Source: Pirellulales bacterium (lineage in GTDB: Bacteria; Planctomycetota; Planctomycetia; Pirellulales; JALHPA01). From it: DNA of 64,000 bases. Every line of letters begins with the position of its first letter. The stretch's first letter is position 1. The notes under the pieces were generated by a model. That model was not told where the DNA came from, did not search any database, and saw only the letters and a list, made by a program, of their open reading frames with translations. Where the stretch lies: positions 124,001 through 188,000 of the forward strand of contig JANRLT010000044.1 in NCBI GenBank assembly GCA_033762255.1, read 5' to 3'. The translations under genes were made by a program, and so were the position numbers. This document shows positions 1 to 64,000 of this stretch, one piece after another.

Positions 1-1366
1 CCGTGATGAGTAGGGACAAGGGAATCGCCGTTAAAGTGATAAATGTCGTGCGCAAATTCAGCAAAAACAAGAATAGCACGATGACCACCAGCGCGGCCCC
101 GATCAGCATCGCTTCCTCGACATAGTAAATTCCTCGATCGATAAAAGTCTTTAATTGGAATAAATCCAAATTAACGACGATATCGGCGGGCAGCGTGGAT
201 TCCAGTTCCCGCAGGGCATTTTTAACCTGGTCCGTCAGGCGACGGGTGTCGGCGTGGGGCTGTTTGACGATGGTGACCACCACGCCGGCATATCCGTCAA
301 TGCCGGCGTCGCCCCGTTTGGGGGCGGGCCCCTCCTGCACCTCGGCGACGTTTCGCAGCAATAGCGTTCGACCGGAGTTGACCTTGATCGGAATTTCCAA
401 CAGATCGGCGATGACCTGGGGTGGCTGCGGACCCAGCCGCCCAATAATTCGCACGGGGCGTTCCGTCTGGCCTTCTTCCAAAAATCCACCGCTTGTATTA
501 AGGTTATTAGCCTTGAGGGCGGTCTCGATCTCCGTCAAGGAGACATTGTATTCCCGCAACTTTCCCGGATCGACTAAAACCTGATATTGCTTGACGTCAC
601 CCCCCATGATGATCACTTCCGCGATTCCCGGCAGCTTGAGCAAGCGGGGACGCAGGACCCAATCGGCAAATGACCGCAATTCCATGCGCCCTTTGAGTGG
701 CGAGGGAAAAGTGACCGTGTGCGCCGTTTCATTAATCTGAAATGTCGCGGTGGATCCCTGGGCGTTCTCGGACCAAATCGCATCGGAAATTGCTTGTTTT
801 TCCCAGTTTTCCGGAGCGTTTCGCGGTATGGTTTGCCAAACCCGCAGTTCGGGTTTTCCCTCTTTTACGGTACGCTCGGCCATTAGCCCGGCTGGCAAAA
901 GCGGTGCCAGTTCGCCTCCCCTGGGACCCGGTCGGCGATGCAACCCGACATGCAGGATTTGGCCCATGATCGAGGCCGGGGGGGTCATTTGGGGTCGAAT
1001 TCCCGGCGGCAGTGAGACCACCGCCAGGCGTTCCATGACCACTTGGCGGGCGTGGCGAATTTCCGTCCGCCAGTCGAATTCGATATAGACCACGTTCATT
1101 CCCTGGCTGGACTGGCTGCGAACCGCCTCAACCCCTGCTGCCCCCAAGAGCGCGGTCTCTAGCGGCGCGGTTACCAGTGTTTCGACTTCCTCTGGCGACA
1201 GTCCGGGACACTCGGTCAAAATAACCACGCGCGGGCGATCCAGATCGGGAAACACGTCGATTGGCATCACGGTCGTTAAGTAACCGCCATAAACCAGCAC
1301 GAGCAGGCACGCGGCCAAAACCAATCCACGATAGCGCAGCGCCTGGCGAATCACCGCATTTAACAT
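1..1366 (-). CDS. Heavy-metal efflux RND transporter, CusA/CzcA type (N-terminal part, cut by window edge)
   Basis: Inner-membrane proton-driven pump of a tripartite metal or cation efflux system. The frame opens with an ATG at 1366 and stays open to the window edge (455 residues seen). The first membrane helix is at about residues 14-32, followed by the typical PIDVFPDL and ECPGLSPEEVE stretch, the GDVKQYQVLVDPGKLREY block and, at the edge, the helix around LVVIVLFLFLLNLRTTF. Start 1366 is 8 bases after the stop of the adaptor gene, with AGGTGA as ribosome site, so the two are co-transcribed. Residues about 144-226 form an extra segment between the usual IMGQILHVGL and MELRSFADWV blocks. The rest of the protein, including later helices, lies outside the window. 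Substrate cannot be told from this part. Confidence 0.93.
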   Translation of the reverse strand, partial: MLNAVIRQALRYRGLVLAACLLVLVYGGYLTTVMPIDVFPDLDRPRVVILTECPGLSPEEVETLVTAPLETALLGAAGVEAVRSQSSQGMNVVYIEFDWRTEIRHARQVVMERLAVVSLPPGIRPQMTPPASIMGQILHVGLHRRPGPRGGELAPLLPAGLMAERTVKEGKPELRVWQTIPRNAPENWEKQAISDAIWSENAQGSTATFQINETAHTVTFPSPLKGRMELRSFADWVLRPRLLKLPGIAEVIIMGGDVKQYQVLVDPGKLREYNVSLTEIETALKANNLNTSGGFLEEGQTERPVRIIGRLGPQPPQVIADLLEIPIKVNSGRTLLLRNVAEVQEGPAPKRGDAGIDGYAGVVVTIVKQPHADTRRLTDQVKNALRELESTLPADIVVNLDLFQLKTFIDRGIYYVEEAMLIGAALVVIVLFLFLLNLRTTFITLTAIPLSLLIT

Positions 1367-1374
1367 AATGTCAC

Positions 1375-2844
1375 CTACTGTTTTCCTTCGTCTTCATTTT
1401 TATGCAGGCTGCCGTCGGCATGGATGTGATAGCCCTTGGGGATCTCGGAGGACCCTCCTTTTGCCTGTCGATTGAGCTGCGCCGCGGCCACCTGCACAAT
1501 CGCCGCGAGAGTAATCACTTGTTCTCCCTTGACGTATGTTGCCAAAGCGCCGTTGTTGTCAATCACCACTTGCTGTTGATCACGATGCAATACATGCACG
1601 CTTTTTCGCTCAAACGTGTTGGCGTTTTGGGTAAAGACATAAGCTTCTGGTCCATCAAAGACGACCGCTTCGGCGGGTAGCACAAACACGTTTTGCAATT
1701 TCTCCACCTGAAGCTTTACCAGTACTTTTTGACCTGGGCGAAATCTCCAGAGCAGGCGGGGCATCTCCCCCTGGAGAATCGTCTTGGATTGATTCTCGAG
1801 GGGAATCAAAAATGAAAACGTCCGGGAGTCGGCGTCAATCGTATTTGCCAAATAACTGATTCGAGGCGTTTGGTCCAACCGGGGCCATTCGGCCTCTGGA
1901 TCTTCTTGAAAATCGATCTCCACCGGCCAGCCCCGCTCGACATTTCTTTCCAGGATGGCTGTTTCATCGCGAAATGCCCGCCCCTCAATGGCCAATAACC
2001 GATGATTTGATAGGTGGCATAACGCCTGCCCAGCCGCAACTTGCTGGCCTAGCTCCACCCGTAGTTCCTGCACCTCGTACGCCCAGTTCGTATCGTTGGG
2101 CCTGTTTTGATCTGGTTCTGGGGCTGAATTTTGGCTTAAAGGGGGAGCGTCTTTCGCGGTTTCCGTCGGTGAAAGGGTGGCTGGTTCGGGGACTAAGATG
2201 GAAATCTCGTTCAGTAATTTACCTTGGGTAATGCCGACAATTTGATCGGGCGTAAACCCGCGATTCAAAAGCTCGAGCCGGTAAGCCGTGGCCGCTGTCT
2301 TCAACCTGGCAATTTCGTTCTCCACCTCAATCAATTTAGCCTGCGAAATACCCATTCCGCCCGCGGCCAACCGCTTTTGTCGGGCAACGGCTAATTCAAT
2401 TTCCTGGCTAACCTTAAATAGTTCCGACTGTGTTTCCTGCAAAGATTCGCTAGCCAACCGGAGTGTCATTAACACATCACCCTGGCGGACGGTATCGCCG
2501 GGAAAATGCGCGATGCGACTGACAATGCCGGCTCCCGGCGCGACAATTTCGCGGTCGCTTACTCCAGGTCGATCCACGATCATGCCGGGAATGGAAATCG
2601 TTTTCCAATAAGACCCTGCCACCAGACGGTTAGTGGTTATCTGGAGATTTTTTTGCGCTTGGTCCCCGACGATAAATTTAGCAATCGCCGGGGAAGCTTT
2701 CGCCATCGAATCACTGGCCGGGCCAACGCTTTCTTTGGCCGTTGGCGGCAACCACTCTGCCTGATAAAAATACCCGGCGATTCCAATCCCCGACAGCAGG
2801 CTGGCAATCAGCAACATTCGCCAATAGTAATAAGATGGATTCAT
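1375..2844 (-). CDS. Efflux RND transporter periplasmic adaptor subunit (HlyD/CusB family)
   Basis: Membrane-fusion protein linking the RND pump to an outer-membrane channel. The 489-residue protein starts with a signal-anchor (hydrophobic residues about 9-27). It then has a barrel-sandwich half (EIVAPGAGIVSRI, near residue 100), a coiled-coil hairpin rich in E, Q and K (about 125-195), the second lipoyl half (ELRVELGQQVAAGQALCHL, near 260) and a beta-barrel region ending in FVLPAEAVVFDGPEAYVF. The pump gene follows after 8 bases, so this is the first visible gene of an efflux operon. No outer-membrane factor is seen in the window; it may lie left of the edge. Confidence 0.9.
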   Translation of the reverse strand: MNPSYYYWRMLLIASLLSGIGIAGYFYQAEWLPPTAKESVGPASDSMAKASPAIAKFIVGDQAQKNLQITTNRLVAGSYWKTISIPGMIVDRPGVSDREIVAPGAGIVSRIAHFPGDTVRQGDVLMTLRLASESLQETQSELFKVSQEIELAVARQKRLAAGGMGISQAKLIEVENEIARLKTAATAYRLELLNRGFTPDQIVGITQGKLLNEISILVPEPATLSPTETAKDAPPLSQNSAPEPDQNRPNDTNWAYEVQELRVELGQQVAAGQALCHLSNHRLLAIEGRAFRDETAILERNVERGWPVEIDFQEDPEAEWPRLDQTPRISYLANTIDADSRTFSFLIPLENQSKTILQGEMPRLLWRFRPGQKVLVKLQVEKLQNVFVLPAEAVVFDGPEAYVFTQNANTFERKSVHVLHRDQQQVVIDNNGALATYVKGEQVITLAAIVQVAAAQLNRQAKGGSSEIPKGYHIHADGSLHKNEDEGKQ

Positions 2845-3222
2845 CGATCTTTCGCGGTGAAGCGGAAAAGTAACCTGAATTGAAACAACCTGTGCTGTCC
2901 GTCCGAAATGCTTTCAAGAGTAAAACGCGATACGAGCGTTCGAGTATTGCAAAAATCGCTTGCCAGCGCCGCGCGAACCCAATTTCCCTGCGACCGCCAT
3001 CGAGCCTAAGAAATCATGGGTCTTCTGTTTTAGCGACGTTTTTTCTGCGGAATTACAAAATAAATCGCTAGCCAACGGCGGGAGCGGCCGTAAGCATGGA
3101 TTTGCGTCCCGCGGCTGATCAGTCCCACTTAAGCCGGTTGCTTTGACAGCACAGAGGCCAGTATTTTACCCCGGGACATATGTGCAAAACGCCAACTCCA
3201 CCAGGCTATGGCATAGCCGGGA
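2845..3222. other. Intergenic region upstream of the efflux operon
   Basis: About 380 bases between the adaptor gene and the histidine-rich gene, both on the minus strand. I see no convincing coding frame, tRNA or clear terminator. The promoter of the efflux operon is likely to lie here or upstream of the histidine-rich gene. Confidence 0.4.
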
Positions 3223-3768
3223 CTAAATGCGGAGAGACCGCAATTCTAAGAAGCGCGCGCAGTGAGGCGCGCAAAGTTTATTCGTAGAGACGATATCGAA
3301 AATCAATGGTTGGCCAGGGGCAATGCTGGGAAAACCACCCCGGCAGGCAACGTCCATGCTAATGGCACGGGATAAAACATCATCAATCCCCTTTACTTTG
3401 GCCGTCGGACGGCAGAGCGAATTGATTGGAAAATAAATCGCGTCATCATCATGGCACAAAAAATGATCCAATTCGGCGAGAGCAGCCGATCGCTCATCAG
3501 CCAGCATGCTATCTGTGGATTCGTCATCAACGGCAAACGTTGATTGCGAACTGGAATTGTGTTGCCGGGTTCCCCGCCTGCCAAAATCATGCTGATGCCC
3601 ATGCTCCCGTTCGTGGGCGTGCCAATCTCCCATCAGCCAAGAAAGATGAATATGCGGTGCCTGATGCGCGGTCGAGTCAGGCAGGCCCCCGTGGATGTGG
3701 GCGGACTGGACCAATTGACCACAGAGGAACCCGATCCAGGCGAGAATAGCTAACAATCTAATGATCAT
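3223..3768 (-). CDS. Histidine-rich exported hypothetical protein upstream of metal-efflux genes
   Basis: A frame of 181 residues from ATG 3768; a longer frame reaches 3864, but the ATG at 3768 places a signal-peptide-like stretch (IIRLLAILAWIGFLCGQLV) at the very N-terminus. The mature part carries dense histidines (HIHGG, HAHEREHGHQHD) and several Cys near the C-terminus. Such clusters bind transition metals in many exported proteins, and the gene points the same way as the efflux genes 380 bases downstream, so a role as periplasmic metal binder or sensor accessory is an inference. I do not recognise the family. No clear ribosome site is visible. Confidence 0.6.
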   Translation of the reverse strand: MIIRLLAILAWIGFLCGQLVQSAHIHGGLPDSTAHQAPHIHLSWLMGDWHAHEREHGHQHDFGRRGTRQHNSSSQSTFAVDDESTDSMLADERSAALAELDHFLCHDDDAIYFPINSLCRPTAKVKGIDDVLSRAISMDVACRGGFPSIAPGQPLIFDIVSTNKLCAPHCARFLELRSLRI

Positions 3769-4364
3769 AAATTGGGCTTTACTTTTTTCCTGCTTGCGGA
3801 TTTTCCAAGTTCCGCTGATTAAAAAAGCATTTCTTCCGCCATGCCAGCAAATGTTTGAACTCACATTCTAGTATCACTGTTTTTTAGTGTTTAATCTACG
3901 TCATTTTACTGACAACCCGCGTTTCTCGTCTTTTTGAATTATTAATATTGACTTTTCCCCTCACGGGGGTTGGCATGAAACAGCCATCCATCAAAACAGA
4001 GGGCTACTCGCAAAAAAGATAAATCATTAAATCCAAATGCATTTTAAGAATCTTTAAAACAGTAAAATAGCATAATCCACAAGCCAGTATTGGCTACCGT
4101 CTAGGCCCGCCAAACATACGTTACTAATAAAAAAGCCAAGCATTTCTCACAATTCGTGCGCCCAATTGAGGACATTTTTGTACTTTTTGTTTACGCTAGC
4201 TGAAGTGAATTTCACTTGTGATGTGGGAGTAGCTAGTGGAAACGCAAGGCAAGAATGGGCCTTGGCTTTGATAGAAATGACTCTGTTCAACAGTTCATTC
4301 TGGATTAGTCGGCATAGCCCCATATTTGCCTCATCGGGCCTTTTTTTGACAATTCTGGGGATTT
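3769..4364. other. AT-rich intergenic region between divergent genes
   Basis: About 600 bases between the minus-strand histidine-rich gene and the plus-strand sugar dehydrogenase. It is visibly richer in A and T than its surroundings. A frame that starts near 4166 and runs into the next gene shows no family features. The region presumably carries two divergent promoters; I could not define them. Confidence 0.4.
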
Positions 4365-5939
4365 ATGTCATCGAATCATTGGGGACGCGGACTGGCGGCA
4401 TCGGTCATTTCTTTTGCAATTGCTTGCATTGGTCAATTTCCCGCTTACGGCCAGGACCTGCTGAACGATAACATCCCTTTTGCCGCTTATAATTTGAAAT
4501 TGCGCCCCTATGTGACCATGCCCAATGGGCAGCGGAACATCATCTCCATGACGACGCGGCCGGACGATGACCGGTTGTATGTTACCACCCAAGAAGGCAA
4601 GATCTTTGCCGTGGAAGAAAACGCCCAGGGTCAGACGCAACTGGTCGAGTGGTTCAACATGCGGGCCGCGGTGCAGGCGGCCACGGGCCGGGACCTGAAT
4701 TACCAAAATTTTGCGCATGGAGGCTTGCGGAATGTCTCTTTTCACCCAGAATTTGCAACCAACGGCAAGTTTTATACCTCCGCCATGGAAAACCGTCCCG
4801 CCAACACCGCCGGACATAACTATCTGGGCAATAGCGTCAGCAATGTCGCCGCCGATAGCGCAGTGGTGGAATGGACCTACAACCACCAAACAGGCCAGGT
4901 TGTCACCAATAGCTACCGCGAGTTGTTTCGCGTGAACATGCCGGTCTATGACCACCCGGTCAAGCAGATGAAGTTTAACAAGCATGCCGTGCCGGGGGAT
5001 GAGGATTACGGCAAGTTGTATATCACCCATGGCGATGCCAGCGTCCAGTCGGCCACGGCGGGAGGGGGCCAAAACCGCAACGACGCCCTGGGGAAGGTCC
5101 TGCGGATTGACCCGCTACAGGCCGGCAACCAGCGCTACACCACGCCGGGGAATCCTTTTAATAATGATCCAAGTACCCTGGACGAAATTTACGCCCTCGG
5201 CTTTCGCAATCCGCATAATTTGGCCTTTGCCAAGGATGCCACCAATCAATCCAAACTGATCGTAGTCGATATCGGCCGCGATAATATGGAAGAGGTCAAC
5301 CTGATCGAAGCTGGGGGGAATTATGGCTGGTCCAATCGCGAAGGGACGTTTGTCCATCTGCCGGGCGGGGGGTACATCAATGGCGTCGCCCCGCTCCCCG
5401 CTAATGAGGCCAGCCTGGGCTATATTTATCCCGCGGCGCAGTTTGACCACGACGCCATCACCGGCCAGGGATTTGTGGGCGTGGCGGTCGCTGGCTCGCA
5501 CGTGATTGCCAACGGCAGCGATCCCAATCTGCAGGGGCAGTACATCTTTGGCGATTTTGGCCAAACGGGCAAAATTTACACCGCCAAGTTTGACGACATG
5601 CTGGACGCCGTGACCAAGCTGGACCCGCTGGATCCCACGCGGGACCATCCCTCGGAACTGACCCAAGCGCCGATTAGCCAATTGCGGTTGGAATTTGACC
5701 ATGACAACAATCCCCTGACCCCGGCGCTGCTGCACGACACATTCACGTCGTTGATTGGAAACTCTCGCACTGATTTGCGGTTTGGCGAAGGGGACGCGGG
5801 GGAATTGTATTTGTCCAGCAAGCGGAATGGCACGATCTATCTGGCGACCAACACGGTGCCGGAACCTTCGGCGCTGGCGCTGGTTGCTTTCGCGTTGTGT
5901 GCAGGAACTGTTGCCCGAAAATCCTGGTTAAAAAAGTAG
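4365..5939 (+). CDS. PQQ-dependent sugar dehydrogenase-like protein (glucose/sorbosone dehydrogenase family) with PEP-CTERM anchor
   Basis: A 524-residue exported beta-propeller oxidoreductase-like protein. The signal peptide covers about residues 10-29 (cleavage near AYGQ). The propeller shows family motifs: DDRLYVTTQEGKI, NVSFHPEFATNGKFYTS, DALGKVLRIDPL, DEIYALGFRNPHNLAF and EVNLIEAGGNYGWSNREG. The last 27 residues are a PEP-CTERM sorting signal (VPEPSALALVAFALCAGT, then a basic tail), implying surface anchoring through an exosortase system. The soluble members of this family oxidise sugars with PQQ; whether this one binds PQQ is not shown. It stands alone, with no neighbour on the same strand within 1 kb. 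Confidence 0.88.
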   Translation: MSSNHWGRGLAASVISFAIACIGQFPAYGQDLLNDNIPFAAYNLKLRPYVTMPNGQRNIISMTTRPDDDRLYVTTQEGKIFAVEENAQGQTQLVEWFNMRAAVQAATGRDLNYQNFAHGGLRNVSFHPEFATNGKFYTSAMENRPANTAGHNYLGNSVSNVAADSAVVEWTYNHQTGQVVTNSYRELFRVNMPVYDHPVKQMKFNKHAVPGDEDYGKLYITHGDASVQSATAGGGQNRNDALGKVLRIDPLQAGNQRYTTPGNPFNNDPSTLDEIYALGFRNPHNLAFAKDATNQSKLIVVDIGRDNMEEVNLIEAGGNYGWSNREGTFVHLPGGGYINGVAPLPANEASLGYIYPAAQFDHDAITGQGFVGVAVAGSHVIANGSDPNLQGQYIFGDFGQTGKIYTAKFDDMLDAVTKLDPLDPTRDHPSELTQAPISQLRLEFDHDNNPLTPALLHDTFTSLIGNSRTDLRFGEGDAGELYLSSKRNGTIYLATNTVPEPSALALVAFALCAGTVARKSWLKK

Positions 5940-6130
5940 GTCCTGTCCGCCGGACTGGACTTCTGCAATTGGAAATTATGGTAGCTCCCACATCTATTAG
6001 GGCTTGAGTGTGCGGGCAATTTCCAAATGCTTCTCACTATCCATGGTTTGCTCGCCCAACCATCACACATTCTTTTTATCGCGCTACGCACCAAGGGGGC
6101 AGAATTTACTAGCGCACAGCTTACTATGGG

Positions 6131-6685
6131 CTATCTGTTTTCCCGCTGGCTGTCAATTTCGGCCAGCATGTCCCGCACTTGCAGGCAGTCTTTTACGCCC
6201 GGAATTGACAAATTGTCATTTCGACCGGTGGTTGACATTTGCAGCGACTCGATCTGAAACAGTCGCATAAAGTAGCTTTGAGAGACGGTGTAATCCACAA
6301 TCGAGCGAAAATGCAATTTGCGGTCGGTGAAAATTTCCGAGTGTTGGCGAATGCGCAAGAATGCTCCTTCCACCGTGAGGGACAGAGTGTAGGCGTAGCG
6401 CGCGCAATAAAAATACACACATCCAAAGTACCCACTTAAGGCGATTAACAGTGATATACCCACCCCTGTGCCGATGCACCTCAGCACAAAGAGTAGGGTG
6501 TCGAAGTTGAACTCGCCGGTTCGTTCAAGCGTTTTGATACTGCTGGTAAAGCCTATCAAAGCGCCAAAGATCAACAGCGGAGTGAAATAGAATAAATATT
6601 TTACACGCAGATACTTTCTCAAACGGTCGCGATCAATTTCAATCGTCAGGTTTTCCGGATACGGGATGTCAGTTTGAGTGTTCAT
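6131..6685 (-). CDS. Bacterial PH-domain membrane protein (YdbT/DUF304-like)
   Basis: From ATG 6685 the protein is 184 residues. An upstream extension to 6769 would use TTG and adds an unconvincing leader. Two membrane segments (about 30-50 and 68-98 of the trimmed protein) are followed by a beta-rich domain with the pattern TLSLTVEGAFLRIRQ, LHFRSIVDYTVSQSYFMRLF, IESLQMSTTG and a final helix CLQVRDMLAEI. That order fits bacterial PH-like domains, in which membrane helices precede a PH fold. The function is unknown. It is monocistronic and divergent from the hydrolase gene to the right. Confidence 0.6.
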   Translation of the reverse strand: MNTQTDIPYPENLTIEIDRDRLRKYLRVKYLFYFTPLLIFGALIGFTSSIKTLERTGEFNFDTLLFVLRCIGTGVGISLLIALSGYFGCVYFYCARYAYTLSLTVEGAFLRIRQHSEIFTDRKLHFRSIVDYTVSQSYFMRLFQIESLQMSTTGRNDNLSIPGVKDCLQVRDMLAEIDSQRENR

Positions 6686-6947
6686 GTTTTTACAAGTGTT
6701 GTTCCGATCAAAAGCAAATGGCTTTCCCGTGTATTCGCGGAATTTCTTCAAATATTTCGACAATTCCAACCCTCGGTTTTCGTTTTAACCGTAACAACGC
6801 ATTTTTAACGGCTCTTTCGTCGCAAATCGTAGTTCAGCCAAGGCTCCCTTGTCTCTCCCGCAAGGCCGCGGCACAATGAGTTTTTCTGGGGAGGTATTCT
6901 CCCGGTCATTTCCCGCTGGGCTATCCTTTGACTTTCGCGTGTGCCTG

Positions 6948-8240
6948 ATGAACAATTTACCCGTGCGGCTTTTCCTGGCTTGCGTCGGCTTGTTGGGCGG
7001 GAGTCTCTGCCTGTGGGGCGCCGATGACGTGTTGACCCGCACGTATCCCGGGTCCGACAAACCGGGGGAACTGACCTGCGAGGCCAACTATTACCTCTGG
7101 CTGCCGCCAAACGCCAAAACGATTCGCGGGATCATCGTTCATCAGCATGGCTGCGGCGACGGGGCGGAACGGGGCTGTCTCGAAGCCGCCCGCGATCAAC
7201 ACTGGCGGGCACTTGCCGCCAAGTGGGACTGCGCGCTCCTGGGTACGTCCTATCGCGCGGGGGACGCCAACTGCGCCGCCTGGTCCGACCCGGCCCGCGG
7301 CTCGCAGGCGCGATTTTTACAGGCACTAAGCGACTTTGCCGCCAATACCAAACATCCGGAACTGGCCACGGCCCCCTGGTGTCTGTGGGGGCATAGTGGC
7401 GGAGCATGGTGGGCCAGCAATATGCTAGCGCGGCAGCCAGAGCGGTGCGTGGCCGTCTGGCTGCGCAGCGGGAGCGCTTTTGGCCCGCCACGGGAGGACA
7501 AGCAGCAAGCCCCGGCCGTGCCGGAGGCCGCCTACCGCGTGCCCGTGATGTGCAATCCGGGTGAAAAGGAACGCAACGACGAACGATTTCATAATGCTTA
7601 CAATGCAAATGCGTTTATGTTTGTCGAATGGCGAAAACAAGGGGCGCTGATCGGCTTTGCCGCGGAGCCAAATTGCAACCACGAGTGCGGCCAGTCCCGG
7701 TACCTGGCCATTCCCTGGTTCGACGCGATCCTGGCCGCCCGGTTGCCAGATAAACCAACCGAGCCGCTGAAAACGATCGCCGAGCATACTGGCTGGTTAG
7801 CCCCTTTCGGTAGTTGCATTGCGGTTCCCCCCGACAAGTACACCGGGGATATGGCGCATTCGATATGGCTCCCAAATTCCGCCATCGCCCAAAAGTGGTG
7901 CGAATATGTGCAAAGCGGGTCGGTCAGCGACACCACTCCGCCACCGCCTCCGGCCAATGTCAAGCTGGCCGGGAAATTACTTTCCTGGCGGGCGGACGCC
8001 GACCTGGATAGCGGCTTGCGGGGATTTAGTATCTTGCAAAATGGAAAGGAAATCGCCCGTCTGCCTGAAAAGCAAGAGTCAACCACCCTCTTTCAAGGAT
8101 TGACCTATCACGACACACCCCTGCAGCCCTGTCCCGTCATGGAATACACCCTGGCGGATCCCACGGGTGAAATCCGCCTGATCAGCCACAACACCGTCGG
8201 CCTAGCGTCAGAACCAAGCTTGCCCGCCCTACGGGACTAG
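6948..8240 (+). CDS. Secreted alpha/beta hydrolase
   Basis: A 430-residue protein from ATG 6948, chosen because the signal peptide (PVRLFLACVGLLGGSLCLWGA) then sits at the N-terminus; in-frame starts further upstream add a leader without features. The nucleophile elbow GHSGGAWW places the likely catalytic Ser at residue 150; the oxyanion region is near VHQHGCGDG. Eight or more Cys suggest disulfides in the exported form. A fibronectin-like tail follows a PPPPP linker near residue 350 (NVKLAGKLLSWRADADLDSGLRGF). Esterase or carbohydrate esterase activity is plausible, but the substrate is not indicated by the neighbours. Confidence 0.72.
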   Translation: MNNLPVRLFLACVGLLGGSLCLWGADDVLTRTYPGSDKPGELTCEANYYLWLPPNAKTIRGIIVHQHGCGDGAERGCLEAARDQHWRALAAKWDCALLGTSYRAGDANCAAWSDPARGSQARFLQALSDFAANTKHPELATAPWCLWGHSGGAWWASNMLARQPERCVAVWLRSGSAFGPPREDKQQAPAVPEAAYRVPVMCNPGEKERNDERFHNAYNANAFMFVEWRKQGALIGFAAEPNCNHECGQSRYLAIPWFDAILAARLPDKPTEPLKTIAEHTGWLAPFGSCIAVPPDKYTGDMAHSIWLPNSAIAQKWCEYVQSGSVSDTTPPPPPANVKLAGKLLSWRADADLDSGLRGFSILQNGKEIARLPEKQESTTLFQGLTYHDTPLQPCPVMEYTLADPTGEIRLISHNTVGLASEPSLPALRD

Positions 8241-8546
8241 GGTGGCTGATGACGGATACAACAGGCGGGAGAAGACAGGTGGGAGGCGGGACAAGCAATG
8301 GACAGAAATTTCACCATTTTTCGCTGCAAATTCCCCACGACCAATTCACGTCAAATTCCGAATGCAAAACCATTGCGGATGTACCGTAAACTCTTAAAAT
8401 TCGCTCAACTCCTCCAATTTAGCTGAACTTTTTGCCTAATTTGGGCGACTCAGGTTGTCAGGCCCGTCTTGCACAGGTAACAATGAATGAACCTGCGGCG
8501 GTATTTGCCAGCTCCCACTTTTAGCCCCCTTCGAGGGTTTCGTTTT
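8241..8546. other. Intergenic region with purine-rich tract
   Basis: Just behind the hydrolase stop (8243-8296) is a G/A-rich tract with GGCGGGAGAAG- and GGAGGCGGGA-like words. The rest holds no gene that I can support; it must contain the promoter of the squalene-oxidase-repeat gene. Confidence 0.45.
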
Positions 8547-9605
8547 ATGTTGCATCGACGTCAATTGTTGCAAAATACGTTAGGCGCGTTGGCCGCGGTT
8601 TCCGCCAGCGGCTTGGTGGGGGGATTGCCGACTGCTTCGGCCTACGACGAAAAGCAATACGAACGAATCGTGAATGGCGGGTGTGACTGGATCGCCAAAA
8701 CCCAAAGTAACTCCGGGGGCTGGACCGGTGCCCAAAGTTCTTACCCCACGGCCATGACCGCGCTCGCCGGAATGGCCCTTATTTGCCACGGCTCCACCAC
8801 CACCCAGGGGAAATACTCCGGCGCCTTGCGCAAATGCGTGGATTACCTTTGTGCCAAGTCCCGCTCCAATGGGCTGATCGGCGATCCCAAATCCGACGAC
8901 CGCTACACCTATGGGCATGGCTACGCGATGATGTTTCTCTCCCAAGTCCTCGGGGAGGAAGAAGACATTCAACGCCGCCAGGAATTGACCGAAGTGCTAA
9001 AGGCTTCCGTCAAGTTTTGCATTCAGGCGCAGACCTCTTCTGGCGGCTGGGGGTATGTGAGCGCCAAAGAGGGGGGGGACTTTGACGAAGGCTCCACCAC
9101 CATCACCCAGGTGCAGGGGTTGCGCGGCTGCCGGAACGCGGGAATTCCCGTGCCCAAGGAAGCGATCGACAAGGCGATCAAATACATTCAAAAGTGTACC
9201 TTGTCGGACGGGGGGGTACAGTACAGCGCCAAGACCGGCGGCGGGGGGCGGCCCCCGATCTCGGCGGCGGCGATTGCGTGCCTGTACAATGCCGGTGATT
9301 ATGACGACAAGCTGGTCCCCAAGATGCTAGAGTATGTGAAAAAGCATTATCAAAGCGTGGGGAGCGATAACGACGGGCACTGGCATTACGCCCATTATTA
9401 CTACGCGCAGGTTGTTTATCGCGAAGGGGGTAAGCTATGGCAGGAATACCGCGATAAGATGTACGTGCGGCTGATGAACGAGGCCAAGTCCGACGGCAAG
9501 GTGCATTACTGGGACCAGGGGTATATTGGCCCGATCTATACGACTTCGATCAACCTGACGATCTTGCAACTGGAAAAGGCGTACTTGCCGCTATATCAGC
9601 GGTAG
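8547..9605 (+). CDS. Exported prenyltransferase/squalene-oxidase-repeat protein
   Basis: A 352-residue protein from ATG 8547; an upstream start at 8487 would precede the signal with an odd leader. It begins LHRRQLLQNTLGALAAVSAS, a twin-arginine-like signal. The body is an alpha/alpha toroid built of repeats with Gly-Gly-Trp motifs (SNSGGWTG, SSGGWGYV, LSDGGVQYS), as in terpene cyclase and prenyltransferase beta-domain families. The acid-rich catalytic motif of true squalene-hopene cyclases (DxDDTA) is not seen, so a binding or structural role outside the cytoplasm is more likely than cyclase activity. Homologues of this layout are known to me from planctomycetes. It is monocistronic. Confidence 0.78.
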   Translation: MLHRRQLLQNTLGALAAVSASGLVGGLPTASAYDEKQYERIVNGGCDWIAKTQSNSGGWTGAQSSYPTAMTALAGMALICHGSTTTQGKYSGALRKCVDYLCAKSRSNGLIGDPKSDDRYTYGHGYAMMFLSQVLGEEEDIQRRQELTEVLKASVKFCIQAQTSSGGWGYVSAKEGGDFDEGSTTITQVQGLRGCRNAGIPVPKEAIDKAIKYIQKCTLSDGGVQYSAKTGGGGRPPISAAAIACLYNAGDYDDKLVPKMLEYVKKHYQSVGSDNDGHWHYAHYYYAQVVYREGGKLWQEYRDKMYVRLMNEAKSDGKVHYWDQGYIGPIYTTSINLTILQLEKAYLPLYQR

Positions 9606-9730
9606 GGAGAGTCAATTAAGAATTACGAATGAAGAATAGGGTGCCAAAATTTATTCTGTATTCAATATTTTTTGGTACCTGTCATTTACAATGCATCGGC
9701 ACTTCATTGCTAGGTCACATTGCCAGCAAA

Positions 9731-9761
9731 ACAAACGGCGGGGAAGCGAACTTCCCCGCCG
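9731..9761 (-). terminator. Rho-independent terminator of the GAPDH gene
   Basis: A perfect 11-bp stem (9736-9746 with 9751-9761) closed by a UUCG tetraloop when read on the minus strand, followed on that strand by TTTGTTTT. It begins about 41 bases after the GAPDH stop. The plus-strand reading also has a T-rich flank, so it may act on both strands. Confidence 0.88.
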
Positions 9762-9802
9762 CTTTGTATTTTTAACTAGATGACTGGCAGCCGCGGCACA
9801 GA

Positions 9803-11119
<1,317 letters not shown>

Positions 11120-11137
11120 TTACAACAGGAGTCGCTC

Positions 11138-11797
11138 ATGAATCGGACATTTTTTGCGTTTTCATTGGCCTTGTGGGGAGCCAGCTGGGCTTGCTTTGTC
11201 CAAACCGGCCGCGCAGGGACATTTACGCTGGATCCAGATAATTATGCCCCGCAGACCGACCTGCGCACGATCGATCCCAATGTAACGTTGCGGGTCATTG
11301 TGAACGAGACCTTTCCCACCCCTTTTGCCGTTACCGCCAATCCGGACGAGAACAACTCCACCAGCCCGCACGTCTTTGGCCATGCGAACGTTCCCTTTTG
11401 GAATGAGAATCGCCGGTTGGAAATGAATTTTAACGCCCCCACCACCAATGTGCAGATCGACTTTATCGGAGCGAGCATCTTTAGTGATTACATTGGTCAG
11501 TTGGATGTATACAGCGGCCCAACACTCTTGTTTAGTTACCAGACGCCTCCGCTGGGAGATAACGAAATCCGCACGCTGACCGCTTATCGCGCTGGGGGAG
11601 ACATCACCCGCGCGGTCGCCTATACCCCAGTCAACGGCAATTCTCCCTTTATGCGGCTCGATCACTTGGTTTATTCAACCGTTCCCGAGCCATCCACCTG
11701 GTGCCTGGGCGTGCTGGGCCTGGGGGGAATGTTGGCCTTTGCATGGAATCGTACGGCTAAGCCGCAGAGTCGATCGGTTAAACCGCAGAGGCACTGA
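11138..11797 (+). CDS. Small exported PEP-CTERM protein
   Basis: A 219-residue protein with AGGAG at the right distance before ATG 11138, a signal peptide (residues about 4-27) and a single beta-rich domain with a membrane-adsorption or lectin-like look (LEMNFNAPTTNVQIDFIG). A PEP-CTERM signal follows near residue 183 (STVPEPSTWCLGVLGLGG). After its hydrophobic helix the tail reads TAKPQSRSVKPQRH; these last codons coincide with a repeated DNA word (CCGCAGAG...CACTGAG), so the very end of the gene seems to be formed by an intergenic repeat. The function is unknown. Confidence 0.78.
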   Translation: MNRTFFAFSLALWGASWACFVQTGRAGTFTLDPDNYAPQTDLRTIDPNVTLRVIVNETFPTPFAVTANPDENNSTSPHVFGHANVPFWNENRRLEMNFNAPTTNVQIDFIGASIFSDYIGQLDVYSGPTLLFSYQTPPLGDNEIRTLTAYRAGGDITRAVAYTPVNGNSPFMRLDHLVYSTVPEPSTWCLGVLGLGGMLAFAWNRTAKPQSRSVKPQRH

Positions 11798-11939
11798 GTC
11801 CGCCGAAAATTTCACGGAAAAGAGATCCCGCAAAAGATGTGGTCGTGAAATAGTTGGCCGTGGATAAGCACTGAGTGACGGGGGGGGCATGAGGAATTTC
11901 CCCCCCCGCTGCCGACCGTTTTTGTGGCAATTCGTGCAG

Positions 11940-12022
11940 AGTTATTTAGCCACGGATTTTCACTGATGAAACACGGATAATTGATGTCTTATCTGTGTTT
12001 GAATCCGTGCCAATCCGTGACT
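11940..12022. repeat. Long inverted-repeat element built from CACGGAT words
   Basis: The outer arms CACGGATT (11951-11958) and AATCCGTG (12012-12019, also 12002-12009) enclose inner arms ACACGGATAA (11971-11980) and TTATCTGTGT (11989-11998). The whole can fold as one long hairpin. A shorter relative with ATCCGT and CCGTGGCTAA words lies at about 15836-15900. Type and mobility are unknown. Confidence 0.65.
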
Positions 12023-12098
12023 ATAAAGTTTCAGCTGCTTTGGTAAGTGGCAGCCTTACGGGGGCAATAACGCGTTTTTACCCCCCGACATCCATCCC

Positions 12099-12755
12099 CT
12101 AGCCTAGTTTCCCTTGGGCTTGCAGGTAGGCGATGACCTCGTCGGCCAGGGCTTCGGCGGTTTTTTTGCCGCCGTCCAGGGTCAGTTCGGGTTTGGCAGG
12201 GGCTTCGTAGGGATCATCAATCCCCGTAAAGCCCTTGATCTCGCCCGCGCGGGCTTTTTTATACAGGCCCTTGGGGTCGCGCTGTTCGCAAATTTCAATC
12301 GGTGTGTCGACAAAAATCTCGATAAAGTCGCCCGGTTGCATCTTGGCTCGAATGGCGTCCCGATCCTTACGATAAGGGCTAATAAAAGCGGTCAAGGCCA
12401 CAATACCAGCGCTAGCAAACAACTCCCCCACCGCGCCAATCCGGCGGATGTTTTCCTCGCGATCCTGGGCGGAAAAACCCAACCCAAACCGCTTGGCAAA
12501 TTCCTCTCCATGGCGTTCCTTTAGTCCGGCGGGGGCAGCGTTGAGGCCCAGGCGGACGTTGTCTCCATCCAGCACAAAGCTATGTTTGCCCAGTTGGTGC
12601 AGTTTGTGATCGACCAGATTGGCGATGGTGCTTTTGCCGCACGCGCTCAAGCCGGTAAACCAAACCACACACCCTTTGTTCTTATTCAAAGCCTCGCGTT
12701 CAGGGCGGGTCACACTGTGTTCGTGCCAATGCAGATGGACTTTTTCGTCAGCCAT
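12099..12755 (-). CDS. cysC: Adenylylsulfate (APS) kinase
   Basis: Phosphorylates adenylylsulfate to PAPS with ATP, in sulfate assimilation or sulfation. From ATG 12755 (AGGAG 11 bases before) the protein has 218 residues, a usual length. The P-loop GLSACGKST is near residue 37, preceded by the family's HWHEHSVTRPERE N-terminus. The body shows DGDNVRLGLN, ENIRRIGAVGELFASAGIVALTAFISPYRKDRD, FIEIFVDTPIEICEQRDPKGLYKKARAGEIKGFTGID and DPYEAPAKPEL. No sulfate adenylyltransferase gene is adjacent; this is a stand-alone CysC rather than a CysNC fusion. Confidence 0.96.
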   Translation of the reverse strand: MADEKVHLHWHEHSVTRPEREALNKNKGCVVWFTGLSACGKSTIANLVDHKLHQLGKHSFVLDGDNVRLGLNAAPAGLKERHGEEFAKRFGLGFSAQDREENIRRIGAVGELFASAGIVALTAFISPYRKDRDAIRAKMQPGDFIEIFVDTPIEICEQRDPKGLYKKARAGEIKGFTGIDDPYEAPAKPELTLDGGKKTAEALADEVIAYLQAQGKLG

Positions 12756-13069
12756 TCCCAGTAACTCCTGTGCTGCGCCATTCAGGCGACAAGTCAATAA
12801 ATAAAATGCCCCAAGTAACGTCAACTAAAAATAGCGGCAAGTCCGGCAGAGGAAATCATCGAGCCTCTGCCAATCAGATGAAAATCCCACGAAAATGCTA
12901 GTATTTTGCCACCGTCAACGGATCAATCATAAGAAAATCTGAATTGGCCGAATAGGGGGAAAATGCCCGTTTTACCCCGATAAAACGATGTTTGATTTTG
13001 TGCCAAGGAGTGTGTCATAATTAGGGTTTCTGCGGAGCAAGTAGAGTCTGCCTTCCCTCGCAAGCCGAC
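12756..13069. other. Intergenic region between cysC and the repeat array
   Basis: No gene is supported here. The stretch 12756-12960 is the likely divergent promoter zone of cysC. To the right it runs into the 20-bp repeat copies. Confidence 0.4.
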
Positions 13070-13149
13070 AGCCCGCGGCGTCAGCAATGTAAAAACTTAG
13101 CCCGAAGCGTCAGCAAGGGAGCTTGATTCAGCCCGTAGCGTCAGCAAGG
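13070..13149 (+). repeat. Array of 20-bp repeat, left of the DUF1549/DUF1553 gene
   Basis: Three copies of a unit close to AGCCCGCRGCGTCAGCAAGG, at 13070-13089, 13099-13118 and 13130-13149, separated by 9-11 bases. The same unit returns in the same orientation at 15681-15775, just behind the gene. Copies differ at one to three positions, mostly around position 8. Confidence 0.9.
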
Positions 13150-13309
13150 AACAAAGTTGCGAAATTTCGTTGCGGGAACTCTACCCATATACGATAATGA
13201 GCAGTTCATCCCCCGCCACGGCGTGAGGATGGCCCCGCCCGCGATCCCCTCTCCGTCAAAACCGTGCCACTTGCCCGGTTCCCTACCCTCCTGTGATCGG
13301 GATTTTGTG

Positions 13310-15673
13310 ATGCTAGCTTTTCAGCAAAATTCCCCTCCCTGTAGCGGAACTTGCCAAAGTTCCAAGGCACCTTTCCGGAATTCTGGCGAATTCCGCTACG
13401 CTCCAGCTCTTCGTAGTTCCGGACTGCTCCCATTTTGCATCACGGCGTTGTTGTTGATTCTGGGGGAAATACTTTCCCCGAATGCATACGGTCAAGAACT
13501 CTCCGCCACAACGGAAACTAGTGCCCCGCCCCGCTTTGATACTGACGTCATGGCTGTCCTTTCCAAGGCGGGTTGTAACATGGGTGCCTGCCACGGCAAT
13601 CAAAACGGCAAAGGCGGGTTCAAGCTATCCCTACGGGGCCAGGACGCCGCATTTGACTTTCACGCTATCGCCCGCGAATTTGCCGGTCGACGGGTGAATG
13701 CCTTTGACCCCGACGCTAGCTTGCTCCTGCAAAAACCGAGCATGGCCGTCGCGCACGAAGGAGGGATGCGGCTCCGTCCCGATAGCCTGGAATATGATAT
13801 TTTGCGCAAGTGGATCGCCGCCGGGGCGCAGGCGGATTCGGGGGATTTACCCACGGTCCGCGGATTGCACGCGACGCCCCAAGATTCTATCCTGACCGCT
13901 CCTCAAAGTAGCATACCACTGAATGTCCAGGTCGAATGGTCCGATGGCCGCGTGACCGATGTCACCCGCCTGGCTTGTTACGAAACATCCGATCCCCGGG
14001 TAAAAATCACGCCCACAGGTGTGGTCGAATTTGTGGAGCCTGGCGAAGCGACGATTTTGGTCAGATACTTGGATGTGCAGCAACCGGTGCGAGTGGCACA
14101 AATTCCCAACCGATCGGACTTTGTGTGGCAGGCTCCACCGGGGGAAGGGGCCAACCTGGTTGATCGCCATATCGAACAGCGCCTCAAAGCCCTGCGGATC
14201 AACCCCAGCCTCCCGTGCGCCGATCATGAATTTATCCGCCGCGCCACGCTGGACTTATTAGGCATTCTCCCCACCACGGCCGAGGTTCAGGCGTTTCTGG
14301 CTGACTCCGCGACGGATAAACGGGAAAAACTAATCGACTCGCTGTTGCAGCGGCCCGAATTTGCCGAATCTTGGGCGACGAAATGGGCGGACATTTTGCG
14401 GGTGGAAGAAAAGTACTTGGATAGTAAAGGGGTGCGGGCGACATACGAGTATTTGCGCGGCAGCTTGGCCGCGAATAAGCCGCTGGACCAGCTTTGCCGC
14501 GAACTGGTCAGCACAACCGGCAGTACGTACGACCAGCCGGCTTCCAACTATTACCGCGCGCTCCGCGACCCTATTAGCCGGGCCGAGGCCACCGCGCAGG
14601 TCTTTTTAGGCATTCGGTTGCAATGCGCCAAATGCCACAATCATCCGTTCGACCGCTGGACACAAGAAGACTATTACCGCTGGACCGCGGTCTTTAGCCG
14701 GATCGACTACGACATATTAAAAAATCTCCGCCGCGACGATAACGACAAGCACGAATTCATTGGCGAGCAAATTGTCAAAGAGACCAAGTCCGGCGAGGTG
14801 ACCAACCCCCTCACGCAGCAGCCAGCCGAGCCGCGGTTTTTGGGGGGGGCGGATGCACTGCCGCAAAATGAATCCCGCCTGGCCACACTGGGCCAGTGGC
14901 TAACCGCGCGGGACAATCGCCAGTTCGCCCGCGCGCTGGCCAACCGGATTTGGTTTTATCTGCTGGGACAGGGGTTGGTGGAGCCGGTGGATGACTTTCG
15001 CGCGGCCAATCCCGCGACACACCCCGAACTGCTGGAAGCGCTGGCGGACGAGTTGATCAACTCCGGCTATGATTTACGGCGCTTTATCACATTAGTCATG
15101 CGGTCCCAAACTTACCAACGTTCTTACCTGACCAATGCCTCCAACTCCGGGGATGAAGGGCACTACGCCCGCACTATTCCCCGGCGGTTGCCCGCGGAGG
15201 CGCTCTTGGACGCGATCTGCCAGGTTACCGGATCAAGCATCGATTGGGCGGGCCAACCAGACGGCACCCGCGCGGCCCAGCGGGCGGGAGTGGGGACGCG
15301 GCGCAAGCGGGCCGAAAGCGGTGATGTCGAAAAATTTCTCAAATCGTTTGGCAAGCCGCCGCGCTTGACGAACTGCGAGTGCGAACGATCCTCCGCGGGA
15401 ACAATTGGCCAATCATTACAACTGCTCAGCGGGCCGCTTCTACAGGAACTGCTGGCCGACCCGGACAACCGGCTTTCCACTTGGCTCCAGAACGGCAAAT
15501 CCCCGGAAGAGATCATTAACGAACTGTGGTGGACCGCGCTTTCTCGTCCCCCCACGCAGGCGGAACTGACGCAGGCTCTCGCTCATTGGCACAGACAAGA
15601 AGACCCGCGGCGGACGCTAGAAGATTTTGCCTGGGCACTGATCAACTCGCACGAATTTTGGTTCAGGCGGTGA
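13310..15673 (+). CDS. Exported haem c-motif DUF1549/DUF1553 protein
   Basis: The large multi-domain exported protein type typical of planctomycetes. From ATG 13310 it has 787 residues; another ATG at 13229 is possible, and neither has a clear ribosome site. A leader of about 35 residues precedes the hydrophobic signal (LLPFCITALLLILGEIL). Next comes a cytochrome-like segment with CNMGACH, then an Ig-like region near 200-300. DUF1549 (HEFIRRATLDLLGILPTTAEVQAFL) carries CAKCH before NHPFDRWTQEDYY, and DUF1553 follows (FARALANRIWFYLLGQGLVEPVDDFR). Family members usually sit beside a DUF1501 gene, but none is here. Residues about 11-30 are encoded by a palindromic intergenic-type repeat, which suggests the leader was acquired secondarily or that translation begins elsewhere. 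Function is unknown; a role in polymer degradation is often proposed. Confidence 0.85.
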   Translation: MLAFQQNSPPCSGTCQSSKAPFRNSGEFRYAPALRSSGLLPFCITALLLILGEILSPNAYGQELSATTETSAPPRFDTDVMAVLSKAGCNMGACHGNQNGKGGFKLSLRGQDAAFDFHAIAREFAGRRVNAFDPDASLLLQKPSMAVAHEGGMRLRPDSLEYDILRKWIAAGAQADSGDLPTVRGLHATPQDSILTAPQSSIPLNVQVEWSDGRVTDVTRLACYETSDPRVKITPTGVVEFVEPGEATILVRYLDVQQPVRVAQIPNRSDFVWQAPPGEGANLVDRHIEQRLKALRINPSLPCADHEFIRRATLDLLGILPTTAEVQAFLADSATDKREKLIDSLLQRPEFAESWATKWADILRVEEKYLDSKGVRATYEYLRGSLAANKPLDQLCRELVSTTGSTYDQPASNYYRALRDPISRAEATAQVFLGIRLQCAKCHNHPFDRWTQEDYYRWTAVFSRIDYDILKNLRRDDNDKHEFIGEQIVKETKSGEVTNPLTQQPAEPRFLGGADALPQNESRLATLGQWLTARDNRQFARALANRIWFYLLGQGLVEPVDDFRAANPATHPELLEALADELINSGYDLRRFITLVMRSQTYQRSYLTNASNSGDEGHYARTIPRRLPAEALLDAICQVTGSSIDWAGQPDGTRAAQRAGVGTRRKRAESGDVEKFLKSFGKPPRLTNCECERSSAGTIGQSLQLLSGPLLQELLADPDNRLSTWLQNGKSPEEIINELWWTALSRPPTQAELTQALAHWHRQEDPRRTLEDFAWALINSHEFWFRR
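13341..13399. repeat. Palindromic GTAGCGGAA...TTCCGCTAC element inside a coding leader
   Basis: Ends GTAGCGGAA (13341-13349) and TTCCGCTAC (13391-13399) are exact inverted repeats. Inside are AACTTGCCAAAGTTCC and GGAATTCTGGCGAATTCC half-palindromes. Closely similar elements occur at 37243-37308 and, in pieces, at 41775-41914. This copy is translated as part of the DUF1549/DUF1553 leader. Confidence 0.85.
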
Positions 15674-15680
15674 ATCACTC

Positions 15681-15775
15681 AGCCCGCAGCGTCAGCAAGG
15701 TAGTGAAACTCAGCCCGCCGCGTCAGCAAGGGACTCAGCCGCCGCGTTAGCCAGGAACCGCAGCCCGCAGTCGGG
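15681..15775 (+). repeat. Array of 20-bp repeat, right of the DUF1549/DUF1553 gene
   Basis: Two good copies (15681-15700, 15712-15731), one degenerate copy (15737-15755) and a partial one (15762-15775) of the same unit as at 13070-13149. The first copy starts 8 bases after the stop codon. Confidence 0.9.
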
Positions 15776-15783
15776 AGAGAGAA

Positions 15784-15901
15784 TATGAGATTTGAAATTT
15801 AAGATCAATCTGAGATTAACGATTAAAATTCATCATCCGTAAAAATCCGTCCCCTCCGTGGCTAAGTAGACTCATCTGTGCAAATCAGTCTAATCTGTAA
15901 C
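15784..15901. repeat. AT-rich 'AGATTTGAAATTT' tract and ATCCGT-type element
   Basis: 15784-15830 is a low-complexity tract of GAGATTTGAAATTTAAGATC-like words, resembling 33838-33895 and 41919-41955. It is followed at 15836-15901 by ATCCGT/CCGTGGCTAA/AATCAGTCTAATCTGT words related to the 11940-12022 element. Confidence 0.55.
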
Positions 15902-15955
15902 AACTGTGATCTAACCCTTGTTCTAGCGTTAGCATAATTTTACCTCAATACCGCC

Positions 15956-17161
15956 ATGCCCTCCACGCGCACCGCTGAAATTGCGATCATTGGCGGGGGA
16001 ATTATCGGTTTGGCCACGACCTATGCTTTATTGCGTAAATATCGCGATAAATCCGTCATTCTGCTAGAAAAAGAAGATCGGCTGGCCGCCCATCAGTCGG
16101 GGCATAACTCGGGCGTGCTACATTCGGGCATTTACTACAAACCCGGAACATTACGAGCACAAAACTGCCTGCGGGGAAACCGCGAACTGGTCAAGTTTTG
16201 CCAGCATTACGGCATCAAGCACGAGATTTGCGGCAAAGTCATTGTCGCCACTACCGAGGCCGAATTGCCCCGCCTGCAATCAATCTATGAGCGCGGCCAG
16301 ACCAACGGCGTCCCCTGTGAACGGATCGACCAAGCGCAACTAGCCAAGCTGGAACCGCACGCCCAGGGTGTGGGAGCGATTCATGTGCCGGCGGCGGGCA
16401 TTGTGGATTATCCGGCGGTATGTGAAAAGTTGGGCCAGTTGATTCAAGCCGCCGGAGCCAGAGTGATCCTGAATGCCCGGGTGGAGCAAATCCATTCCAC
16501 CGCCAGCGAGGTGGAACTGCGCACGACCGCGGGGGATTTTACCTCAAAGTGGCTGATTACCTGTGGCGGCTTGCAATCCGACCGGCTGGCGCGGATGGAC
16601 CGGCATGATCCGCGGGCACAGATTGTCCCTTTTCGCGGAGAGTACTTTCAACTGCGGCCCAGCGCCAATCATCTTTGCCGCAATTTGATTTATCCAGTGC
16701 CTGATCCACGATTCCCATTTTTGGGCGTGCATTTCACCCGCCGAATCGATGGCACGGTCGAATGCGGACCAAACGCGGTCCTCTCTTGGGGTCGCGAAAA
16801 TTATTCCGGCAAGCCCGACTGGGGGGACCTGTGGGAAACGCTGTGCTACACCGGTTTTCAAAAGTTGGCCTGGAAACACTGGCGCATGGGCTGGGCGGAA
16901 ATGCGCCGCAGCCGCAATAAGGCGCTCTTTTTGCAAGCGTTACAGACGTTGATCCCCCAGGTCGCGCTCGATGATCTACAGCCCGCGCCGGCGGGCATCC
17001 GGGCGCAGGCGGTTTCACCACGGGGAGAGCTAATCGATGATTTTGTCATCGAAGAAAGCACGCGAGGGGTGCATGTACTGAACGCCCCGTCCCCGGCGGC
17101 GACGGCGTCCCTGGCAATCGGTCAAATCGTGGCGGAACGGCTGAGCAAAAAGTGGTGGTAG
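15956..17161 (+). CDS. lhgO: L-2-hydroxyglutarate oxidase
   Basis: FAD enzyme that oxidises L-2-hydroxyglutarate to 2-oxoglutarate, passing electrons to the quinone pool in studied bacteria. The 401 residues have the dinucleotide fold at the N-terminus (AIIGGGIIGLATTYALL) and the family blocks EKEDRLAAHQSGHNSGVLHSG and IYYKPGTLRAQNCLRGN. The substrate-side segment HLCRNLIYPVPDPRFPFLG, then GVHFTRRIDGTVECGPNAVL, and the terminal VLNAPSPAATASLAIGQIV are also present. The length is normal. No lysine or glutarate catabolism genes are next to it, so its role is probably metabolite repair or salvage. Confidence 0.92.
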   Translation: MPSTRTAEIAIIGGGIIGLATTYALLRKYRDKSVILLEKEDRLAAHQSGHNSGVLHSGIYYKPGTLRAQNCLRGNRELVKFCQHYGIKHEICGKVIVATTEAELPRLQSIYERGQTNGVPCERIDQAQLAKLEPHAQGVGAIHVPAAGIVDYPAVCEKLGQLIQAAGARVILNARVEQIHSTASEVELRTTAGDFTSKWLITCGGLQSDRLARMDRHDPRAQIVPFRGEYFQLRPSANHLCRNLIYPVPDPRFPFLGVHFTRRIDGTVECGPNAVLSWGRENYSGKPDWGDLWETLCYTGFQKLAWKHWRMGWAEMRRSRNKALFLQALQTLIPQVALDDLQPAPAGIRAQAVSPRGELIDDFVIEESTRGVHVLNAPSPAATASLAIGQIVAERLSKKWW

Positions 17162-17272
17162 GAGGGGTAATAAGTCGGACTTAAACAAATTATGGATCTT
17201 GCGGCTACACCATAATGAATGAGAGTGTAAATTCCTTTTCGATATTTGTGTCAGCCGTTGCATTTTTTATCA

Positions 17273-17740
17273 TCATTTAGGCAACGTGTGTTGATTTCCT
17301 CTCGCTCTTTTTTTTATGTATATCAGGATATGACCCAACGGTATTATCGCAAACACGATAATTGGATACCACATACTCAGCATGAAAGTCCAAAGCGTGT
17401 CATCTATCCACTCAAAATAGCGATAGTAAATGCCAGCATATGTCCCAAACGCCACTTCTCGAACCCTAGGATTTAAGTCGTTGCCGTTTGCATCCACAAG
17501 ACTGATAATACTTCCCCTATAAGGACCGTATTCGGCATCATTAAAAACTACAATCCGTGAATCCCAGCCTCTTCCCCAGATGCTGATGTGGAATTCTTCA
17601 CTAATACTTAAGTAATTCTTCCAAGGATCAAGATGCGAGCAAAGCAAAAACACAAGCACGCATAGCAGAAAAAGTGCCGTTGAAATTTTTAGACTTAACT
17701 TTGATACAAACGAAAACCAAGATCGTGGTGGAGGATGCAT
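17273..17740 (-). CDS. Hypothetical protein with two membrane segments
   Basis: 155 residues from ATG 17740, with AAGG about 11 bases upstream. Membrane segments lie at about 15-37 and 118-142, and the extracytoplasmic middle has many aromatic residues (WGRGWDSRIVVFNDAEYGPY, YRYFEWIDDTLWTFMLSMWYP). I recall similar small proteins of two helices in planctomycete genomes but no function. The gene lies in the AT-richer patch with the toxin-antitoxin remnant. Confidence 0.55.
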   Translation of the reverse strand: MHPPPRSWFSFVSKLSLKISTALFLLCVLVFLLCSHLDPWKNYLSISEEFHISIWGRGWDSRIVVFNDAEYGPYRGSIISLVDANGNDLNPRVREVAFGTYAGIYYRYFEWIDDTLWTFMLSMWYPIIVFAIIPLGHILIYIKKRARGNQHTLPK

Positions 17741-17800
17741 CTCGTGCCTTTACCAAAAAAAGTTGCAATTCCGCCCTCAAGTGTTCCTCTTCAGTACCAT

Positions 17801-18040
17801 TTATTCCAGCCGGTCGTGTGGTTCTGGTTCGGAATTGCTTACTTTTTGCATCACGATATTAAACTTTTCCGCGCTACCGCGTTCTGCTCGCGTGAGCAAG
17901 TATTCCGCGTCCAATAACGCGGATATTTTTTCCGTTATTGCCACAAGAATGAATTGATTAACAGAGGTGCCTTCCCGGTCTGTCACATCGCGTAGTTGCT
18001 CATGCAAATCGTCTGGCAGGTGAACGCTAATTGAATTCAT
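17801..18040 (-). CDS. Ribbon-helix-helix/HicB-like antitoxin
   Basis: 79 residues from ATG 18040. The N-terminus NSISVHLPDDLHEQLRDVTD and the following GTSVNQFILVAITEKISAL fit a ribbon-helix-helix DNA-binding antitoxin; the tail (PEPHDRLE) also fits proteins that partner PIN toxins. Its start overlaps the end of the PIN reading frame by 14 bases, so the pair was translationally coupled, toxin first. The frame looks intact, unlike its partner. It may still autoregulate its promoter or neutralise a related toxin elsewhere. Confidence 0.75.
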   Translation of the reverse strand: MNSISVHLPDDLHEQLRDVTDREGTSVNQFILVAITEKISALLDAEYLLTRAERGSAEKFNIVMQKVSNSEPEPHDRLE

Positions 18041-18458
18041 GGGTTATTCCCGGAGTGTGGCTCAAGGCTTGTTGGGGGGTCCAAGTTTCAATTTCAAATT
18101 TGTGCGATATGCCTATAAAATGTTTAACATTATGTGTCACAATAGCGTCACATTTCGCTGTAACCGCCAATTCTAGGATCATTTCATCCGCTGGATCAAG
18201 CAGTTGAGGCCGCCAAAAATAAAACACACTTCGACGGTCAGCGATTTTGCAAATAAAGTCGATAATATCGTCGATATCATTATAGGTTAAGCCCAATAGG
18301 AGTGAGTGTCGTTTAGCAACTGCCTCGTATTCAAAAACTAACGGAACTGAAACAGCTACTTGGAACAATCCCTTGTCAATTGAACTCAATAGCTTGTAGG
18401 AAGCCCCTAATTGACTTTTCAGACCCGCAATCAAAACATTTGTATATAGAACAAGCTT
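18027..18458 (-). pseudogene. Degenerate PIN-domain toxin (catalytic Asp and start codon lost)
   Basis: The frame reads KLVLYTNVLIAGLKSQLGASYKLL at its front, matching the PIN consensus K-x-V-L-D-T-N-V-L-I-A-G-L, but the catalytic Asp codon GAT is TAT (18444-18446). No ATG, GTG or TTG lies between the upstream stop (18480-18482) and that motif. The first usable start is TTG 18434, inside the motif. Downstream features are intact: VFEYEAVAKR, DPADEMILELAV, AIVTHNVKHF. PIN toxins are Mg-dependent ribonucleases needing that first Asp, so this copy should be inactive even if translated from TTG or from a rare ATT at 18470. Sequencing error at two places is the main alternative. Confidence 0.75.
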
Positions 18459-18511
18459 GGGTAATACAATACTTCCATTTTAGGCGAAAAATTTTTGTAA
18501 TCAATTCCATC

Positions 18512-19546
18512 CTACCCCACCACCAGATTCGCCTGGCGTCCCGCCACGCCAATGTGCGCGATCGTGCCGCTGGTAAAGTTCAAAAAGTCTAGCTCGATCC
18601 CGTCGGAAAAAATCACGCCGTTTTCTGGCATCAATGATTCCACCCGCAAACGGTCCCGGGCCCGCAACTCTCCCGCCACCAGCGTCGCTTGGCTGGTCCG
18701 GCTGACAAACGGTTCCCTCACCGCCCAAAAGAGCCGCAACTCTTCCCAGCTCCACTGGACCCGTTCGTTCGATGTTTTGCCAAAAAAGCCATTCACCCCC
18801 GCCGCCATGTTGAACACGCTCGAAAGCCACCCCGTGGATCCCGCCCCCGTCGACACCAGGACCCCGCTCGATGATTGGGCCTCTAGCTGTTCCCCGGCGG
18901 TAAGGAGGTACCGGGCCGACACGTGCGTTTTGGCCCCGATGAAAAAGTCATTAAAAGCGAGCATCTTTTGCCCGTCACTCAGTTCGCATTCCGCCAAAGT
19001 CACCCGCCGCGACTGGTATCTCCCCGCGAGCACGCGCTCGACTGTCGGCCGCAAATGTTCATAAGTAAACGGCAAGAGCACGCCATCGATCCGCTGCGGA
19101 TCGGGATTAACGCCGATCACGGGCAACTCCCCCACGTATTTCGCCGTGTTCGCGACCAACCCATCCTGGCCGATGACGATCACGACCGCTGTGCGGGAAA
19201 AATCATACGTGGGGACATACTCCCGCTTTAGAAATTTAACCGGCAGGCCAAAATTCAGATCCCGTTCGAGGGTCTCGAGCGCGCTTTCGTATTGCTGGTG
19301 CTCGGCTTCCAAAAAAGCAAATTCCCCCATTTCGTCGGACGGTCGCTGCGCCTGGGCGGAGTTTGCGTTTTTTTTGCCCCGGGATAGAGACGTGGATTTG
19401 CTGCCAGCCGACTCGATTCCTTCCCGCGCCCGAGCGCGCGCGGATTCCAGCACAAACCGCGCCTGGCCCAAGGTCCCCCATTTGGCCCGCAATTGTTCCA
19501 CGCGGGTCTCGCGGGTGATGACGGTGATATTTTGGGTATCAAACAT
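18512..19546 (-). CDS. Divergent NAD kinase-like protein
   Basis: 344 residues from ATG 19546. A helical, charged N-terminal part (about 1-105) precedes a catalytic-like domain with VVIVIGQDGLVANTAKYV in place of the GGDGT motif. The second glycine motif is kept as VSTGAGSTGWLSSVF, matching the STPTGSTAY block of NAD kinases. PVIGVNPDPQRIDGVLLPF corresponds to the GIN strand. This supports the NAD kinase/diacylglycerol kinase fold, but the altered first motif leaves NAD kinase activity uncertain. The SPFH gene lies 230 bases upstream on the same strand, separated by short repeats, so co-transcription is possible. Confidence 0.75.
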   Translation of the reverse strand: MFDTQNITVITRETRVEQLRAKWGTLGQARFVLESARARAREGIESAGSKSTSLSRGKKNANSAQAQRPSDEMGEFAFLEAEHQQYESALETLERDLNFGLPVKFLKREYVPTYDFSRTAVVIVIGQDGLVANTAKYVGELPVIGVNPDPQRIDGVLLPFTYEHLRPTVERVLAGRYQSRRVTLAECELSDGQKMLAFNDFFIGAKTHVSARYLLTAGEQLEAQSSSGVLVSTGAGSTGWLSSVFNMAAGVNGFFGKTSNERVQWSWEELRLFWAVREPFVSRTSQATLVAGELRARDRLRVESLMPENGVIFSDGIELDFLNFTSGTIAHIGVAGRQANLVVG

Positions 19547-19559
19547 CGGTGAGGCAATT

Positions 19560-19775
19560 ACAAATTACGAGTTACGAGTTACGAGTTGGTCGTTGTCAAG
19601 ATTTCGTTTTAATTACAGCCAATACTCAACACTCCGTACTATCCACTTTCCACCATGCACTACCCACTTACTTTGTTGGGACTGCGCCGTGATAAACATT
19701 CGCCATGAATGATCTCTTCCCGCGGCTAGTCCCAACCCACAATTTTACCACTCGGCAGTATCCACTTTCCACTTC
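19560..19775. repeat. Short-repeat region: ACGAGTT tandem and TATCCACT words
   Basis: 19563-19586 contains tandem copies of ACGAGTT. 19640-19670 and 19755-19772 carry pyrimidine-rich TATCCACTTTCCAC words related to the tandem array at 42777-42818. No gene is visible in this gap. Confidence 0.6.
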
Positions 19776-20765
19776 TCAGTCGTTGCTTCTTAACAGAGTA
19801 TTCAACAGATCCGGTGAAATTGATAACTCTTGTATCTTCTCCGCATTGGCGGCCAATTCCTGAAATGCCAGAGAGATGACGGACTTGCTTTGGTCGTTCC
19901 CCGACATGGCAAAAATCGTTTTCCAGTCGAGTCCTCGCATCGGTTCCAGTGTGGCCCGCAGCGCATATGCCCGCGCGTCGGCGGCGACTTGCTCGTTTTT
20001 GCTGCTTTGTTCGACTAACTTGGACCGCTCGGTCTCGCGAGAGATATCGGCGTTGAGCCGCGTCTCAGCCAGGGCGATCTCCGCGGCCAATTGGCTTTCT
20101 TGCACTTCGCGTTGCCGCTTTTGGACGACTAGCTCTGTTTGCAACTCGTTTTCCTTGATTGTCCGTTCCAAGAGAACGCTATTGTTGCGGCGTTCGTACA
20201 CCGCCTCGTCCGCTTCGCGCAGCAGTTGCTCGCGCGCGGCGGCCTGCAGCGCCTTGGCCATTTCCGGCCGGGCGCTAATGGATATGACATTAAACTGCGT
20301 CACTTCCACACCCAACTCGCGCAGGGCCGGGGCTTGGGGCAGTTGGGAACCGAGTGTTTCCACCAATCCCTCGACACTGGTCAATGCCTCGCGGAGTCGC
20401 AGCTTTTGCAAAAATCCCCTGGCAAACTTTTGCGCGATGTGCGTGATCCGTTCCGGCAGCTTTTGCGGGTCGTCGGTGCGGTACTTGCCATCGGGAGTGA
20501 CCGAATAATCCAACTGGGTCGATAGCTTCTTTGGCTCGGTGATCCGATAGGTAAACTCCCCCTGCACGCTCACTTCCTGAAAGTCGGCTGTGGTCTCGTT
20601 AAAGACATACGGCACCCCAATGCTGGAAAGCGGGATGAGCACAATCTCGCTCGTCGGCGAAAAGTACCAAAACGACAGCCCCGCCCCCTCGCGGACCGCC
20701 TTGCCCGATTTGTACAAGGCGACGTAAATATTTGGCGGCTGCTTTAAATAGCGAAAACCGAGCAT
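19776..20765 (-). CDS. SPFH/band-7 domain protein
   Basis: 329 residues from ATG 20765; an extension to 20843 would be translated from repeat-like TATCCACT DNA and is rejected. The N-terminal SPFH domain (VALYKSGKAVREGAGLSFWYF to TSVEGLVETLGSQLPQAPALRELGVEVTQFNVISISA) is followed by a long coiled coil rich in E, R, Q and A (about 165-265) and a short helical end. There is no N-terminal membrane helix, unlike flotillin and stomatin. SPFH proteins form oligomeric rings that organise membranes or scaffold enzymes. Next gene downstream is the NAD kinase-like protein. Confidence 0.85.
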   Translation of the reverse strand: MLGFRYLKQPPNIYVALYKSGKAVREGAGLSFWYFSPTSEIVLIPLSSIGVPYVFNETTADFQEVSVQGEFTYRITEPKKLSTQLDYSVTPDGKYRTDDPQKLPERITHIAQKFARGFLQKLRLREALTSVEGLVETLGSQLPQAPALRELGVEVTQFNVISISARPEMAKALQAAAREQLLREADEAVYERRNNSVLLERTIKENELQTELVVQKRQREVQESQLAAEIALAETRLNADISRETERSKLVEQSSKNEQVAADARAYALRATLEPMRGLDWKTIFAMSGNDQSKSVISLAFQELAANAEKIQELSISPDLLNTLLRSND

Positions 20766-21225
20766 GGGCGTGGATCCTGGGGGAGATAAGTGGATAGAGG
20801 GTACTGGGTAGGCGAGAGGAAAGGGAGTCGCAAATAGTGTCAATAGACGCCGTTTCCTGCCTAAAAATACGTTCTAGCGATCAAAAATGCAAAATTCCTT
20901 ACAAAATCGATAAAAAAATGCGATCTCATCCCTTCACGCCCCCAAAGCCGCCGATGCTATCGGCGGTGAACTGACCGCGATTATTCCCCTAAATTATTTT
21001 CACGGTTGACCAGTTTTTTTTCCTATCCCTATAATCGGAACAAGCGGGCTTAAGGGATTTTCTGGAAAAAACTCCCGCGCGAGGCGGTTTTTGCCCGGCC
21101 CTAACCACGGTTTGACGGTACTTGCGGTTCCCCTAAACGTTACAAAACCGCAAAAACCACCACATTTTGACGCCCGCCACAGAGCATTCTCCAGCAGGCC
21201 CAGCCCCCAGAAAGGTATTTTTTTT
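20766..21225. other. Divergent promoter region between SPFH gene and cysK, with a hairpin
   Basis: About 460 bases without a gene. 20948-20955 (CCGCCGAT) pairs with 20959-20966 (ATCGGCGG) around a 3-base loop; no T-run follows on either strand, so it is not a classic terminator. 20780-20815 carries the pyrimidine-rich repeat words (read on the minus strand). I saw no conserved riboswitch core. Confidence 0.5.
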
Positions 21226-22188
21226 ATGCCCACCACCACCTTGCCCAAGGGTATCAAATCGGACATCACGCAGTGCATTGGTAGTACGCCGCTAGTGCTC
21301 TTGCGTCATATCACCGGGGGCTGCGTGGCGACCGTCGCCGGAAAAATCGAAAATATGAATCCGCTTTGGAGCGTCAAGGACCGGATTGCCCGGGCGATGA
21401 TTGACGCGGCCGAAGCCGAAGGGAAGATCAAGGAAGGGACGATTATTATCGAGCCAACCAGCGGAAACACGGGCATTGGCCTGGCATATGTGTGCGCCGC
21501 GCGGGGGTACCGCTTTATGGCGACCATGCCGGAAAGCATGTCCCTGGAACGTCGGCGATTGCTCAAGGCCCTCGGGGCGGAACTGGTCCTAACTCCGGCG
21601 GCCGAGGGGATGCCCGGCGCGGTCCGCCGCGCGACCGAAATGGCGGCCGCCGACAGCAACTACTATATGCCCCAACAGTTCAATAATCCGGCCAATCCCG
21701 CCATTCACCGCAAAACCACGGCCGAGGAAATCTGGCGCGATACCGAAGGACAGGTTGATATTGTGGTCAGCGGCGTCGGCACCGGCGGCACGATCACCGG
21801 CGTGGGGGAAGTCCTCAAAAGCCGTAAACCCGGCGTAAAGATGATCGCCGTCGAACCGGCGAATAGCCCCGTCATCACCCAGCATCGCAACGGTGAAGCG
21901 CTCAAACCGGGGCGGCATACCATTCAGGGGATTGGCGCGGGGTTTATTCCCGGAGTGCTGAATGTCGAAGTCATTGACGAAGTGATTCAGGTGCAGGACG
22001 ACGACGCGATGGAAACCGCCCGCGATCTGGCTAAACGGGAAGGATTGATGTGCGGCATCAGTTGCGGGGCGGCGGCGTGGGGAGCCTTGCAAGTTGCCCG
22101 TCGACCGGAAAATGCCGGTAAACTGATCGTGGTCGTTCTACCCGACCTGGGCGAGCGGTATCTGAGCACAAAGCTGTTTCCGGAATAG
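21226..22188 (+). CDS. cysK: Cysteine synthase A (O-acetylserine sulfhydrylase)
   Basis: PLP enzyme that makes cysteine from O-acetylserine and sulfide. From ATG 21226 (AGAAAGG upstream) the protein is 320 residues. The PLP lysine is K51 in [14 protein letters not shown]. The substrate loop is [13 protein letters not shown] (SGNTG at 79-83), phosphate binding is [14 protein letters not shown], and the C-terminal SCGAAAWGA is present. These separate it from cystathionine beta-synthase, which has an extra haem or CBS domain. Together with the sulfite reductase at 58016-59821 it supplies the last two steps of sulfide-based cysteine synthesis, though the genes are far apart. Confidence 0.95.
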
Positions 22189-22191
22189 AAT

Positions 22192-23427
22192 TTACGTCCT
22201 GGGGGCTGGCCGCGCGAACCATAACGCCCCCGCGACGATCAACTCCGCCAGCAGCCATTCGACCCGCAACAAGATCGGGACCACCACGTTGAGCAGTGGC
22301 GTTGTCCGAAACAGCGGGGCCAAGATCGCCAAAAATACCAATTCCCGCACGCCAAATCCGCCTGGTATCAGCGAGGCAAACCCCGCCACAATGGCCAAGG
22401 CGGCACAGGCGGTTAGCAAAAGCCCATATTCCGCCAACGACAGGTCCATTCCGACCCCCTGGATCGTCGCCCAGAGGCTGGCTCCTTGTAATAACCAGCC
22501 CAGGGCAATGCCGCACCAACCCCAGCACATGTCGCGCAGGACAATGGCAAAAGGGCTATCGGCAGCGACATCGGCCAGTTGAATTTTTGCATTTTCCGGA
22601 CTTTTGCTAAAGTCCGGCGTCTCATTTGTGGTTTGATTACTCACCCCTGAAACGGAAGCGGATGGGGAAAAGGGGGGGTCGGAGGCCTGAATTGGTTGCG
22701 CTGGGGTTTCGCCGCTGGTCATTGATTCGGCGCGGGTTTTTAACCGTTTGATCCGCATTTTTCCCACAACATATCGAAACACGGCGGGAATCGTGGGAAT
22801 TCCGGTGACGATTGCCAAGCCGACGGCAATTAATAACAGTCGCGGATCGGACCCGATGGTGCTATTGGGAATCGGCTGCCAATGGGCCAGCGATTGCCAC
22901 AATAGTTCGCCGTTTTTTTGCAGGTAATATGCCAAGATCAAGCAGGCCAACAGCGAACCGACGGCCATGCTGGTGAATGTTTCATAAAAAATTGCCTTGA
23001 TGGCGGCTGCGGCGGTGACCCCCGGTCCCCGGATAAGCGCGGTCCGCAGCACCACCACCAGCGCCTTGCCGGGAACATACTTACCCAGATGGCCAATGAG
23101 GTGGGCCCGGATGGCCGCGTACCAGCCTGGTTTTTGGCCCAGATTTTTGAGGATGACATACCAAAACTGCGCGGCGGGCAGTTGGCCCAAAATATACAAC
23201 AGGCCCCCCAGGGCGATCCAACCCCAATGCACCTGATCCCAGGAAAAACGTTCGCGGCGGAGTTGGTCGAAGGCTTGCTCCAGGGTTTGCCGCGCCCCCC
23301 AGGCTAAGAGGGCCAGCAGCGCTAGTTTTCCGGCGAATAAGAGCCACTGCCGCGCGTTACCGCTGTTCGCGGAGAGCGCCGGGGTGGTGGAGTAGGGATT
23401 GGAGTCGGGTGGATCAAGTGGTGACAA
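22192..23427 (-). CDS. Lysylphosphatidylglycerol synthase-type transmembrane protein (UPF0104)
   Basis: An integral membrane protein of 411 residues with eight or so helices. The family's helix motif HLIGHLGKYVPGKALVVVLRTALI is at about 115-140, and the glycine-rich GFASLIPGGFGVRELVFLAIL near the C-terminus. The polar segment at about 225-280 (rich in S, P, T, Q) is a cytoplasmic insert. No catalytic lysyltransferase domain is attached, so it belongs to the flippase-like or unknown-function group. The start TTG 23427 is used because no ATG or GTG lies upstream of the first helix. The stop is 3 bases from the convergent cysK stop. Confidence 0.8.
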   Translation of the reverse strand: MSPLDPPDSNPYSTTPALSANSGNARQWLLFAGKLALLALLAWGARQTLEQAFDQLRRERFSWDQVHWGWIALGGLLYILGQLPAAQFWYVILKNLGQKPGWYAAIRAHLIGHLGKYVPGKALVVVLRTALIRGPGVTAAAAIKAIFYETFTSMAVGSLLACLILAYYLQKNGELLWQSLAHWQPIPNSTIGSDPRLLLIAVGLAIVTGIPTIPAVFRYVVGKMRIKRLKTRAESMTSGETPAQPIQASDPPFSPSASVSGVSNQTTNETPDFSKSPENAKIQLADVAADSPFAIVLRDMCWGWCGIALGWLLQGASLWATIQGVGMDLSLAEYGLLLTACAALAIVAGFASLIPGGFGVRELVFLAILAPLFRTTPLLNVVVPILLRVEWLLAELIVAGALWFARPAPRT

Positions 23428-23649
23428 GGAACAATGCTCCGTCGCTGTCGGGCCATGCCGCGATCATTTTTTGAGGGACCAAAAAGGAAACTCCCGCACT
23501 TATTGTTACCAAGAGCGATGCAATTGAACAATTCCAACCGCCGATGATGTCTCCTTCCCATTCAGCTCATTTGTTTGTGGTAGGCAAATTCTGGTCGCGA
23601 TTTTTATAATGCCACCACCTCCCGCATTACTCATTTTTGACCCACGATC

Positions 23650-24708
23650 ATGATGCCCCGCCTAGCCACGTTATTAGTGCTTGTTTGTCTGGTGGCGCTG
23701 TTTGGATATCTGTTTTATCAAGTCATGGCGGGCTTTTTGATGCCGCTATTTTTGGCGCTATTGTGCGCGATTCTTTTTGAACCCCTGCATGAATGGGTCT
23801 TATCCAGGTGCCGGGGGTATCGCTATCTAAGCGCCAGCCTGGTGACTTTTTTGGTTTTTCTGATGATCACGGTGCCGCTCTTGATCACCAGCGCCAGCCT
23901 GATCCTGGAAGCGCGGCAACTGGTGGAAAACCCGCAGCTATTTATCATTGATCCCCGAATCATGGAAACCGGCGTTGCCTGGGTGAATAAACGCTTTTCG
24001 TTAGAGCTGACCGCCGCCGAGATTCAGCAAGTCTTGTATACCAAAACCCGCGATGTGCTGGGACCGATTGCCGCCGCCACGCCGATGCGCGTGCTGGACT
24101 TTTTAGTCGGGCTGTCGATTATGCTCATTGGGCTATTCTATTTTTTGTTGGATGGACAACGGATGATCGCCGGCGTCAGGGCGTTAATCCCGCTGGATGA
24201 ACAATATCAAAGCCGGTTAATTCACGAATTTGCCTCGATCAGCCGGGCTGTCGCGGCGGCGACACTATTGTCGGCGTTGGGACAGGGGCTATTGGCCGGG
24301 ATTGGCTACTATTTTGCCGGTTTGCCCTCGCTGACGCTCTTGATTATCGCGACCATCTTAACCGCGGTGATCCCCTTTGTGGGTGCCTCCATTATTTGGT
24401 TTCCCGCCGCATTATGGCTAATCTTTATCGCGGAAAAATTCTGGCCCGGAGTGTTTTTGATCGTGTATGGCGGGGCGGTGGTTTCCCTGGTGGATAATCT
24501 GATCAAGCCGTTGGTCCTGCAAGGGAGGACAAATCTGCATCCCCTGTTGGCGTTGCTAAGTGTATTGGGAGGCGTGCAGGTCCTGGGAATGATCGGGCTA
24601 TTTGTGGGGCCAATGACGGTCGTCTTTTTGCAGGCGGCGCTGACAATGCTGCAAAGCGAGTTGGGCCGAGGGCCGGTGGAGACTACAACGCTGAATGTAC
24701 GGACCTAG
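23650..24708 (+). CDS. AI-2E family transporter (PF01594)
   Basis: 352 residues with eight membrane segments in the family layout: two N-terminal hairpins (LATLLVLVCLVALFGYLFYQ, LMPLFLALLCAILFEPL), a polar periplasmic segment at about 90-135, and GLSIMLIGLFYFLLDG. The diagnostic AAATLLSALGQGLLAGIGYY, VIPFVGASIIWFPAALWLI and DNLIKPLVLQG blocks follow. Members export autoinducer-2 or ions or are uncharacterised; substrate cannot be inferred. The ATG at 23653 is an equally possible start. It is divergent from the membrane protein to the left. Confidence 0.85.
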   Translation: MMPRLATLLVLVCLVALFGYLFYQVMAGFLMPLFLALLCAILFEPLHEWVLSRCRGYRYLSASLVTFLVFLMITVPLLITSASLILEARQLVENPQLFIIDPRIMETGVAWVNKRFSLELTAAEIQQVLYTKTRDVLGPIAAATPMRVLDFLVGLSIMLIGLFYFLLDGQRMIAGVRALIPLDEQYQSRLIHEFASISRAVAAATLLSALGQGLLAGIGYYFAGLPSLTLLIIATILTAVIPFVGASIIWFPAALWLIFIAEKFWPGVFLIVYGGAVVSLVDNLIKPLVLQGRTNLHPLLALLSVLGGVQVLGMIGLFVGPMTVVFLQAALTMLQSELGRGPVETTTLNVRT

Positions 24709-25017
24709 CGGCTGCTGAAACAAGTGTGTTGCTTAATTCGGCCTAATTTCAAAATATTGGTGGGATTTGTGTCCAAACGCCGAAATTTTAGTGCCTAATG
24801 GTGTAACGGTAGGAATATTCGCGTTCAACACTTGGCCCGGAATGGTTGAAATGTGCTCTGAGCAAGGTGTAACAGGTGGACACCACCCTGTGCACGTCAC
24901 AAAAGGTAACGTATTTCTGTCACAACAGACCACCGCCCCAAAGGATTTAAAAAATGAGAATGCGCGTCATTTGTGTCATCCGAAGTACTGAACCAGTGGA
25001 TTGACTTGAAGGTCCAT
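24709..25017. other. Intergenic region behind two convergent genes
   Basis: About 310 bases. Short frames on both strands (for example 24767-24991) show no recognisable protein. I see nothing else in it. Confidence 0.4.
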
Positions 25018-27267
25018 TCAACGAGGTCCCGGAGGCAGGTGTTCGATGAGATAGCGCACAATGAGCATCTGCACGTGGACCTCGGTGCCTTTCCCTTCCC
25101 GCAGGCCATGGTCGCGGTTGGGATAAACAAAATAGTCGAAACGTTTGCCCAATTCGATGAGGCGGTCCACCAGTCCTTCGGTGATCTCGATGTGCGTGTT
25201 GGTTTCGCCGGAGCCAGTAATGATCAGCAGATCGCCGCGCAAACCCTCGGCGTAATTGATCGGTGCACAGGTGCGATAACCTTCCGGGTTTTCCTGTGGA
25301 GTGCGCATGAATATCTCTTGATACTCAGCGTTGTAATACTGCGGCTGAGGCTTTGGCACTACGGCAATGCCGACATGGTAATCGTCTGGCTTGCGAAACA
25401 GTGCGTTGAGCGTGTTCGAACCGCCGCCGCTCCAGCCCCAGATACCCACGCGCGAGAGGTCCACGAACGGGCAGAGCCGCTCCAATGCTTTCAAGCCCTC
25501 GGCTTGCTCTTCGGTCGAGAGCGGACCGAGACTGCCATACACCGCCCTGCGCCACGCCGCACCCTTAGGCCCGGGAGTGCCGCGGTTATCGATCGAAACC
25601 ACGAGATAACCTAGGTCGGCCACCGCACGGTGAAACAGGCTGAATCCCTGTCCGCCGCGCCAATCGTCTAAAACCGTTTGTCCGGCGGGCTCGCCATAGA
25701 CAAACACAAACACCGGATACTTTTTCGCTGGATCAAAATCGCGTGGTTTGATCATCCAACTGTCCATCACCACCCCGTCGCCGATGTCAAGCTGGAGGAA
25801 CTCGGTGGGTTGCGTAATGAGAGGCTTGACGCGGGCACTTGCAGCCGAGTTGTCCTCCAGTACACGTACGGACCGGTGTTCCGGCAGTTCCACCAGATCG
25901 GTGACCGGCGGTTTGTCGAAGGTGGAATATGTGTGGAACGCCCAATGGCTGTCAGGTGAAAACACATAACTGTGCGAGCCGGGTTGATCCACAGGCGTTA
26001 GACGTTCGGGTGTGCCAGTTCCAGCAAGGCGCGCACGGTATAGGTAGCGTTGCGTCGCGTTATCCGGCGAGGCGTAATAATAGTACCAGCCATTCTTATC
26101 ATCGATCTGGACGGGGGCGATAAGGTCGCTGCCCGCTGCGGTAATCGGGGTCTGGCGAGAACCGTCCCGCGAGACGACATACGCGCGCCGCCAGCCGTCC
26201 CGCTCACTAAAGATGATAAAGGACTTGCTGTCGCGAACCCATTCCAGGCAGCCGGGTTCCATATCCACCCAGGACACGACCCAGGCGGGATCGGTCGCCT
26301 CGTAGGCTTTGGTCATTGCTCCAGTCAGGTGATTGGCGAGCAACACTTCCCGTGCATCACGGCCGCGGTTGAGTTTATCGATGAGCACTTCGTCGGAATT
26401 CCCGGCCCAGCCCAACGGATTAAGGTAAAAGGTGCCTGGTTTATCGGCCAACTCGATCCAACGCGTGGGGCCCCCATTCACGCTGACGACTCCTACGCGG
26501 AGCGTGGGGATCGGCCCACCGATCCGTTCAAACCGGGTTTCTTGAAAAGTGCGATAGGTTGGATCGCCAGGGACGAGGACCGCCCGTTTCGGAATCGCGG
26601 ACGAATCGGATCTAACATAGGCGATCCATTTCCCGTCCGGACTCCAACAAGCGCGGCCGTTGTTGACAGCGTCGGAGTCGCCGTCCCGGGTCAGTTTGGT
26701 GGTCCGACCGCTGGCAATGTCAAAAACGAGCAAGTCCGCGCCACGTGAACCCAACAGGCGTAGGCCATCCGGCGAAAACGCATTGGAATCGAACTCCACT
26801 CCTTCACCGGACTTCACCGGACGCAGGTCACCGGATCCCTGTTCATACAGCCAGTGATCTCCGCCTTTCTCGTTGCTGGGCTTGTCTGCGTGCAGCAGAA
26901 ACCACTTTGCTGTGGGCGAACAGATGAATCCCCTGATCAGCAACCGTTCGGTAGTGCCAGGAACGAGAATTTTTTCACCGGCGATCACCACCGAGCGCTT
27001 GCCACTGGCGGAATCGTAGCGTGCGATCTCTGGCCCGGACTGGCCCTCGGGCGTCTCCAACTTCAGATATCCCGAACCGTCCGGCAGCCAGGTGGCGTCG
27101 AAGGATCGCATGTGATATTCGTCTGAATTGTAGATCGACATGAGTCGCGTTTCGGCTTGCGCCAGCATGCGGGCGTTAGCCTCCGCTACGGGGTTGGCTG
27201 CCTGCCCCGGCAGGGCGATCGACGCCGCTACAAGACCGATTACTCCAAATGCTGTTGCGCTATTCAT
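25018..27267 (-). CDS. Exported S9 family peptidase, dipeptidyl-peptidase IV type
   Basis: 749 residues with a signal peptide at about 5-24 (AFGVIGLVAASIALPGQA). An N-terminal eight-blade propeller (SADNA-like repeats such as SPDGLRLLGSRGADLLVFD, WSPDGKWIAYVRSD, SPDSHWAFHTYS) is followed by the alpha/beta hydrolase domain. The Ser motif is GIWGWSGGGSN and the His motif YPNRDHGLREG. At the acid position the motif is TGSGETNTH, where mammalian DPP IV has ADDNVH, so the catalytic Asp appears as Glu. Such a Glu may be normal for this subgroup; I cannot check. The enzyme should clip X-Pro dipeptides in the periplasm or outside. It is monocistronic. Confidence 0.87.
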   Translation of the reverse strand: MNSATAFGVIGLVAASIALPGQAANPVAEANARMLAQAETRLMSIYNSDEYHMRSFDATWLPDGSGYLKLETPEGQSGPEIARYDSASGKRSVVIAGEKILVPGTTERLLIRGFICSPTAKWFLLHADKPSNEKGGDHWLYEQGSGDLRPVKSGEGVEFDSNAFSPDGLRLLGSRGADLLVFDIASGRTTKLTRDGDSDAVNNGRACWSPDGKWIAYVRSDSSAIPKRAVLVPGDPTYRTFQETRFERIGGPIPTLRVGVVSVNGGPTRWIELADKPGTFYLNPLGWAGNSDEVLIDKLNRGRDAREVLLANHLTGAMTKAYEATDPAWVVSWVDMEPGCLEWVRDSKSFIIFSERDGWRRAYVVSRDGSRQTPITAAGSDLIAPVQIDDKNGWYYYYASPDNATQRYLYRARLAGTGTPERLTPVDQPGSHSYVFSPDSHWAFHTYSTFDKPPVTDLVELPEHRSVRVLEDNSAASARVKPLITQPTEFLQLDIGDGVVMDSWMIKPRDFDPAKKYPVFVFVYGEPAGQTVLDDWRGGQGFSLFHRAVADLGYLVVSIDNRGTPGPKGAAWRRAVYGSLGPLSTEEQAEGLKALERLCPFVDLSRVGIWGWSGGGSNTLNALFRKPDDYHVGIAVVPKPQPQYYNAEYQEIFMRTPQENPEGYRTCAPINYAEGLRGDLLIITGSGETNTHIEITEGLVDRLIELGKRFDYFVYPNRDHGLREGKGTEVHVQMLIVRYLIEHLPPGPR

Positions 27268-27482
27268 AATTTGGCAATTCCTGTTTTATTAGGCCGCAAC
27301 CGCGTAGTTTGTCTCACCGGGATTGGATTACACCATTGTAATTTATGACAAATCTTCAGCAGATCCGCATCATTGAGTGTGCGAATACTATGACAGGGTG
27401 TAATCACCGCACCGTAAGACAGATGTTTCTTATAGATACAGATGGGGGTACACAGCCCCCCAAAAAACATCTTAAATTTCAC

Positions 27483-27555
27483 TGCCCCCTGTAGGACTCG
27501 AACCTACGACCCGGTGATTAAGAGTCACCTGCTCTACCAACTGAGCTAAGAGGGC
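27483..27555 (-). tRNA. tRNA-Lys (anticodon CTT)
   Basis: On the minus strand, 73 bases with acceptor GCCCTCT paired to AGGGGGC, D-arm AGCTCAGTTGGTAGAGC, anticodon arm GGTGA-CTCTTAA-TCACC (anticodon CTT) and T-arm with GTTCGAGTC. The discriminator base is A. No CCA is encoded. Confidence 0.97.
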
Positions 27556-27974
27556 AAAATCTTATTACGATTTAACAATCGTAATCCCCTAAATTACCGC
27601 AACCCGCCCTGACTTTCAAGGGCTGAAAAATGCTCCCTTTAGGATCACGTTGGCATGGTGGCAGGCATGATTATCGACGTGCGATCCCAGCGGGTTTGCC
27701 GCAATGCATGATCACCCTTTTCGCTCGTATGTGCCGTGAATGTCCCTACAATTGATCCAACCGCTATAATTCAATAAACCCAGTTCGCGCTAATCCCGCG
27801 TGTCAGAGGCGCAAACCCGTTTAGCTCCCAATTTCTTAGCTATTTTTACCCGATTCCACCCCCCCGCCATCCCATCGTGGTACATTTGCATACTTTGCAG
27901 CAAAAACCACGCCCGGCAGGCGGTCGGCCGCGGATCCCCACTCAATTTAAGGTCTTTGCACGGAAGGTGACGTT

Positions 27975-29381
27975 GTGTCCGCAACAACCAAATATGACTA
28001 TGATCTGGCGGTGATCGGGACCGGTCCCGGCGGCGAAGGGGCCGCCATGCAGGCCGTAAAAAACGACTTGCGCGTCTTGGCCGTCGAACGCTACTGCAAA
28101 ATCGGCGGCAGTTGCACGCACATGGGGACGATCCCCAGCAAGGCTCTGCGGTACACGATCTTTCAAATGACCGAGGCCAACGCCAATCCCCTCTTTCGCG
28201 GTTGCGGGGTCAAAGTCCACCTGACGTTCCCCCAGTTGCGGCAATCTGCCCGCGGCGTCATCGAAAAGCAAGTCGATATGCGCCGCGGCTTTTATGAGCG
28301 TAATCAGGTCCCCGTGGTTCAGGGTGCCGCCCGTTTTGTGGATGAACATACCCTGGAAGTCTGCGAGGAGAACGGCGCCAAGCAGCGGTTCACCGCGCGC
28401 GGCATTGTTATTGCCGCCGGGTCCCGCCCCTATCGGCCCGATGATATCGACTTTCGCCACCCCCGCGTCTTTGATAGCGACACCATCCTGGACCTGGGCT
28501 TTACCCCGCAGTCCATCACCATCTATGGGGCGGGAGTTATCGGCTGCGAATACACCTCCATGTTTCGCAATTTGCAGTGCAAGGTCAACCTCATTAACAC
28601 CCGCGCGCGGCTGCTCGAGTTTCTCGATGACGAAATCACCGACGCGCTTAGCTATCACATGCGCGAGCGGGGCGTCCTGATCCGCCATAACGAGGAATAC
28701 GAAAAAGTCGAACCCCGCGACGATGGCGTGGTTTTACACCTCAAAAGCGGCAAACAACTGAAAACCGATATTCTGCTCTGGGCGAATGGCCGTACGGGAA
28801 ATTCCGATAACCTGGGCCTGGAACATATTGGCATCACGCCCAATAAGCGGGGGCAAATCGACGTTAATGCCAACTATCAGACGGTGCATCCGCATATTTA
28901 CGCGGTGGGGGATATCGTGGGCTGGCCGTCGCTGGCGAGCGCGGCGTATGTGCAGGGGCGGTTTGTCTCTACGCACTTTATCAATGGCGAAGGAAACCCC
29001 GAGCTTATTAAGGACATTCCCACGGGAATTTATACCAGCCCGGAAATCAGTTCCCTGGGCAAGACCGAACGGGAGCTGACGGACGCGAAAATCCCCTATG
29101 AAATCGGCCATGCCCTGTTTAAAAGCCTGGCCCGCGCGCAGATCACCGGCCGCACGACGGGGATGCTCAAGATTTTATTTCATCGCGAGACGCTAGAGCT
29201 TTTGGGGATACACTGCTTTGGCTATCAGGCGGCGGAAATCATCCACATCGGCCAGGCGATCATGTCGCAAAAGGGAGCCGCGAATACGCTCTTGTACTTT
29301 ATCAACACCACGTTCAATTATCCGACCATGGCCGAGGCCTACCGCGTGGCGGCGCTGAATGGTTACAACCGGTTGTTTTAG
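27975..29381 (+). CDS. sthA: Soluble pyridine nucleotide transhydrogenase (Si-type)
   Basis: FAD flavoprotein that moves hydride between NADPH and NAD. GTG 27975 gives [26 protein letters not shown] at the N-terminus; 468 residues is the usual length. The family is close to dihydrolipoyl dehydrogenase but has [19 protein letters not shown] with a single Cys at the place of the redox disulfide, as expected for SthA. The NAD motif [15 protein letters not shown], the FAD-binding [16 protein letters not shown] and the C-terminal dimer interface [18 protein letters not shown] are present. It is monocistronic and well separated from its neighbours. Confidence 0.95.
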
Positions 29382-29632
29382 GCGTAAAGCGCGCTAACAA
29401 CGCAAATTTACCGGGCTAGGATGTCAAATTTTACTCCGGGGATGGAGCAGTCACACCCGTTCGAAAAAATAATAAATGGGGCGGTAAAAATTCCAGCAAA
29501 TTTACTAGCTCCGCAAGTGCGTTTTTTGTAAGATCATGCATGTGAATATCATCCAAGTTGCCAGTGCTTGGCGGATGCGGCCAACGATTAGTATCATTTT
29601 CCTGTTAAGCCGCTTATCCAAGGAGGGATGCG

Positions 29633-30802
29633 ATGTACTATACCTGGAAACCATACGTCCCGGTGGCAAAACGCAGGGCCAATAGCGCACGGCTGATTAA
29701 GCAGCAAGCTAAAAAGACTGGCCGACAGTACTCGCCGGTTATCATCCCGGGGCGAAAGATCGCCACCACGTTTTGGGGATCGGCATGGTGCGACCATTTG
29801 GAAAAACACTGCGATTACGAAAACCGCTTGCCGCGCGGTCGCACCTATGTGCGGGGCGGCGCGGTCATTGACCTGCAAATTAGTCCCGGCCAGGTTTCCG
29901 GGCTGGTTAGCGGCTCTAGTGTCTATAAAGTCCATGTAAAGATCAAGACCCTGGATGCCCCGTTATGGGAACAAATATGCAACGATTGCGGCGAGCAAAT
30001 TGATTCGTTGTTGGATTTATTGCAAGGAAAGTTTTCTAGCGGAGTCATGCGGCGTCTGACGGACAAAGAGCAGGGTATGTTTCCCCGTATCAAGGAATTT
30101 ACATTTTCCTGTAGTTGCCCTGATTGGGCCGTGATGTGCAAGCACGTCGCGGCGGTCCTATACGGCGTGGGGAACCGCCTGGATCAGGAGCCGGAGTTGC
30201 TATTTAAGCTGCGGGGAGTGGATCAACAAGCGCTACTGGCAAAGGCAACCACGAGCGAAAACCTGGATCAATCGTTAGGGGGGGATTCCAGCAATAACCT
30301 CGCGAACGCCGACCTAGGGGCGATCTTTGGAATTGAATTGGCCGACAAAACCGATGCCAATGTGTCCAAAGCTAACGCATCTAGTAATGGGGACAACAAC
30401 AAAAATTCTGACCGGGTGGCTCAGTCGGGCAAACGGCAAAAATCCCGCATAAAAAAGCGGCCTCCCCAAAAATCCGCCAAAAATCTAACTTCCCGCGCAA
30501 CTGCAAAAAAGCCCGGTTCCGTGAAAACCAAAAAGTCCATGATAAACCAGCCGCTAACCCGCAAATCGTTGCATTCCGGCAAAAGCAGCGCCGCGCAAAA
30601 AAAAGTTAAACCACGCAAGCTATCCAAAGTCTGGCCAGAAACCCCTGCGGAAACTCGCTCAATCCTGGCGTCTTTGGCCAAGTTGGTGAAACTTGAGCAA
30701 GCAAATTTATTGCAGCTTCCGCCACCCGCAAAGCAGTCAACCAGCCGGTCTAACAAGCGTCATTCGGCAGCAGGCAAATTACCCATCGACCGCAATCGTT
30801 AG
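29633..30802 (+). CDS. SWIM zinc-finger protein, partner of the SNF2 helicase
   Basis: 389 residues. An AAGGAGG site (29620-29626) sits 6 bases before ATG 29633 and decides this start. The front half carries the family pattern (TFWGSAWCDHLEKHCDYENRLPRGRTYVRGGAV) and the SWIM motif at 158-171, FSCSCPDWAVMCKH, with ligands C160, C162, C169, H171. The second half, about 225-389, is lysine-, serine- and asparagine-rich and repetitive (KKPGSVKTKKS, RKSLHSGKSSAAQKKVKPRK), probably a disordered nucleic-acid-binding tail. In many bacteria a SWIM protein is encoded next to a SNF2-family ATPase, as here with about 290 bases between them. Confidence 0.86.
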   Translation: MYYTWKPYVPVAKRRANSARLIKQQAKKTGRQYSPVIIPGRKIATTFWGSAWCDHLEKHCDYENRLPRGRTYVRGGAVIDLQISPGQVSGLVSGSSVYKVHVKIKTLDAPLWEQICNDCGEQIDSLLDLLQGKFSSGVMRRLTDKEQGMFPRIKEFTFSCSCPDWAVMCKHVAAVLYGVGNRLDQEPELLFKLRGVDQQALLAKATTSENLDQSLGGDSSNNLANADLGAIFGIELADKTDANVSKANASSNGDNNKNSDRVAQSGKRQKSRIKKRPPQKSAKNLTSRATAKKPGSVKTKKSMINQPLTRKSLHSGKSSAAQKKVKPRKLSKVWPETPAETRSILASLAKLVKLEQANLLQLPPPAKQSTSRSNKRHSAAGKLPIDRNR

Positions 30803-31096
30803 CGCGGGATATTCGCTGTGTTTAGTTTGCAATTGACACGGCGTGGTCTTTGGCCCGCAACCCAGTATTAATTTTGAAGGGAAGTGAAGAGCGAGAATGA
30901 TTCGGGTCGTGGTTCCACTAGTAGCAATCGTTTCAGTACGCAGAGATTTAACGCGGTTGACCCACAAAAAGCCAATGCCGTCGGCACGCAAAGAAAACCT
31001 CATGAACCCCGCGAGTTAATCTCAATCGCTAAATTCTTTTACAACGCCAAAAGTTAACATTAAGTGGTTTCTTTTGACTAGGATGCACCCATCCCG

Positions 31097-33796
31097 ATGA
31101 CCCTCACGCTGAGCCTGACGCCCCGGCATACACTGAAACTTACCGATCAGGCCGTTAATCAGCCGCAGTTATTGGTCGAACATGCCACCGAACTGGCGAC
31201 GGCGGTCCAGCACTCGACGGGTCGGGCGCTTTTACTGTTGGCGGCGGAGGGATTGAATTGGCCCGTTCCGCCGGAATTAGACTTTTGGCGCGGTTTTGCC
31301 CGCAAATTTTTAGAAAAACTGTGCTTGTTTGGCAATCATTGGGGAGCGGAGTGGGAAAATCTGCCACCCTTATCCCCGTCCGAATCACAAGAATTCTTAT
31401 CAACCGCGCCACCCCTCCCCGGGGGTGAGTATCTGACCGAAGCGGCCCTGCTATCGATGTGGCGGGATCTCCACCAAGAAATACTCGCGCGCTCCAAGGT
31501 TTTTACCGGCGGCCCCGAAGCTTTTTTGCAAACACTCAATCCGCTCTGGCATGCGCTGGGACGGTTGACCTTTCATCTGGCCGAAAATCCCCAAGACCCC
31601 GAACGCCCATTTGCGTTCATGGCCACTTATACAGAGCGACTCTCCTCCCAGGCCAAACTTCAACATCGCCCCTTGGCGGATGCCGTTCGGCAATTTGCCT
31701 CGGCCCGCGACCAGCCAAAATTATCCCAATTGCTCGAACCAGTGCGCCGCGCGGCCGAACAATCCAAACTAGCCGCTGAATTGTTAGCCACCAAGGCCAT
31801 CTTTCAGGCCCAGGCGTGGAATATTAACCAGGCGCATCGCTTTTTGGTGGAGGCACCGGTGCTCCAATCCGCGGGGATCGTGCTCCGCTTGCCAAATTGG
31901 TGGCGGGCGCGACAAGCCCCCCGCCCCGTGGTCGATGTGCGCATTGGCGAGCGGCGCGGAGATACCACCACCTCGGCTTTACTGGATTTTCAGGTCGGTG
32001 TTAGCCTAGATGGTGAACCCTTGACTGAGGAAGAGAGGGAGCAAATTTGGCAATCCGCTGAAAAAATGTTGTTTTTACGGGGGAAATGGGTGGAAGTGGA
32101 CCGCGAGAAATTGCAACAGGCCGTCCAGCAATGGAAGGACCTACGTCAGGAGCGCGCCGCGGGACTCAACCTGTTCGAAGGAATGCGCCTCTTGGCGGGC
32201 TTGCCCAGGATGCCTGGCAAGGAGGAGGAGCTACCCGCCGCCGATTGGTCGCGCGTCACCGCAGGGAGCTGGCTCCAAGAGACATTGACCAAGCTCCGCG
32301 ATCCGGCCACCGTGCAAAATTGCCAGCCTGGAAAAAAACTGCAAGCCACCCTCCGGCCTTATCAAGCCGAAGGAGTCCGCTGGTTGTGGTTCTTGCACAG
32401 TCTGGGGCTGGGGGCCTGTCTGGCCGACGATATGGGCCTGGGAAAAACAATTCAAATTATTGATTTATTGCAGCAATTGACAGAATGCGACCAAACCAGG
32501 CTACCCAGCCTGTTAGTCGTGCCCGCGTCCCTCGTGGGAAATTGGAAGCAGGAATTTGCAAAGTTTGCCCCCAATTTACGGATCTTCCTGGCCCATCGGA
32601 GCGAATGCGATCAAGCCGGCTGGGAAAAATTTTTGAAAGCCCCCGAAGCGACCTTAAAGGGTTACGACGCCGTCGTGACCACTTATACCCAGGTGCGCGG
32701 GGGAGATTGGGCCAGCAAGCTGGATTGGCGGCTGCTGGTCTTGGATGAAGCCCAGGCTATCAAAAATCCCCGTTCCGCCCAGACCAAGGCGGTCAAACAG
32801 CTATCCGCGCAGGCCCGGGTCGTGTTGACCGGCACACCGATCGAAAATCATCTGGGGGATTTGTGGTCATTGTTTGATTTTTTAAATCCCGGGCTGTTGG
32901 GCACGGCGTCTGATTTTAAGAAATTTGCCAAACAATCCAGCCAGCAAGCGGCGGGATCGTCGCTGGGTTCGCTGCGACGGTTGGTGCGGCCGTATATTTT
33001 ACGGCGGCTAAAAACAGATCCGCGAATCGCGGCGGAACTACCCGAAAAAACCGAAGTCCACGCGGAATGCGGTCTCTCCAAGCGGCAAGCTGTGTTGTAC
33101 GAGCGGGCCATTATCACACTGGCTGAAAAATTGCGACAAACAGAAGGGATCAAACGCCGGGGATTGATTTTGGCGGTGCTGATGCAGTTAAAGCAAATTT
33201 GCAATCACCCCGCGCAATACCTGGGCGAGTCGGAGTATGTTCCCCGGGATAGCGGCAAATTTACCCGGCTGGCGGAACTGTGCGAAACGATCGCTGCCCG
33301 CCAGGAGCGAGTGCTGGTTTTTACCCAATTTCAGGCCATGACCGGGCATTTGGCGGAATATATGCAAAGTTTGTTTGGGGAGGCGGGGCTGGTCCTGGAC
33401 GGCTCAACTCCGGTCGCGTTACGTCAAAAATTGGTTAAGCAATTTCAAGCGGAAAATGGCCCGCCGTTTTTTGTGATCTCACTCAAGGCGGGGGGGAGCG
33501 GTTTAAATCTGACCGCCGCGTCCCAGGTGATTCATTTTGACCGCTGGTGGAATCCGGCGGTAGAGAATCAGGCAACGGACCGGGCCTTTCGCCTGGGCCA
33601 AAAGCGGAATGTGCTGGTGCACAAGTTTGTCTGCCGGGGGACGTTGGAGGAACGCATTGACGATCTACTGCGGTCTAAGCAAACACTGGCCGACGAGATT
33701 TTAGCCGAACAAGAAGGAAAGCTGCTGACGGAAATGAAGGACGAGGAACTGTTGCGGTTTGTGGCACTGGACCTGCACCGCGCCGAAGATACGTAG
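31097..33796 (+). CDS. SNF2-family DEAD/DEAH-like helicase
   Basis: 899 residues with an N-terminal SNF2-associated domain (about 1-420) and the RecA pair. Motif I is DDMGLGKTIQIIDLL near 445; motif Ia region SLLVVPASLVGNWKQEF; motif II DEAQAIKNPRSAQTK; motif III LTGTPIENHLGDLWSLFDFL. Motifs IV-VI are QFQAMTGHLAEYM, SLKAGGSGLNLTAASQVIHF and DRAFRLGQKRNV. It is an ATP-driven DNA translocase rather than a classical unwinding helicase. Together with the SWIM protein it is likely to act in DNA or RNA-polymerase remodelling or repair; no partner toxin or nuclease is adjacent, so a defence role is not supported here. Confidence 0.93.
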   Translation: MTLTLSLTPRHTLKLTDQAVNQPQLLVEHATELATAVQHSTGRALLLLAAEGLNWPVPPELDFWRGFARKFLEKLCLFGNHWGAEWENLPPLSPSESQEFLSTAPPLPGGEYLTEAALLSMWRDLHQEILARSKVFTGGPEAFLQTLNPLWHALGRLTFHLAENPQDPERPFAFMATYTERLSSQAKLQHRPLADAVRQFASARDQPKLSQLLEPVRRAAEQSKLAAELLATKAIFQAQAWNINQAHRFLVEAPVLQSAGIVLRLPNWWRARQAPRPVVDVRIGERRGDTTTSALLDFQVGVSLDGEPLTEEEREQIWQSAEKMLFLRGKWVEVDREKLQQAVQQWKDLRQERAAGLNLFEGMRLLAGLPRMPGKEEELPAADWSRVTAGSWLQETLTKLRDPATVQNCQPGKKLQATLRPYQAEGVRWLWFLHSLGLGACLADDMGLGKTIQIIDLLQQLTECDQTRLPSLLVVPASLVGNWKQEFAKFAPNLRIFLAHRSECDQAGWEKFLKAPEATLKGYDAVVTTYTQVRGGDWASKLDWRLLVLDEAQAIKNPRSAQTKAVKQLSAQARVVLTGTPIENHLGDLWSLFDFLNPGLLGTASDFKKFAKQSSQQAAGSSLGSLRRLVRPYILRRLKTDPRIAAELPEKTEVHAECGLSKRQAVLYERAIITLAEKLRQTEGIKRRGLILAVLMQLKQICNHPAQYLGESEYVPRDSGKFTRLAELCETIAARQERVLVFTQFQAMTGHLAEYMQSLFGEAGLVLDGSTPVALRQKLVKQFQAENGPPFFVISLKAGGSGLNLTAASQVIHFDRWWNPAVENQATDRAFRLGQKRNVLVHKFVCRGTLEERIDDLLRSKQTLADEILAEQEGKLLTEMKDEELLRFVALDLHRAEDT

Positions 33797-33897
33797 GTTG
33801 GAGTAATGGAGGAGTGGAGAGGTGGAGGAGTGGGAACTTTGAAATCTTAAATCTCAAATATTGGATTTCAGATTAAAAATCTCAGATTTGGCAAAAG
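33797..33897. repeat. Purine-rich tract and AAATCTCAAAT-type tract behind the helicase
   Basis: 33799-33836 is a G/A tract with GGAGGAGTGGAGAGG words; 33838-33895 is an AT-rich tract built of AAATCTCA / TGAGATTT-like words. The same two kinds of tract recur near 15784, 41919, 46099 and 57858. Confidence 0.55.
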
Positions 33898-33901
33898 AAC
33901 C

Positions 33902-35527
33902 TTACTTCAACCAATTTGGCAGCGCGTTAGCCGGGGGAAGCTTGATCGTGTAAGCGTTGGTAATGCCGGGGCAGGCGCGGACTTCATTCATGGCGGCGGC
34001 GCTCGGTTCACTATCCAGGTTGAGCACACCGATCGCCGTCCCGCCGGCGGTCATGCGGCCTACGGCCATTTGGCCAATGTTGACCTTGTGCTGGCCAAAG
34101 ATCGTCCCCACCCGGCCAATGATTCCCGGCATGTCCGTGTGATGAAAAATCATCAAGGTGCCGTCAAGGAATGCCTCGAGCCGCTGTTCGTCGATCTGCA
34201 CCAAGCGGGGCATATTCTGGCCAAAAAGCGTCCCCGCCGCGCGGTGGAGTCCGTCCGGCGCGACGACTTCCGCGGTGATCAGGCTGCTAAACGCCCCCAC
34301 ATCCGAGCGGCGCAGTTCCACCAACTCGATCCCCCGCTCGCGCAATAGCACTTCGGCGTTGACAATGTTGGCCTCTTGTTCCAGGGCATGTTCCAAAAAG
34401 CCCGCCGCAAACGCCGCCGTCAGTAATTTTGTGTTCTTTTCGGCCACTTCCCCCCGGTAATTCATGATGATCCGCATCGCCCCGGGTTTGACCATTTGGG
34501 CTAGGAACAATCCCAGCCGGTAGGCCACATTCAGATCGCCGCGCAAGTCCTCCAACGTTTTGGCGTCCAGCGGGCTCATATTCACCGCGTTGCGAATCGA
34601 GCCATGTTGAAAGTAATTTACCATCAATTGCACCGCCTCGATCGCCACCTTGGCCTGGGCGTCTTCGGTGCTGGCCCCCAGATGCGGCGTGCATAAAACG
34701 CCCGGCATGCCAAAGAGTGGACTGTTGGTGCAGGGTTCAACCGCAAACACATCCAGGGCGACACCGGCGATGCGGCCCGACTTTAACCCTTCCACCAGGG
34801 CCGCCTCGTCATAAATGCCCCCCCGCGCGCAGTTCACCAGCCGCGCGCCGGGTTTGAGCAGCTTGATCGTCTCGGTATTGATCAGATTGGCGGTTTCCTT
34901 GACCAGCGGCGTATGCACCGTCAGATAGTCGACCTGCGGCAGCAATTCTTCGATGCTACCCGCGGGATGAATCCCCATGTCGCTGATTTTTTCGCGGGTT
35001 AAGAATGGATCAAACCCAATCACATTCATCTCAAACGCCTGCGCCCGCCGGGCGACCGCCAGCCCGATCCGTCCCAGGCCGACAATGCCCAACGTTTTTT
35101 CGGCCAATTGGGTCCCCATGTAATTTTTGCGGTCCCATTTTTTTTCCAGCAGGCTTTGATAAGCGGGAAAGACATGCCGCGAGAGCGCGAGCATGTGCGA
35201 AAAGGTCAACTCCGCCGTGCTGACGGTGTTTCCCTCGGGCGTATTCATCACCACAATCCCCAGTCGCGTGGCAGCGTCCTTGTCGATATTGTCCGTTCCC
35301 ACCCCCGCCCGCGCGATCGCCTTGAGGCGAGTATTTCCGGCTAGGGCGTCGGGGGTAATTTTTACCCCGCTGCGGCAGATGGCGCCGTCAAACTCGGCCA
35401 GCGTGGTTCGCAGCGCGTCCCCTTTGAGCCCGGTCCGCACTTCATAGGTAATCCCATGATTTTTGGCTTTATCCAACAGGGCCAAACCATCGGGGCTAAG
35501 TTCGTCTAAAATGACAATCCGGGGCAT
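33902..35527 (-). CDS. serA: D-3-phosphoglycerate dehydrogenase, long form
   Basis: First step of serine synthesis: 3-phosphoglycerate to 3-phosphohydroxypyruvate with NAD. The 541 residues match the long type with the domain order substrate/NAD, intervening (ASB) and C-terminal ACT. The NAD fold shows VGLGRIGLAVARRA and DP in GFDPFLTRE; the catalytic region is VNCARGGIYDEAALVEGLKSGRIAG and ALDVFAVEP; the His motif is CTPHLGASTEDAQ. The end IFHHTDMPGIIGRVGTIFG to AIGVLNLDSEPS is the ACT domain, where serine feedback inhibition acts in characterised enzymes. The start ATG 35527 has AGG upstream. Confidence 0.96.
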   Translation of the reverse strand: MPRIVILDELSPDGLALLDKAKNHGITYEVRTGLKGDALRTTLAEFDGAICRSGVKITPDALAGNTRLKAIARAGVGTDNIDKDAATRLGIVVMNTPEGNTVSTAELTFSHMLALSRHVFPAYQSLLEKKWDRKNYMGTQLAEKTLGIVGLGRIGLAVARRAQAFEMNVIGFDPFLTREKISDMGIHPAGSIEELLPQVDYLTVHTPLVKETANLINTETIKLLKPGARLVNCARGGIYDEAALVEGLKSGRIAGVALDVFAVEPCTNSPLFGMPGVLCTPHLGASTEDAQAKVAIEAVQLMVNYFQHGSIRNAVNMSPLDAKTLEDLRGDLNVAYRLGLFLAQMVKPGAMRIIMNYRGEVAEKNTKLLTAAFAAGFLEHALEQEANIVNAEVLLRERGIELVELRRSDVGAFSSLITAEVVAPDGLHRAAGTLFGQNMPRLVQIDEQRLEAFLDGTLMIFHHTDMPGIIGRVGTIFGQHKVNIGQMAVGRMTAGGTAIGVLNLDSEPSAAAMNEVRACPGITNAYTIKLPPANALPNWLK

Positions 35528-35925
35528 GGATGCTACCTAACAGGGGAAATGTTTCTAACCTAAATGTGTCCAACCAATTCGTGGCCAGTAACCCCTCTCT
35601 CTAGCAAAATCGTTACCTGCAACGACCGCTAAAAAACTTTGGTTGCTGACAAAACTGGGAAAAGCCCTTAATATAGCGAACCAGAGGGGCAGGGGGGAGT
35701 GCCTTAGCCGGATTTCAGGAGTGTTGTGGGAACAGAGTTAAATTGCGGAAAGGGCGTAATCTACGATTTGACCTTGCAGATGAGGCAGTTCTTCGCGGAA
35801 AATACTTTTTTACCCACCTTTGTCGGCGCAGGTCCCCTGATCGCCCCAATTTTTGCCCCCCTCCCACCTTGGCGAAAAACCTGTCGCTGCTTCCGCTTTC
35901 TATTTTTGCATCAGAAAGGCTTGTT
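35528..35925. other. Divergent promoter region between serA and the cyclophilin gene
   Basis: About 400 bases. The frame of the cyclophilin extends upstream into this region to about 35743, but the AAAGG site and signal peptide point to ATG 35926. No other gene is supported. Confidence 0.4.
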
Positions 35926-37179
35926 ATGTTCCGTTGGAGTTCAATCTTAACATGCTGCGCCGTCGTCCTGGGTTTGGCTTTGACGGTGCGAACATTCGCG
36001 CAGCCAGGTGAGGCAGCCCAGTCCGGCCAGGAAACACCCCCACCGGCGGCAAATCCTAATCCGGCTCTTACCCAGCCTGCGGCACCTGCCCAACCCGCAG
36101 CACCGCCCGCGGGCACGGTCCAAGCGACCGTGGCGGAGCAGGAATTTCAAATGGTTTACAGCAAGTGGAAAGAATTGCTGGGCCAACTTAGCAAGCTGCA
36201 AGCCGAATACCAGGTCGCTGGACCCGCCGATAAACCGGCTTTAGAGGCAAAATTTAACCCCATCCTCGAAGAAGCGCGAAAACTGCAACCAACCGTGCTC
36301 AAATCGGCGGAAGGGGCCATTGCCGCCAATCCGGGAAATATTGAAATTGCCAATTTTTTATTATTTGTGGCCAGCCGTGAACTTGACCAAGAGCATTACT
36401 CCGAAGCGTGGCGCTTGGCCCAATTGTTAAAAAATGCCACCTTTCCCGATGAACGTTTTTTGATGTTTCTCGCCCAATTGGGGGGACAGGTGAACGAGTT
36501 TGAAAGCTCGGCGGCCGCGCTGCAGGCGCTGGCCAAGGACCCCAAAATTGCCAAAAAAGTACCCCAAATCGAAGAACGCTTTGCCGAAATGCAAAAGTAC
36601 TCCAGCATGTGGGCGAAGGAACTAAAAATCCGCGAGGCCGAAGCCAAAGCCGATGATTTGCCCCGCGTCAAACTGTCGACCACCAAAGGGGACATCGTGA
36701 TTGAACTGTTTGAAAACGAAGCCCCGAACACCGTGGCCAACTTTATAAATTTGATCGAAAAAAAGTTTTACGATGGTTTGATTTTTCACCGGGTTTTGCC
36801 GGGATTTATGGCCCAGGGGGGAGATCCCAAAGGAGACGGGACTGGCGGGCCGGGATACTCAATCAATTGTGAAACCAAAAATCCCCAAGCCCGGATGCAC
36901 TTTCGCGGCACGCTGAGCATGGCCCATGCCGGGCCAAATACGGGGGGTTCGCAGTTTTTTATTACGTTTGTGCCGACGGGGCAATTGGACAATGTGCACA
37001 CGGCTTTTGGCCGGGTGATCGAGGGATGGGACGTGCTGGATAATTTACAGCGAATTGATCCGGATCGGCCTTTTCCGCCCGAGCTAGGGATCAAACCGGA
37101 TAAAATTGTCACGGCCACAGTTGTGCGCAAGCGGAATCACGAATATACCCCGCAAACGAACCCCGACCCGCGCAAATAG
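35926..37179 (+). CDS. Exported peptidyl-prolyl cis-trans isomerase, cyclophilin type
   Basis: 417 residues from ATG 35926, with AAAGG 8 bases before and a signal peptide at about 3-24 ([19 protein letters not shown]). A proline/alanine linker (30-60) and a helical N-terminal part (60-240, probably a tetratricopeptide-like fold) precede the cyclophilin domain. The domain is shown by [60 protein letters not shown] and [19 protein letters not shown]. The catalytic Arg in FHR, the Phe in QFFI and the conserved His of VHTAFGRV are present. It should assist folding of exported proteins. Confidence 0.92.
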
Positions 37180-37207
37180 GTCTAGTTCTTGGCGGAGGTA
37201 ACAGTCG

Positions 37208-37308
37208 GTAGCAAAACTTGCAGAAAGTTCCGTGCTTTTACTGTAGCGGAACTTACCAAAAGTTCCGTGGCCTGACGTAAAGACCAGAATTCTAGCGAAT
37301 TCCGCTAC
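37208..37308. repeat. Palindromic GTAGCGGAA element with a half copy in front
   Basis: 37243-37308 has inverted ends GTAGCGGAA and TTCCGCTAC as in the element at 13341-13399; 37208-37235 looks like a degenerate left half of a second copy. It lies between the cyclophilin gene and tRNA-Leu. Confidence 0.8.
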
Positions 37309-37452
37309 TGGGGAAGGACCTTCGCCGGAAACCAACTCATTCAAGATCAAATGGCAAACTGTGCAGAGCCGGGGTCTTGCAAAACACCCCGGTTGGTGAA
37401 TAATAAAAAACTTGCCCGCAATTTGCGTCCCTTGGGCCGCAAATTGCCCTTA

Positions 37453-37535
37453 GCCGGAGTGGCGGAATGGCAGACGCGCTAGACTCAAAATCTAGTATCC
37501 TCACGGGTGTGTGGGTTCGACTCCCACCTCCGGCA
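37453..37535 (+). tRNA. tRNA-Leu (anticodon CAA)
   Basis: 83 bases with acceptor GCCGGAG paired to CTCCGGC, long variable arm (TATCCTCACGGGTG), anticodon arm CTAGA-CTCAAAA-TCTAG (anticodon CAA) and T-arm GTGGGTTCGACTCCCAC. The discriminator is A. An AT-rich gene follows 55 bases downstream. Confidence 0.97.
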
Positions 37536-37590
37536 AATTCCAAATTTTTCAAACACCTGCAACGATAGGATTTTTGAAGGAGTGAACACG

Positions 37591-39927
37591 GTGTGGAATT
37601 TGATGTATTTTTTTACTAGAATACTAAACTTCAGAGTTATTGTTGCTTTCTACGTCTTTGGATATTTTTCTAGCGTACAAGTCTTTGGAGATGATTCTAA
37701 ATCCTGGAGTTCCTTTCGGGGAGGAACAAGATTAGGAAATAATGGCGAGCAAGTATTACCGTTAGAATGGTCTGCACAAAATGGACTTAACATTAAATGG
37801 CATAAAGAAATTAATGGTATTGGCCACTCCTCTCCTGTCATCTACGATAACAAAATATTAGTTACAAGTGCTTTTCAAGACGACAGTCACGTTTTCAGGA
37901 AAAAAGCAATAGTTGCAATAGAATCATTTTTAATGGCACTTGCATTCATTATGTTAGTAAAATACACTTTGCATGACACTCGCGATATACTGGATAACTC
38001 ATTTTTAATTACTCACATAATGATCTACATAATGTACTTTCTATCCTTGATTTTTACAATTAATGGTGAAACTTTATTTGACTACGCAAGATGCCCTATC
38101 CGGTATTGGATAGGACTACATATAACTATATTAATTAATGTAGTTTTAACCTCAACATTATTTCCGGCTCAATCAAAATGGAATCCAGGCCTTGGATTAG
38201 CAGCTTTATTTCTCATAGTGCTATACTTTTACTACTTGCCCAATCGTGAACATATTTGGCGTAATGGATTTATCTCCGCTAATGGAATTATAGGAATAAT
38301 AACTCCAGTAATACTCCTTGTTTATTCAATACTAATCTTAACTAGGTATTTTTGCGCAATTCGAGAGCACAAAAAAGCAACTAGTCGTATCTTTATTACC
38401 GTAAGTATATTTTTTCTTTTTACAGTTGTGATCTCATCAATTATTGCTGCCTTTTTCATACTCACAGTTGACACTAGCTTGAAAGCCCCTACATTTAGTT
38501 CAATGATTTCATGGTTAACAATGGTTACATTTTTTTCTATACCATTACTATTGTGGATTCGCGTGTTGATGATTAACAATTTATATGATGGCACAACAAT
38601 CTCTGATTATGGATATTATAAAGTTGCCATTACAGTTTTCTGTGCACTTACTTTTATTATTTTTTGTTTTGCTTCATGTTACAATACTGTACAGTATTGC
38701 ACATTTCTAACCTATCATTTTGACGGTTTTTCACTGTCGAAAGCGTACTTACATCCTGCAACAATACTTTATGCCAGCATAGTTACACTACTTGCCGGAT
38801 TATCCCTAACAATTCGTATTGCCGGACTCAAAACAATCCTACCTAAGTGGAATTTTCACGTTAATTTCTTAAGGCACATTATTATTGTATTATTATTTAT
38901 ATCTATAGCTGTAAGGGCAATCGTCTATTTGAACGACAACATCCAAAATATCCTTGGTTGTTGTGTAACTTGCTTAGATGCTAACACAGGAAAAGTTTCT
39001 TGGGAATGGAAGGGGCTATACGGAAAGAAAGAAATTATTCACCGAGCAAATAGTCATGCAACAGCAACACCTGTTGTTTATCAAGATTCTGTGATAGCTT
39101 ATTTTGGAAACAAAGCGATGATATGTATTGATCGTAATGGTAAACTAAAATGGAAGAATTCCAACTTAACACATGAGAGTGCATATGGCTATGGTAGTTC
39201 GCTAGTTCAGTATGATGGAATTGTGATTATCTGCTGTGGGGGACCAAAATCTTCTATGATCTATGGAATAGATGCCGACACTGGAAATATTTTATGGCAA
39301 TTCCGATTACAACATTACCCTAACAAAGTTAGTGGTCTCAACAGAACACCTACAATTCTCAACAAAGATCAGATTTACTCAGTCTTAGTATGGGATGTTG
39401 CGCAGGCTGTACTTTTGGATTTAAAAACGGGTAACTTACTTGATACCATCACTTTAGAAGAATCTTATGGTGACATGGTTAGTAGTCCTGCTTCTCAAAA
39501 TAATAAATTTTACACTGCCAATACTCAATCTATTGAGTCTTTTGATATTAATTCTAGCTCAATGTTTGATAAAAATAGCAAATGGAGAATCCACTCTTCG
39601 GGTGCTAACTGCTCTTCCCCCGTCATTTGCGGTAAGAACCTCTTTTGCATATCAGACCGAGGCATACTTTCATGCATAGATACAATTTCCAGAAAACAAG
39701 TAAAAAAAATTCGTCTTTCAGGCACATTTTATTCTAGCATAATATCATCTTCGAACTACATTTATGTTACTAATACCGATGGTGTAACATATGTAATAAC
39801 TGCTAACAAAAACATGACTCTTGTTTCTCATAATGACCTGGGGGAACCTGTTTACGCAACAATTGTTCCACACGCAGACAAGCTGTATATTCGAACTATC
39901 AATAGTGTATATTGTATTGCGAAGTAA
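37591..39927 (+). CDS. PQQ-like beta-propeller protein with an internal multi-span membrane block
   Basis: 778 residues from GTG 37591, chosen because AAGGAG (37577-37582) is 8 bases before it; ATG 37603 is the alternative. A first membrane helix or signal is at about 8-30. Propeller strands then start in the style of planctomycete PQQ-like proteins (WSSFRGGTRLGNNG, LPLEWSAQNGLNIKWH, IGHSSPVIYDNKILVTSA). They are interrupted by about ten membrane helices (about 95-455), after which strands resume (CVTCLDANTGKVSWEW, ATATPVVYQDSVIAYF, IYGIDADTGNILWQF, CSSPVICGKNLFCI). The gene is strikingly AT-rich: in 38401-38460 only 16 of 60 bases are G or C. This suggests transfer or a distinct lineage. The function is unknown. 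Confidence 0.75.
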   Translation: MWNLMYFFTRILNFRVIVAFYVFGYFSSVQVFGDDSKSWSSFRGGTRLGNNGEQVLPLEWSAQNGLNIKWHKEINGIGHSSPVIYDNKILVTSAFQDDSHVFRKKAIVAIESFLMALAFIMLVKYTLHDTRDILDNSFLITHIMIYIMYFLSLIFTINGETLFDYARCPIRYWIGLHITILINVVLTSTLFPAQSKWNPGLGLAALFLIVLYFYYLPNREHIWRNGFISANGIIGIITPVILLVYSILILTRYFCAIREHKKATSRIFITVSIFFLFTVVISSIIAAFFILTVDTSLKAPTFSSMISWLTMVTFFSIPLLLWIRVLMINNLYDGTTISDYGYYKVAITVFCALTFIIFCFASCYNTVQYCTFLTYHFDGFSLSKAYLHPATILYASIVTLLAGLSLTIRIAGLKTILPKWNFHVNFLRHIIIVLLFISIAVRAIVYLNDNIQNILGCCVTCLDANTGKVSWEWKGLYGKKEIIHRANSHATATPVVYQDSVIAYFGNKAMICIDRNGKLKWKNSNLTHESAYGYGSSLVQYDGIVIICCGGPKSSMIYGIDADTGNILWQFRLQHYPNKVSGLNRTPTILNKDQIYSVLVWDVAQAVLLDLKTGNLLDTITLEESYGDMVSSPASQNNKFYTANTQSIESFDINSSSMFDKNSKWRIHSSGANCSSPVICGKNLFCISDRGILSCIDTISRKQVKKIRLSGTFYSSIISSSNYIYVTNTDGVTYVITANKNMTLVSHNDLGEPVYATIVPHADKLYIRTINSVYCIAK

Positions 39928-39949
39928 ATTGAGAACATTCTCGCCCCCC

Positions 39950-40894
39950 CTACCCGCTCTCCGGCATAAATGTGGGGATGACCACGCCTTTTAACTCCTG
40001 TGCGGCGCCGTGGACCTGCAGCACATGCAACTCGACATTCTTCGCACCCCAATCGTACATCCCCCGCACCAGGCGTGGGCGGTCCGCCGGTACCAGAACC
40101 ACGGGGGACCAATCGCGACGGCGGTTGAGGGCATAGGGTAATAGCGCGAGCGCGGTTTCTTCGTCCCGCATGACACCGGGGCCCGCCAGCGTGCTGCCGG
40201 GATGCTGGATCGTCACCAAAAATCCAGCCAATTCTCCCGCGGCATCGATCGCCACGCTGGTTTGCCAGCAGCCCAAATGGTTATCGTGAAAGTAAATATA
40301 ATCCCCGGGACGGGAGATGCCAACCAATTGTTCCTCTAGGGCCGTCATGGCCGCCAAGTCCGCTTTTTCAGCGGGCCGCAGTTGCCATCCGGTCGGCGGG
40401 GGGGATTCGGGAAGTCCGCTATGCGGCACATGGATCAACAAATCCTGAAAAATCGCCCGGGGACTAAATCCCTGCCGTGTATACAGCGAAAAGGAATCCA
40501 AGTTTTGCGCGCTTGACACCAGCCGCACGCTTTGTTGGCGTTCCCGGGCAAAGTTGACGATCCAGGCCAGCAATTTGCCCGCCACTCCCCGCCCAAACGC
40601 GTGAGAAGCGACATTCATGATTCCCAGGGAGACATGCGTGGGCCGGGGGTGATAAAAGCACGAGCCCAGCAGTTGTTCCGTGGCCGCATCCGCCGCGACC
40701 AGGCAGCAGCCCGGGTCCAGGTCTTCATAGACTTGCGGAAACAGCAGTGTCGCCTCGGGGGGACCGGTAAAAATAGGAGGCTTACCGTGGGCGACATACC
40801 AGGCGTTGGTCGATTCACGAATTAGTTCCGCCACCGCAGGCCATTCATCGGGCCGTAGGGGACGCAGTTCCAGTGCTGGGGCTTGGCAGGTCAT
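39950..40894 (-). CDS. GNAT-family acetyltransferase with two GNAT-like domains
   Basis: 314 residues. The N-terminal half (LRPLRPDEWPAVAELIREST to NLDSFSLYTRQGFSPRAIFQDL) is a full GNAT fold with the acetyl-CoA site near VASHAFGRGVAGKLL. The second half (LRPAEKADLAAMTALEEQLVGI to the end) looks like a partial GNAT repeat with a DNHLGCWQTSVAI segment. Two-domain GNATs of this type act on small molecules, but the substrate is unknown. It converges with the AT-rich gene, 22 bases away, with no terminator hairpin seen between them. Confidence 0.8.
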   Translation of the reverse strand: MTCQAPALELRPLRPDEWPAVAELIRESTNAWYVAHGKPPIFTGPPEATLLFPQVYEDLDPGCCLVAADAATEQLLGSCFYHPRPTHVSLGIMNVASHAFGRGVAGKLLAWIVNFARERQQSVRLVSSAQNLDSFSLYTRQGFSPRAIFQDLLIHVPHSGLPESPPPTGWQLRPAEKADLAAMTALEEQLVGISRPGDYIYFHDNHLGCWQTSVAIDAAGELAGFLVTIQHPGSTLAGPGVMRDEETALALLPYALNRRRDWSPVVLVPADRPRLVRGMYDWGAKNVELHVLQVHGAAQELKGVVIPTFMPESG

Positions 40895-41095
40895 AAGTTC
40901 CCATTTTCATTGAATTCCACTAGCTATTGTAGTCTTATCATACTCACAACCGCGGGCCTAAGAAACTATTGGAACACACGGTTACAGAGGAAGCAGAGAA
41001 TATTTTCCAGCCTGAATACACGATTTGCATTTCTGGTACTTCTTGCGGCAACCACGTTATTTTATGCATTTCTTGCGGTGATTTGCCGGTTGCGA

Positions 41096-41770
41096 CTAGG
41101 CCAACAGGTTGGCCCGGCTTTCCAGCATTTCACGCCAACTGGCGGAGAGTTCTGGCACGCTGGCCAATTCCCGCGACAGCGATTCGCTTTTTCTTTCGAC
41201 ATAGAGCACATGATTCGCCCGCGCGATCGACCAGTCTGGCCGGGGGCGGGCCGTTAGCCGCAAATCGTCCCCCGTGGCAATGATCCCGGGCCGCAACACG
41301 CGAAAATACCAGCCGGTTTTGCCATTGGCGATGACCCGCGCGGTCAACTCCTTTATGCGCCAACGACGGGCTAGCTTCCAGCAAGGTTGCCGCGGTTGCG
41401 AAACCTGTACTAGCGCCGTGCCGGTTGCGTATTCATCGCCAATGCAGACGTGGGACTCAACAAGACCAGCGATTGTCAAATTTTCGCCAAAGGCCCCATA
41501 CGGGAACTCATCCAGTGACAAATCCCGCCGCCATTCGGGATAATGTTCGGCCGCGTAAGCGCAAATCGCTTTATCGCGGCCGCCATGATTTTCCAGATCG
41601 GCCTGGCCATCCCCCGCCAGATTGCACCAATCAACCGCCACCGGCCCGGTGACCGATTCCTTATAAAAGCCGGTCGTCCAGGGTTTGTCATGCGGGTCGG
41701 ACACACCCATGCGGCCATAATCCCGTGGCCGGCCAACTTGGATCGAAATGATACTGGGGGTGGAGGACAT
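41096..41770 (-). CDS. MOSC-domain protein (YiiM-like)
   Basis: 224 residues. The N-terminus SIQVGRPRDYGRMGVSDPHD is typical, followed by DLENHGGRDKAICAYAAEHYPEW, PYGAFGENLTIAGLVESHVCIGDEYATG and the conserved-Cys segment QVSQPRQPCWKLARRW. MOSC proteins of this kind bind or transfer a molybdenum cofactor and reduce N-hydroxylated bases in Escherichia coli YiiM. A Mo-cofactor-binding protein is encoded 4.6 kb away at 46362-46856. Confidence 0.88.
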   Translation of the reverse strand: MSSTPSIISIQVGRPRDYGRMGVSDPHDKPWTTGFYKESVTGPVAVDWCNLAGDGQADLENHGGRDKAICAYAAEHYPEWRRDLSLDEFPYGAFGENLTIAGLVESHVCIGDEYATGTALVQVSQPRQPCWKLARRWRIKELTARVIANGKTGWYFRVLRPGIIATGDDLRLTARPRPDWSIARANHVLYVERKSESLSRELASVPELSASWREMLESRANLLA

Positions 41771-41774
41771 GCAA

Positions 41775-41955
41775 GTAGCGGTATTCGCCAGAATTCCAAA
41801 ATTTACGTAGCGTAATTCACCAGAATTCCGATCGCCATTTTAATTAATAATCAAAGTGAGCGGAACTTATTGTATGTTCCGCTACGACATGTAACTTTGG
41901 GTATGTTCCGCTACGGGTGAATCTCAAATCTCAAATTTCAGATCTCAAATTTCAT
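41775..41955. repeat. Cluster of GTAGCG / TTCCGCTAC element pieces and an AAATCTCAAAT tract
   Basis: Direct copies GTAGCGGTATTCGCC... (41775-41797) and GTAGCGTAATTCACC... (41807-41829) lie 32 bases apart. GAGCGGAAC at 41858 pairs with TTCCGCTAC at 41877-41885, and another TTCCGCTAC is at 41906-41914. 41919-41955 is the AT-rich AAATCTCAAAT tract. All lie between the MOSC gene and the thioredoxin-like gene. Confidence 0.75.
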
Positions 41956-41969
41956 AACCAAACCCCATT

Positions 41970-42203
41970 TTACCCCAAGACGGTTAAATCCGCCCCATGA
42001 TTAATGTGAAAAACAGTCCCCTCGACAACCAGCGCTGGCACGGACCGCACTCCCGCGGCCCGGGCGTTGGCGACTTGCGCCCGTTCCTGGCCTAAATGCA
42101 CGATTTTGACGCAAAATTTTGCCGGATCAAGCGCGGCGACCAATCTTTGTTCGGCGGTGACGCAAACCGGGCAACCAGCATGATAAAACGTGGCGTTGGT
42201 CAT
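41970..42203 (-). CDS. Small thioredoxin/glutaredoxin-like protein
   Basis: 77 residues from ATG 42203 (AGGAAG upstream); an extension to 42302 has no features. It has a thioredoxin-type start TFYHAGCPVCVTAEQRL with CPVC as redox centre and the cis-Pro in VRSVPALVV. It is shorter than a full thioredoxin and resembles small glutaredoxin-like disulfide reductases. The HxlR-family gene is divergent and 173 bases away, so they probably form a thiol-responsive module. Confidence 0.75.
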   Translation of the reverse strand: MTNATFYHAGCPVCVTAEQRLVAALDPAKFCVKIVHLGQERAQVANARAAGVRSVPALVVEGTVFHINHGADLTVLG

Positions 42204-42211
42204 ATTAAAAC

Positions 42212-42221
42212 TTCCTAGGAA
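42212..42221. promoter_or_regulatory. TTCCTAGGAA palindrome over the ribosome site of the thiol gene
   Basis: A perfect 10-base palindrome whose right part, read on the minus strand, contains the AGGAAG ribosome site of the thioredoxin-like gene. It lies in the divergent region with HxlR, so an operator role is possible but unproven. Confidence 0.35.
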
Positions 42222-42376
42222 CGACAGGATTTTGGGCTTAGACCGCACGGCCGCATGGCGGTGCACAAAGTGAAAAAGCCTACTCCTTGCAACTGTATTC
42301 ACCCCACGGTCAGTTTCCAGCGGGCACCAAAAAGTGCGTATGCCCTGGAAGCGGATTTTTCAGTAAAATTAATGGA

Positions 42377-42697
42377 ATGAACACCTCTTCGTCACCCGCG
42401 AATGTCACCCAAATGCTGGAAAACTGCCTGGGCTGCAAATGGACCATGCATGTCCTGGAACAAATTCGGCAGGGAATCCGACGTCCTGGCCAGTTGGAAC
42501 GGACGGCCGTGGGCCTGACGACCAAAGTCCTGGGGGAGCGGCTAGAAAAGCTGCGGCGGTACAGCCTGATAGAAAAGACCGACTACGACGAATCACCCCC
42601 TCGGGTGGAATACCATCTGACCCCGTTTGGCCAAAAATGCGTGGAAATTTTGGACCAATTTCAGGCCTTACAAGTGGCATACAAGCCCACGGGGTGA
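42377..42697 (+). CDS. HxlR-family transcriptional regulator
   Basis: 106 residues from ATG 42377. The winged-helix core fits the family: QMLENCLGCKWTMHVLEQIRQGIRRPGQLER, TTKVLGERLEKLRRYSLIEKTDYDESPPRVEYHLTPFG. The N-terminal Cys pair (CLGC) may form the redox switch known in other HxlR regulators. It is divergent from the thioredoxin-like gene and could control it. Target and inducer are not shown. Confidence 0.85.
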   Translation: MNTSSSPANVTQMLENCLGCKWTMHVLEQIRQGIRRPGQLERTAVGLTTKVLGERLEKLRRYSLIEKTDYDESPPRVEYHLTPFGQKCVEILDQFQALQVAYKPTG

Positions 42698-42776
42698 TAC
42701 ATTCATAGTCGCGCGGGGGGGAGGCTTAATCCCGTCAAATTCGGGGTTAATGCTCAACCACGGCTTACCTCCCCAC

Positions 42777-42818
42777 TATCCACCACCCATTATCCACCAC
42801 CCATTATCCACCACCCAC
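42777..42818 (+). repeat. Three tandem 14-bp units abutting a start codon
   Basis: TATCCACCACCCAT at 42777-42790 and 42791-42804 and TATCCACCACCCAC at 42805-42818. Only 5 bases separate the array from ATG 42824, so no purine-rich ribosome site fits in front of that gene. Confidence 0.9.
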
Positions 42819-42823
42819 TAACC

Positions 42824-44050
42824 ATGCAATCATCAGACAATGTCGGCAAGATACTGAATTTGGCCCTCGACGCGGGGGAAGGGTTATTACGTTTGACGCC
42901 GACCTGGGTGCCGCGCAGCTTTTTGCATCCGGGACGCCGGATTAAGTTGCATCCCGCGGATTATTATTCTTATGGAGCAAACCGGGGAGGGATTGACGAG
43001 CGGTGGTTTTCCAGCACGACCGAGGCAGCCAACGAAGGGCGGGTCTGGCACGAGGGGCTGAGCTTTGCCAGCTTTGAAGGGAAAACGTTCTTGCTGCGGG
43101 ACGCCGTGGCGGAAGCGGGTGCCCGGCTCATCGGCCAATCCATGTTTGCCAAGTACAACCGCTGGCCCGTGTATTCCAAATTTTTTGACAACATGGGGCC
43201 GATCCCGCATCACATGCATCAATCGCAGGCGGACGCCAAACTGGTCGGCCAAGAAGGCAAGCCCGAAAGTTATTACTTTCCGCCGCAGTATAATAATGTG
43301 GACAACAACTTTGCCTACACATTCATGGGCCTGGAACCAGGAACCACTAAGGACCAAGTGCGCAAATGCCTGGAAAATTGGGACAAGGGGGAAAACGGGA
43401 TCATCGACCTGAGCCGGGCGTACCGGCTCCAGCGCGGCAGCGGCTGGCTTATCCCCCCCGGCGTGCTCCACGCCCCGGGATCGCTCTGCACGTATGAGCC
43501 ACAATGGGGGAGCGATGTCTTTGGCATGTTCCAAAACATTGTCGAGGGTCGGTACGTTCCCTGGTCGCTCCTGGTCAAGGACATGCCAGCGGAAAAACAC
43601 CGCGACTTGGACTTTATCATCGGACAGTTGGACTGGGAAAAGAACGTGGACACCTACTTTAAGGAAAGCAATTACCTGGAACCGATCATTGACGAGACCA
43701 AATCCGGCACGGGCTACACCGACAAGTGGATCGTGTATGGGCGGATCGACGGCGAGCAACTCTTCAGTGCAAAGGAACTAACGGTATTGCCCGGCGCCAA
43801 GTGCAAAATTCAGGATCCCGGAGCCAGCGGCTGGATCACCGTCCAGGGGAAGGGGCGAATGGGCAAACTGAATCTGCAGACCCCCGCGCTGATCCGCTTT
43901 GGCGAAGCGACAGAGGACGAAGTCTTTATCAGTGCCGAAGCCGCGGCCCGCGGCGTGGAAATCGAAAACACCGGCAGCGAACCACTGGTGGGGTTGCGGT
44001 ATTTCGGCCCGGCGGTTCACTCGAATTTGCCACTGCATGGGCGGAAGTGA
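42824..44050 (+). CDS. Cupin-fold, mannose-6-phosphate isomerase-like protein
   Basis: 408 residues. The segment PIPHHMHQSQADAKLVG (near residue 127) has the HxH arrangement used for the metal in type I phosphomannose isomerase and other cupins. A second cupin-like part follows (GSGWLIPPGVLHAPGS near 205, YEPQWGSDVF), and a final beta domain GWITVQGKGRMGKL. I do not recognise a precise substrate; a sugar isomerase or dioxygenase-like role is an inference supported by the sugar-phosphate isomerase family gene at 45076-46098 on the same strand. Confidence 0.65.
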   Translation: MQSSDNVGKILNLALDAGEGLLRLTPTWVPRSFLHPGRRIKLHPADYYSYGANRGGIDERWFSSTTEAANEGRVWHEGLSFASFEGKTFLLRDAVAEAGARLIGQSMFAKYNRWPVYSKFFDNMGPIPHHMHQSQADAKLVGQEGKPESYYFPPQYNNVDNNFAYTFMGLEPGTTKDQVRKCLENWDKGENGIIDLSRAYRLQRGSGWLIPPGVLHAPGSLCTYEPQWGSDVFGMFQNIVEGRYVPWSLLVKDMPAEKHRDLDFIIGQLDWEKNVDTYFKESNYLEPIIDETKSGTGYTDKWIVYGRIDGEQLFSAKELTVLPGAKCKIQDPGASGWITVQGKGRMGKLNLQTPALIRFGEATEDEVFISAEAAARGVEIENTGSEPLVGLRYFGPAVHSNLPLHGRK

Positions 44051-44080
44051 TAACACGATAATTTTTTATAGGTGCCTGCC

Positions 44081-44830
44081 ATGTCAAATACAATTGCCAA
44101 CAGTGGATCATTGGAGTACCCGGTGGCCAGCCTGGCGTTGAGCGCGCCATCCACTTTGGAAGCGACGCCCACCAATGCCCCGAAATCAGGGATTGCCACT
44201 TCCCCAAAATCCGAGCCTTATGAGCATTTGGTGCTCTACGACGTATCGTGGGAACTCTACCAGCATTTGCTCAAACTGTGCGAATCGCGACGGCTACGGC
44301 ATACCTATAGCAATGGGACCTTGGAAATTATGTCACCGCGGAAACGGCATGATCGAATCAAGGGTTTTGTGGCCCGCTTGGTTGGGGTTGCAGCTTACGA
44401 ACTGGGAATCGCTATTCAGCCGATCGCGTCCACCACCCTGGACAAGGAGGAGCTTGATCAAGGAATTGAACCGGACGAAAGCTACTATATTCAACATGAG
44501 GCATTGGTGCGGGATCAAGATGACTATGACCCTAGCCGCGATCCACCGCCTGATTTGTCAATCGAAGTCGAGGAAACCCGTACGGTGCTCAGCCGGATGG
44601 CCACTTTCATGAAATTAAAGATTCCCGAAATCTGGCGTGTCAGTGCCGACTATGTGAAATTTTTTCAACTTGAAGAATCTGGATACGTTGAAATATCCCG
44701 CAGTCGGGCGCTTCCTTTCATCGAATCGAAGATGTTGGCACAATTGATTCAAAAGCGTAATTTGCTAAACCAGAATGAGTTGATTACCGAATTTCTGGAT
44801 TATTTGCGGCAACAACGTCAATCGAATTAA
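44081..44830 (+). CDS. Uma2-family (DUF820) putative endonuclease
   Basis: 249 residues from ATG 44081 (an in-frame GTG lies at 44072). The core matches the family: HLVLYDVSWELYQHLLKL, TYSNGTLEIMSPRKRHDRI, KEELDQGIEPDESYYIQ, PPPDLSIEVEETRTVLSRMATF and KIPEIWRVS. The PD-(D/E)xK-like acidic residues are the D/E of GIEPDESYY and IEVEE. These genes are abundant in cyanobacteria and planctomycetes, and their biological role is unknown. It sits between two sugar-related genes. Confidence 0.85.
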   Translation: MSNTIANSGSLEYPVASLALSAPSTLEATPTNAPKSGIATSPKSEPYEHLVLYDVSWELYQHLLKLCESRRLRHTYSNGTLEIMSPRKRHDRIKGFVARLVGVAAYELGIAIQPIASTTLDKEELDQGIEPDESYYIQHEALVRDQDDYDPSRDPPPDLSIEVEETRTVLSRMATFMKLKIPEIWRVSADYVKFFQLEESGYVEISRSRALPFIESKMLAQLIQKRNLLNQNELITEFLDYLRQQRQSN

Positions 44831-44865
44831 TCCACCACCTTACATAATTCCTGGATTTTCATCCC

Positions 44866-45021
44866 ATGTTCAACCTGATCCTCGGCCTAGTCTTTATCAT
44901 CGGCGGATTATCAGGCCAGTTGGTGCTGATTGGCACCAACAGCGGCGTCGCCCTGGCCGTGGTCGGGGGACTGATGATGGCGTACGGGGGCTATCAAATG
45001 TACCAGAGTCGGACACAGTAA
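44866..45021 (+). CDS. Small membrane protein of 51 residues
   Basis: A short frame starting at ATG 44866 with two hydrophobic segments: FNLILGLVFIIGGLSG and LAVVGGLMMAYGGYQMY around a GTNSGVA turn. GC-rich codon use and a hairpin-membrane pattern argue for a real gene. It lies 35 bases after the Uma2 gene and 54 bases before the isomerase gene, on the same strand, so it may be translated from the same transcript. Confidence 0.6.
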   Translation: MFNLILGLVFIIGGLSGQLVLIGTNSGVALAVVGGLMMAYGGYQMYQSRTQ

Positions 45022-45075
45022 CAGATTCGCGTCAAACATTTCATCATACCTTCCCACATTACCCCTTTCCCACCC

Positions 45076-46098
45076 ATGCCCCACACACTTCCCAAACTGC
45101 ACAACGCCATGTGGCCCGGTCTGGTCGGCAAAGAACCCGGGACTGAACATCCCCCCATCAGCCTCGAACGGATGCTGGACCTGACCGCCGCCGCCAGCGT
45201 CAACGGTCAAAAGTTCGATGGCGTCGATATGTTTTTGTTTCATCCCCATACCGATCCTGACGCCACCGACGACCAACTGCGGGCGATGGCCGACCTGGTC
45301 GCGGGGCATGGCCTGGCGATCGGCTCTTTGGTCGCTCCCGTCTGGCCGGGGACGGTCGGCGGGCCGGCCATGGGGACCGACGCCGAGCGGGCGAACTTTG
45401 TCCTGGCGGTCAAAAAAGCCTGCCGCATCGCCGCCGTCCTGAACAAACATGGCGTCCGCAAATATGGCGTCATTCGGATCGATTCCGCCACCGGCGTGGA
45501 ACCCTGGGCGGCTGATCCCACCGCCAATACCAAGAAAATCGCCGCCACGTTCCGCGAAGCGGCCAAAGTCGCCGCCGATCATGGCGAACGCCTGGCCGCC
45601 GAGGGGGAAATCTGCTGGGCGGGGATGCATTCTTGGAAAAACATGCTGGCCCTGCTCGAGGAAGTCAACATGCCGGCCGTCGTGGGCTTTCAGGCCGACC
45701 TCGCCCACACGTATTTGTACCTGTTGGGTTATAACGCGCCGGAACACGCCTTGTTGCAATCTGGTTACACACCCGAGCAGTTTACCGCGGCGTACAAAAC
45801 GATGACAGACGCGCTGCGTCCCTGGACGATTGATTTTCACGTGGCCCAGAATGACGGCAGCGTGCATGGGACCGGCTCGCACGACAAGACGGGCCGCCAC
45901 TGCCCGGCCAACGATCCCAATGGCAAAGTCGACATCGTGCGCGAGTCCGGGGCCTGGCTGCAGGGAGCGGCCGAACGGGGCATCAAGCATATCTGCTGGG
46001 ACGGCTGCATGTTTCCCAATGCGATGCTCGAGGATCAAACCACGTGGAATACGATCCTAGCTAAGATGATCGAGGTGCGGAACGCGTGGGGGTGGTAG
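45076..46098 (+). CDS. Sugar phosphate isomerase/epimerase (xylose isomerase-like TIM barrel)
   Basis: 340 residues. The TIM-barrel pattern has [62 protein letters not shown] and [18 protein letters not shown]. The metal and substrate residues are likely the E of AAEGEI, the D of FQADLAH and the H of [31 protein letters not shown] follows. The exact sugar is not indicated. The cupin-like protein at 42824 may act in the same pathway. Confidence 0.82.
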
Positions 46099-46165
46099 GG
46101 AGAGGGGGCAGAGACGGCAGACGGGAGAGGAGAGGCGGGAGACGAGAGGGCAGGGGTAAGTGGCG
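46099..46165. repeat. Purine-rich tract behind the isomerase
   Basis: An almost pure G/A tract with GAGACGGCAGACGGGAGAGG words directly after the stop. It resembles tracts at 8243, 33799 and 57858. Confidence 0.5.
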
Positions 46166-46361
46166 AAGATTAGCCAGCCCGGCCAAAATCGGAGGCCACT
46201 TCCCCTGGCATATTGCCATGCAGGGGGCTGGGGAGCAGGTGTGCGGAGGCGCAGGGGAGTGCGTTTTCTAGCTCGAAATGTTTTTTGTACTTCTTGTTCT
46301 TCTTGCGGCAAAAATTAGATTGCTACATTTTTTGTCGCTTTGCCCCTTTGTCGTTTGTGTT

Positions 46362-46856
46362 CTATCCTTGCCGCCGGTGCAACTCCGCGTGCGCGCGCTC
46401 TTCCACCGGGCGGTTGTCGTGGCCCCGTTCCGCCGAAAGTTCCAGGCTGGCCAAGTATTTCACATTCGCGCATTCGTCGATTTCACTTGGGTTTCCATCC
46501 GCTTGTAGGGTGTGGCAAACATGCAGATCGGGAATGAGAAACCGAAACGGCCCCCCCGCCGATTCCGGCAGCGGTTGGCCATCCCGCTCAAAAATAATCA
46601 CCGCCTGATCCCGCACCGCCGCTAGCGGAATGCTGGCATGAAAATCGTCCCGCCCCGAATGCAGCGTCAAGTACCGCGCGTCGGTCGAGGGTTGGGACTG
46701 ATCTAACAGCGCCGCCAGGCGAACCGCGCGGCCAGCGCGCTTGGGATCGAGTTGGCTCACATCTGGCACCAGAGCACTGGCCGGGAGAGCCGCTAAATCC
46801 GCGGCAGTTAGTTCCAGTGCTTTTTCCACGGTGCCAAAAATTCGCAGTTGGTACAT
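46362..46856 (-). CDS. Molybdopterin-binding oxidoreductase-domain protein
   Basis: 164 residues from ATG 46856; an extension to 46949 is rejected. It fits the oxidoreductase molybdopterin-binding fold (PF00174): LRIFGTVEKALELTAADLAALPAS, LAALLDQSQPSTDARYLTLHSGRDDF, PLAAVRDQAVIIFERDGQPLP, GGPFRFLIPDLHVCH and the C-terminal IDECANVKYLASLEL. The catalytic Cys usual in sulfite oxidase-type members is not at the expected place; the only Cys after the N-terminal third are in VCHT and DECA. It may therefore be a diverged member. Confidence 0.7.
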   Translation of the reverse strand: MYQLRIFGTVEKALELTAADLAALPASALVPDVSQLDPKRAGRAVRLAALLDQSQPSTDARYLTLHSGRDDFHASIPLAAVRDQAVIIFERDGQPLPESAGGPFRFLIPDLHVCHTLQADGNPSEIDECANVKYLASLELSAERGHDNRPVEERAHAELHRRQG

Positions 46857-47072
46857 GATTTTTACCAAAGCCAAATACGAGGATGAATCGGGCCGTTGGC
46901 CCTTCCTATAAAACGTTCTAAACCTAGGGCTACGCTGCGCTTGCCACAATTACAGTGAACAAGGCTGGGATTGGTCGGGCCGTTGGCCCGCAAAGTGTCA
47001 ATTGCCGTTGGCCCGCACAGCGATCCGCTAACTGAACAATTACTCGCAACGTGAGCTATTTTTTGCGTATGC

Positions 47073-47111
47073 AAAAAAAGCTTGGGAAATCACGGTTGAT
47101 TTCCCAAGCTT
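47073..47111 (-). terminator. Rho-independent terminator of nrdJ
   Basis: A perfect 15-bp stem (47078-47092 with 47097-47111) and 4-base loop, followed on the minus strand by a run of seven T (47073-47079). It begins 37 bases after the stop of the ribonucleotide reductase gene. Confidence 0.95.
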
Positions 47112-47147
47112 GGATTTTAAACGATTGTTGCCAAACTGGCAAAATCC

Positions 47148-50100
47148 CTAGCTGCAGCCCATGCTGTTGCCGCAATTATGGCACAGATAGCAGTTGCCGT
47201 TGCGAACCGTGATGGAACCGCAACGGTCGCAACTGGGGGCATCCAACTGAAACCCCGCAAATTGTTCGCTGCGACCAGTGGCTGCCCCTTTGGCCAGGTT
47301 GGGGCGCACACCCGCGCGTTGCAACAGATCGGCGTTGGCCTCGATCACATTGGCAGTTCCATTTCCCGCATGATGGCCGTTCCCCTGGCTCAGGCCATTG
47401 GCCAAAGCCATGCCCCCCGCGGCAGGGGCGTGACCGTTGGCATAACCATTGGCGTGGGAGAGCTTCGTCGCGCTGGCCGGGGCCTTGATCGTGACTCCCA
47501 CGGAAGGGAACTTTGGCTCGGCGGCTTTGGCGGCGTTTTTCGCATCTTGCGATACCGTCGGCCCGCCAGCCATCTTGGCGGCAGGCCCGGACTGCCCCGG
47601 GGAGGCCTCGCTGGCGGCGTCATATTCGCCCGCGGGTAGGCCCCGATTCGCTTCGCGATAGCCGGGCAAAAACGTGATCCCCATAAAGCGGAAGATGTAA
47701 TCCACCACGCTTTTCGCCATGCGAATTTCGGGGTTCTTTGTAAAGCCCAGCGGCTCAAACCGCGTGTGCGAAAATTTGTTAACGTACACTTCCAGCGGGA
47801 CGCCATATTGCAAGCCCATGGAGATGGCGGTGCCAAAGCAGTCCATCAGGCCGCCAATGGTGCTCCCTTCCTTGGCCATGGTGATGAAGAGTTCGCCGGG
47901 ACGGCCATCCTCGTACAGGCCGATGGTCAGGTACCCCTCGTGCCCATCCACGCTAAATTTGTGCGTGAGGGATTGCCGGGTGTCGGGGAGCCGCTCGCGG
48001 CGGGGAGTGGCGATAACCTTGGCCGCGGCCTTGTCGGATTCGGAACTGGTATTCAGCGGTTGCGATTCCTTCGAACCGTCGCGGTAAATAGCCAGCGCCT
48101 TTAATCCCAGCCGCCACCCTTCCAGGTAAGCGTCGGCAATGTCCGCGGGAGTGGTGTCCCGCGGCATGTTCACCGTCTTCGAAATCGCCCCGCTGAGGAA
48201 CGGCTGCGCCGCGGCCATCATCGTCACGTGGGCACGCCAGGCGATCGAGCGCTTGCCGTTTCGCGGGGCAAAGGCGCAGTCAAACACGTCCAAATGTTCC
48301 GTGGCCAGGCCAGGCGCTCCCTCGATCGTGTCCTGCTCCGAGATATACGCCAAAATCGAGTCGATTTGCGGTTGGTCGTAGCCTAGAGTCTTTAGTCCCA
48401 GGGGGACGGTGTTATTGACAATCTTGAGCGAGCCGCCGCCGGCGAGTTGTTTATACTTGACCAGGGCGATGTCGGGCTCGATCCCGGTGGTGTCGCAATC
48501 CATGAGAAAGCTGATCGTGCCGGTCGGGGCCAGCACGGTCGCCTGCGCGTTGCGAAAACCGTGAATCTCGCCATTGGACAAGACGTCGTCCCAGACTTCG
48601 CGGGCGGCCTGGCGCAGGTATTCCGGGCAAGAGGGGTCGATTTGTTCGACCGCGTCCCGGTGCATTTGCATGACATTTAACATTGGCTCATGGTTGGTTT
48701 CGAACCCGGCAAAGGGGCCAACCGCGGCGGCCAGTTCCACGCTGGTCAGATTGGCAGCGCCGTGCAAGAGCGCGGTCATCGCCCCGCACAAACCCCGGGC
48801 CGCGTCCGAATCATACGGCAGCCCCGCCGCCATGATCAGGCTTCCTAGGTTGGAATAACCCAGCCCTAGAGGGCGGAATTTGTGGCTGTTTTCGGCGATC
48901 TTTTTGGTCGGATAGCTGGCGTGGTCAACCAGAATTTCCTGCGCGATAAAGAATATCCGGCAGGCCTGCTGAAAGCGGGACACGTCAAATGTGCCATCCG
49001 AGTTCCGGAACTTCATCAAGTTGATGCTGGCCAGATTGCACGCCGTGTCATCCAGGAACATATATTCCGAGCACGGATTGCTGGCGTTGATCCGGCCGCT
49101 ATTGGGGCAGGTGTGCCACTTATTTATGGTCGTGTCGTACTGCACGCCCGGATCGCCGCACTGCCAGGCGCATTCGCTCATGCGGGCCATGATATCCCGC
49201 GCCTGATAGGTCGGGCCGGCCTGCTGGGGATTGGTCACCCAATGCGTGGTCCAGGGTTTATCAGCGATCACGGCTTCCATAAAGTCGTCCGTCAACCGCA
49301 CCGACAAATTGGCGTTTTGGAACAGGATGGAACTGTACGCCTCGCCATTAAAATTACTCTCGTAGCCTCCTTTTTCAATCAAGACGCGGGCTTTCTTTTC
49401 TTCCTTGGCCTTGCATTCGATAAATTCCATCACGTCGGGATGCCAAACCTTGATCGATTGCATCTTGGCCGCGCGGCGGGTCTTCCCCCCGCTTTTGACC
49501 ACCGCGGCGATCTGGTCGTACACTCGCATAAAGCTGAGCGGACCGCTGGGCTTGCCGCCGCCGCTGAGTTTTTCACGCTGCGAGCGGAGCGTGCTCAGGT
49601 CGGTTCCCGTACCGGAACCAAATTTAAACAGCATCGCCTCGCTACGGGCCAGTTCCATGATGTCCTCCATGTTGTCCTGCACGCTTTGAATAAAGCAGGC
49701 CGAACCCTGGGGATAGACATACGGATTTTCGGGCTGATGGGTCTTTTGGGTTTCTGGGTCAAAATGCCAGTTGCAGGCGGCCCCCTGGACGCCGTATTGA
49801 TGAAACAGGCCCACGTTAAACCAGACCGGGGAATTAAAGGCACCGTGCTGGTGGAGGCACAACCAGGTCAATTCACGATAAAAGCGTTCCGCGTCATCAT
49901 CACTGGCAAAATAGCCATCTTCCCGGCCCCAGTCGGCAATGGTGCGGGTCACGCGATGGATGAGTTGCTTGACGCTGGTTTCTCGCTCGGGCGTGTTGAT
50001 TTCGCCGTAAAAGTACTTGCTAACCACCACATTGGTGGCCAATTGGCTCCACCATTGGGGGACTTCGCAGTTGGTTTGTTCAAACAGGACCTCGCCGTTC

Positions 50101-50276
50101 TCCCCTTTGATTGCGGCAGTCCGCAAATCATACTGCGCGGTGTCAAAAGGGCTTTCGACATCCGTGGGACAAAACTCTGGCTCAATCCGTAGGCCCGCGG
50201 CGCGAATTTTAGTGCTGGGGCGTTTCATAGATTTAGCGGTCCGACGTTTAGAAAAGCTTAACTCTGCCTGAGCCAT
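47148..50276 (-). CDS. nrdJ: Vitamin B12-dependent (class II) ribonucleotide reductase
   Basis: Reduces ribonucleotides to deoxyribonucleotides with adenosylcobalamin. From ATG 50276 (AGGAG 9 bases upstream) it has 1042 residues, a usual length for the large bacterial form. Marks are GSACFIQSVQDNMEDIMELA, FGSGTGTDLSTLRSQ, INASNPCSEYMFLDDTACNLAS (radical-site Cys), a long C-terminal part with KFSVDGHEGYLTIGLYEDGRP and TIGGLMDCFGTAISMGLQYG, a disordered alanine/glycine-rich linker (about 890-1005), and a final zinc ribbon CDRCGSITVRNGNCYLCHNCG. Upstream there is a TGTACA palindromic zone. A strong terminator follows, so it is monocistronic. Confidence 0.97.
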   Translation of the reverse strand: MAQAELSFSKRRTAKSMKRPSTKIRAAGLRIEPEFCPTDVESPFDTAQYDLRTAAIKGENGEVLFEQTNCEVPQWWSQLATNVVVSKYFYGEINTPERETSVKQLIHRVTRTIADWGREDGYFASDDDAERFYRELTWLCLHQHGAFNSPVWFNVGLFHQYGVQGAACNWHFDPETQKTHQPENPYVYPQGSACFIQSVQDNMEDIMELARSEAMLFKFGSGTGTDLSTLRSQREKLSGGGKPSGPLSFMRVYDQIAAVVKSGGKTRRAAKMQSIKVWHPDVMEFIECKAKEEKKARVLIEKGGYESNFNGEAYSSILFQNANLSVRLTDDFMEAVIADKPWTTHWVTNPQQAGPTYQARDIMARMSECAWQCGDPGVQYDTTINKWHTCPNSGRINASNPCSEYMFLDDTACNLASINLMKFRNSDGTFDVSRFQQACRIFFIAQEILVDHASYPTKKIAENSHKFRPLGLGYSNLGSLIMAAGLPYDSDAARGLCGAMTALLHGAANLTSVELAAAVGPFAGFETNHEPMLNVMQMHRDAVEQIDPSCPEYLRQAAREVWDDVLSNGEIHGFRNAQATVLAPTGTISFLMDCDTTGIEPDIALVKYKQLAGGGSLKIVNNTVPLGLKTLGYDQPQIDSILAYISEQDTIEGAPGLATEHLDVFDCAFAPRNGKRSIAWRAHVTMMAAAQPFLSGAISKTVNMPRDTTPADIADAYLEGWRLGLKALAIYRDGSKESQPLNTSSESDKAAAKVIATPRRERLPDTRQSLTHKFSVDGHEGYLTIGLYEDGRPGELFITMAKEGSTIGGLMDCFGTAISMGLQYGVPLEVYVNKFSHTRFEPLGFTKNPEIRMAKSVVDYIFRFMGITFLPGYREANRGLPAGEYDAASEASPGQSGPAAKMAGGPTVSQDAKNAAKAAEPKFPSVGVTIKAPASATKLSHANGYANGHAPAAGGMALANGLSQGNGHHAGNGTANVIEANADLLQRAGVRPNLAKGAATGRSEQFAGFQLDAPSCDRCGSITVRNGNCYLCHNCGNSMGCS

Positions 50277-50323
50277 AACGGATTGCTCCTTGCGAATAAA
50301 GTACGGGGGCGTCCAGCCATCAA

Positions 50324-50349
50324 TGTACACAAATACACATATATGTACA
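50324..50349 (-). promoter_or_regulatory. Possible NrdR-like boxes upstream of nrdJ
   Basis: Two TGTACA words, 50324-50329 and 50344-50349, start 20 bases apart (two helical turns). The second ends the imperfect palindrome TACACATATATGTACA (50334-50349). NrdR, the general repressor of reductase genes, binds paired 16-base palindromes of ACAC...GTGT type, but this match is only partial. Confidence 0.3.
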
Positions 50350-50958
50350 ATTGTCGTCTAGTCCAGGGTCATCCGTGACAAAAACATTGTGAATCCTTTC
50401 ACGAATTACCCAGCCTGGGTTAAAATTGGACTAACGGGGGGTCAGATCACTATATGTAGTAGTCGGCATTCCCCCAACCACAACTTATAGCGTGCCTGGA
50501 AATGATACAAGTTTTTAGAAAAGCGTCAACAGGGGCTTCCCAACTCTTAAAATTCCTCCGAAAGTCATGCTAGCATTAGGTTTTTGGCATTTTTTAGGGA
50601 CCCGTCCCCAGGTCCGCCTCTCAGGCAACGAAAGCCGAAAAAACCCGGTTTCTAGCCAGAATTTTGGCAAATTCCTGATCCCTTCCTAACACAATCTGAA
50701 TTGTGGAAAACTTTTTAAAAATATTTCCCTAACAATATTTTGCACAAACTGGACAGTTTGGGCAGAGTCTCTGCAAAACCAAAATTCCATTCACTTATTT
50801 TGAGCAGCCAAAAGACCGCCAAAACCTAATGTTAGTTTTGGATCAATAATTCATTTTTTCCCTTCCATGATATGGCCGGGGCATTCGCCCAAATTGAATC
50901 CGTTGTCGATGTGGTAAACTGCGTGTAGCTCTCCCTAATTTGATTTTCCGGCCCCTCC
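50350..50958. other. Large non-coding region between nrdJ and a cysteine desulfurase gene
   Basis: About 610 bases. I looked on the minus strand for the conserved core of a cobalamin riboswitch, which would fit nrdJ, and did not find it by eye. No coding frame is supported. It probably holds two divergent promoters and long untranslated leaders. Confidence 0.45.
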
Positions 50959-52119
50959 ATGCCCCCCTCCAACACTATTTACCTGGATTGTGCCGCCACA
51001 ACACCGCTCCTGCCAGAAATTGCGGACGTATTCTTGGCTGGTTCCCGCGATTTTCCCGCCAATCCCGCCAGCCAACATCGCGCCGCCCGCGCCGCCCGCG
51101 CCGCCCTGGAACAAGCACGCGAGGAACTAGCGGCACTCCTGGGTTGTTTAGTCACAGGCCGCGCTCCCGACCGCGTGATCTATACCAGCGGCGGGACCGA
51201 GGCGAACAATCTTGCGCTCTTGGGTCTGACCGCCGGGCAACCGCCGGGACGCGTCGTGGTTTCCGCGATTGAGCATCCCAGTATTCTTGAAACCGCCAAA
51301 GCCCTGCGAACCGAGGGCTGGCGGGTGGATCATTGGCCGGTCACGAGCGCGGGGCAGGTTGATCTGACGCGGATCGAGTCAATCTTGGATGATGCGCCGC
51401 CGCCCAGATTGGTCAGCGTGATGCTGGGGAATAACGAAACCGGCGCGCTCCAACCAGTACGAGAAATTGCCGCCGCCTGCCGCGCGCGGGGAATTCTGGT
51501 TCATACGGACGCCGTCCAGGCCGTGGGGAAAGTGCCGGTCCATTTTCGTGAGTTGGATGTTGATCTGCTGAGTTTGGCGGGGCATAAATTTCACGCCCCG
51601 CGCGGCGTGGGGGCCTTGATCGCGCGTGATGCCGTACCACTAGTCCCACAACTCTATGGCGGTTTTCAACAAGCGGGCATCCGGCCCGGTACCGAGACCG
51701 TGGCCTTGCCGCTGGCCATGACCGCCGCGCTCCGTTTGGCGCAGGATAACCTGGCCGCGCGGACCGCGCATTTAGTTTCGCTGCAACATCAGCTAGAAAG
51801 CGGCCTACGGCAAATTTATCCCGCCGTGGAATTTATCGCCGCGGATGGCCTTCGCTTGCCGCACATTACCAATGCGGCGCTGGTGGGGATCGACCGGCAG
51901 GCGTTGCTACTGGCACTGGACCTGGCGGGGGTTGCGGTTTCCACCGGGTCGGCCTGCGCCAGCGGGTCCAGCGAGCCTTCCCCCGTGCTCTTGGCCATGG
52001 ACTTGCCGCGCGCACTGGTCGATAGCAGCCTGCGATTTAGCTGGGGGGGGACCACTAGCGCGTTCGAAATAAGTGATGCATTAGTACGCATGAAAGGCGT
52101 TTTGGGGCGAATTTGTTAG
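50959..52119 (+). CDS. Cysteine desulfurase (IscS/NifS type)
   Basis: PLP enzyme that takes sulfur from cysteine for iron-sulfur clusters or thiolated tRNA. 386 residues: the N-terminal YLDCAATTPLLPEI, then TSGGTEANNLALLGL, HPSILETAKALR, VSVMLGNNETGALQPVREIA, HTDAVQAVGKVP and the PLP lysine in LSLAGHKFHAPRGVGALI (near 210). The catalytic Cys loop is STGSACASGSSEPSPVL, the long-loop class I form. No scaffold gene such as iscU is next to it, so it may serve tRNA thiolation. Confidence 0.93.
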   Translation: MPPSNTIYLDCAATTPLLPEIADVFLAGSRDFPANPASQHRAARAARAALEQAREELAALLGCLVTGRAPDRVIYTSGGTEANNLALLGLTAGQPPGRVVVSAIEHPSILETAKALRTEGWRVDHWPVTSAGQVDLTRIESILDDAPPPRLVSVMLGNNETGALQPVREIAAACRARGILVHTDAVQAVGKVPVHFRELDVDLLSLAGHKFHAPRGVGALIARDAVPLVPQLYGGFQQAGIRPGTETVALPLAMTAALRLAQDNLAARTAHLVSLQHQLESGLRQIYPAVEFIAADGLRLPHITNAALVGIDRQALLLALDLAGVAVSTGSACASGSSEPSPVLLAMDLPRALVDSSLRFSWGGTTSAFEISDALVRMKGVLGRIC

Positions 52120-52230
52120 ACGCTCTAAGTCAATCAACAAATGAAAATCATTGCATTTGCGGTATTCCGCATGATACTATGTTCTTTTGTTTAAACAAAT
52201 CAATTAATTCATTGACATTGGGATACCAAA

Positions 52231-55155
52231 ATGTACGGCAAGAATATGTTGTGGCCACGTTTGTGCATGTTAGCACTCTGCCTGTGCTTTTTGCAAACCA
52301 ACAGCTTGCCAGCGCAGTTCAACTGGAATAACACCACCAACGTCAACGCATCTTTTAACACCCCCGCGAATTGGGTGGGGGGGGTCGCGCCCGGAAGTAC
52401 CAATGTCGCCCGGTTCGGTCTGCCCAATACCTATGAGGTGTGGTGGGATGCCAACACGCCGGTGCAAATTCCCAGTGTGAGCGCCTTGCGACAGCCGGCG
52501 GGGAATGTCACCTACCGCAATTTAGACGCCAGTCCCCAGCATACATTGACGATCAATGGCGCGGGGGGCGGGGGGGCCTATGACGACCTCTCGGTCAGCA
52601 ACGCGGGGACGATCATGACGCTGGGGGGGTTAAATTTCCGCAGTCTGGGAGGGGCTGAGATTTTCAACGGCGGGCGGCTCAATCTGGTGGGACAGCCGAC
52701 TTATCCGGCGGGGACGCGGGTCTCGGTCGAAGGGACGCGGGGCATGCAGGTAAACGGCATCTTAAACATGAACTTGAATGCCGTCTTGAGCGTGAACGAC
52801 TTGGCCGCGATTGGGCGAACGGCGGGGACCACGGGATCGGCGACGCTCAATATGAGTTCTGTCTGGAACAACGCCGCCGAATTACGAGTCGGAGCGGCGG
52901 GCTCGGGAACGCTAACGATCCTCAACAGTTCGCAGGTCACCAGCGCGCTGGGCGCGGTGGCGCGGGGAGCCGGCTCCACCGGCGACGTCGATATCGCGTT
53001 GAATGGGCGCTGGACCAACACCGGCGATCTGTCGATCGGCGGGACGATGACCACCCTCGGCGGAACGGGAACAGTCGATTTGGATTTCGGGAATCTGAGC
53101 GTGGGGGGGACGACCAAACTGTGGAACGGCAGCCGCTTGAGCTTGAACGGCGGGACGGTCACCACCGGTTCGTTCGACATCTCCGCTGGCGGGAATTTTT
53201 TCTTTAACGATGGCACGTTGACCGTCAATGGCGCGGGGGGAACGTTCAACCCCGGCTCGGCTAATTTTACCCTCGACGGCAATCCGTTTCAGAATCCCAA
53301 TGCCGAAGCGATCTTGGAATTGGCCAACACGGCGACGGCAACGTTCACTGATACTTTAACTGTCGGCAACGCGAGTAAGGGGCAACTTAAAATTAATTCG
53401 GGTGGTGCGGTTACTAGCTTTTCGGGAAGGGTGGGAGACTCGGCCGTCGGCGTGGGAGCGGTAACCTTGTCGGGCATGGGTTCAAGCTGGAATGTGACAT
53501 CTGATTTAATTGTTGGCTGGGTAGGCACGGGGTCAGTGACCATTGAATCCGGGAGCGTGCTAAATACGCCTAGAATAAATATAGGAATTTTTTCCGGCTC
53601 GAATAACATTGTTACAGTCACCGGCAATGGCTCCCTTTTAAACGCTAGTAGTAATGCCGGAATTGCAATTGCTACTCAGCCAGGTTCTACAGGCAGCTTG
53701 CAGGTACTGGCAGGAGGACGTGCGGATTCAGGTAATCTGTTCATCGGCACTGGTGGATCCGGCTCGGCAATCGTGAACGGCGCGGGTTCGCAAGTGAATG
53801 TCGCTGGATTGCTTTCAATAGGAAATTCCGCAAGCAGTACGTTAAATATCGAAGCTGGAGGCGTGGTCACCAGCGTGACCGGCCAATTGACCAGATTTTA
53901 CAACGGTCCGGCAACCGTCACGGTGACCGGCGCGGGGTCGCAATGGTTAAACTCCGGAAATCTCACTGTGGGAAACAATGTTTCTGCTATTGGAACAATA
54001 AATATCCAGACTGGCGGCTTGGTCAGGGTCGGCGGAATGAGCGTGATTATGCCCCAGAGCATCGTCAACTTGACCGGCGGGCGGTTTGAATTTGGCACGA
54101 TCAGCCAGGCGGACTATGCACGAATCAACGCCACGAGCGGCTCCTTGGCAGGCAAAGTCAATGTCAGCGGCGTGAATCCCGTGGCGTCGTTGTCGTTTCT
54201 CAATACGAATAATCCCAATCTGAACATCACGGAAGTGCAAGCGGCTAATGCTGGTTTGCTCTTTGGTGGCGCGATTGTCCAAGGGGGATTGATCAACCAG
54301 TCCACGGGTGAACTGCGCACGCTGAGCGGCGAGTGGGTCCGCTTTGGAGGAAGTAGCGGCAATGAAAACTACGGAAGGATCACGCTGGCCGGGGGGTCGG
54401 TTGAATTCGTCAGCTCTTTGACCAATCAAACGGGGGGATTGATTACGGGGCGGGGTATTTTGACCACCGGCGGCGGCCTGACAAACTCGGGCACCATCGC
54501 GCTGAGTGGCGGAACGACCGATATCTATGGCGATGCAAGCAACCTAACCGGCGGCACGATCATCACCAGCGGCGGCGGAACCACCACTTTTTTTGACGAT
54601 GTGGTCCATAACGGCACGGAAATCCGCACCAGCGCCAACTGCCACACGGTCTTTTTTGGCTCGGTCAGCGGCGCGGGGGCGTTCACCGGTCCCGGAACCG
54701 TCTATTTTGAAGGGGATATCCGACCGGGTAACTCGCCCGCCGCCGTATCCTATGAAGGGGATTTGGTCCTCGGTGGAAACGCCGCCCTCACCCTGGAACT
54801 GGGTGGACTGCTTCCCGGCGCGGAATACGATCAGATGGCCATTGGCGGCTTGCTCTATGCCGACGGTATCCTGAATATCGAACTGTATGACGGCTTTTCG
54901 CCTAAAAATGGCGATCGCTTTGACCTGTTTGACGCCACATTCCAGGGGAACTTTGACGCGGTCAACCTGCCCACGTTGGGGAACGCGCTATCCTGGGATA
55001 CCACCGCGCTCTATAGTGAGGGAACGCTCGCCATCACCGCCATTCCCGAACCAGGCGTCTGGCTAGCGGCGGGTCTGCTGTTTGCAGGGAGTGGAATTAC
55101 GCTCTTCAGGAAAAAACTTGGAAAAACCTCCTTAACGACGAGCGATTTAGCTTGA
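52231..55155 (+). CDS. Large exported PEP-CTERM protein with T5SS/PEP-CTERM-associated repeats
   Basis: 974 residues with a signal peptide at about 5-27 and a C-terminal PEP-CTERM signal (AIPEPGVWLAAGLLFAGSG, then RKK). In between are many glycine- and asparagine-rich beta-helix repeats of about 20-25 residues: VGAAGSGTLTILNSSQVTS, VGNASKGQLKINSGGAVTS, GWVGTGSVTIESGSVLNTP, VGNNVSAIGTINIQTGGLV. It resembles the passenger domains of autotransporters but has no outer-membrane barrel, so it is probably a cell-surface structural protein anchored by exosortase. Its stop overlaps the TTG start of the next gene. Confidence 0.87.
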   Translation: MYGKNMLWPRLCMLALCLCFLQTNSLPAQFNWNNTTNVNASFNTPANWVGGVAPGSTNVARFGLPNTYEVWWDANTPVQIPSVSALRQPAGNVTYRNLDASPQHTLTINGAGGGGAYDDLSVSNAGTIMTLGGLNFRSLGGAEIFNGGRLNLVGQPTYPAGTRVSVEGTRGMQVNGILNMNLNAVLSVNDLAAIGRTAGTTGSATLNMSSVWNNAAELRVGAAGSGTLTILNSSQVTSALGAVARGAGSTGDVDIALNGRWTNTGDLSIGGTMTTLGGTGTVDLDFGNLSVGGTTKLWNGSRLSLNGGTVTTGSFDISAGGNFFFNDGTLTVNGAGGTFNPGSANFTLDGNPFQNPNAEAILELANTATATFTDTLTVGNASKGQLKINSGGAVTSFSGRVGDSAVGVGAVTLSGMGSSWNVTSDLIVGWVGTGSVTIESGSVLNTPRINIGIFSGSNNIVTVTGNGSLLNASSNAGIAIATQPGSTGSLQVLAGGRADSGNLFIGTGGSGSAIVNGAGSQVNVAGLLSIGNSASSTLNIEAGGVVTSVTGQLTRFYNGPATVTVTGAGSQWLNSGNLTVGNNVSAIGTINIQTGGLVRVGGMSVIMPQSIVNLTGGRFEFGTISQADYARINATSGSLAGKVNVSGVNPVASLSFLNTNNPNLNITEVQAANAGLLFGGAIVQGGLINQSTGELRTLSGEWVRFGGSSGNENYGRITLAGGSVEFVSSLTNQTGGLITGRGILTTGGGLTNSGTIALSGGTTDIYGDASNLTGGTIITSGGGTTTFFDDVVHNGTEIRTSANCHTVFFGSVSGAGAFTGPGTVYFEGDIRPGNSPAAVSYEGDLVLGGNAALTLELGGLLPGAEYDQMAIGGLLYADGILNIELYDGFSPKNGDRFDLFDATFQGNFDAVNLPTLGNALSWDTTALYSEGTLAITAIPEPGVWLAAGLLFAGSGITLFRKKLGKTSLTTSDLA

Positions 55156-56303
55156 ATTCAACCATATTTTCAGACTTGTCCTCCGCTCGGACAAATCTCG
55201 ACACCGCTTCCCTGTTGGAGCTTGCCGCACGTTATTTTCACCAGCAGGCGAACTACCACGACCTCTTCCAAATTCGCCTCATGCAGGTCCGGACTAAGTT
55301 GGGCCTGCCCGCCGTGGCAACTTCCCAGGCGGAAGAGCTGCCAGCTCCCCAACGCCAGGCCCTGGAAGCGGCGTATTTGGAAGTGTGCGAAGAGGTGGGC
55401 CAGTTGTGGCTGGCCGCGGGAAACCCGCGCGCGGCGTGGAGTTACCTGCGACTAGGGGGGCAGCGGGAACCGGTCGCGCGAAAACTGCGCGAGACCCCCG
55501 TCACGTCCGAAAATCTGGATGAACTGTTGGAGCTGGCCCTCAGCGAGCAAATCGCCCCGGCCTATGGCTTGCGGTTGATATTGGACCATTTTGGCGTCTG
55601 CCAGGCGATAACCGCGTTTGATAGCGAGCTGGCCCAGGCCAGCCCGCGTGAGCGGGAACTAGCGGCAAACGATCTGGTCGCGCGGTTGCACGCGGATTTG
55701 TTGGCAACATTGGGGGAGGAAATTACCAGGCGCGAACCGTCCTTCACCCTCGCGAACGCGGACACGCTCTCCACGCTCTTGCATGATCGGCAGTGGCTCT
55801 TTGCCGACAATGCCTACCACCTGGATACCACGCATCTTAGCTCGGTGGTGCGGATCGCCCGCTGGGTCGCTGATCCCCGTTATCTCAAATTAGCGCGTGA
55901 ACTGTGCCAGTATGGGCAACATTTGTCAGCGCAATTGCAACTGGCCGGCGATCCCCCCTTCACGGATAACTATCGCGCCCACGAGTTGTTCTTTGCCGCG
56001 CAGTTAGGTGAAAATATCGATCAGGCGCTGGCCTATTTTGAACAAGCCGCCGCACAGACCGACTCGCCTTATGATTTGACCCTTCCCGCTGAAACCTATA
56101 TCGTGCTGCTCACCCGGTTACGGCGCTGGCCCCAGGCTCTGGCCGCCGCGGCACGGTGGTTTCCCCCGGGTCAACGGACCAGCGGCTTTGCGCCAACGCT
56201 GGTCGAGCTATCCAATCTGGCAGGGGATTATGCTCCCCTGTGCGCTGCCAGCCGGGAACGGGGAGACGTGCTCCACTTTGTCGTGGGACTGTTGGGCGGA
56301 TAA
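55152..56303 (+). CDS. Hypothetical protein, mostly helical, overlapping the PEP-CTERM gene
   Basis: 383 residues. The TTG at 55152 is used because it forms TTGA with the TGA stop of the previous gene, a coupling arrangement; no ATG or GTG is better placed. The protein is helical and looks like stacked repeats (ARYFHQQANYHDLFQIRLMQ, EVCEEVGQLWLAAGNPRAAW, NAYHLDTTHLSSVVRIARWV, CQYGQHLSAQLQLAGDPPF). There is no signal peptide. It resembles conserved planctomycete proteins of unknown role; I cannot name a family. It may act with the surface protein encoded before it. Confidence 0.7.
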   Translation: MNSTIFSDLSSARTNLDTASLLELAARYFHQQANYHDLFQIRLMQVRTKLGLPAVATSQAEELPAPQRQALEAAYLEVCEEVGQLWLAAGNPRAAWSYLRLGGQREPVARKLRETPVTSENLDELLELALSEQIAPAYGLRLILDHFGVCQAITAFDSELAQASPRERELAANDLVARLHADLLATLGEEITRREPSFTLANADTLSTLLHDRQWLFADNAYHLDTTHLSSVVRIARWVADPRYLKLARELCQYGQHLSAQLQLAGDPPFTDNYRAHELFFAAQLGENIDQALAYFEQAAAQTDSPYDLTLPAETYIVLLTRLRRWPQALAAAARWFPPGQRTSGFAPTLVELSNLAGDYAPLCAASRERGDVLHFVVGLLGG

Positions 56304-56535
56304 TTGTTGTGACACGGCTGTCTGGTCTCTACTTTCCGCAAGACTGTAACAATCCTTACAATCACATACAATCCTCATCAAACTCGCTTCTGGGGGGGTG
56401 TGGAGTCACAAAGAATTCTAGCTATAATTAAGTTTCTTTTCCTGAAAGATTTTGTCGTTTTCGGGCTTATTGCCCTTCCACACCGCTTTGCTGGCCGTAT
56501 CATGCGGCCCCTTCCGCCCGTCAGGTTATCCGCCC

Positions 56536-57855
56536 ATGCATCAAAAATTGTTGTCGTTAATCGAGTCCAAGCAGGCCAAAGTGGGGATAGTGGGCCTGGG
56601 TTATGTCGGCTTGCCGTTGATTCGGGCGTTTGCGAATGCCGGATTTCGCACCATTGGCTATGACGTGGACAAAACCAAGGTGGAAAAGCTGCTGGCGGGT
56701 CAAAGCTACATCGCGCATATCCCGGAAAGCTGGGTCAAGGAATGGCTCGAGACCAAGGTTTTTGAACCGACGGCCGACATGGCCCGTCTGAACGAGGCGG
56801 ACGCCATATTGATCTGCGTTCCCACGCCACTCAATGACAGCCGCGATCCGGATGTCACCTATATCGAAAACACGGGCCGGCACATTGCGCGGGCGTTGCG
56901 TCCGGGGCAGTTGATCGTGCTCGAAAGCACCACGTATCCCGGCACCACGCGCGACGTATTGTTGCCCATCCTCAAGGAAAGCGGCCTGACGCCCGGCAAG
57001 GATTTCTTTGTGGCGTACAGCCCCGAACGCGAGGATCCCGGCAATCCCAATTACACCGCCAGCGGCATCCCCAAGGTCGTGGGGGGGATGGACGCGGCTA
57101 GCTTTGAACTGGCGCATAAGCTGTATTCCTTTGCCGTGGTCAAGACAGTGCCGGTATCTAACTGTGAAGTGGCCGAGGCGTGCAAAATCCTGGAAAACAC
57201 CTACCGCGCGGTCAATATCGCGCTGGTGAACGAACTTAAGATCCTGTTTGATCGGATGGGGATCGACGTGTGGGAAGTGATCGACGCGGCCAAGACCAAG
57301 CCGTTTGGCTTTCAGGCGTTTTATCCCGGTCCGGGCCTAGGGGGGCATTGTATTCCCATCGATCCGTTTTATCTCAGTTGGCTGGCGCGCAAGTATCAAC
57401 TCACGACCCGCTTTATCGAGGTCGCCGGAGAGATCAACACCTCTATGCCTATCTATGTGGTTAATAAGGTGGCCGAGGCCCTTAACGACGCTGGCAAGCC
57501 CATCCGCGGCAGCAAAATCTGCATCCTTGGCATGGCGTACAAAAAAGACGTGGACGACCCGCGGGAAAGCCCCTCGTTCGAGCTATTGGAATTGCTTCTT
57601 GGCCGAGGAGCGGATGTCAGCTATAGCGACCCGCATATCCCCCACCTGCCAAAAATGCGGCACCATGACGTGCCGGCGCTTTCCAGCCAGGAATTGACGC
57701 CCGAATTTCTGGAATCGCGGGATTTGCTGCTCATCGCGACCGATCATACGGCGTTTGACTACGCCCACATCGTGCAGCATGGGCGGATCATCGTGGACAC
57801 CCGCAATGCAACCAAAAATGTAAAAGCGGGACGCGACAAAGTGAAAAAAGCTTAA
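56536..57855 (+). CDS. UDP-sugar dehydrogenase (nucleotide-sugar dehydrogenase)
   Basis: Oxidises a UDP-hexose to the UDP-uronate in two NAD steps, for exopolysaccharide or surface glycan. 439 residues from ATG 56536. The NAD fold is KVGIVGLGYVGLPLIRAFANAGF, followed by CVPTPLNDSRDPDVTYIENT and ESTTYPGTTRDVLLPIL. The catalytic region is ILENTYRAVNIALVNELK, FGFQAFYPGPGLGGHCIPID (Cys in GGHC) and LGMAYKKDVDDPRESPSFE. The length and the ESTTYPGTT block fit the UDP-GlcNAc dehydrogenase (WbpA/Wza) subgroup, but the donor is not certain. It may supply the exosortase-linked surface coat. Confidence 0.92.
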   Translation: MHQKLLSLIESKQAKVGIVGLGYVGLPLIRAFANAGFRTIGYDVDKTKVEKLLAGQSYIAHIPESWVKEWLETKVFEPTADMARLNEADAILICVPTPLNDSRDPDVTYIENTGRHIARALRPGQLIVLESTTYPGTTRDVLLPILKESGLTPGKDFFVAYSPEREDPGNPNYTASGIPKVVGGMDAASFELAHKLYSFAVVKTVPVSNCEVAEACKILENTYRAVNIALVNELKILFDRMGIDVWEVIDAAKTKPFGFQAFYPGPGLGGHCIPIDPFYLSWLARKYQLTTRFIEVAGEINTSMPIYVVNKVAEALNDAGKPIRGSKICILGMAYKKDVDDPRESPSFELLELLLGRGADVSYSDPHIPHLPKMRHHDVPALSSQELTPEFLESRDLLLIATDHTAFDYAHIVQHGRIIVDTRNATKNVKAGRDKVKKA

Positions 57856-57856
57856 T

Positions 57857-57925
57857 CGAGGGAAAAAGAGACGGGAGTTTGGAGACGGGAGACAGAAGGG
57901 GATCGATGAGAGACGGCAAAGACAG
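57857..57925. repeat. Purine-rich tract behind the nucleotide-sugar dehydrogenase
   Basis: G/A-rich words GAGACGGGAGTTTGGAGACG and GAGACAGAAGGGGATCGATG directly after the stop. It belongs with the tracts at 8243, 33799 and 46099. Confidence 0.5.
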
Positions 57926-58015
57926 GCGGCGGACGAAAGTCCGCCGGTGTGCGGGCGGCCCAGCAGGAGATAGGCCAGTGTGCTGTTTAGCCGCGACGCG
58001 CGACAGACATTCTCT

Positions 58016-59821
58016 TTAACCTCCGCAGCGCGAAAGCAAGTCAGCGGCTCCTTTGCGATGAAAAAAGTCACCTAGCGTTTCGCCGGGCTGGCGGTCGGCT
58101 TGAAAGTAAGCAAATAGCGGCACAAGCGTCGCCACCACCTCGGCCGTGGGGACCAGATCTTTGTACAAAAAGTTCAAGCGATCTCCCAGCAATCGTCCTC
58201 CCACAAAAATGGTGTACTTATCGTCTGTCTTTCCCACCAGGCCGATATCGCAGTTATACGGACGCGCGCAGCCGTTGGGGCAGCCGGTCATGCGCAAGGT
58301 AAATGGCTCGTTGTCCAGGCCTAGCTTTTGGAGTTCGGGTTCTAATTGATCAATGATTCCGGGCAACACCCGTTCGCTTTCGGCCACCGCCAGACCACAG
58401 GTTGGTTTTGCCACGCAAGCCATCGACCAACGGCGGACGGTGCTGATTTCCTCTGTCGTGGGAGCCTGGTATTTGCGGCAAATGTCGGCAATCACCCCCC
58501 GCGAAACCGCGTCCAGGTCGATAAATAGAATGCTTTGGTGCGCCGTCAGCCGCAAATTGCAATTCAGCGTGCGGCAAATTTCCCGCAGGGCTGATTTGAG
58601 TTGGATTTGCTCATTGTCCACGATGCGGCCATTTTCGACATTTAGCCCATAGTAATAGCGCCCGTCACCCTGTTCCCGCCAGCCCAGGTGGTCATCGTGC
58701 CCGGTCACTTCCGTGGCCGTGGGGAGAGCCAGCGGAAAATTGACGTACTGGCGCACATACTGGCGAAATTGCTCCATCCCCAAATTGGCCAGTGTATATT
58801 TTAGCCGGGCCACTTTGCGGTCGGCGCGGTTGCCATGATCGCGCTGCACCTTGACCACCGCCACGCCAATCGCGATTGCCTGATTCGGGGTGACAAAGGC
58901 CAACTTTTTTCCCACGGCGGGAAAGGTCTTGGCCGCGCTGGGGGTCACCCCCATGCCTCCGCCGATCAGCACATCGTAGCCCACAATACGCCCTTGCTCC
59001 ACGATTGCCAAATAACTCAAATCATGCGCATACAGATCCACGCAGTTATCCTCTGGCGTGGCGATGGCAATTTTAAACTTGCGCGGCAGATACGTTTGTC
59101 CATAAATCGGTTCCTGGTCCTCGCCGGACAGCGACGTCCCATAACCGGGACTGACATGGGCATAACGAGGATCGCCATGCAACAGTTGCTCTTCGCCGGT
59201 TTCGTCGTCTCGCAGCCAGATCTCGTAATAAGCGCGGGTGCGGGGCGCTAGTTCCCGCGCCAGGGCGTCGGCTAGTTCCTGCAGATCCCGATGCACGGCG
59301 TTGGTATGGTCGGGCGCGGGGCAACACATGACATTGCGGTTGACGTCGCCGCAGGCGGCCAGCGTGCTTAATTTAATGTCATTAATTTTCTTGATGCATT
59401 CCTTTAATTCGCTTTTGGGAATGCCATGCAGTTGCAACCCCTGGCGGCTGGTGATACGCAGCGTGCTATTGCCCAGTTGATCGGCGATATCCAGTTCCGC
59501 CAGCAACTGCGCGCTGGTCAGCTTGCCTCCGGGAATCCGCGAACGGACCATCATGGAAAAAGCCTTGCCGCTTTTGGCCCCATCTTTCTTGGTCCGGGCG
59601 TCCCGGTCATCCTGTTGGTAAGTGCCGTGATTCTTTAGCAGTTGAATGGATGGCTTGCCAAAAAAGTCGTTTCCATCGGTCAACTCCCGGTCAATGTCTC
59701 CGCGCAGATAATGGCTTTGCGTCTTGAATCCCTCCACTGGCGAAAGTTTTTCTACGGGACCGCTGGTAGTGGACTCCGCGGTTAGGGGAGAAGAGGCAGG
59801 GGTGGAAAGCGTATCAGCCAT
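58016..59821 (-). CDS. Ferredoxin-type assimilatory sulfite reductase
   Basis: Reduces sulfite to sulfide with siroheme and a [4Fe-4S] cluster. 601 residues from ATG 59821 (GAGGTG just upstream). The two-fold repeat of sulfite/nitrite reductase domains is present. The substrate arginines are in KAFSMMVRSRIPGG and NSTLRITSRQGLQLHGIP, and CGDVNRNVMCCPAPDHT follows. The cluster and siroheme Cys are CVAKPTC (C-x5-C) and MTGCPNGCARP (C-x3-C) near 455-505. The length and the RQGLQLHG motif fit the plant-type ferredoxin form or the hemoprotein subunit; no flavoprotein gene is next to it. It makes sulfide for CysK. Confidence 0.94.
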   Translation of the reverse strand: MADTLSTPASSPLTAESTTSGPVEKLSPVEGFKTQSHYLRGDIDRELTDGNDFFGKPSIQLLKNHGTYQQDDRDARTKKDGAKSGKAFSMMVRSRIPGGKLTSAQLLAELDIADQLGNSTLRITSRQGLQLHGIPKSELKECIKKINDIKLSTLAACGDVNRNVMCCPAPDHTNAVHRDLQELADALARELAPRTRAYYEIWLRDDETGEEQLLHGDPRYAHVSPGYGTSLSGEDQEPIYGQTYLPRKFKIAIATPEDNCVDLYAHDLSYLAIVEQGRIVGYDVLIGGGMGVTPSAAKTFPAVGKKLAFVTPNQAIAIGVAVVKVQRDHGNRADRKVARLKYTLANLGMEQFRQYVRQYVNFPLALPTATEVTGHDDHLGWREQGDGRYYYGLNVENGRIVDNEQIQLKSALREICRTLNCNLRLTAHQSILFIDLDAVSRGVIADICRKYQAPTTEEISTVRRWSMACVAKPTCGLAVAESERVLPGIIDQLEPELQKLGLDNEPFTLRMTGCPNGCARPYNCDIGLVGKTDDKYTIFVGGRLLGDRLNFLYKDLVPTAEVVATLVPLFAYFQADRQPGETLGDFFHRKGAADLLSRCGG

Positions 59822-60210
59822 GGGGCACCTCGACAAAACCTAGGATTGACCGCAAAAAATGCAGTTATTTGGCAAAAGTGACAATCGTACACAATCCCCA
59901 GCCGTTAACCTACTACGATTTATGACGGCAAATCAATGCCAAATGTTCACTTTGTTTACGTAAATACTGAACTTTTATCCTAAACGGGTTCCATAGCTTG
60001 GAAAACTAAGCCCCGTAAAACTTTACGGGAATACCGGTTGACGACCTAAGACATATCCCCTTACAACAAAAGCTGCAACGCCATTAGTGATTTTTATATA
60101 CTCCTACACAAAATGGCATAATAAGCAGCGGTTATTCAATGGATTATGCATCACGGATTGTTTAGTCGCAGAATGGATTTTTGCAATTGCCGCAATTACC
60201 AAGGTGTGTG
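59822..60210. other. Divergent promoter region of the sulfite reductase and BON-like genes
   Basis: About 390 bases, AT-richer than the flanks. Apart from the palindrome at 60012-60029 I see nothing. No gene is supported. Confidence 0.45.
60012..60029. promoter_or_regulatory. Inverted repeat CCCGTAAA-AC-TTTACGGG, candidate operator
   Basis: Two exact 8-base arms with a 2-base spacer in the middle of the divergent region. The size and symmetry fit a dimeric repressor or activator site. It is about 190 bases from each start codon. No match to a named site is claimed. Confidence 0.4.
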
Positions 60211-60492
60211 ATGGAAAACCTCGCCTACAATGACATCCTGCCGGTTGTACCCTCTTCCCCGTCGACCGAGGCCCATCTCGGGCAATGTAATCGGATTGCT
60301 TTGGCGATTCAAACACTTACCCACGCAGCCATCCGGGACTTGCGGGTCGAGTCCAACGGCCAGAAAGTGATTTTGACGGGTGAATGCAGCACATTTTATC
60401 TAAAGCAACTGGCCCAAGAAGCGGCGCTGCCGCTGGCTGGCGGGTTATTGATTCACAATGAAATTGTGGTACGGCATGCCTTGCCGCGGTAA
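60211..60492 (+). CDS. Small BON-like domain protein
   Basis: 93 residues from ATG 60211 with AAGGTG 5 bases before; an in-frame TTG lies at 60181. The pattern IQTLTHAAIRDLRVESNGQKVILTGECSTFYLKQLAQEAAL and HNEIVVRHALPR is that of a BON domain (alpha-beta-beta-alpha-beta), a fold that binds phospholipids or other ligands. There is no signal peptide, so it is probably cytoplasmic. The partner protein is unknown. Confidence 0.65.
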   Translation: MENLAYNDILPVVPSSPSTEAHLGQCNRIALAIQTLTHAAIRDLRVESNGQKVILTGECSTFYLKQLAQEAALPLAGGLLIHNEIVVRHALPR

Positions 60493-60561
60493 AGCTTGGC
60501 CATTTTATTAATTGCCGGAATGTAGCAAGCGAAACCGGACGCAGGCACCTAGCCGCGAATG

Positions 60562-61659
60562 TTAATCGCTAAACAGTCCCGTTGCGTACCAGATGCCGTT
60601 ATTGCCACGCTTGATGTCAAAAGAATAACTGGCATGTTGGGCCCGCACCGCCCCCCAATGGCCAGCGGACTGTCGCCAGCTTTGCACACAATCGGCACAA
60701 GAGTCTAGCAAGTTCTGTTGTGGCCAGCTTTCAGCGACGACTTCGCGCGGCAGCCCCGCATAACCGCGACGCTGGGCTAGTCGCCCGCGAATTCGTTCAA
60801 ACCGCTGCCCCCAGTGGTGGTGGCCCTGGTTTTGAATACGCGCTTGATAGTGCGAATGGCTGGCGGCTTCTTCGCCCAAGACGGCATCATGTGCCCCCCA
60901 GGCGCTCGCGGGACGTTCGGGATGCATGCGTACGGCAAGGATCAGCGAGCGTTGCGTAAGAGTTCCCGCCGGCAAGCTAAGCAGCGCGGGAACGGCGGAC
61001 TTTTCGTAGCGATAATATTTTCCCGCTGAAAACGGCACTTGGCTGACCACTTGGCGATAATGGGGCGTATTGGGATTAGCCAGATCGATCACCGCCAGTC
61101 CCGCCTGGCCCTGCATTTCGCCAAAACTGGCATGGCTAATCAAGCGTATCTTTTTCCCCGAGCTGGATATCGTTTGTTCCAATGATTGTCTGAGCAACAC
61201 AAAGTTAGAGAGGGATTTTGCATGACGGGGATCTTGCAATTGACGCAGGACATCCGCCGCGTGACCGGCACGGTCTGTTGCTGGCTCAAAAAGCATGAGA
61301 AGATATTTTTTGTCTTGTTCGGCTTCCTTCATGGCCGCCCCATAGTCCGTCAACCACGTGATTTGCCGAAGAGCAGGCGCTTTCGCGGCTGGGGGCGGTG
61401 GGACAACTTTTTTATCCACGACGGCCGTCGCTTTTGACGGCAGCGGGGAAATCATGGGTAGTGTGGTTTGCTGACCCCAAAGTCGCCCCGAGTTAAAAGC
61501 AATCGCCATACTCAGCGAGATTCCCCCCAGCAAGCACCTAAAAATCGGTATCCGGGCTTTAAGAAAATGCTCCACCCAGCGAAATTCCGTGCAAGAAACG
61601 TGTCGGGGATGAATGCCGTCGGACAACAGTCTCTCCGCAGTGAACGCTGGACAAGCCAT
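60562..61659 (-). CDS. Exported thioredoxin-fold/CAP-like hypothetical protein
   Basis: 365 residues from ATG 61659 (GAGG 10 bases upstream). A leader of about 30 residues precedes the hydrophobic signal (IPIFRCLLGGISLSMAIAF). The middle part (ITWLTDYGAAMKEAEQDKKYLLMLFEPATD to SQVPFSAGKYYRYE) looks like a thioredoxin fold of the type seen upstream of CxxC domains, but no CxxC is present. The last 100 residues resemble a CAP/SCP domain: HSHYQARIQNQGHHHWGQRF, REVVAESWPQQN, WRQSAGHWGAVRAQHASYSF, GIWYATGLF. The role is unknown. It looks exported. Confidence 0.6.
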   Translation of the reverse strand: MACPAFTAERLLSDGIHPRHVSCTEFRWVEHFLKARIPIFRCLLGGISLSMAIAFNSGRLWGQQTTLPMISPLPSKATAVVDKKVVPPPPAAKAPALRQITWLTDYGAAMKEAEQDKKYLLMLFEPATDRAGHAADVLRQLQDPRHAKSLSNFVLLRQSLEQTISSSGKKIRLISHASFGEMQGQAGLAVIDLANPNTPHYRQVVSQVPFSAGKYYRYEKSAVPALLSLPAGTLTQRSLILAVRMHPERPASAWGAHDAVLGEEAASHSHYQARIQNQGHHHWGQRFERIRGRLAQRRGYAGLPREVVAESWPQQNLLDSCADCVQSWRQSAGHWGAVRAQHASYSFDIKRGNNGIWYATGLFSD

Positions 61660-62081
61660 GCTATACCTCAAGAATAAAGGAGACGCCGGGCGCAATTTGC
61701 CCTCTTCCTTGAGAGGCAAAAAACGGACCTGCGGGTCCAAACCTGCAAAAGGTGGGGAAATTCGGGCATTTTATGGGTCAACCCAGCGATGCGCGAATTT
61801 TCGGAATAACAGGATCCTACTGTTTAGCTAAAAAGGGTAGTTTGCAGAACCTGGATATGTTATGCTAGTTGGGCAGCCTGTTGGCAAGTGGGAGGAACGG
61901 ACTTTTCTCGTCTTTTTTGACCTAGTCTTAGGAAGAGAACAAGCTGTTTAGTTGAGCATTTTTTCCCCATAGCACCGTGATGGAACGGCGATATGGCAAA
62001 TGCTTTTCCCTCTGGCTCTAGAGGCTCTCAGCGTTCCGCTTTTCCCTGTTGATTGGTTCTCTTCAAATAAGATTTACGATC
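61660..62081. other. Intergenic region between divergent exported-protein genes
   Basis: About 420 bases. A small hairpin GGACC-TGCG-GGTCC lies at 61725-61738. Frames in it show no protein features. It should hold two divergent promoters. Confidence 0.4.
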
Positions 62082-64000
62082 ATGCAGACCCGCATTCATG
62101 CCGTCGTGCGCCCGGCCTTGATAGTTGTCGCGATCTGGTTCGCCAGCTTTGGGAACCAGCTTTGGGCAATGGCCAATCCGGCAAACACGAAAAACGCATT
62201 GGTAAATTTAGAGCGGTACCTCAGCCAGTTTCCCGCGGGATCAACCTGGCGCGATTACCTTGAACTAGAGGCGTTACACGCCGAAGCCGATGCCCCTCCC
62301 CACGCTTCACGCCCCGCGTTACTCACCACGCTGCGCAAATTGCATAGTGGCGCGGCGGGTTTAGAGCTGGCCCCGTTTGTTAATTTTCGCCGGAGCCTCC
62401 TTTCCGAGTTATCCAACGCCGAACTTGTTGAGTTTTTGCAAAATTTCCAAGGCGCCTTTCGCGCTGTCAACCCCGAAGAACTCCATGCCGCGCGAAGTGA
62501 ACTGATACAGGCGGTGCAACAACTGGATAATTATCTGACACCCGGCGGCGCAAACGGCCAAAAGTGGAAAAAGTTCTTTCATTGGGACGATTTACAAAAG
62601 CAATTGGCCGCGGGGGATCAGGCTGACCCCGAGATGCTGTACTTTCTCAGCACGCTCTTTATCGAGGGGCACGAGGGGTTGGAACTACCCGTCATGCAAA
62701 ACACCCGTAAAGCCATCATCCGCTATATGGACTTGCTGGAAACCGCTCAAAACGTCCAAGCCAATATCCAATTTCCCCAAGAAGTCCAAAAATTAGGGGC
62801 CACCCTGGCCGAATTCAACCAACAACCCAATCACAAAAATCGAACCGCCGTGGGCCTGCAAGTAGGACGGCTGGCCGCCGCTGGCCAAATCCCCGAAATT
62901 CTGCACACCGTGCGTTCCCGCTTTTCCCGCCCTAATCTATGGGTGCGGGTCAGCGAACGCCTAGTCGGGTCGGGAATCAACAACCACATTAGCCAGGTAG
63001 ATCCGTTGACGGATAATATCTTGGGAACCTCCATTCGGGGCACAACCAACACCCAAGCGTGGCTAGTGGCAAGTCTGCGGGATAATCCCAACTATGCGCT
63101 GATCGATCTGCATCTGTCAGGCAATGTGTATTCCAAGACTGTCGGCGTCAATGGACCGGCGGTTATCCATAGTAACGGCGTCACCCGGATTGACGCACAT
63201 AAGCTCATGGGTATTTATCCACAGGGAATCACCGCTGGCTCGGCCACGGCCTGGGCGGATACCGACACGACCTTTACGGGGATTGGTTCCAATCGCAAGC
63301 ACTTTAATGGCTTGATCACCAAGGTCGCAACAAAACGGGCCTATGAAAGCAAGCCCCAGGCCGAAGCTATCGCCAGCCAGCATGCCCAACAACGACTGCA
63401 AAACCGGATGGAGGCCCAGGCCGGTCCGCTGATCGCGCAGGCCGACCGCGACTTAAAACGGCGGGTCAAAACGCCATTGATCCGTTGGGGGCTGACGCCT
63501 CAGGACTTGGCGATCTCATCCAGCGCAGACCATTTATATATGCGTTCATTGACCGCGGCGTCATTTCAGATGGCGGCCAATGACCAGCCCCCCGCGATTG
63601 CCGCCACGCCCTTGCCGGCCGAGATGGTGGTCAACGTGCATGAGTCGCTGGTCAATAATGCCGCAGCGACGGTCTTTGGTGGGCGAACCATGACCAAGGA
63701 CGACCTGGAAACAATGCTGGTTCGCCTGACGGGCAAAACCCCCGCGGAATTTAGCCAGGGAAGCCCCTCCCCCATGCTAGACCCTGACAACCCGGATAAG
63801 GAAGATCTGGAAAACAAGGATTACGCGATAGCCTTTAGCAGTGAAAATCCCATTTATGTGGAATTTGCCGATGGAGGCTTTAAAGTCACCATCGCCGCCG
63901 ATCGCTTTATCTCGCGGCCAAAGGTCAAGCCGGCGTCCGGCCCCACCCCCGCCGATGCGGCGAATGCGGCTGGGGAAGAGGAAAAAGAGTATCCCGGAGC
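62082..64000 (+). CDS. Exported hypothetical protein (C-terminus outside the window)
   Basis: The frame opens at ATG 62082 and stays open to the edge (about 639 residues seen). A signal peptide is at about 9-31 (VVRPALIVVAIWFASFGNQLWA). The N-terminal half is helical (LVNLERYLSQFPAGSTWRDYL, RRSLLSELSNAELVEFLQ, WKKFFHWDDLQKQLAAGDQ). The second half is beta-rich around GTSIRGTTNTQAWLVASL, ALIDLHLSGNVYSKTVGVNG, GSATAWADTDTTFTGIGSN, with acidic P- and E-rich ends. No known domain is recognised; it may be a planctomycete-specific surface protein. Confidence 0.72.
   Translation, partial: MQTRIHAVVRPALIVVAIWFASFGNQLWAMANPANTKNALVNLERYLSQFPAGSTWRDYLELEALHAEADAPPHASRPALLTTLRKLHSGAAGLELAPFVNFRRSLLSELSNAELVEFLQNFQGAFRAVNPEELHAARSELIQAVQQLDNYLTPGGANGQKWKKFFHWDDLQKQLAAGDQADPEMLYFLSTLFIEGHEGLELPVMQNTRKAIIRYMDLLETAQNVQANIQFPQEVQKLGATLAEFNQQPNHKNRTAVGLQVGRLAAAGQIPEILHTVRSRFSRPNLWVRVSERLVGSGINNHISQVDPLTDNILGTSIRGTTNTQAWLVASLRDNPNYALIDLHLSGNVYSKTVGVNGPAVIHSNGVTRIDAHKLMGIYPQGITAGSATAWADTDTTFTGIGSNRKHFNGLITKVATKRAYESKPQAEAIASQHAQQRLQNRMEAQAGPLIAQADRDLKRRVKTPLIRWGLTPQDLAISSSADHLYMRSLTAASFQMAANDQPPAIAATPLPAEMVVNVHESLVNNAAATVFGGRTMTKDDLETMLVRLTGKTPAEFSQGSPSPMLDPDNPDKEDLENKDYAIAFSSENPIYVEFADGGFKVTIAADRFISRPKVKPASGPTPADAANAAGEEEKEYPG

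Follow-up and report, generated by a model that had tools for sequence, protein, structure and literature searches.

The membrane-bound PQQ glucose dehydrogenase (Gcd) has a periplasmic PQQ-type propeller that is covalently joined to several helices. In Gcd about five helices stand ahead of the propeller, whereas the protein described here has ten nested inside a propeller blade and scores below the cut-off of the PQQ-enzyme model. 7TMR-DISM receptors also combine a periplasmic beta domain with several helices; they have seven helices, a cytoplasmic output domain and a different periplasmic fold, and the only match to them, by one member, had an E-value of 4.7. BamB, a lipoprotein of the outer-membrane assembly machine, is the nearest solved eight-bladed fold (Z about 25), but our protein falls far below the BamB cut-offs, has ten inserted helices, and no lipoprotein cysteine was seen in it. 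The soluble planctomycete propellers of the PQQ_2 family (PF13360), of which there are many per genome, belong to the same family and share the N-terminal motif WxxFRG ... SSPV ... T. They are in register with our protein on both sides of the insert, but they lack the membrane block and carry other residues at several positions of the propeller face. To our knowledge, there is no earlier example of a polytopic membrane domain that lies inside a propeller-blade hairpin and is kept across distant relatives, and a limited literature search found no paper on such an architecture.

The stretch of DNA analysed here (the window, 64 kb) is taken from contig C44, bases 124001-188000, in a planctomycete draft genome of 5.5 Mb that consists of 72 contigs and is 96.6% complete. 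The features relevant to this study are as follows.

37453..37535, + strand: tRNA-Leu(CAA), with no second match in the genome at E <= 1e-6
37591..39927, + strand: gene of the split-propeller membrane protein, 778 aa, GC 0.35
37591..37686, + strand: N-terminal hydrophobic segment, putatively for export, residues 1-32; from hydropathy, in all four homologues
37705..37878, + strand: first part of the propeller, residues 39-96, with the WSSFRG start and the strands before the insert; aligned with soluble paralogues
37879..38949, + strand: predicted ten-helix membrane block, residues ~97-453; from hydropathy in four homologues and helices in two models
38080..38115, + strand: signature DYARCPIRYWIG, residues 164-175, in the predicted periplasmic loop that joins helix 2 to helix 3, reaching into the start of the latter; positions invariant in four homologues
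38959..39924, + strand: remainder of the propeller, residues ~457-778; PF13360 (PQQ_2)
39959..39966, + strand: CTCCGGCA, repeating the final 8 nt of the tRNA (37528-37535); candidate insertion-site repeat, suggestive only

The gene begins with a GTG start codon preceded by AAGGAG and contains no internal stops. The initial annotation had placed it 55 bases behind the tRNA gene and had described it as far more AT-rich than both neighbours, with 16 of 60 bases being G or C at 38401-38460. The spacing is correct (the tRNA ends at 37535 and the coding sequence starts at 37591), and recounting the printed sequence gave the same number of G and C residues. When compared with the 36 other ORFs of the window, the gene deviated strongly in both GC content (0.35 versus 0.566 ± 0.034, z −6.4) and GC3 (0.30 versus 0.654 ± 0.053, z −6.7), and the fit of its codon use to that of its neighbours was similarly poor (z −5.8). 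The low-GC stretch begins directly 3' of tRNA-Leu and ends at approximately the stop codon of the gene. Upstream, between an isomerase gene and the tRNA, two 27-nt copies that are 81% alike and 35 nt apart were observed around AGTTCCGTG (37208-37269). Immediately 5' of tRNA-Leu (37418-37447) lies an almost perfect inverted repeat, whose 14-nt arms are separated by 2 nt; it is a possible terminator or regulatory hairpin.

Alignment with soluble planctomycete propellers located the insert. Residues 39-96 align with the start of the soluble proteins (WSSFRG ... W ... GHSSPV ... VTSA), and residues ~457-778 (CLDANTG...) align with the remainder. At the site of the insert of ~360 residues, soluble relatives with a clean alignment have between 0 and ~50 residues, and the insertion point corresponds to the turn between strands B and C (the second and third) of blade 1. 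A search of the host genome with the whole protein gave 28 matched stretches, mostly in other ORFs of ~430-500 aa, and the split-propeller gene itself is present in a single copy. Soluble propeller paralogues are numerous in this genome (e.g. G000:C25:64385-65680 and G000:C6:48699-69673). These alignments, together with the hydropathy profile, confirm the earlier description of a soluble-type start followed by a hydrophobic block and a return to the propeller in register. The hydrophobic N-terminus suggests that the propeller is exported.

Profile searches assigned the propeller to PF13360 (PQQ_2/BamB-type beta-propeller; 54.2 bits versus a cut-off of 27.6). Scores were below the cut-offs for the BamB equivalogs TIGR03300 and NF008351 (35.5 versus 285.2 bits and 35.8 versus 423 bits, respectively) and for the PQQ-enzyme propeller profiles PF01011 (16.6 versus 26.7 bits) and TIGR03075 (22.2 versus 480.05 bits). 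Judged by these curated cut-offs, the propeller is a PF13360 member and is neither BamB nor a PQQ dehydrogenase. The membrane block gave no credible match in Pfam, NCBIfam, PHROGs or PDB sequences, in line with the earlier suggestion of an undescribed class; the best hits in Pfam, NCBIfam and PHROGs (E 0.04-0.05) were to unrelated small membrane families and were below cut-off. Plasmids and phages likewise yielded no credible match to the block, phage matches at E 0.3-0.5 being rejected, and no relative was found among viral contigs.

The profile scores bear on the possibility that the protein is a membrane-tethered oxidoreductase similar to glucose dehydrogenase, in which the propeller would oxidise a periplasmic substrate and the helices would pass electrons to quinone. 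A PQQ-type propeller joined to helices, the weak PF01011 and TIGR03075 matches, and conserved His, Cys and Arg residues on the predicted periplasmic side would all agree with such an enzyme. However, the PF01011 score is under its cut-off, and the helices are nested in the propeller rather than placed ahead of it. An adjacent Cys-Cys pair (residues 457-458) that recalls methanol dehydrogenase was considered and rejected, as the pair is not conserved in the homologues, which also counts against this function. We regard an oxidoreductase of this type as improbable.

The hydropathy profile displays ten further hydrophobic segments behind the N-terminal one, spanning residues 105-447; the initial annotation had estimated about ten helices. 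If the propeller is exported, an even number of helices brings the chain back to the periplasm, as a split propeller requires. The distribution of charged residues is consistent with this topology: summed over the four proteins, the predicted cytoplasmic loops contain 62 K/R in 340 residues and the predicted periplasmic loops 26 in 286, an excess that holds in spite of conserved arginines on the outside. The block motifs common to the four homologues are DYxRCPIRxWxG, P...H and L..H. Twelve of the 18 invariant block residues lie in predicted periplasmic loops and none in cytoplasmic loops. The invariant residues W173, G175 and P217 are placed at periplasmic helix ends, R103 just ahead of helix 1 on the periplasmic side, and A118 and A352 within helices. 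The predicted topology thus places the propeller on the periplasmic side, together with almost every invariant polar residue of the block. The helices themselves diverge fast (14-24% identity). The block is a membrane domain of no recognised family, marked by the distinct signature DYxRCPIRxWxG and by a well-delimited set of conserved residues.

The initial annotation had suggested a sensor or transporter, and neither is favoured. None of the predicted cytoplasmic loops exceeds 37 residues and the C-terminus is predicted to be periplasmic, so that the protein lacks an output domain in the cytoplasm, which speaks against a receptor. A sensor could in principle signal across the membrane via a partner protein, and periplasmic propellers do serve as sensor domains elsewhere, but on inspection the four loci share no neighbour gene; together with the missing cytoplasmic domain, this makes a sensor very unlikely. 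In a transporter or channel, the ten helices would form the translocation path and the propeller would gate it or deliver the substrate. Ten helices is a common size for a carrier, and a lid over the membrane domain, as proposed below, would suit this function. The near absence of invariant polar residues within the helices, which a conserved transport path would be expected to carry, speaks against a classical carrier, and no match to a carrier family was obtained; we consider transport unlikely.

We next consider the distribution of the family. A whole-protein search of 97 genomes identified one full-length relative with 32% identity (G448:C324, the same record as CAMFLN010000324.1, L045), and a profile of the two blocks searched against 396 genomes of the order identified two further relatives, in G680 and G657. 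The three full-length homologues (about 22-32% identity) come from three other families of the same order. The order of parts is identical in all four proteins, with an insert of 354-378 aa; hydropathy gave ten block segments for three proteins and, for the fourth, in which helix 3 is just below threshold, nine. The same plan in three distant homologues is more than chance or a frame accident would produce. The odd composition and the single copy in the host genome could be taken as signs of an artefact, that is, an assembly fusion of two genes or a decaying chimera, but the same plan, open frames and aligned motifs in three other genomes render this explanation extremely unlikely.

In a tree built from propeller columns, the four split proteins formed one branch with 100/100 support against 28 soluble propellers; the window sequence is biased in composition and several branches are long, which weakens the branching order within the four. 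As the split proteins form a single clade, the insertion is most simply explained by one event. It follows that an inner-membrane protein can arise, most simply via a single insertion, from a widespread family of secreted propellers of which planctomycete genomes contain many copies. Besides the window genome, full matches were present in at least 1 of 119 genomes of family f18, at least 1 of 72 of f8 and at least 1 of 5 of f20, these counts being lower bounds since the first filter of the search passes on a restricted set of candidates for scoring. No full match beyond the window was found in samples of the class (347 genomes) and the phylum (343 genomes). The three other carriers are draft bins that are 74-78% complete, with the gene on contigs of 5-10 kb, and thus their genome assignment rests on binning. 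From these results we conclude that the gene represents a genuine family of membrane proteins, which is rare and apparently undescribed.

Several weaker candidates were discarded. With the block alone as a single query sequence, searches of 39 relatives and of 392 genomes from the phylum returned only a chance match, a membrane plus TPR protein in G037. Profile matches in G628, G477 and G479 (E 2e-4 to 7e-4) were without the motif, and as one or two such matches are expected by chance in ~1,280 genome searches by block profiles, they were rejected. The G479 locus (L053, G479:C140:1609-2025) appeared DUF420-like by eye; its weak match to block helices 5-8 (E 7e-4) was judged to be probably due to chance.

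Two AlphaFold runs with two sequences each yielded mean pLDDT values of 50 and 49, whichever sequence was placed first. Both runs agreed on the strands before and after the block and on about ten helices; the packing of the helices, and of the propeller against them, is unreliable. Most parts of the block were modelled at pLDDT under 50, and the fold search was dominated by the propeller. VIA-align matched the window model to whole BamB and to designed propellers of the eight- to ten-blade type with Z about 25 over ~320 residues, and the model ranges, which were the only alignment detail given, mostly begin at residues 36-78, ahead of the insert. These results support the view that the first strands are part of the propeller but fall short of proof; stronger evidence for it comes from the alignment with soluble relatives. 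The earlier idea of a split propeller closed across a membrane domain is therefore backed by homology as well as by rough models.

Conserved residues were then used to examine which face of the propeller might meet the block. Behind the insert, all four split proteins share fourteen invariant propeller residues that are rare (15% or less) in the 28 soluble ones. Nine of these 14 fall in D-A loops, whereas the A-B and C-D loops contain none of them (hypergeometric p 0.011, from four sequences and strand limits taken from a weak model). The D-A and B-C loops of a propeller are on the same face. Because the block leaves from a B-C loop and thus shares a face with the D-A loops, that face would have to meet the membrane domain. 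Moreover, a hairpin that leaves and returns on one face implies that this face looks at the membrane, so that the propeller would sit as a lid.

We propose that this is an inner-membrane protein in which a periplasmic eight-bladed propeller of the BamB/PQQ type is threaded via one hairpin of blade 1 into a ten-helix domain, such that the propeller may cover the helices as a lid on their periplasmic side. In the block, conserved residues (D164, Y165, R167, C168, R171, H221 and H376) would face Y532, R585, D628, C674 and others of the propeller, and the facing residues of both parts may constitute one joint site. This site would bind or process a ligand that arrives from the periplasm or from the outer lipid leaflet. 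The data appear to fit best with a site that binds a ligand or acts as an enzyme where the outer side of the membrane meets water. We assign a rough probability of 0.4 to this reading as a whole, i.e. a propeller lid on a periplasm-facing ten-helix domain with a joint ligand site, encoded by a gene from an AT-rich donor. A bolder version, according to which these proteins are a new membrane protein class with a ten-helix domain of new fold in a blade and a single periplasm-facing site, moving between planctomycete lineages as a single-gene unit, is tentative and probably too strong.

Alternatively, the block could simply be an elaborate anchor, by which a BamB-like propeller that binds proteins is kept at the inner membrane. 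The closest solved fold, BamB, is itself a scaffold, and the fast divergence of the block helices would be expected of an anchor. One helix would be enough for this purpose, however, and the predicted periplasmic loops of the block have retained two His residues and a strict DYxRCPIR motif; a scaffold is consequently an unlikely explanation.

The remaining element of the lid and joint-site reading is the origin of the gene. The initial annotation had proposed gain by transfer, and this is likely given that the composition is far out of range, that the gene was not found in G001 and that its distribution in the order is patchy. It had also held that equally AT-rich homologues of the same architecture at this locus in all close relatives would refute recent transfer; no match was found in G001, the only other genome seen from the family of the window, which is fairly distant and 73% complete. 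We therefore consider that the gene was probably acquired from an AT-rich donor. No such donor was found, the known homologues being on contigs of 54-68% GC.

The evidence that tRNA-Leu served as the landing site is weak. In favour of this claim, CTCCGGCA at 39959-39966 begins 31 bases past the stop codon and is the only other + strand copy of the tRNA end in the 64 kb; given its rarity, the chance of a copy this near lies roughly between 1 in 100 and 1 in 1000, although the repeat was sought after the sequence had been seen. Against it, no integrase was recognised by eye among the ORFs of 34-44 kb, and no tRNA is next to the three homologues on the contigs examined. No longer repeat of the tRNA end was detected, nor was a 23-bp copy with up to 3 mismatches. 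Acquisition of the gene stands as likely, and its link to the tRNA is weak. No empty site was found in relatives, a comparison that carries no weight since the genes at their tRNA-Leu loci are unlike the neighbours in the window save for a short peptidyl-prolyl isomerase match, and in the relatives looked at the peptidyl-prolyl isomerase gene is not followed by tRNA-Leu. In another genome (G019, contig C154), a partial tRNA-Leu copy consisting of the first 39 nt with 97% identity (8834-8872) lies 2.8 kb before a full copy (11667-11747) and could mark an insertion at the same tRNA.
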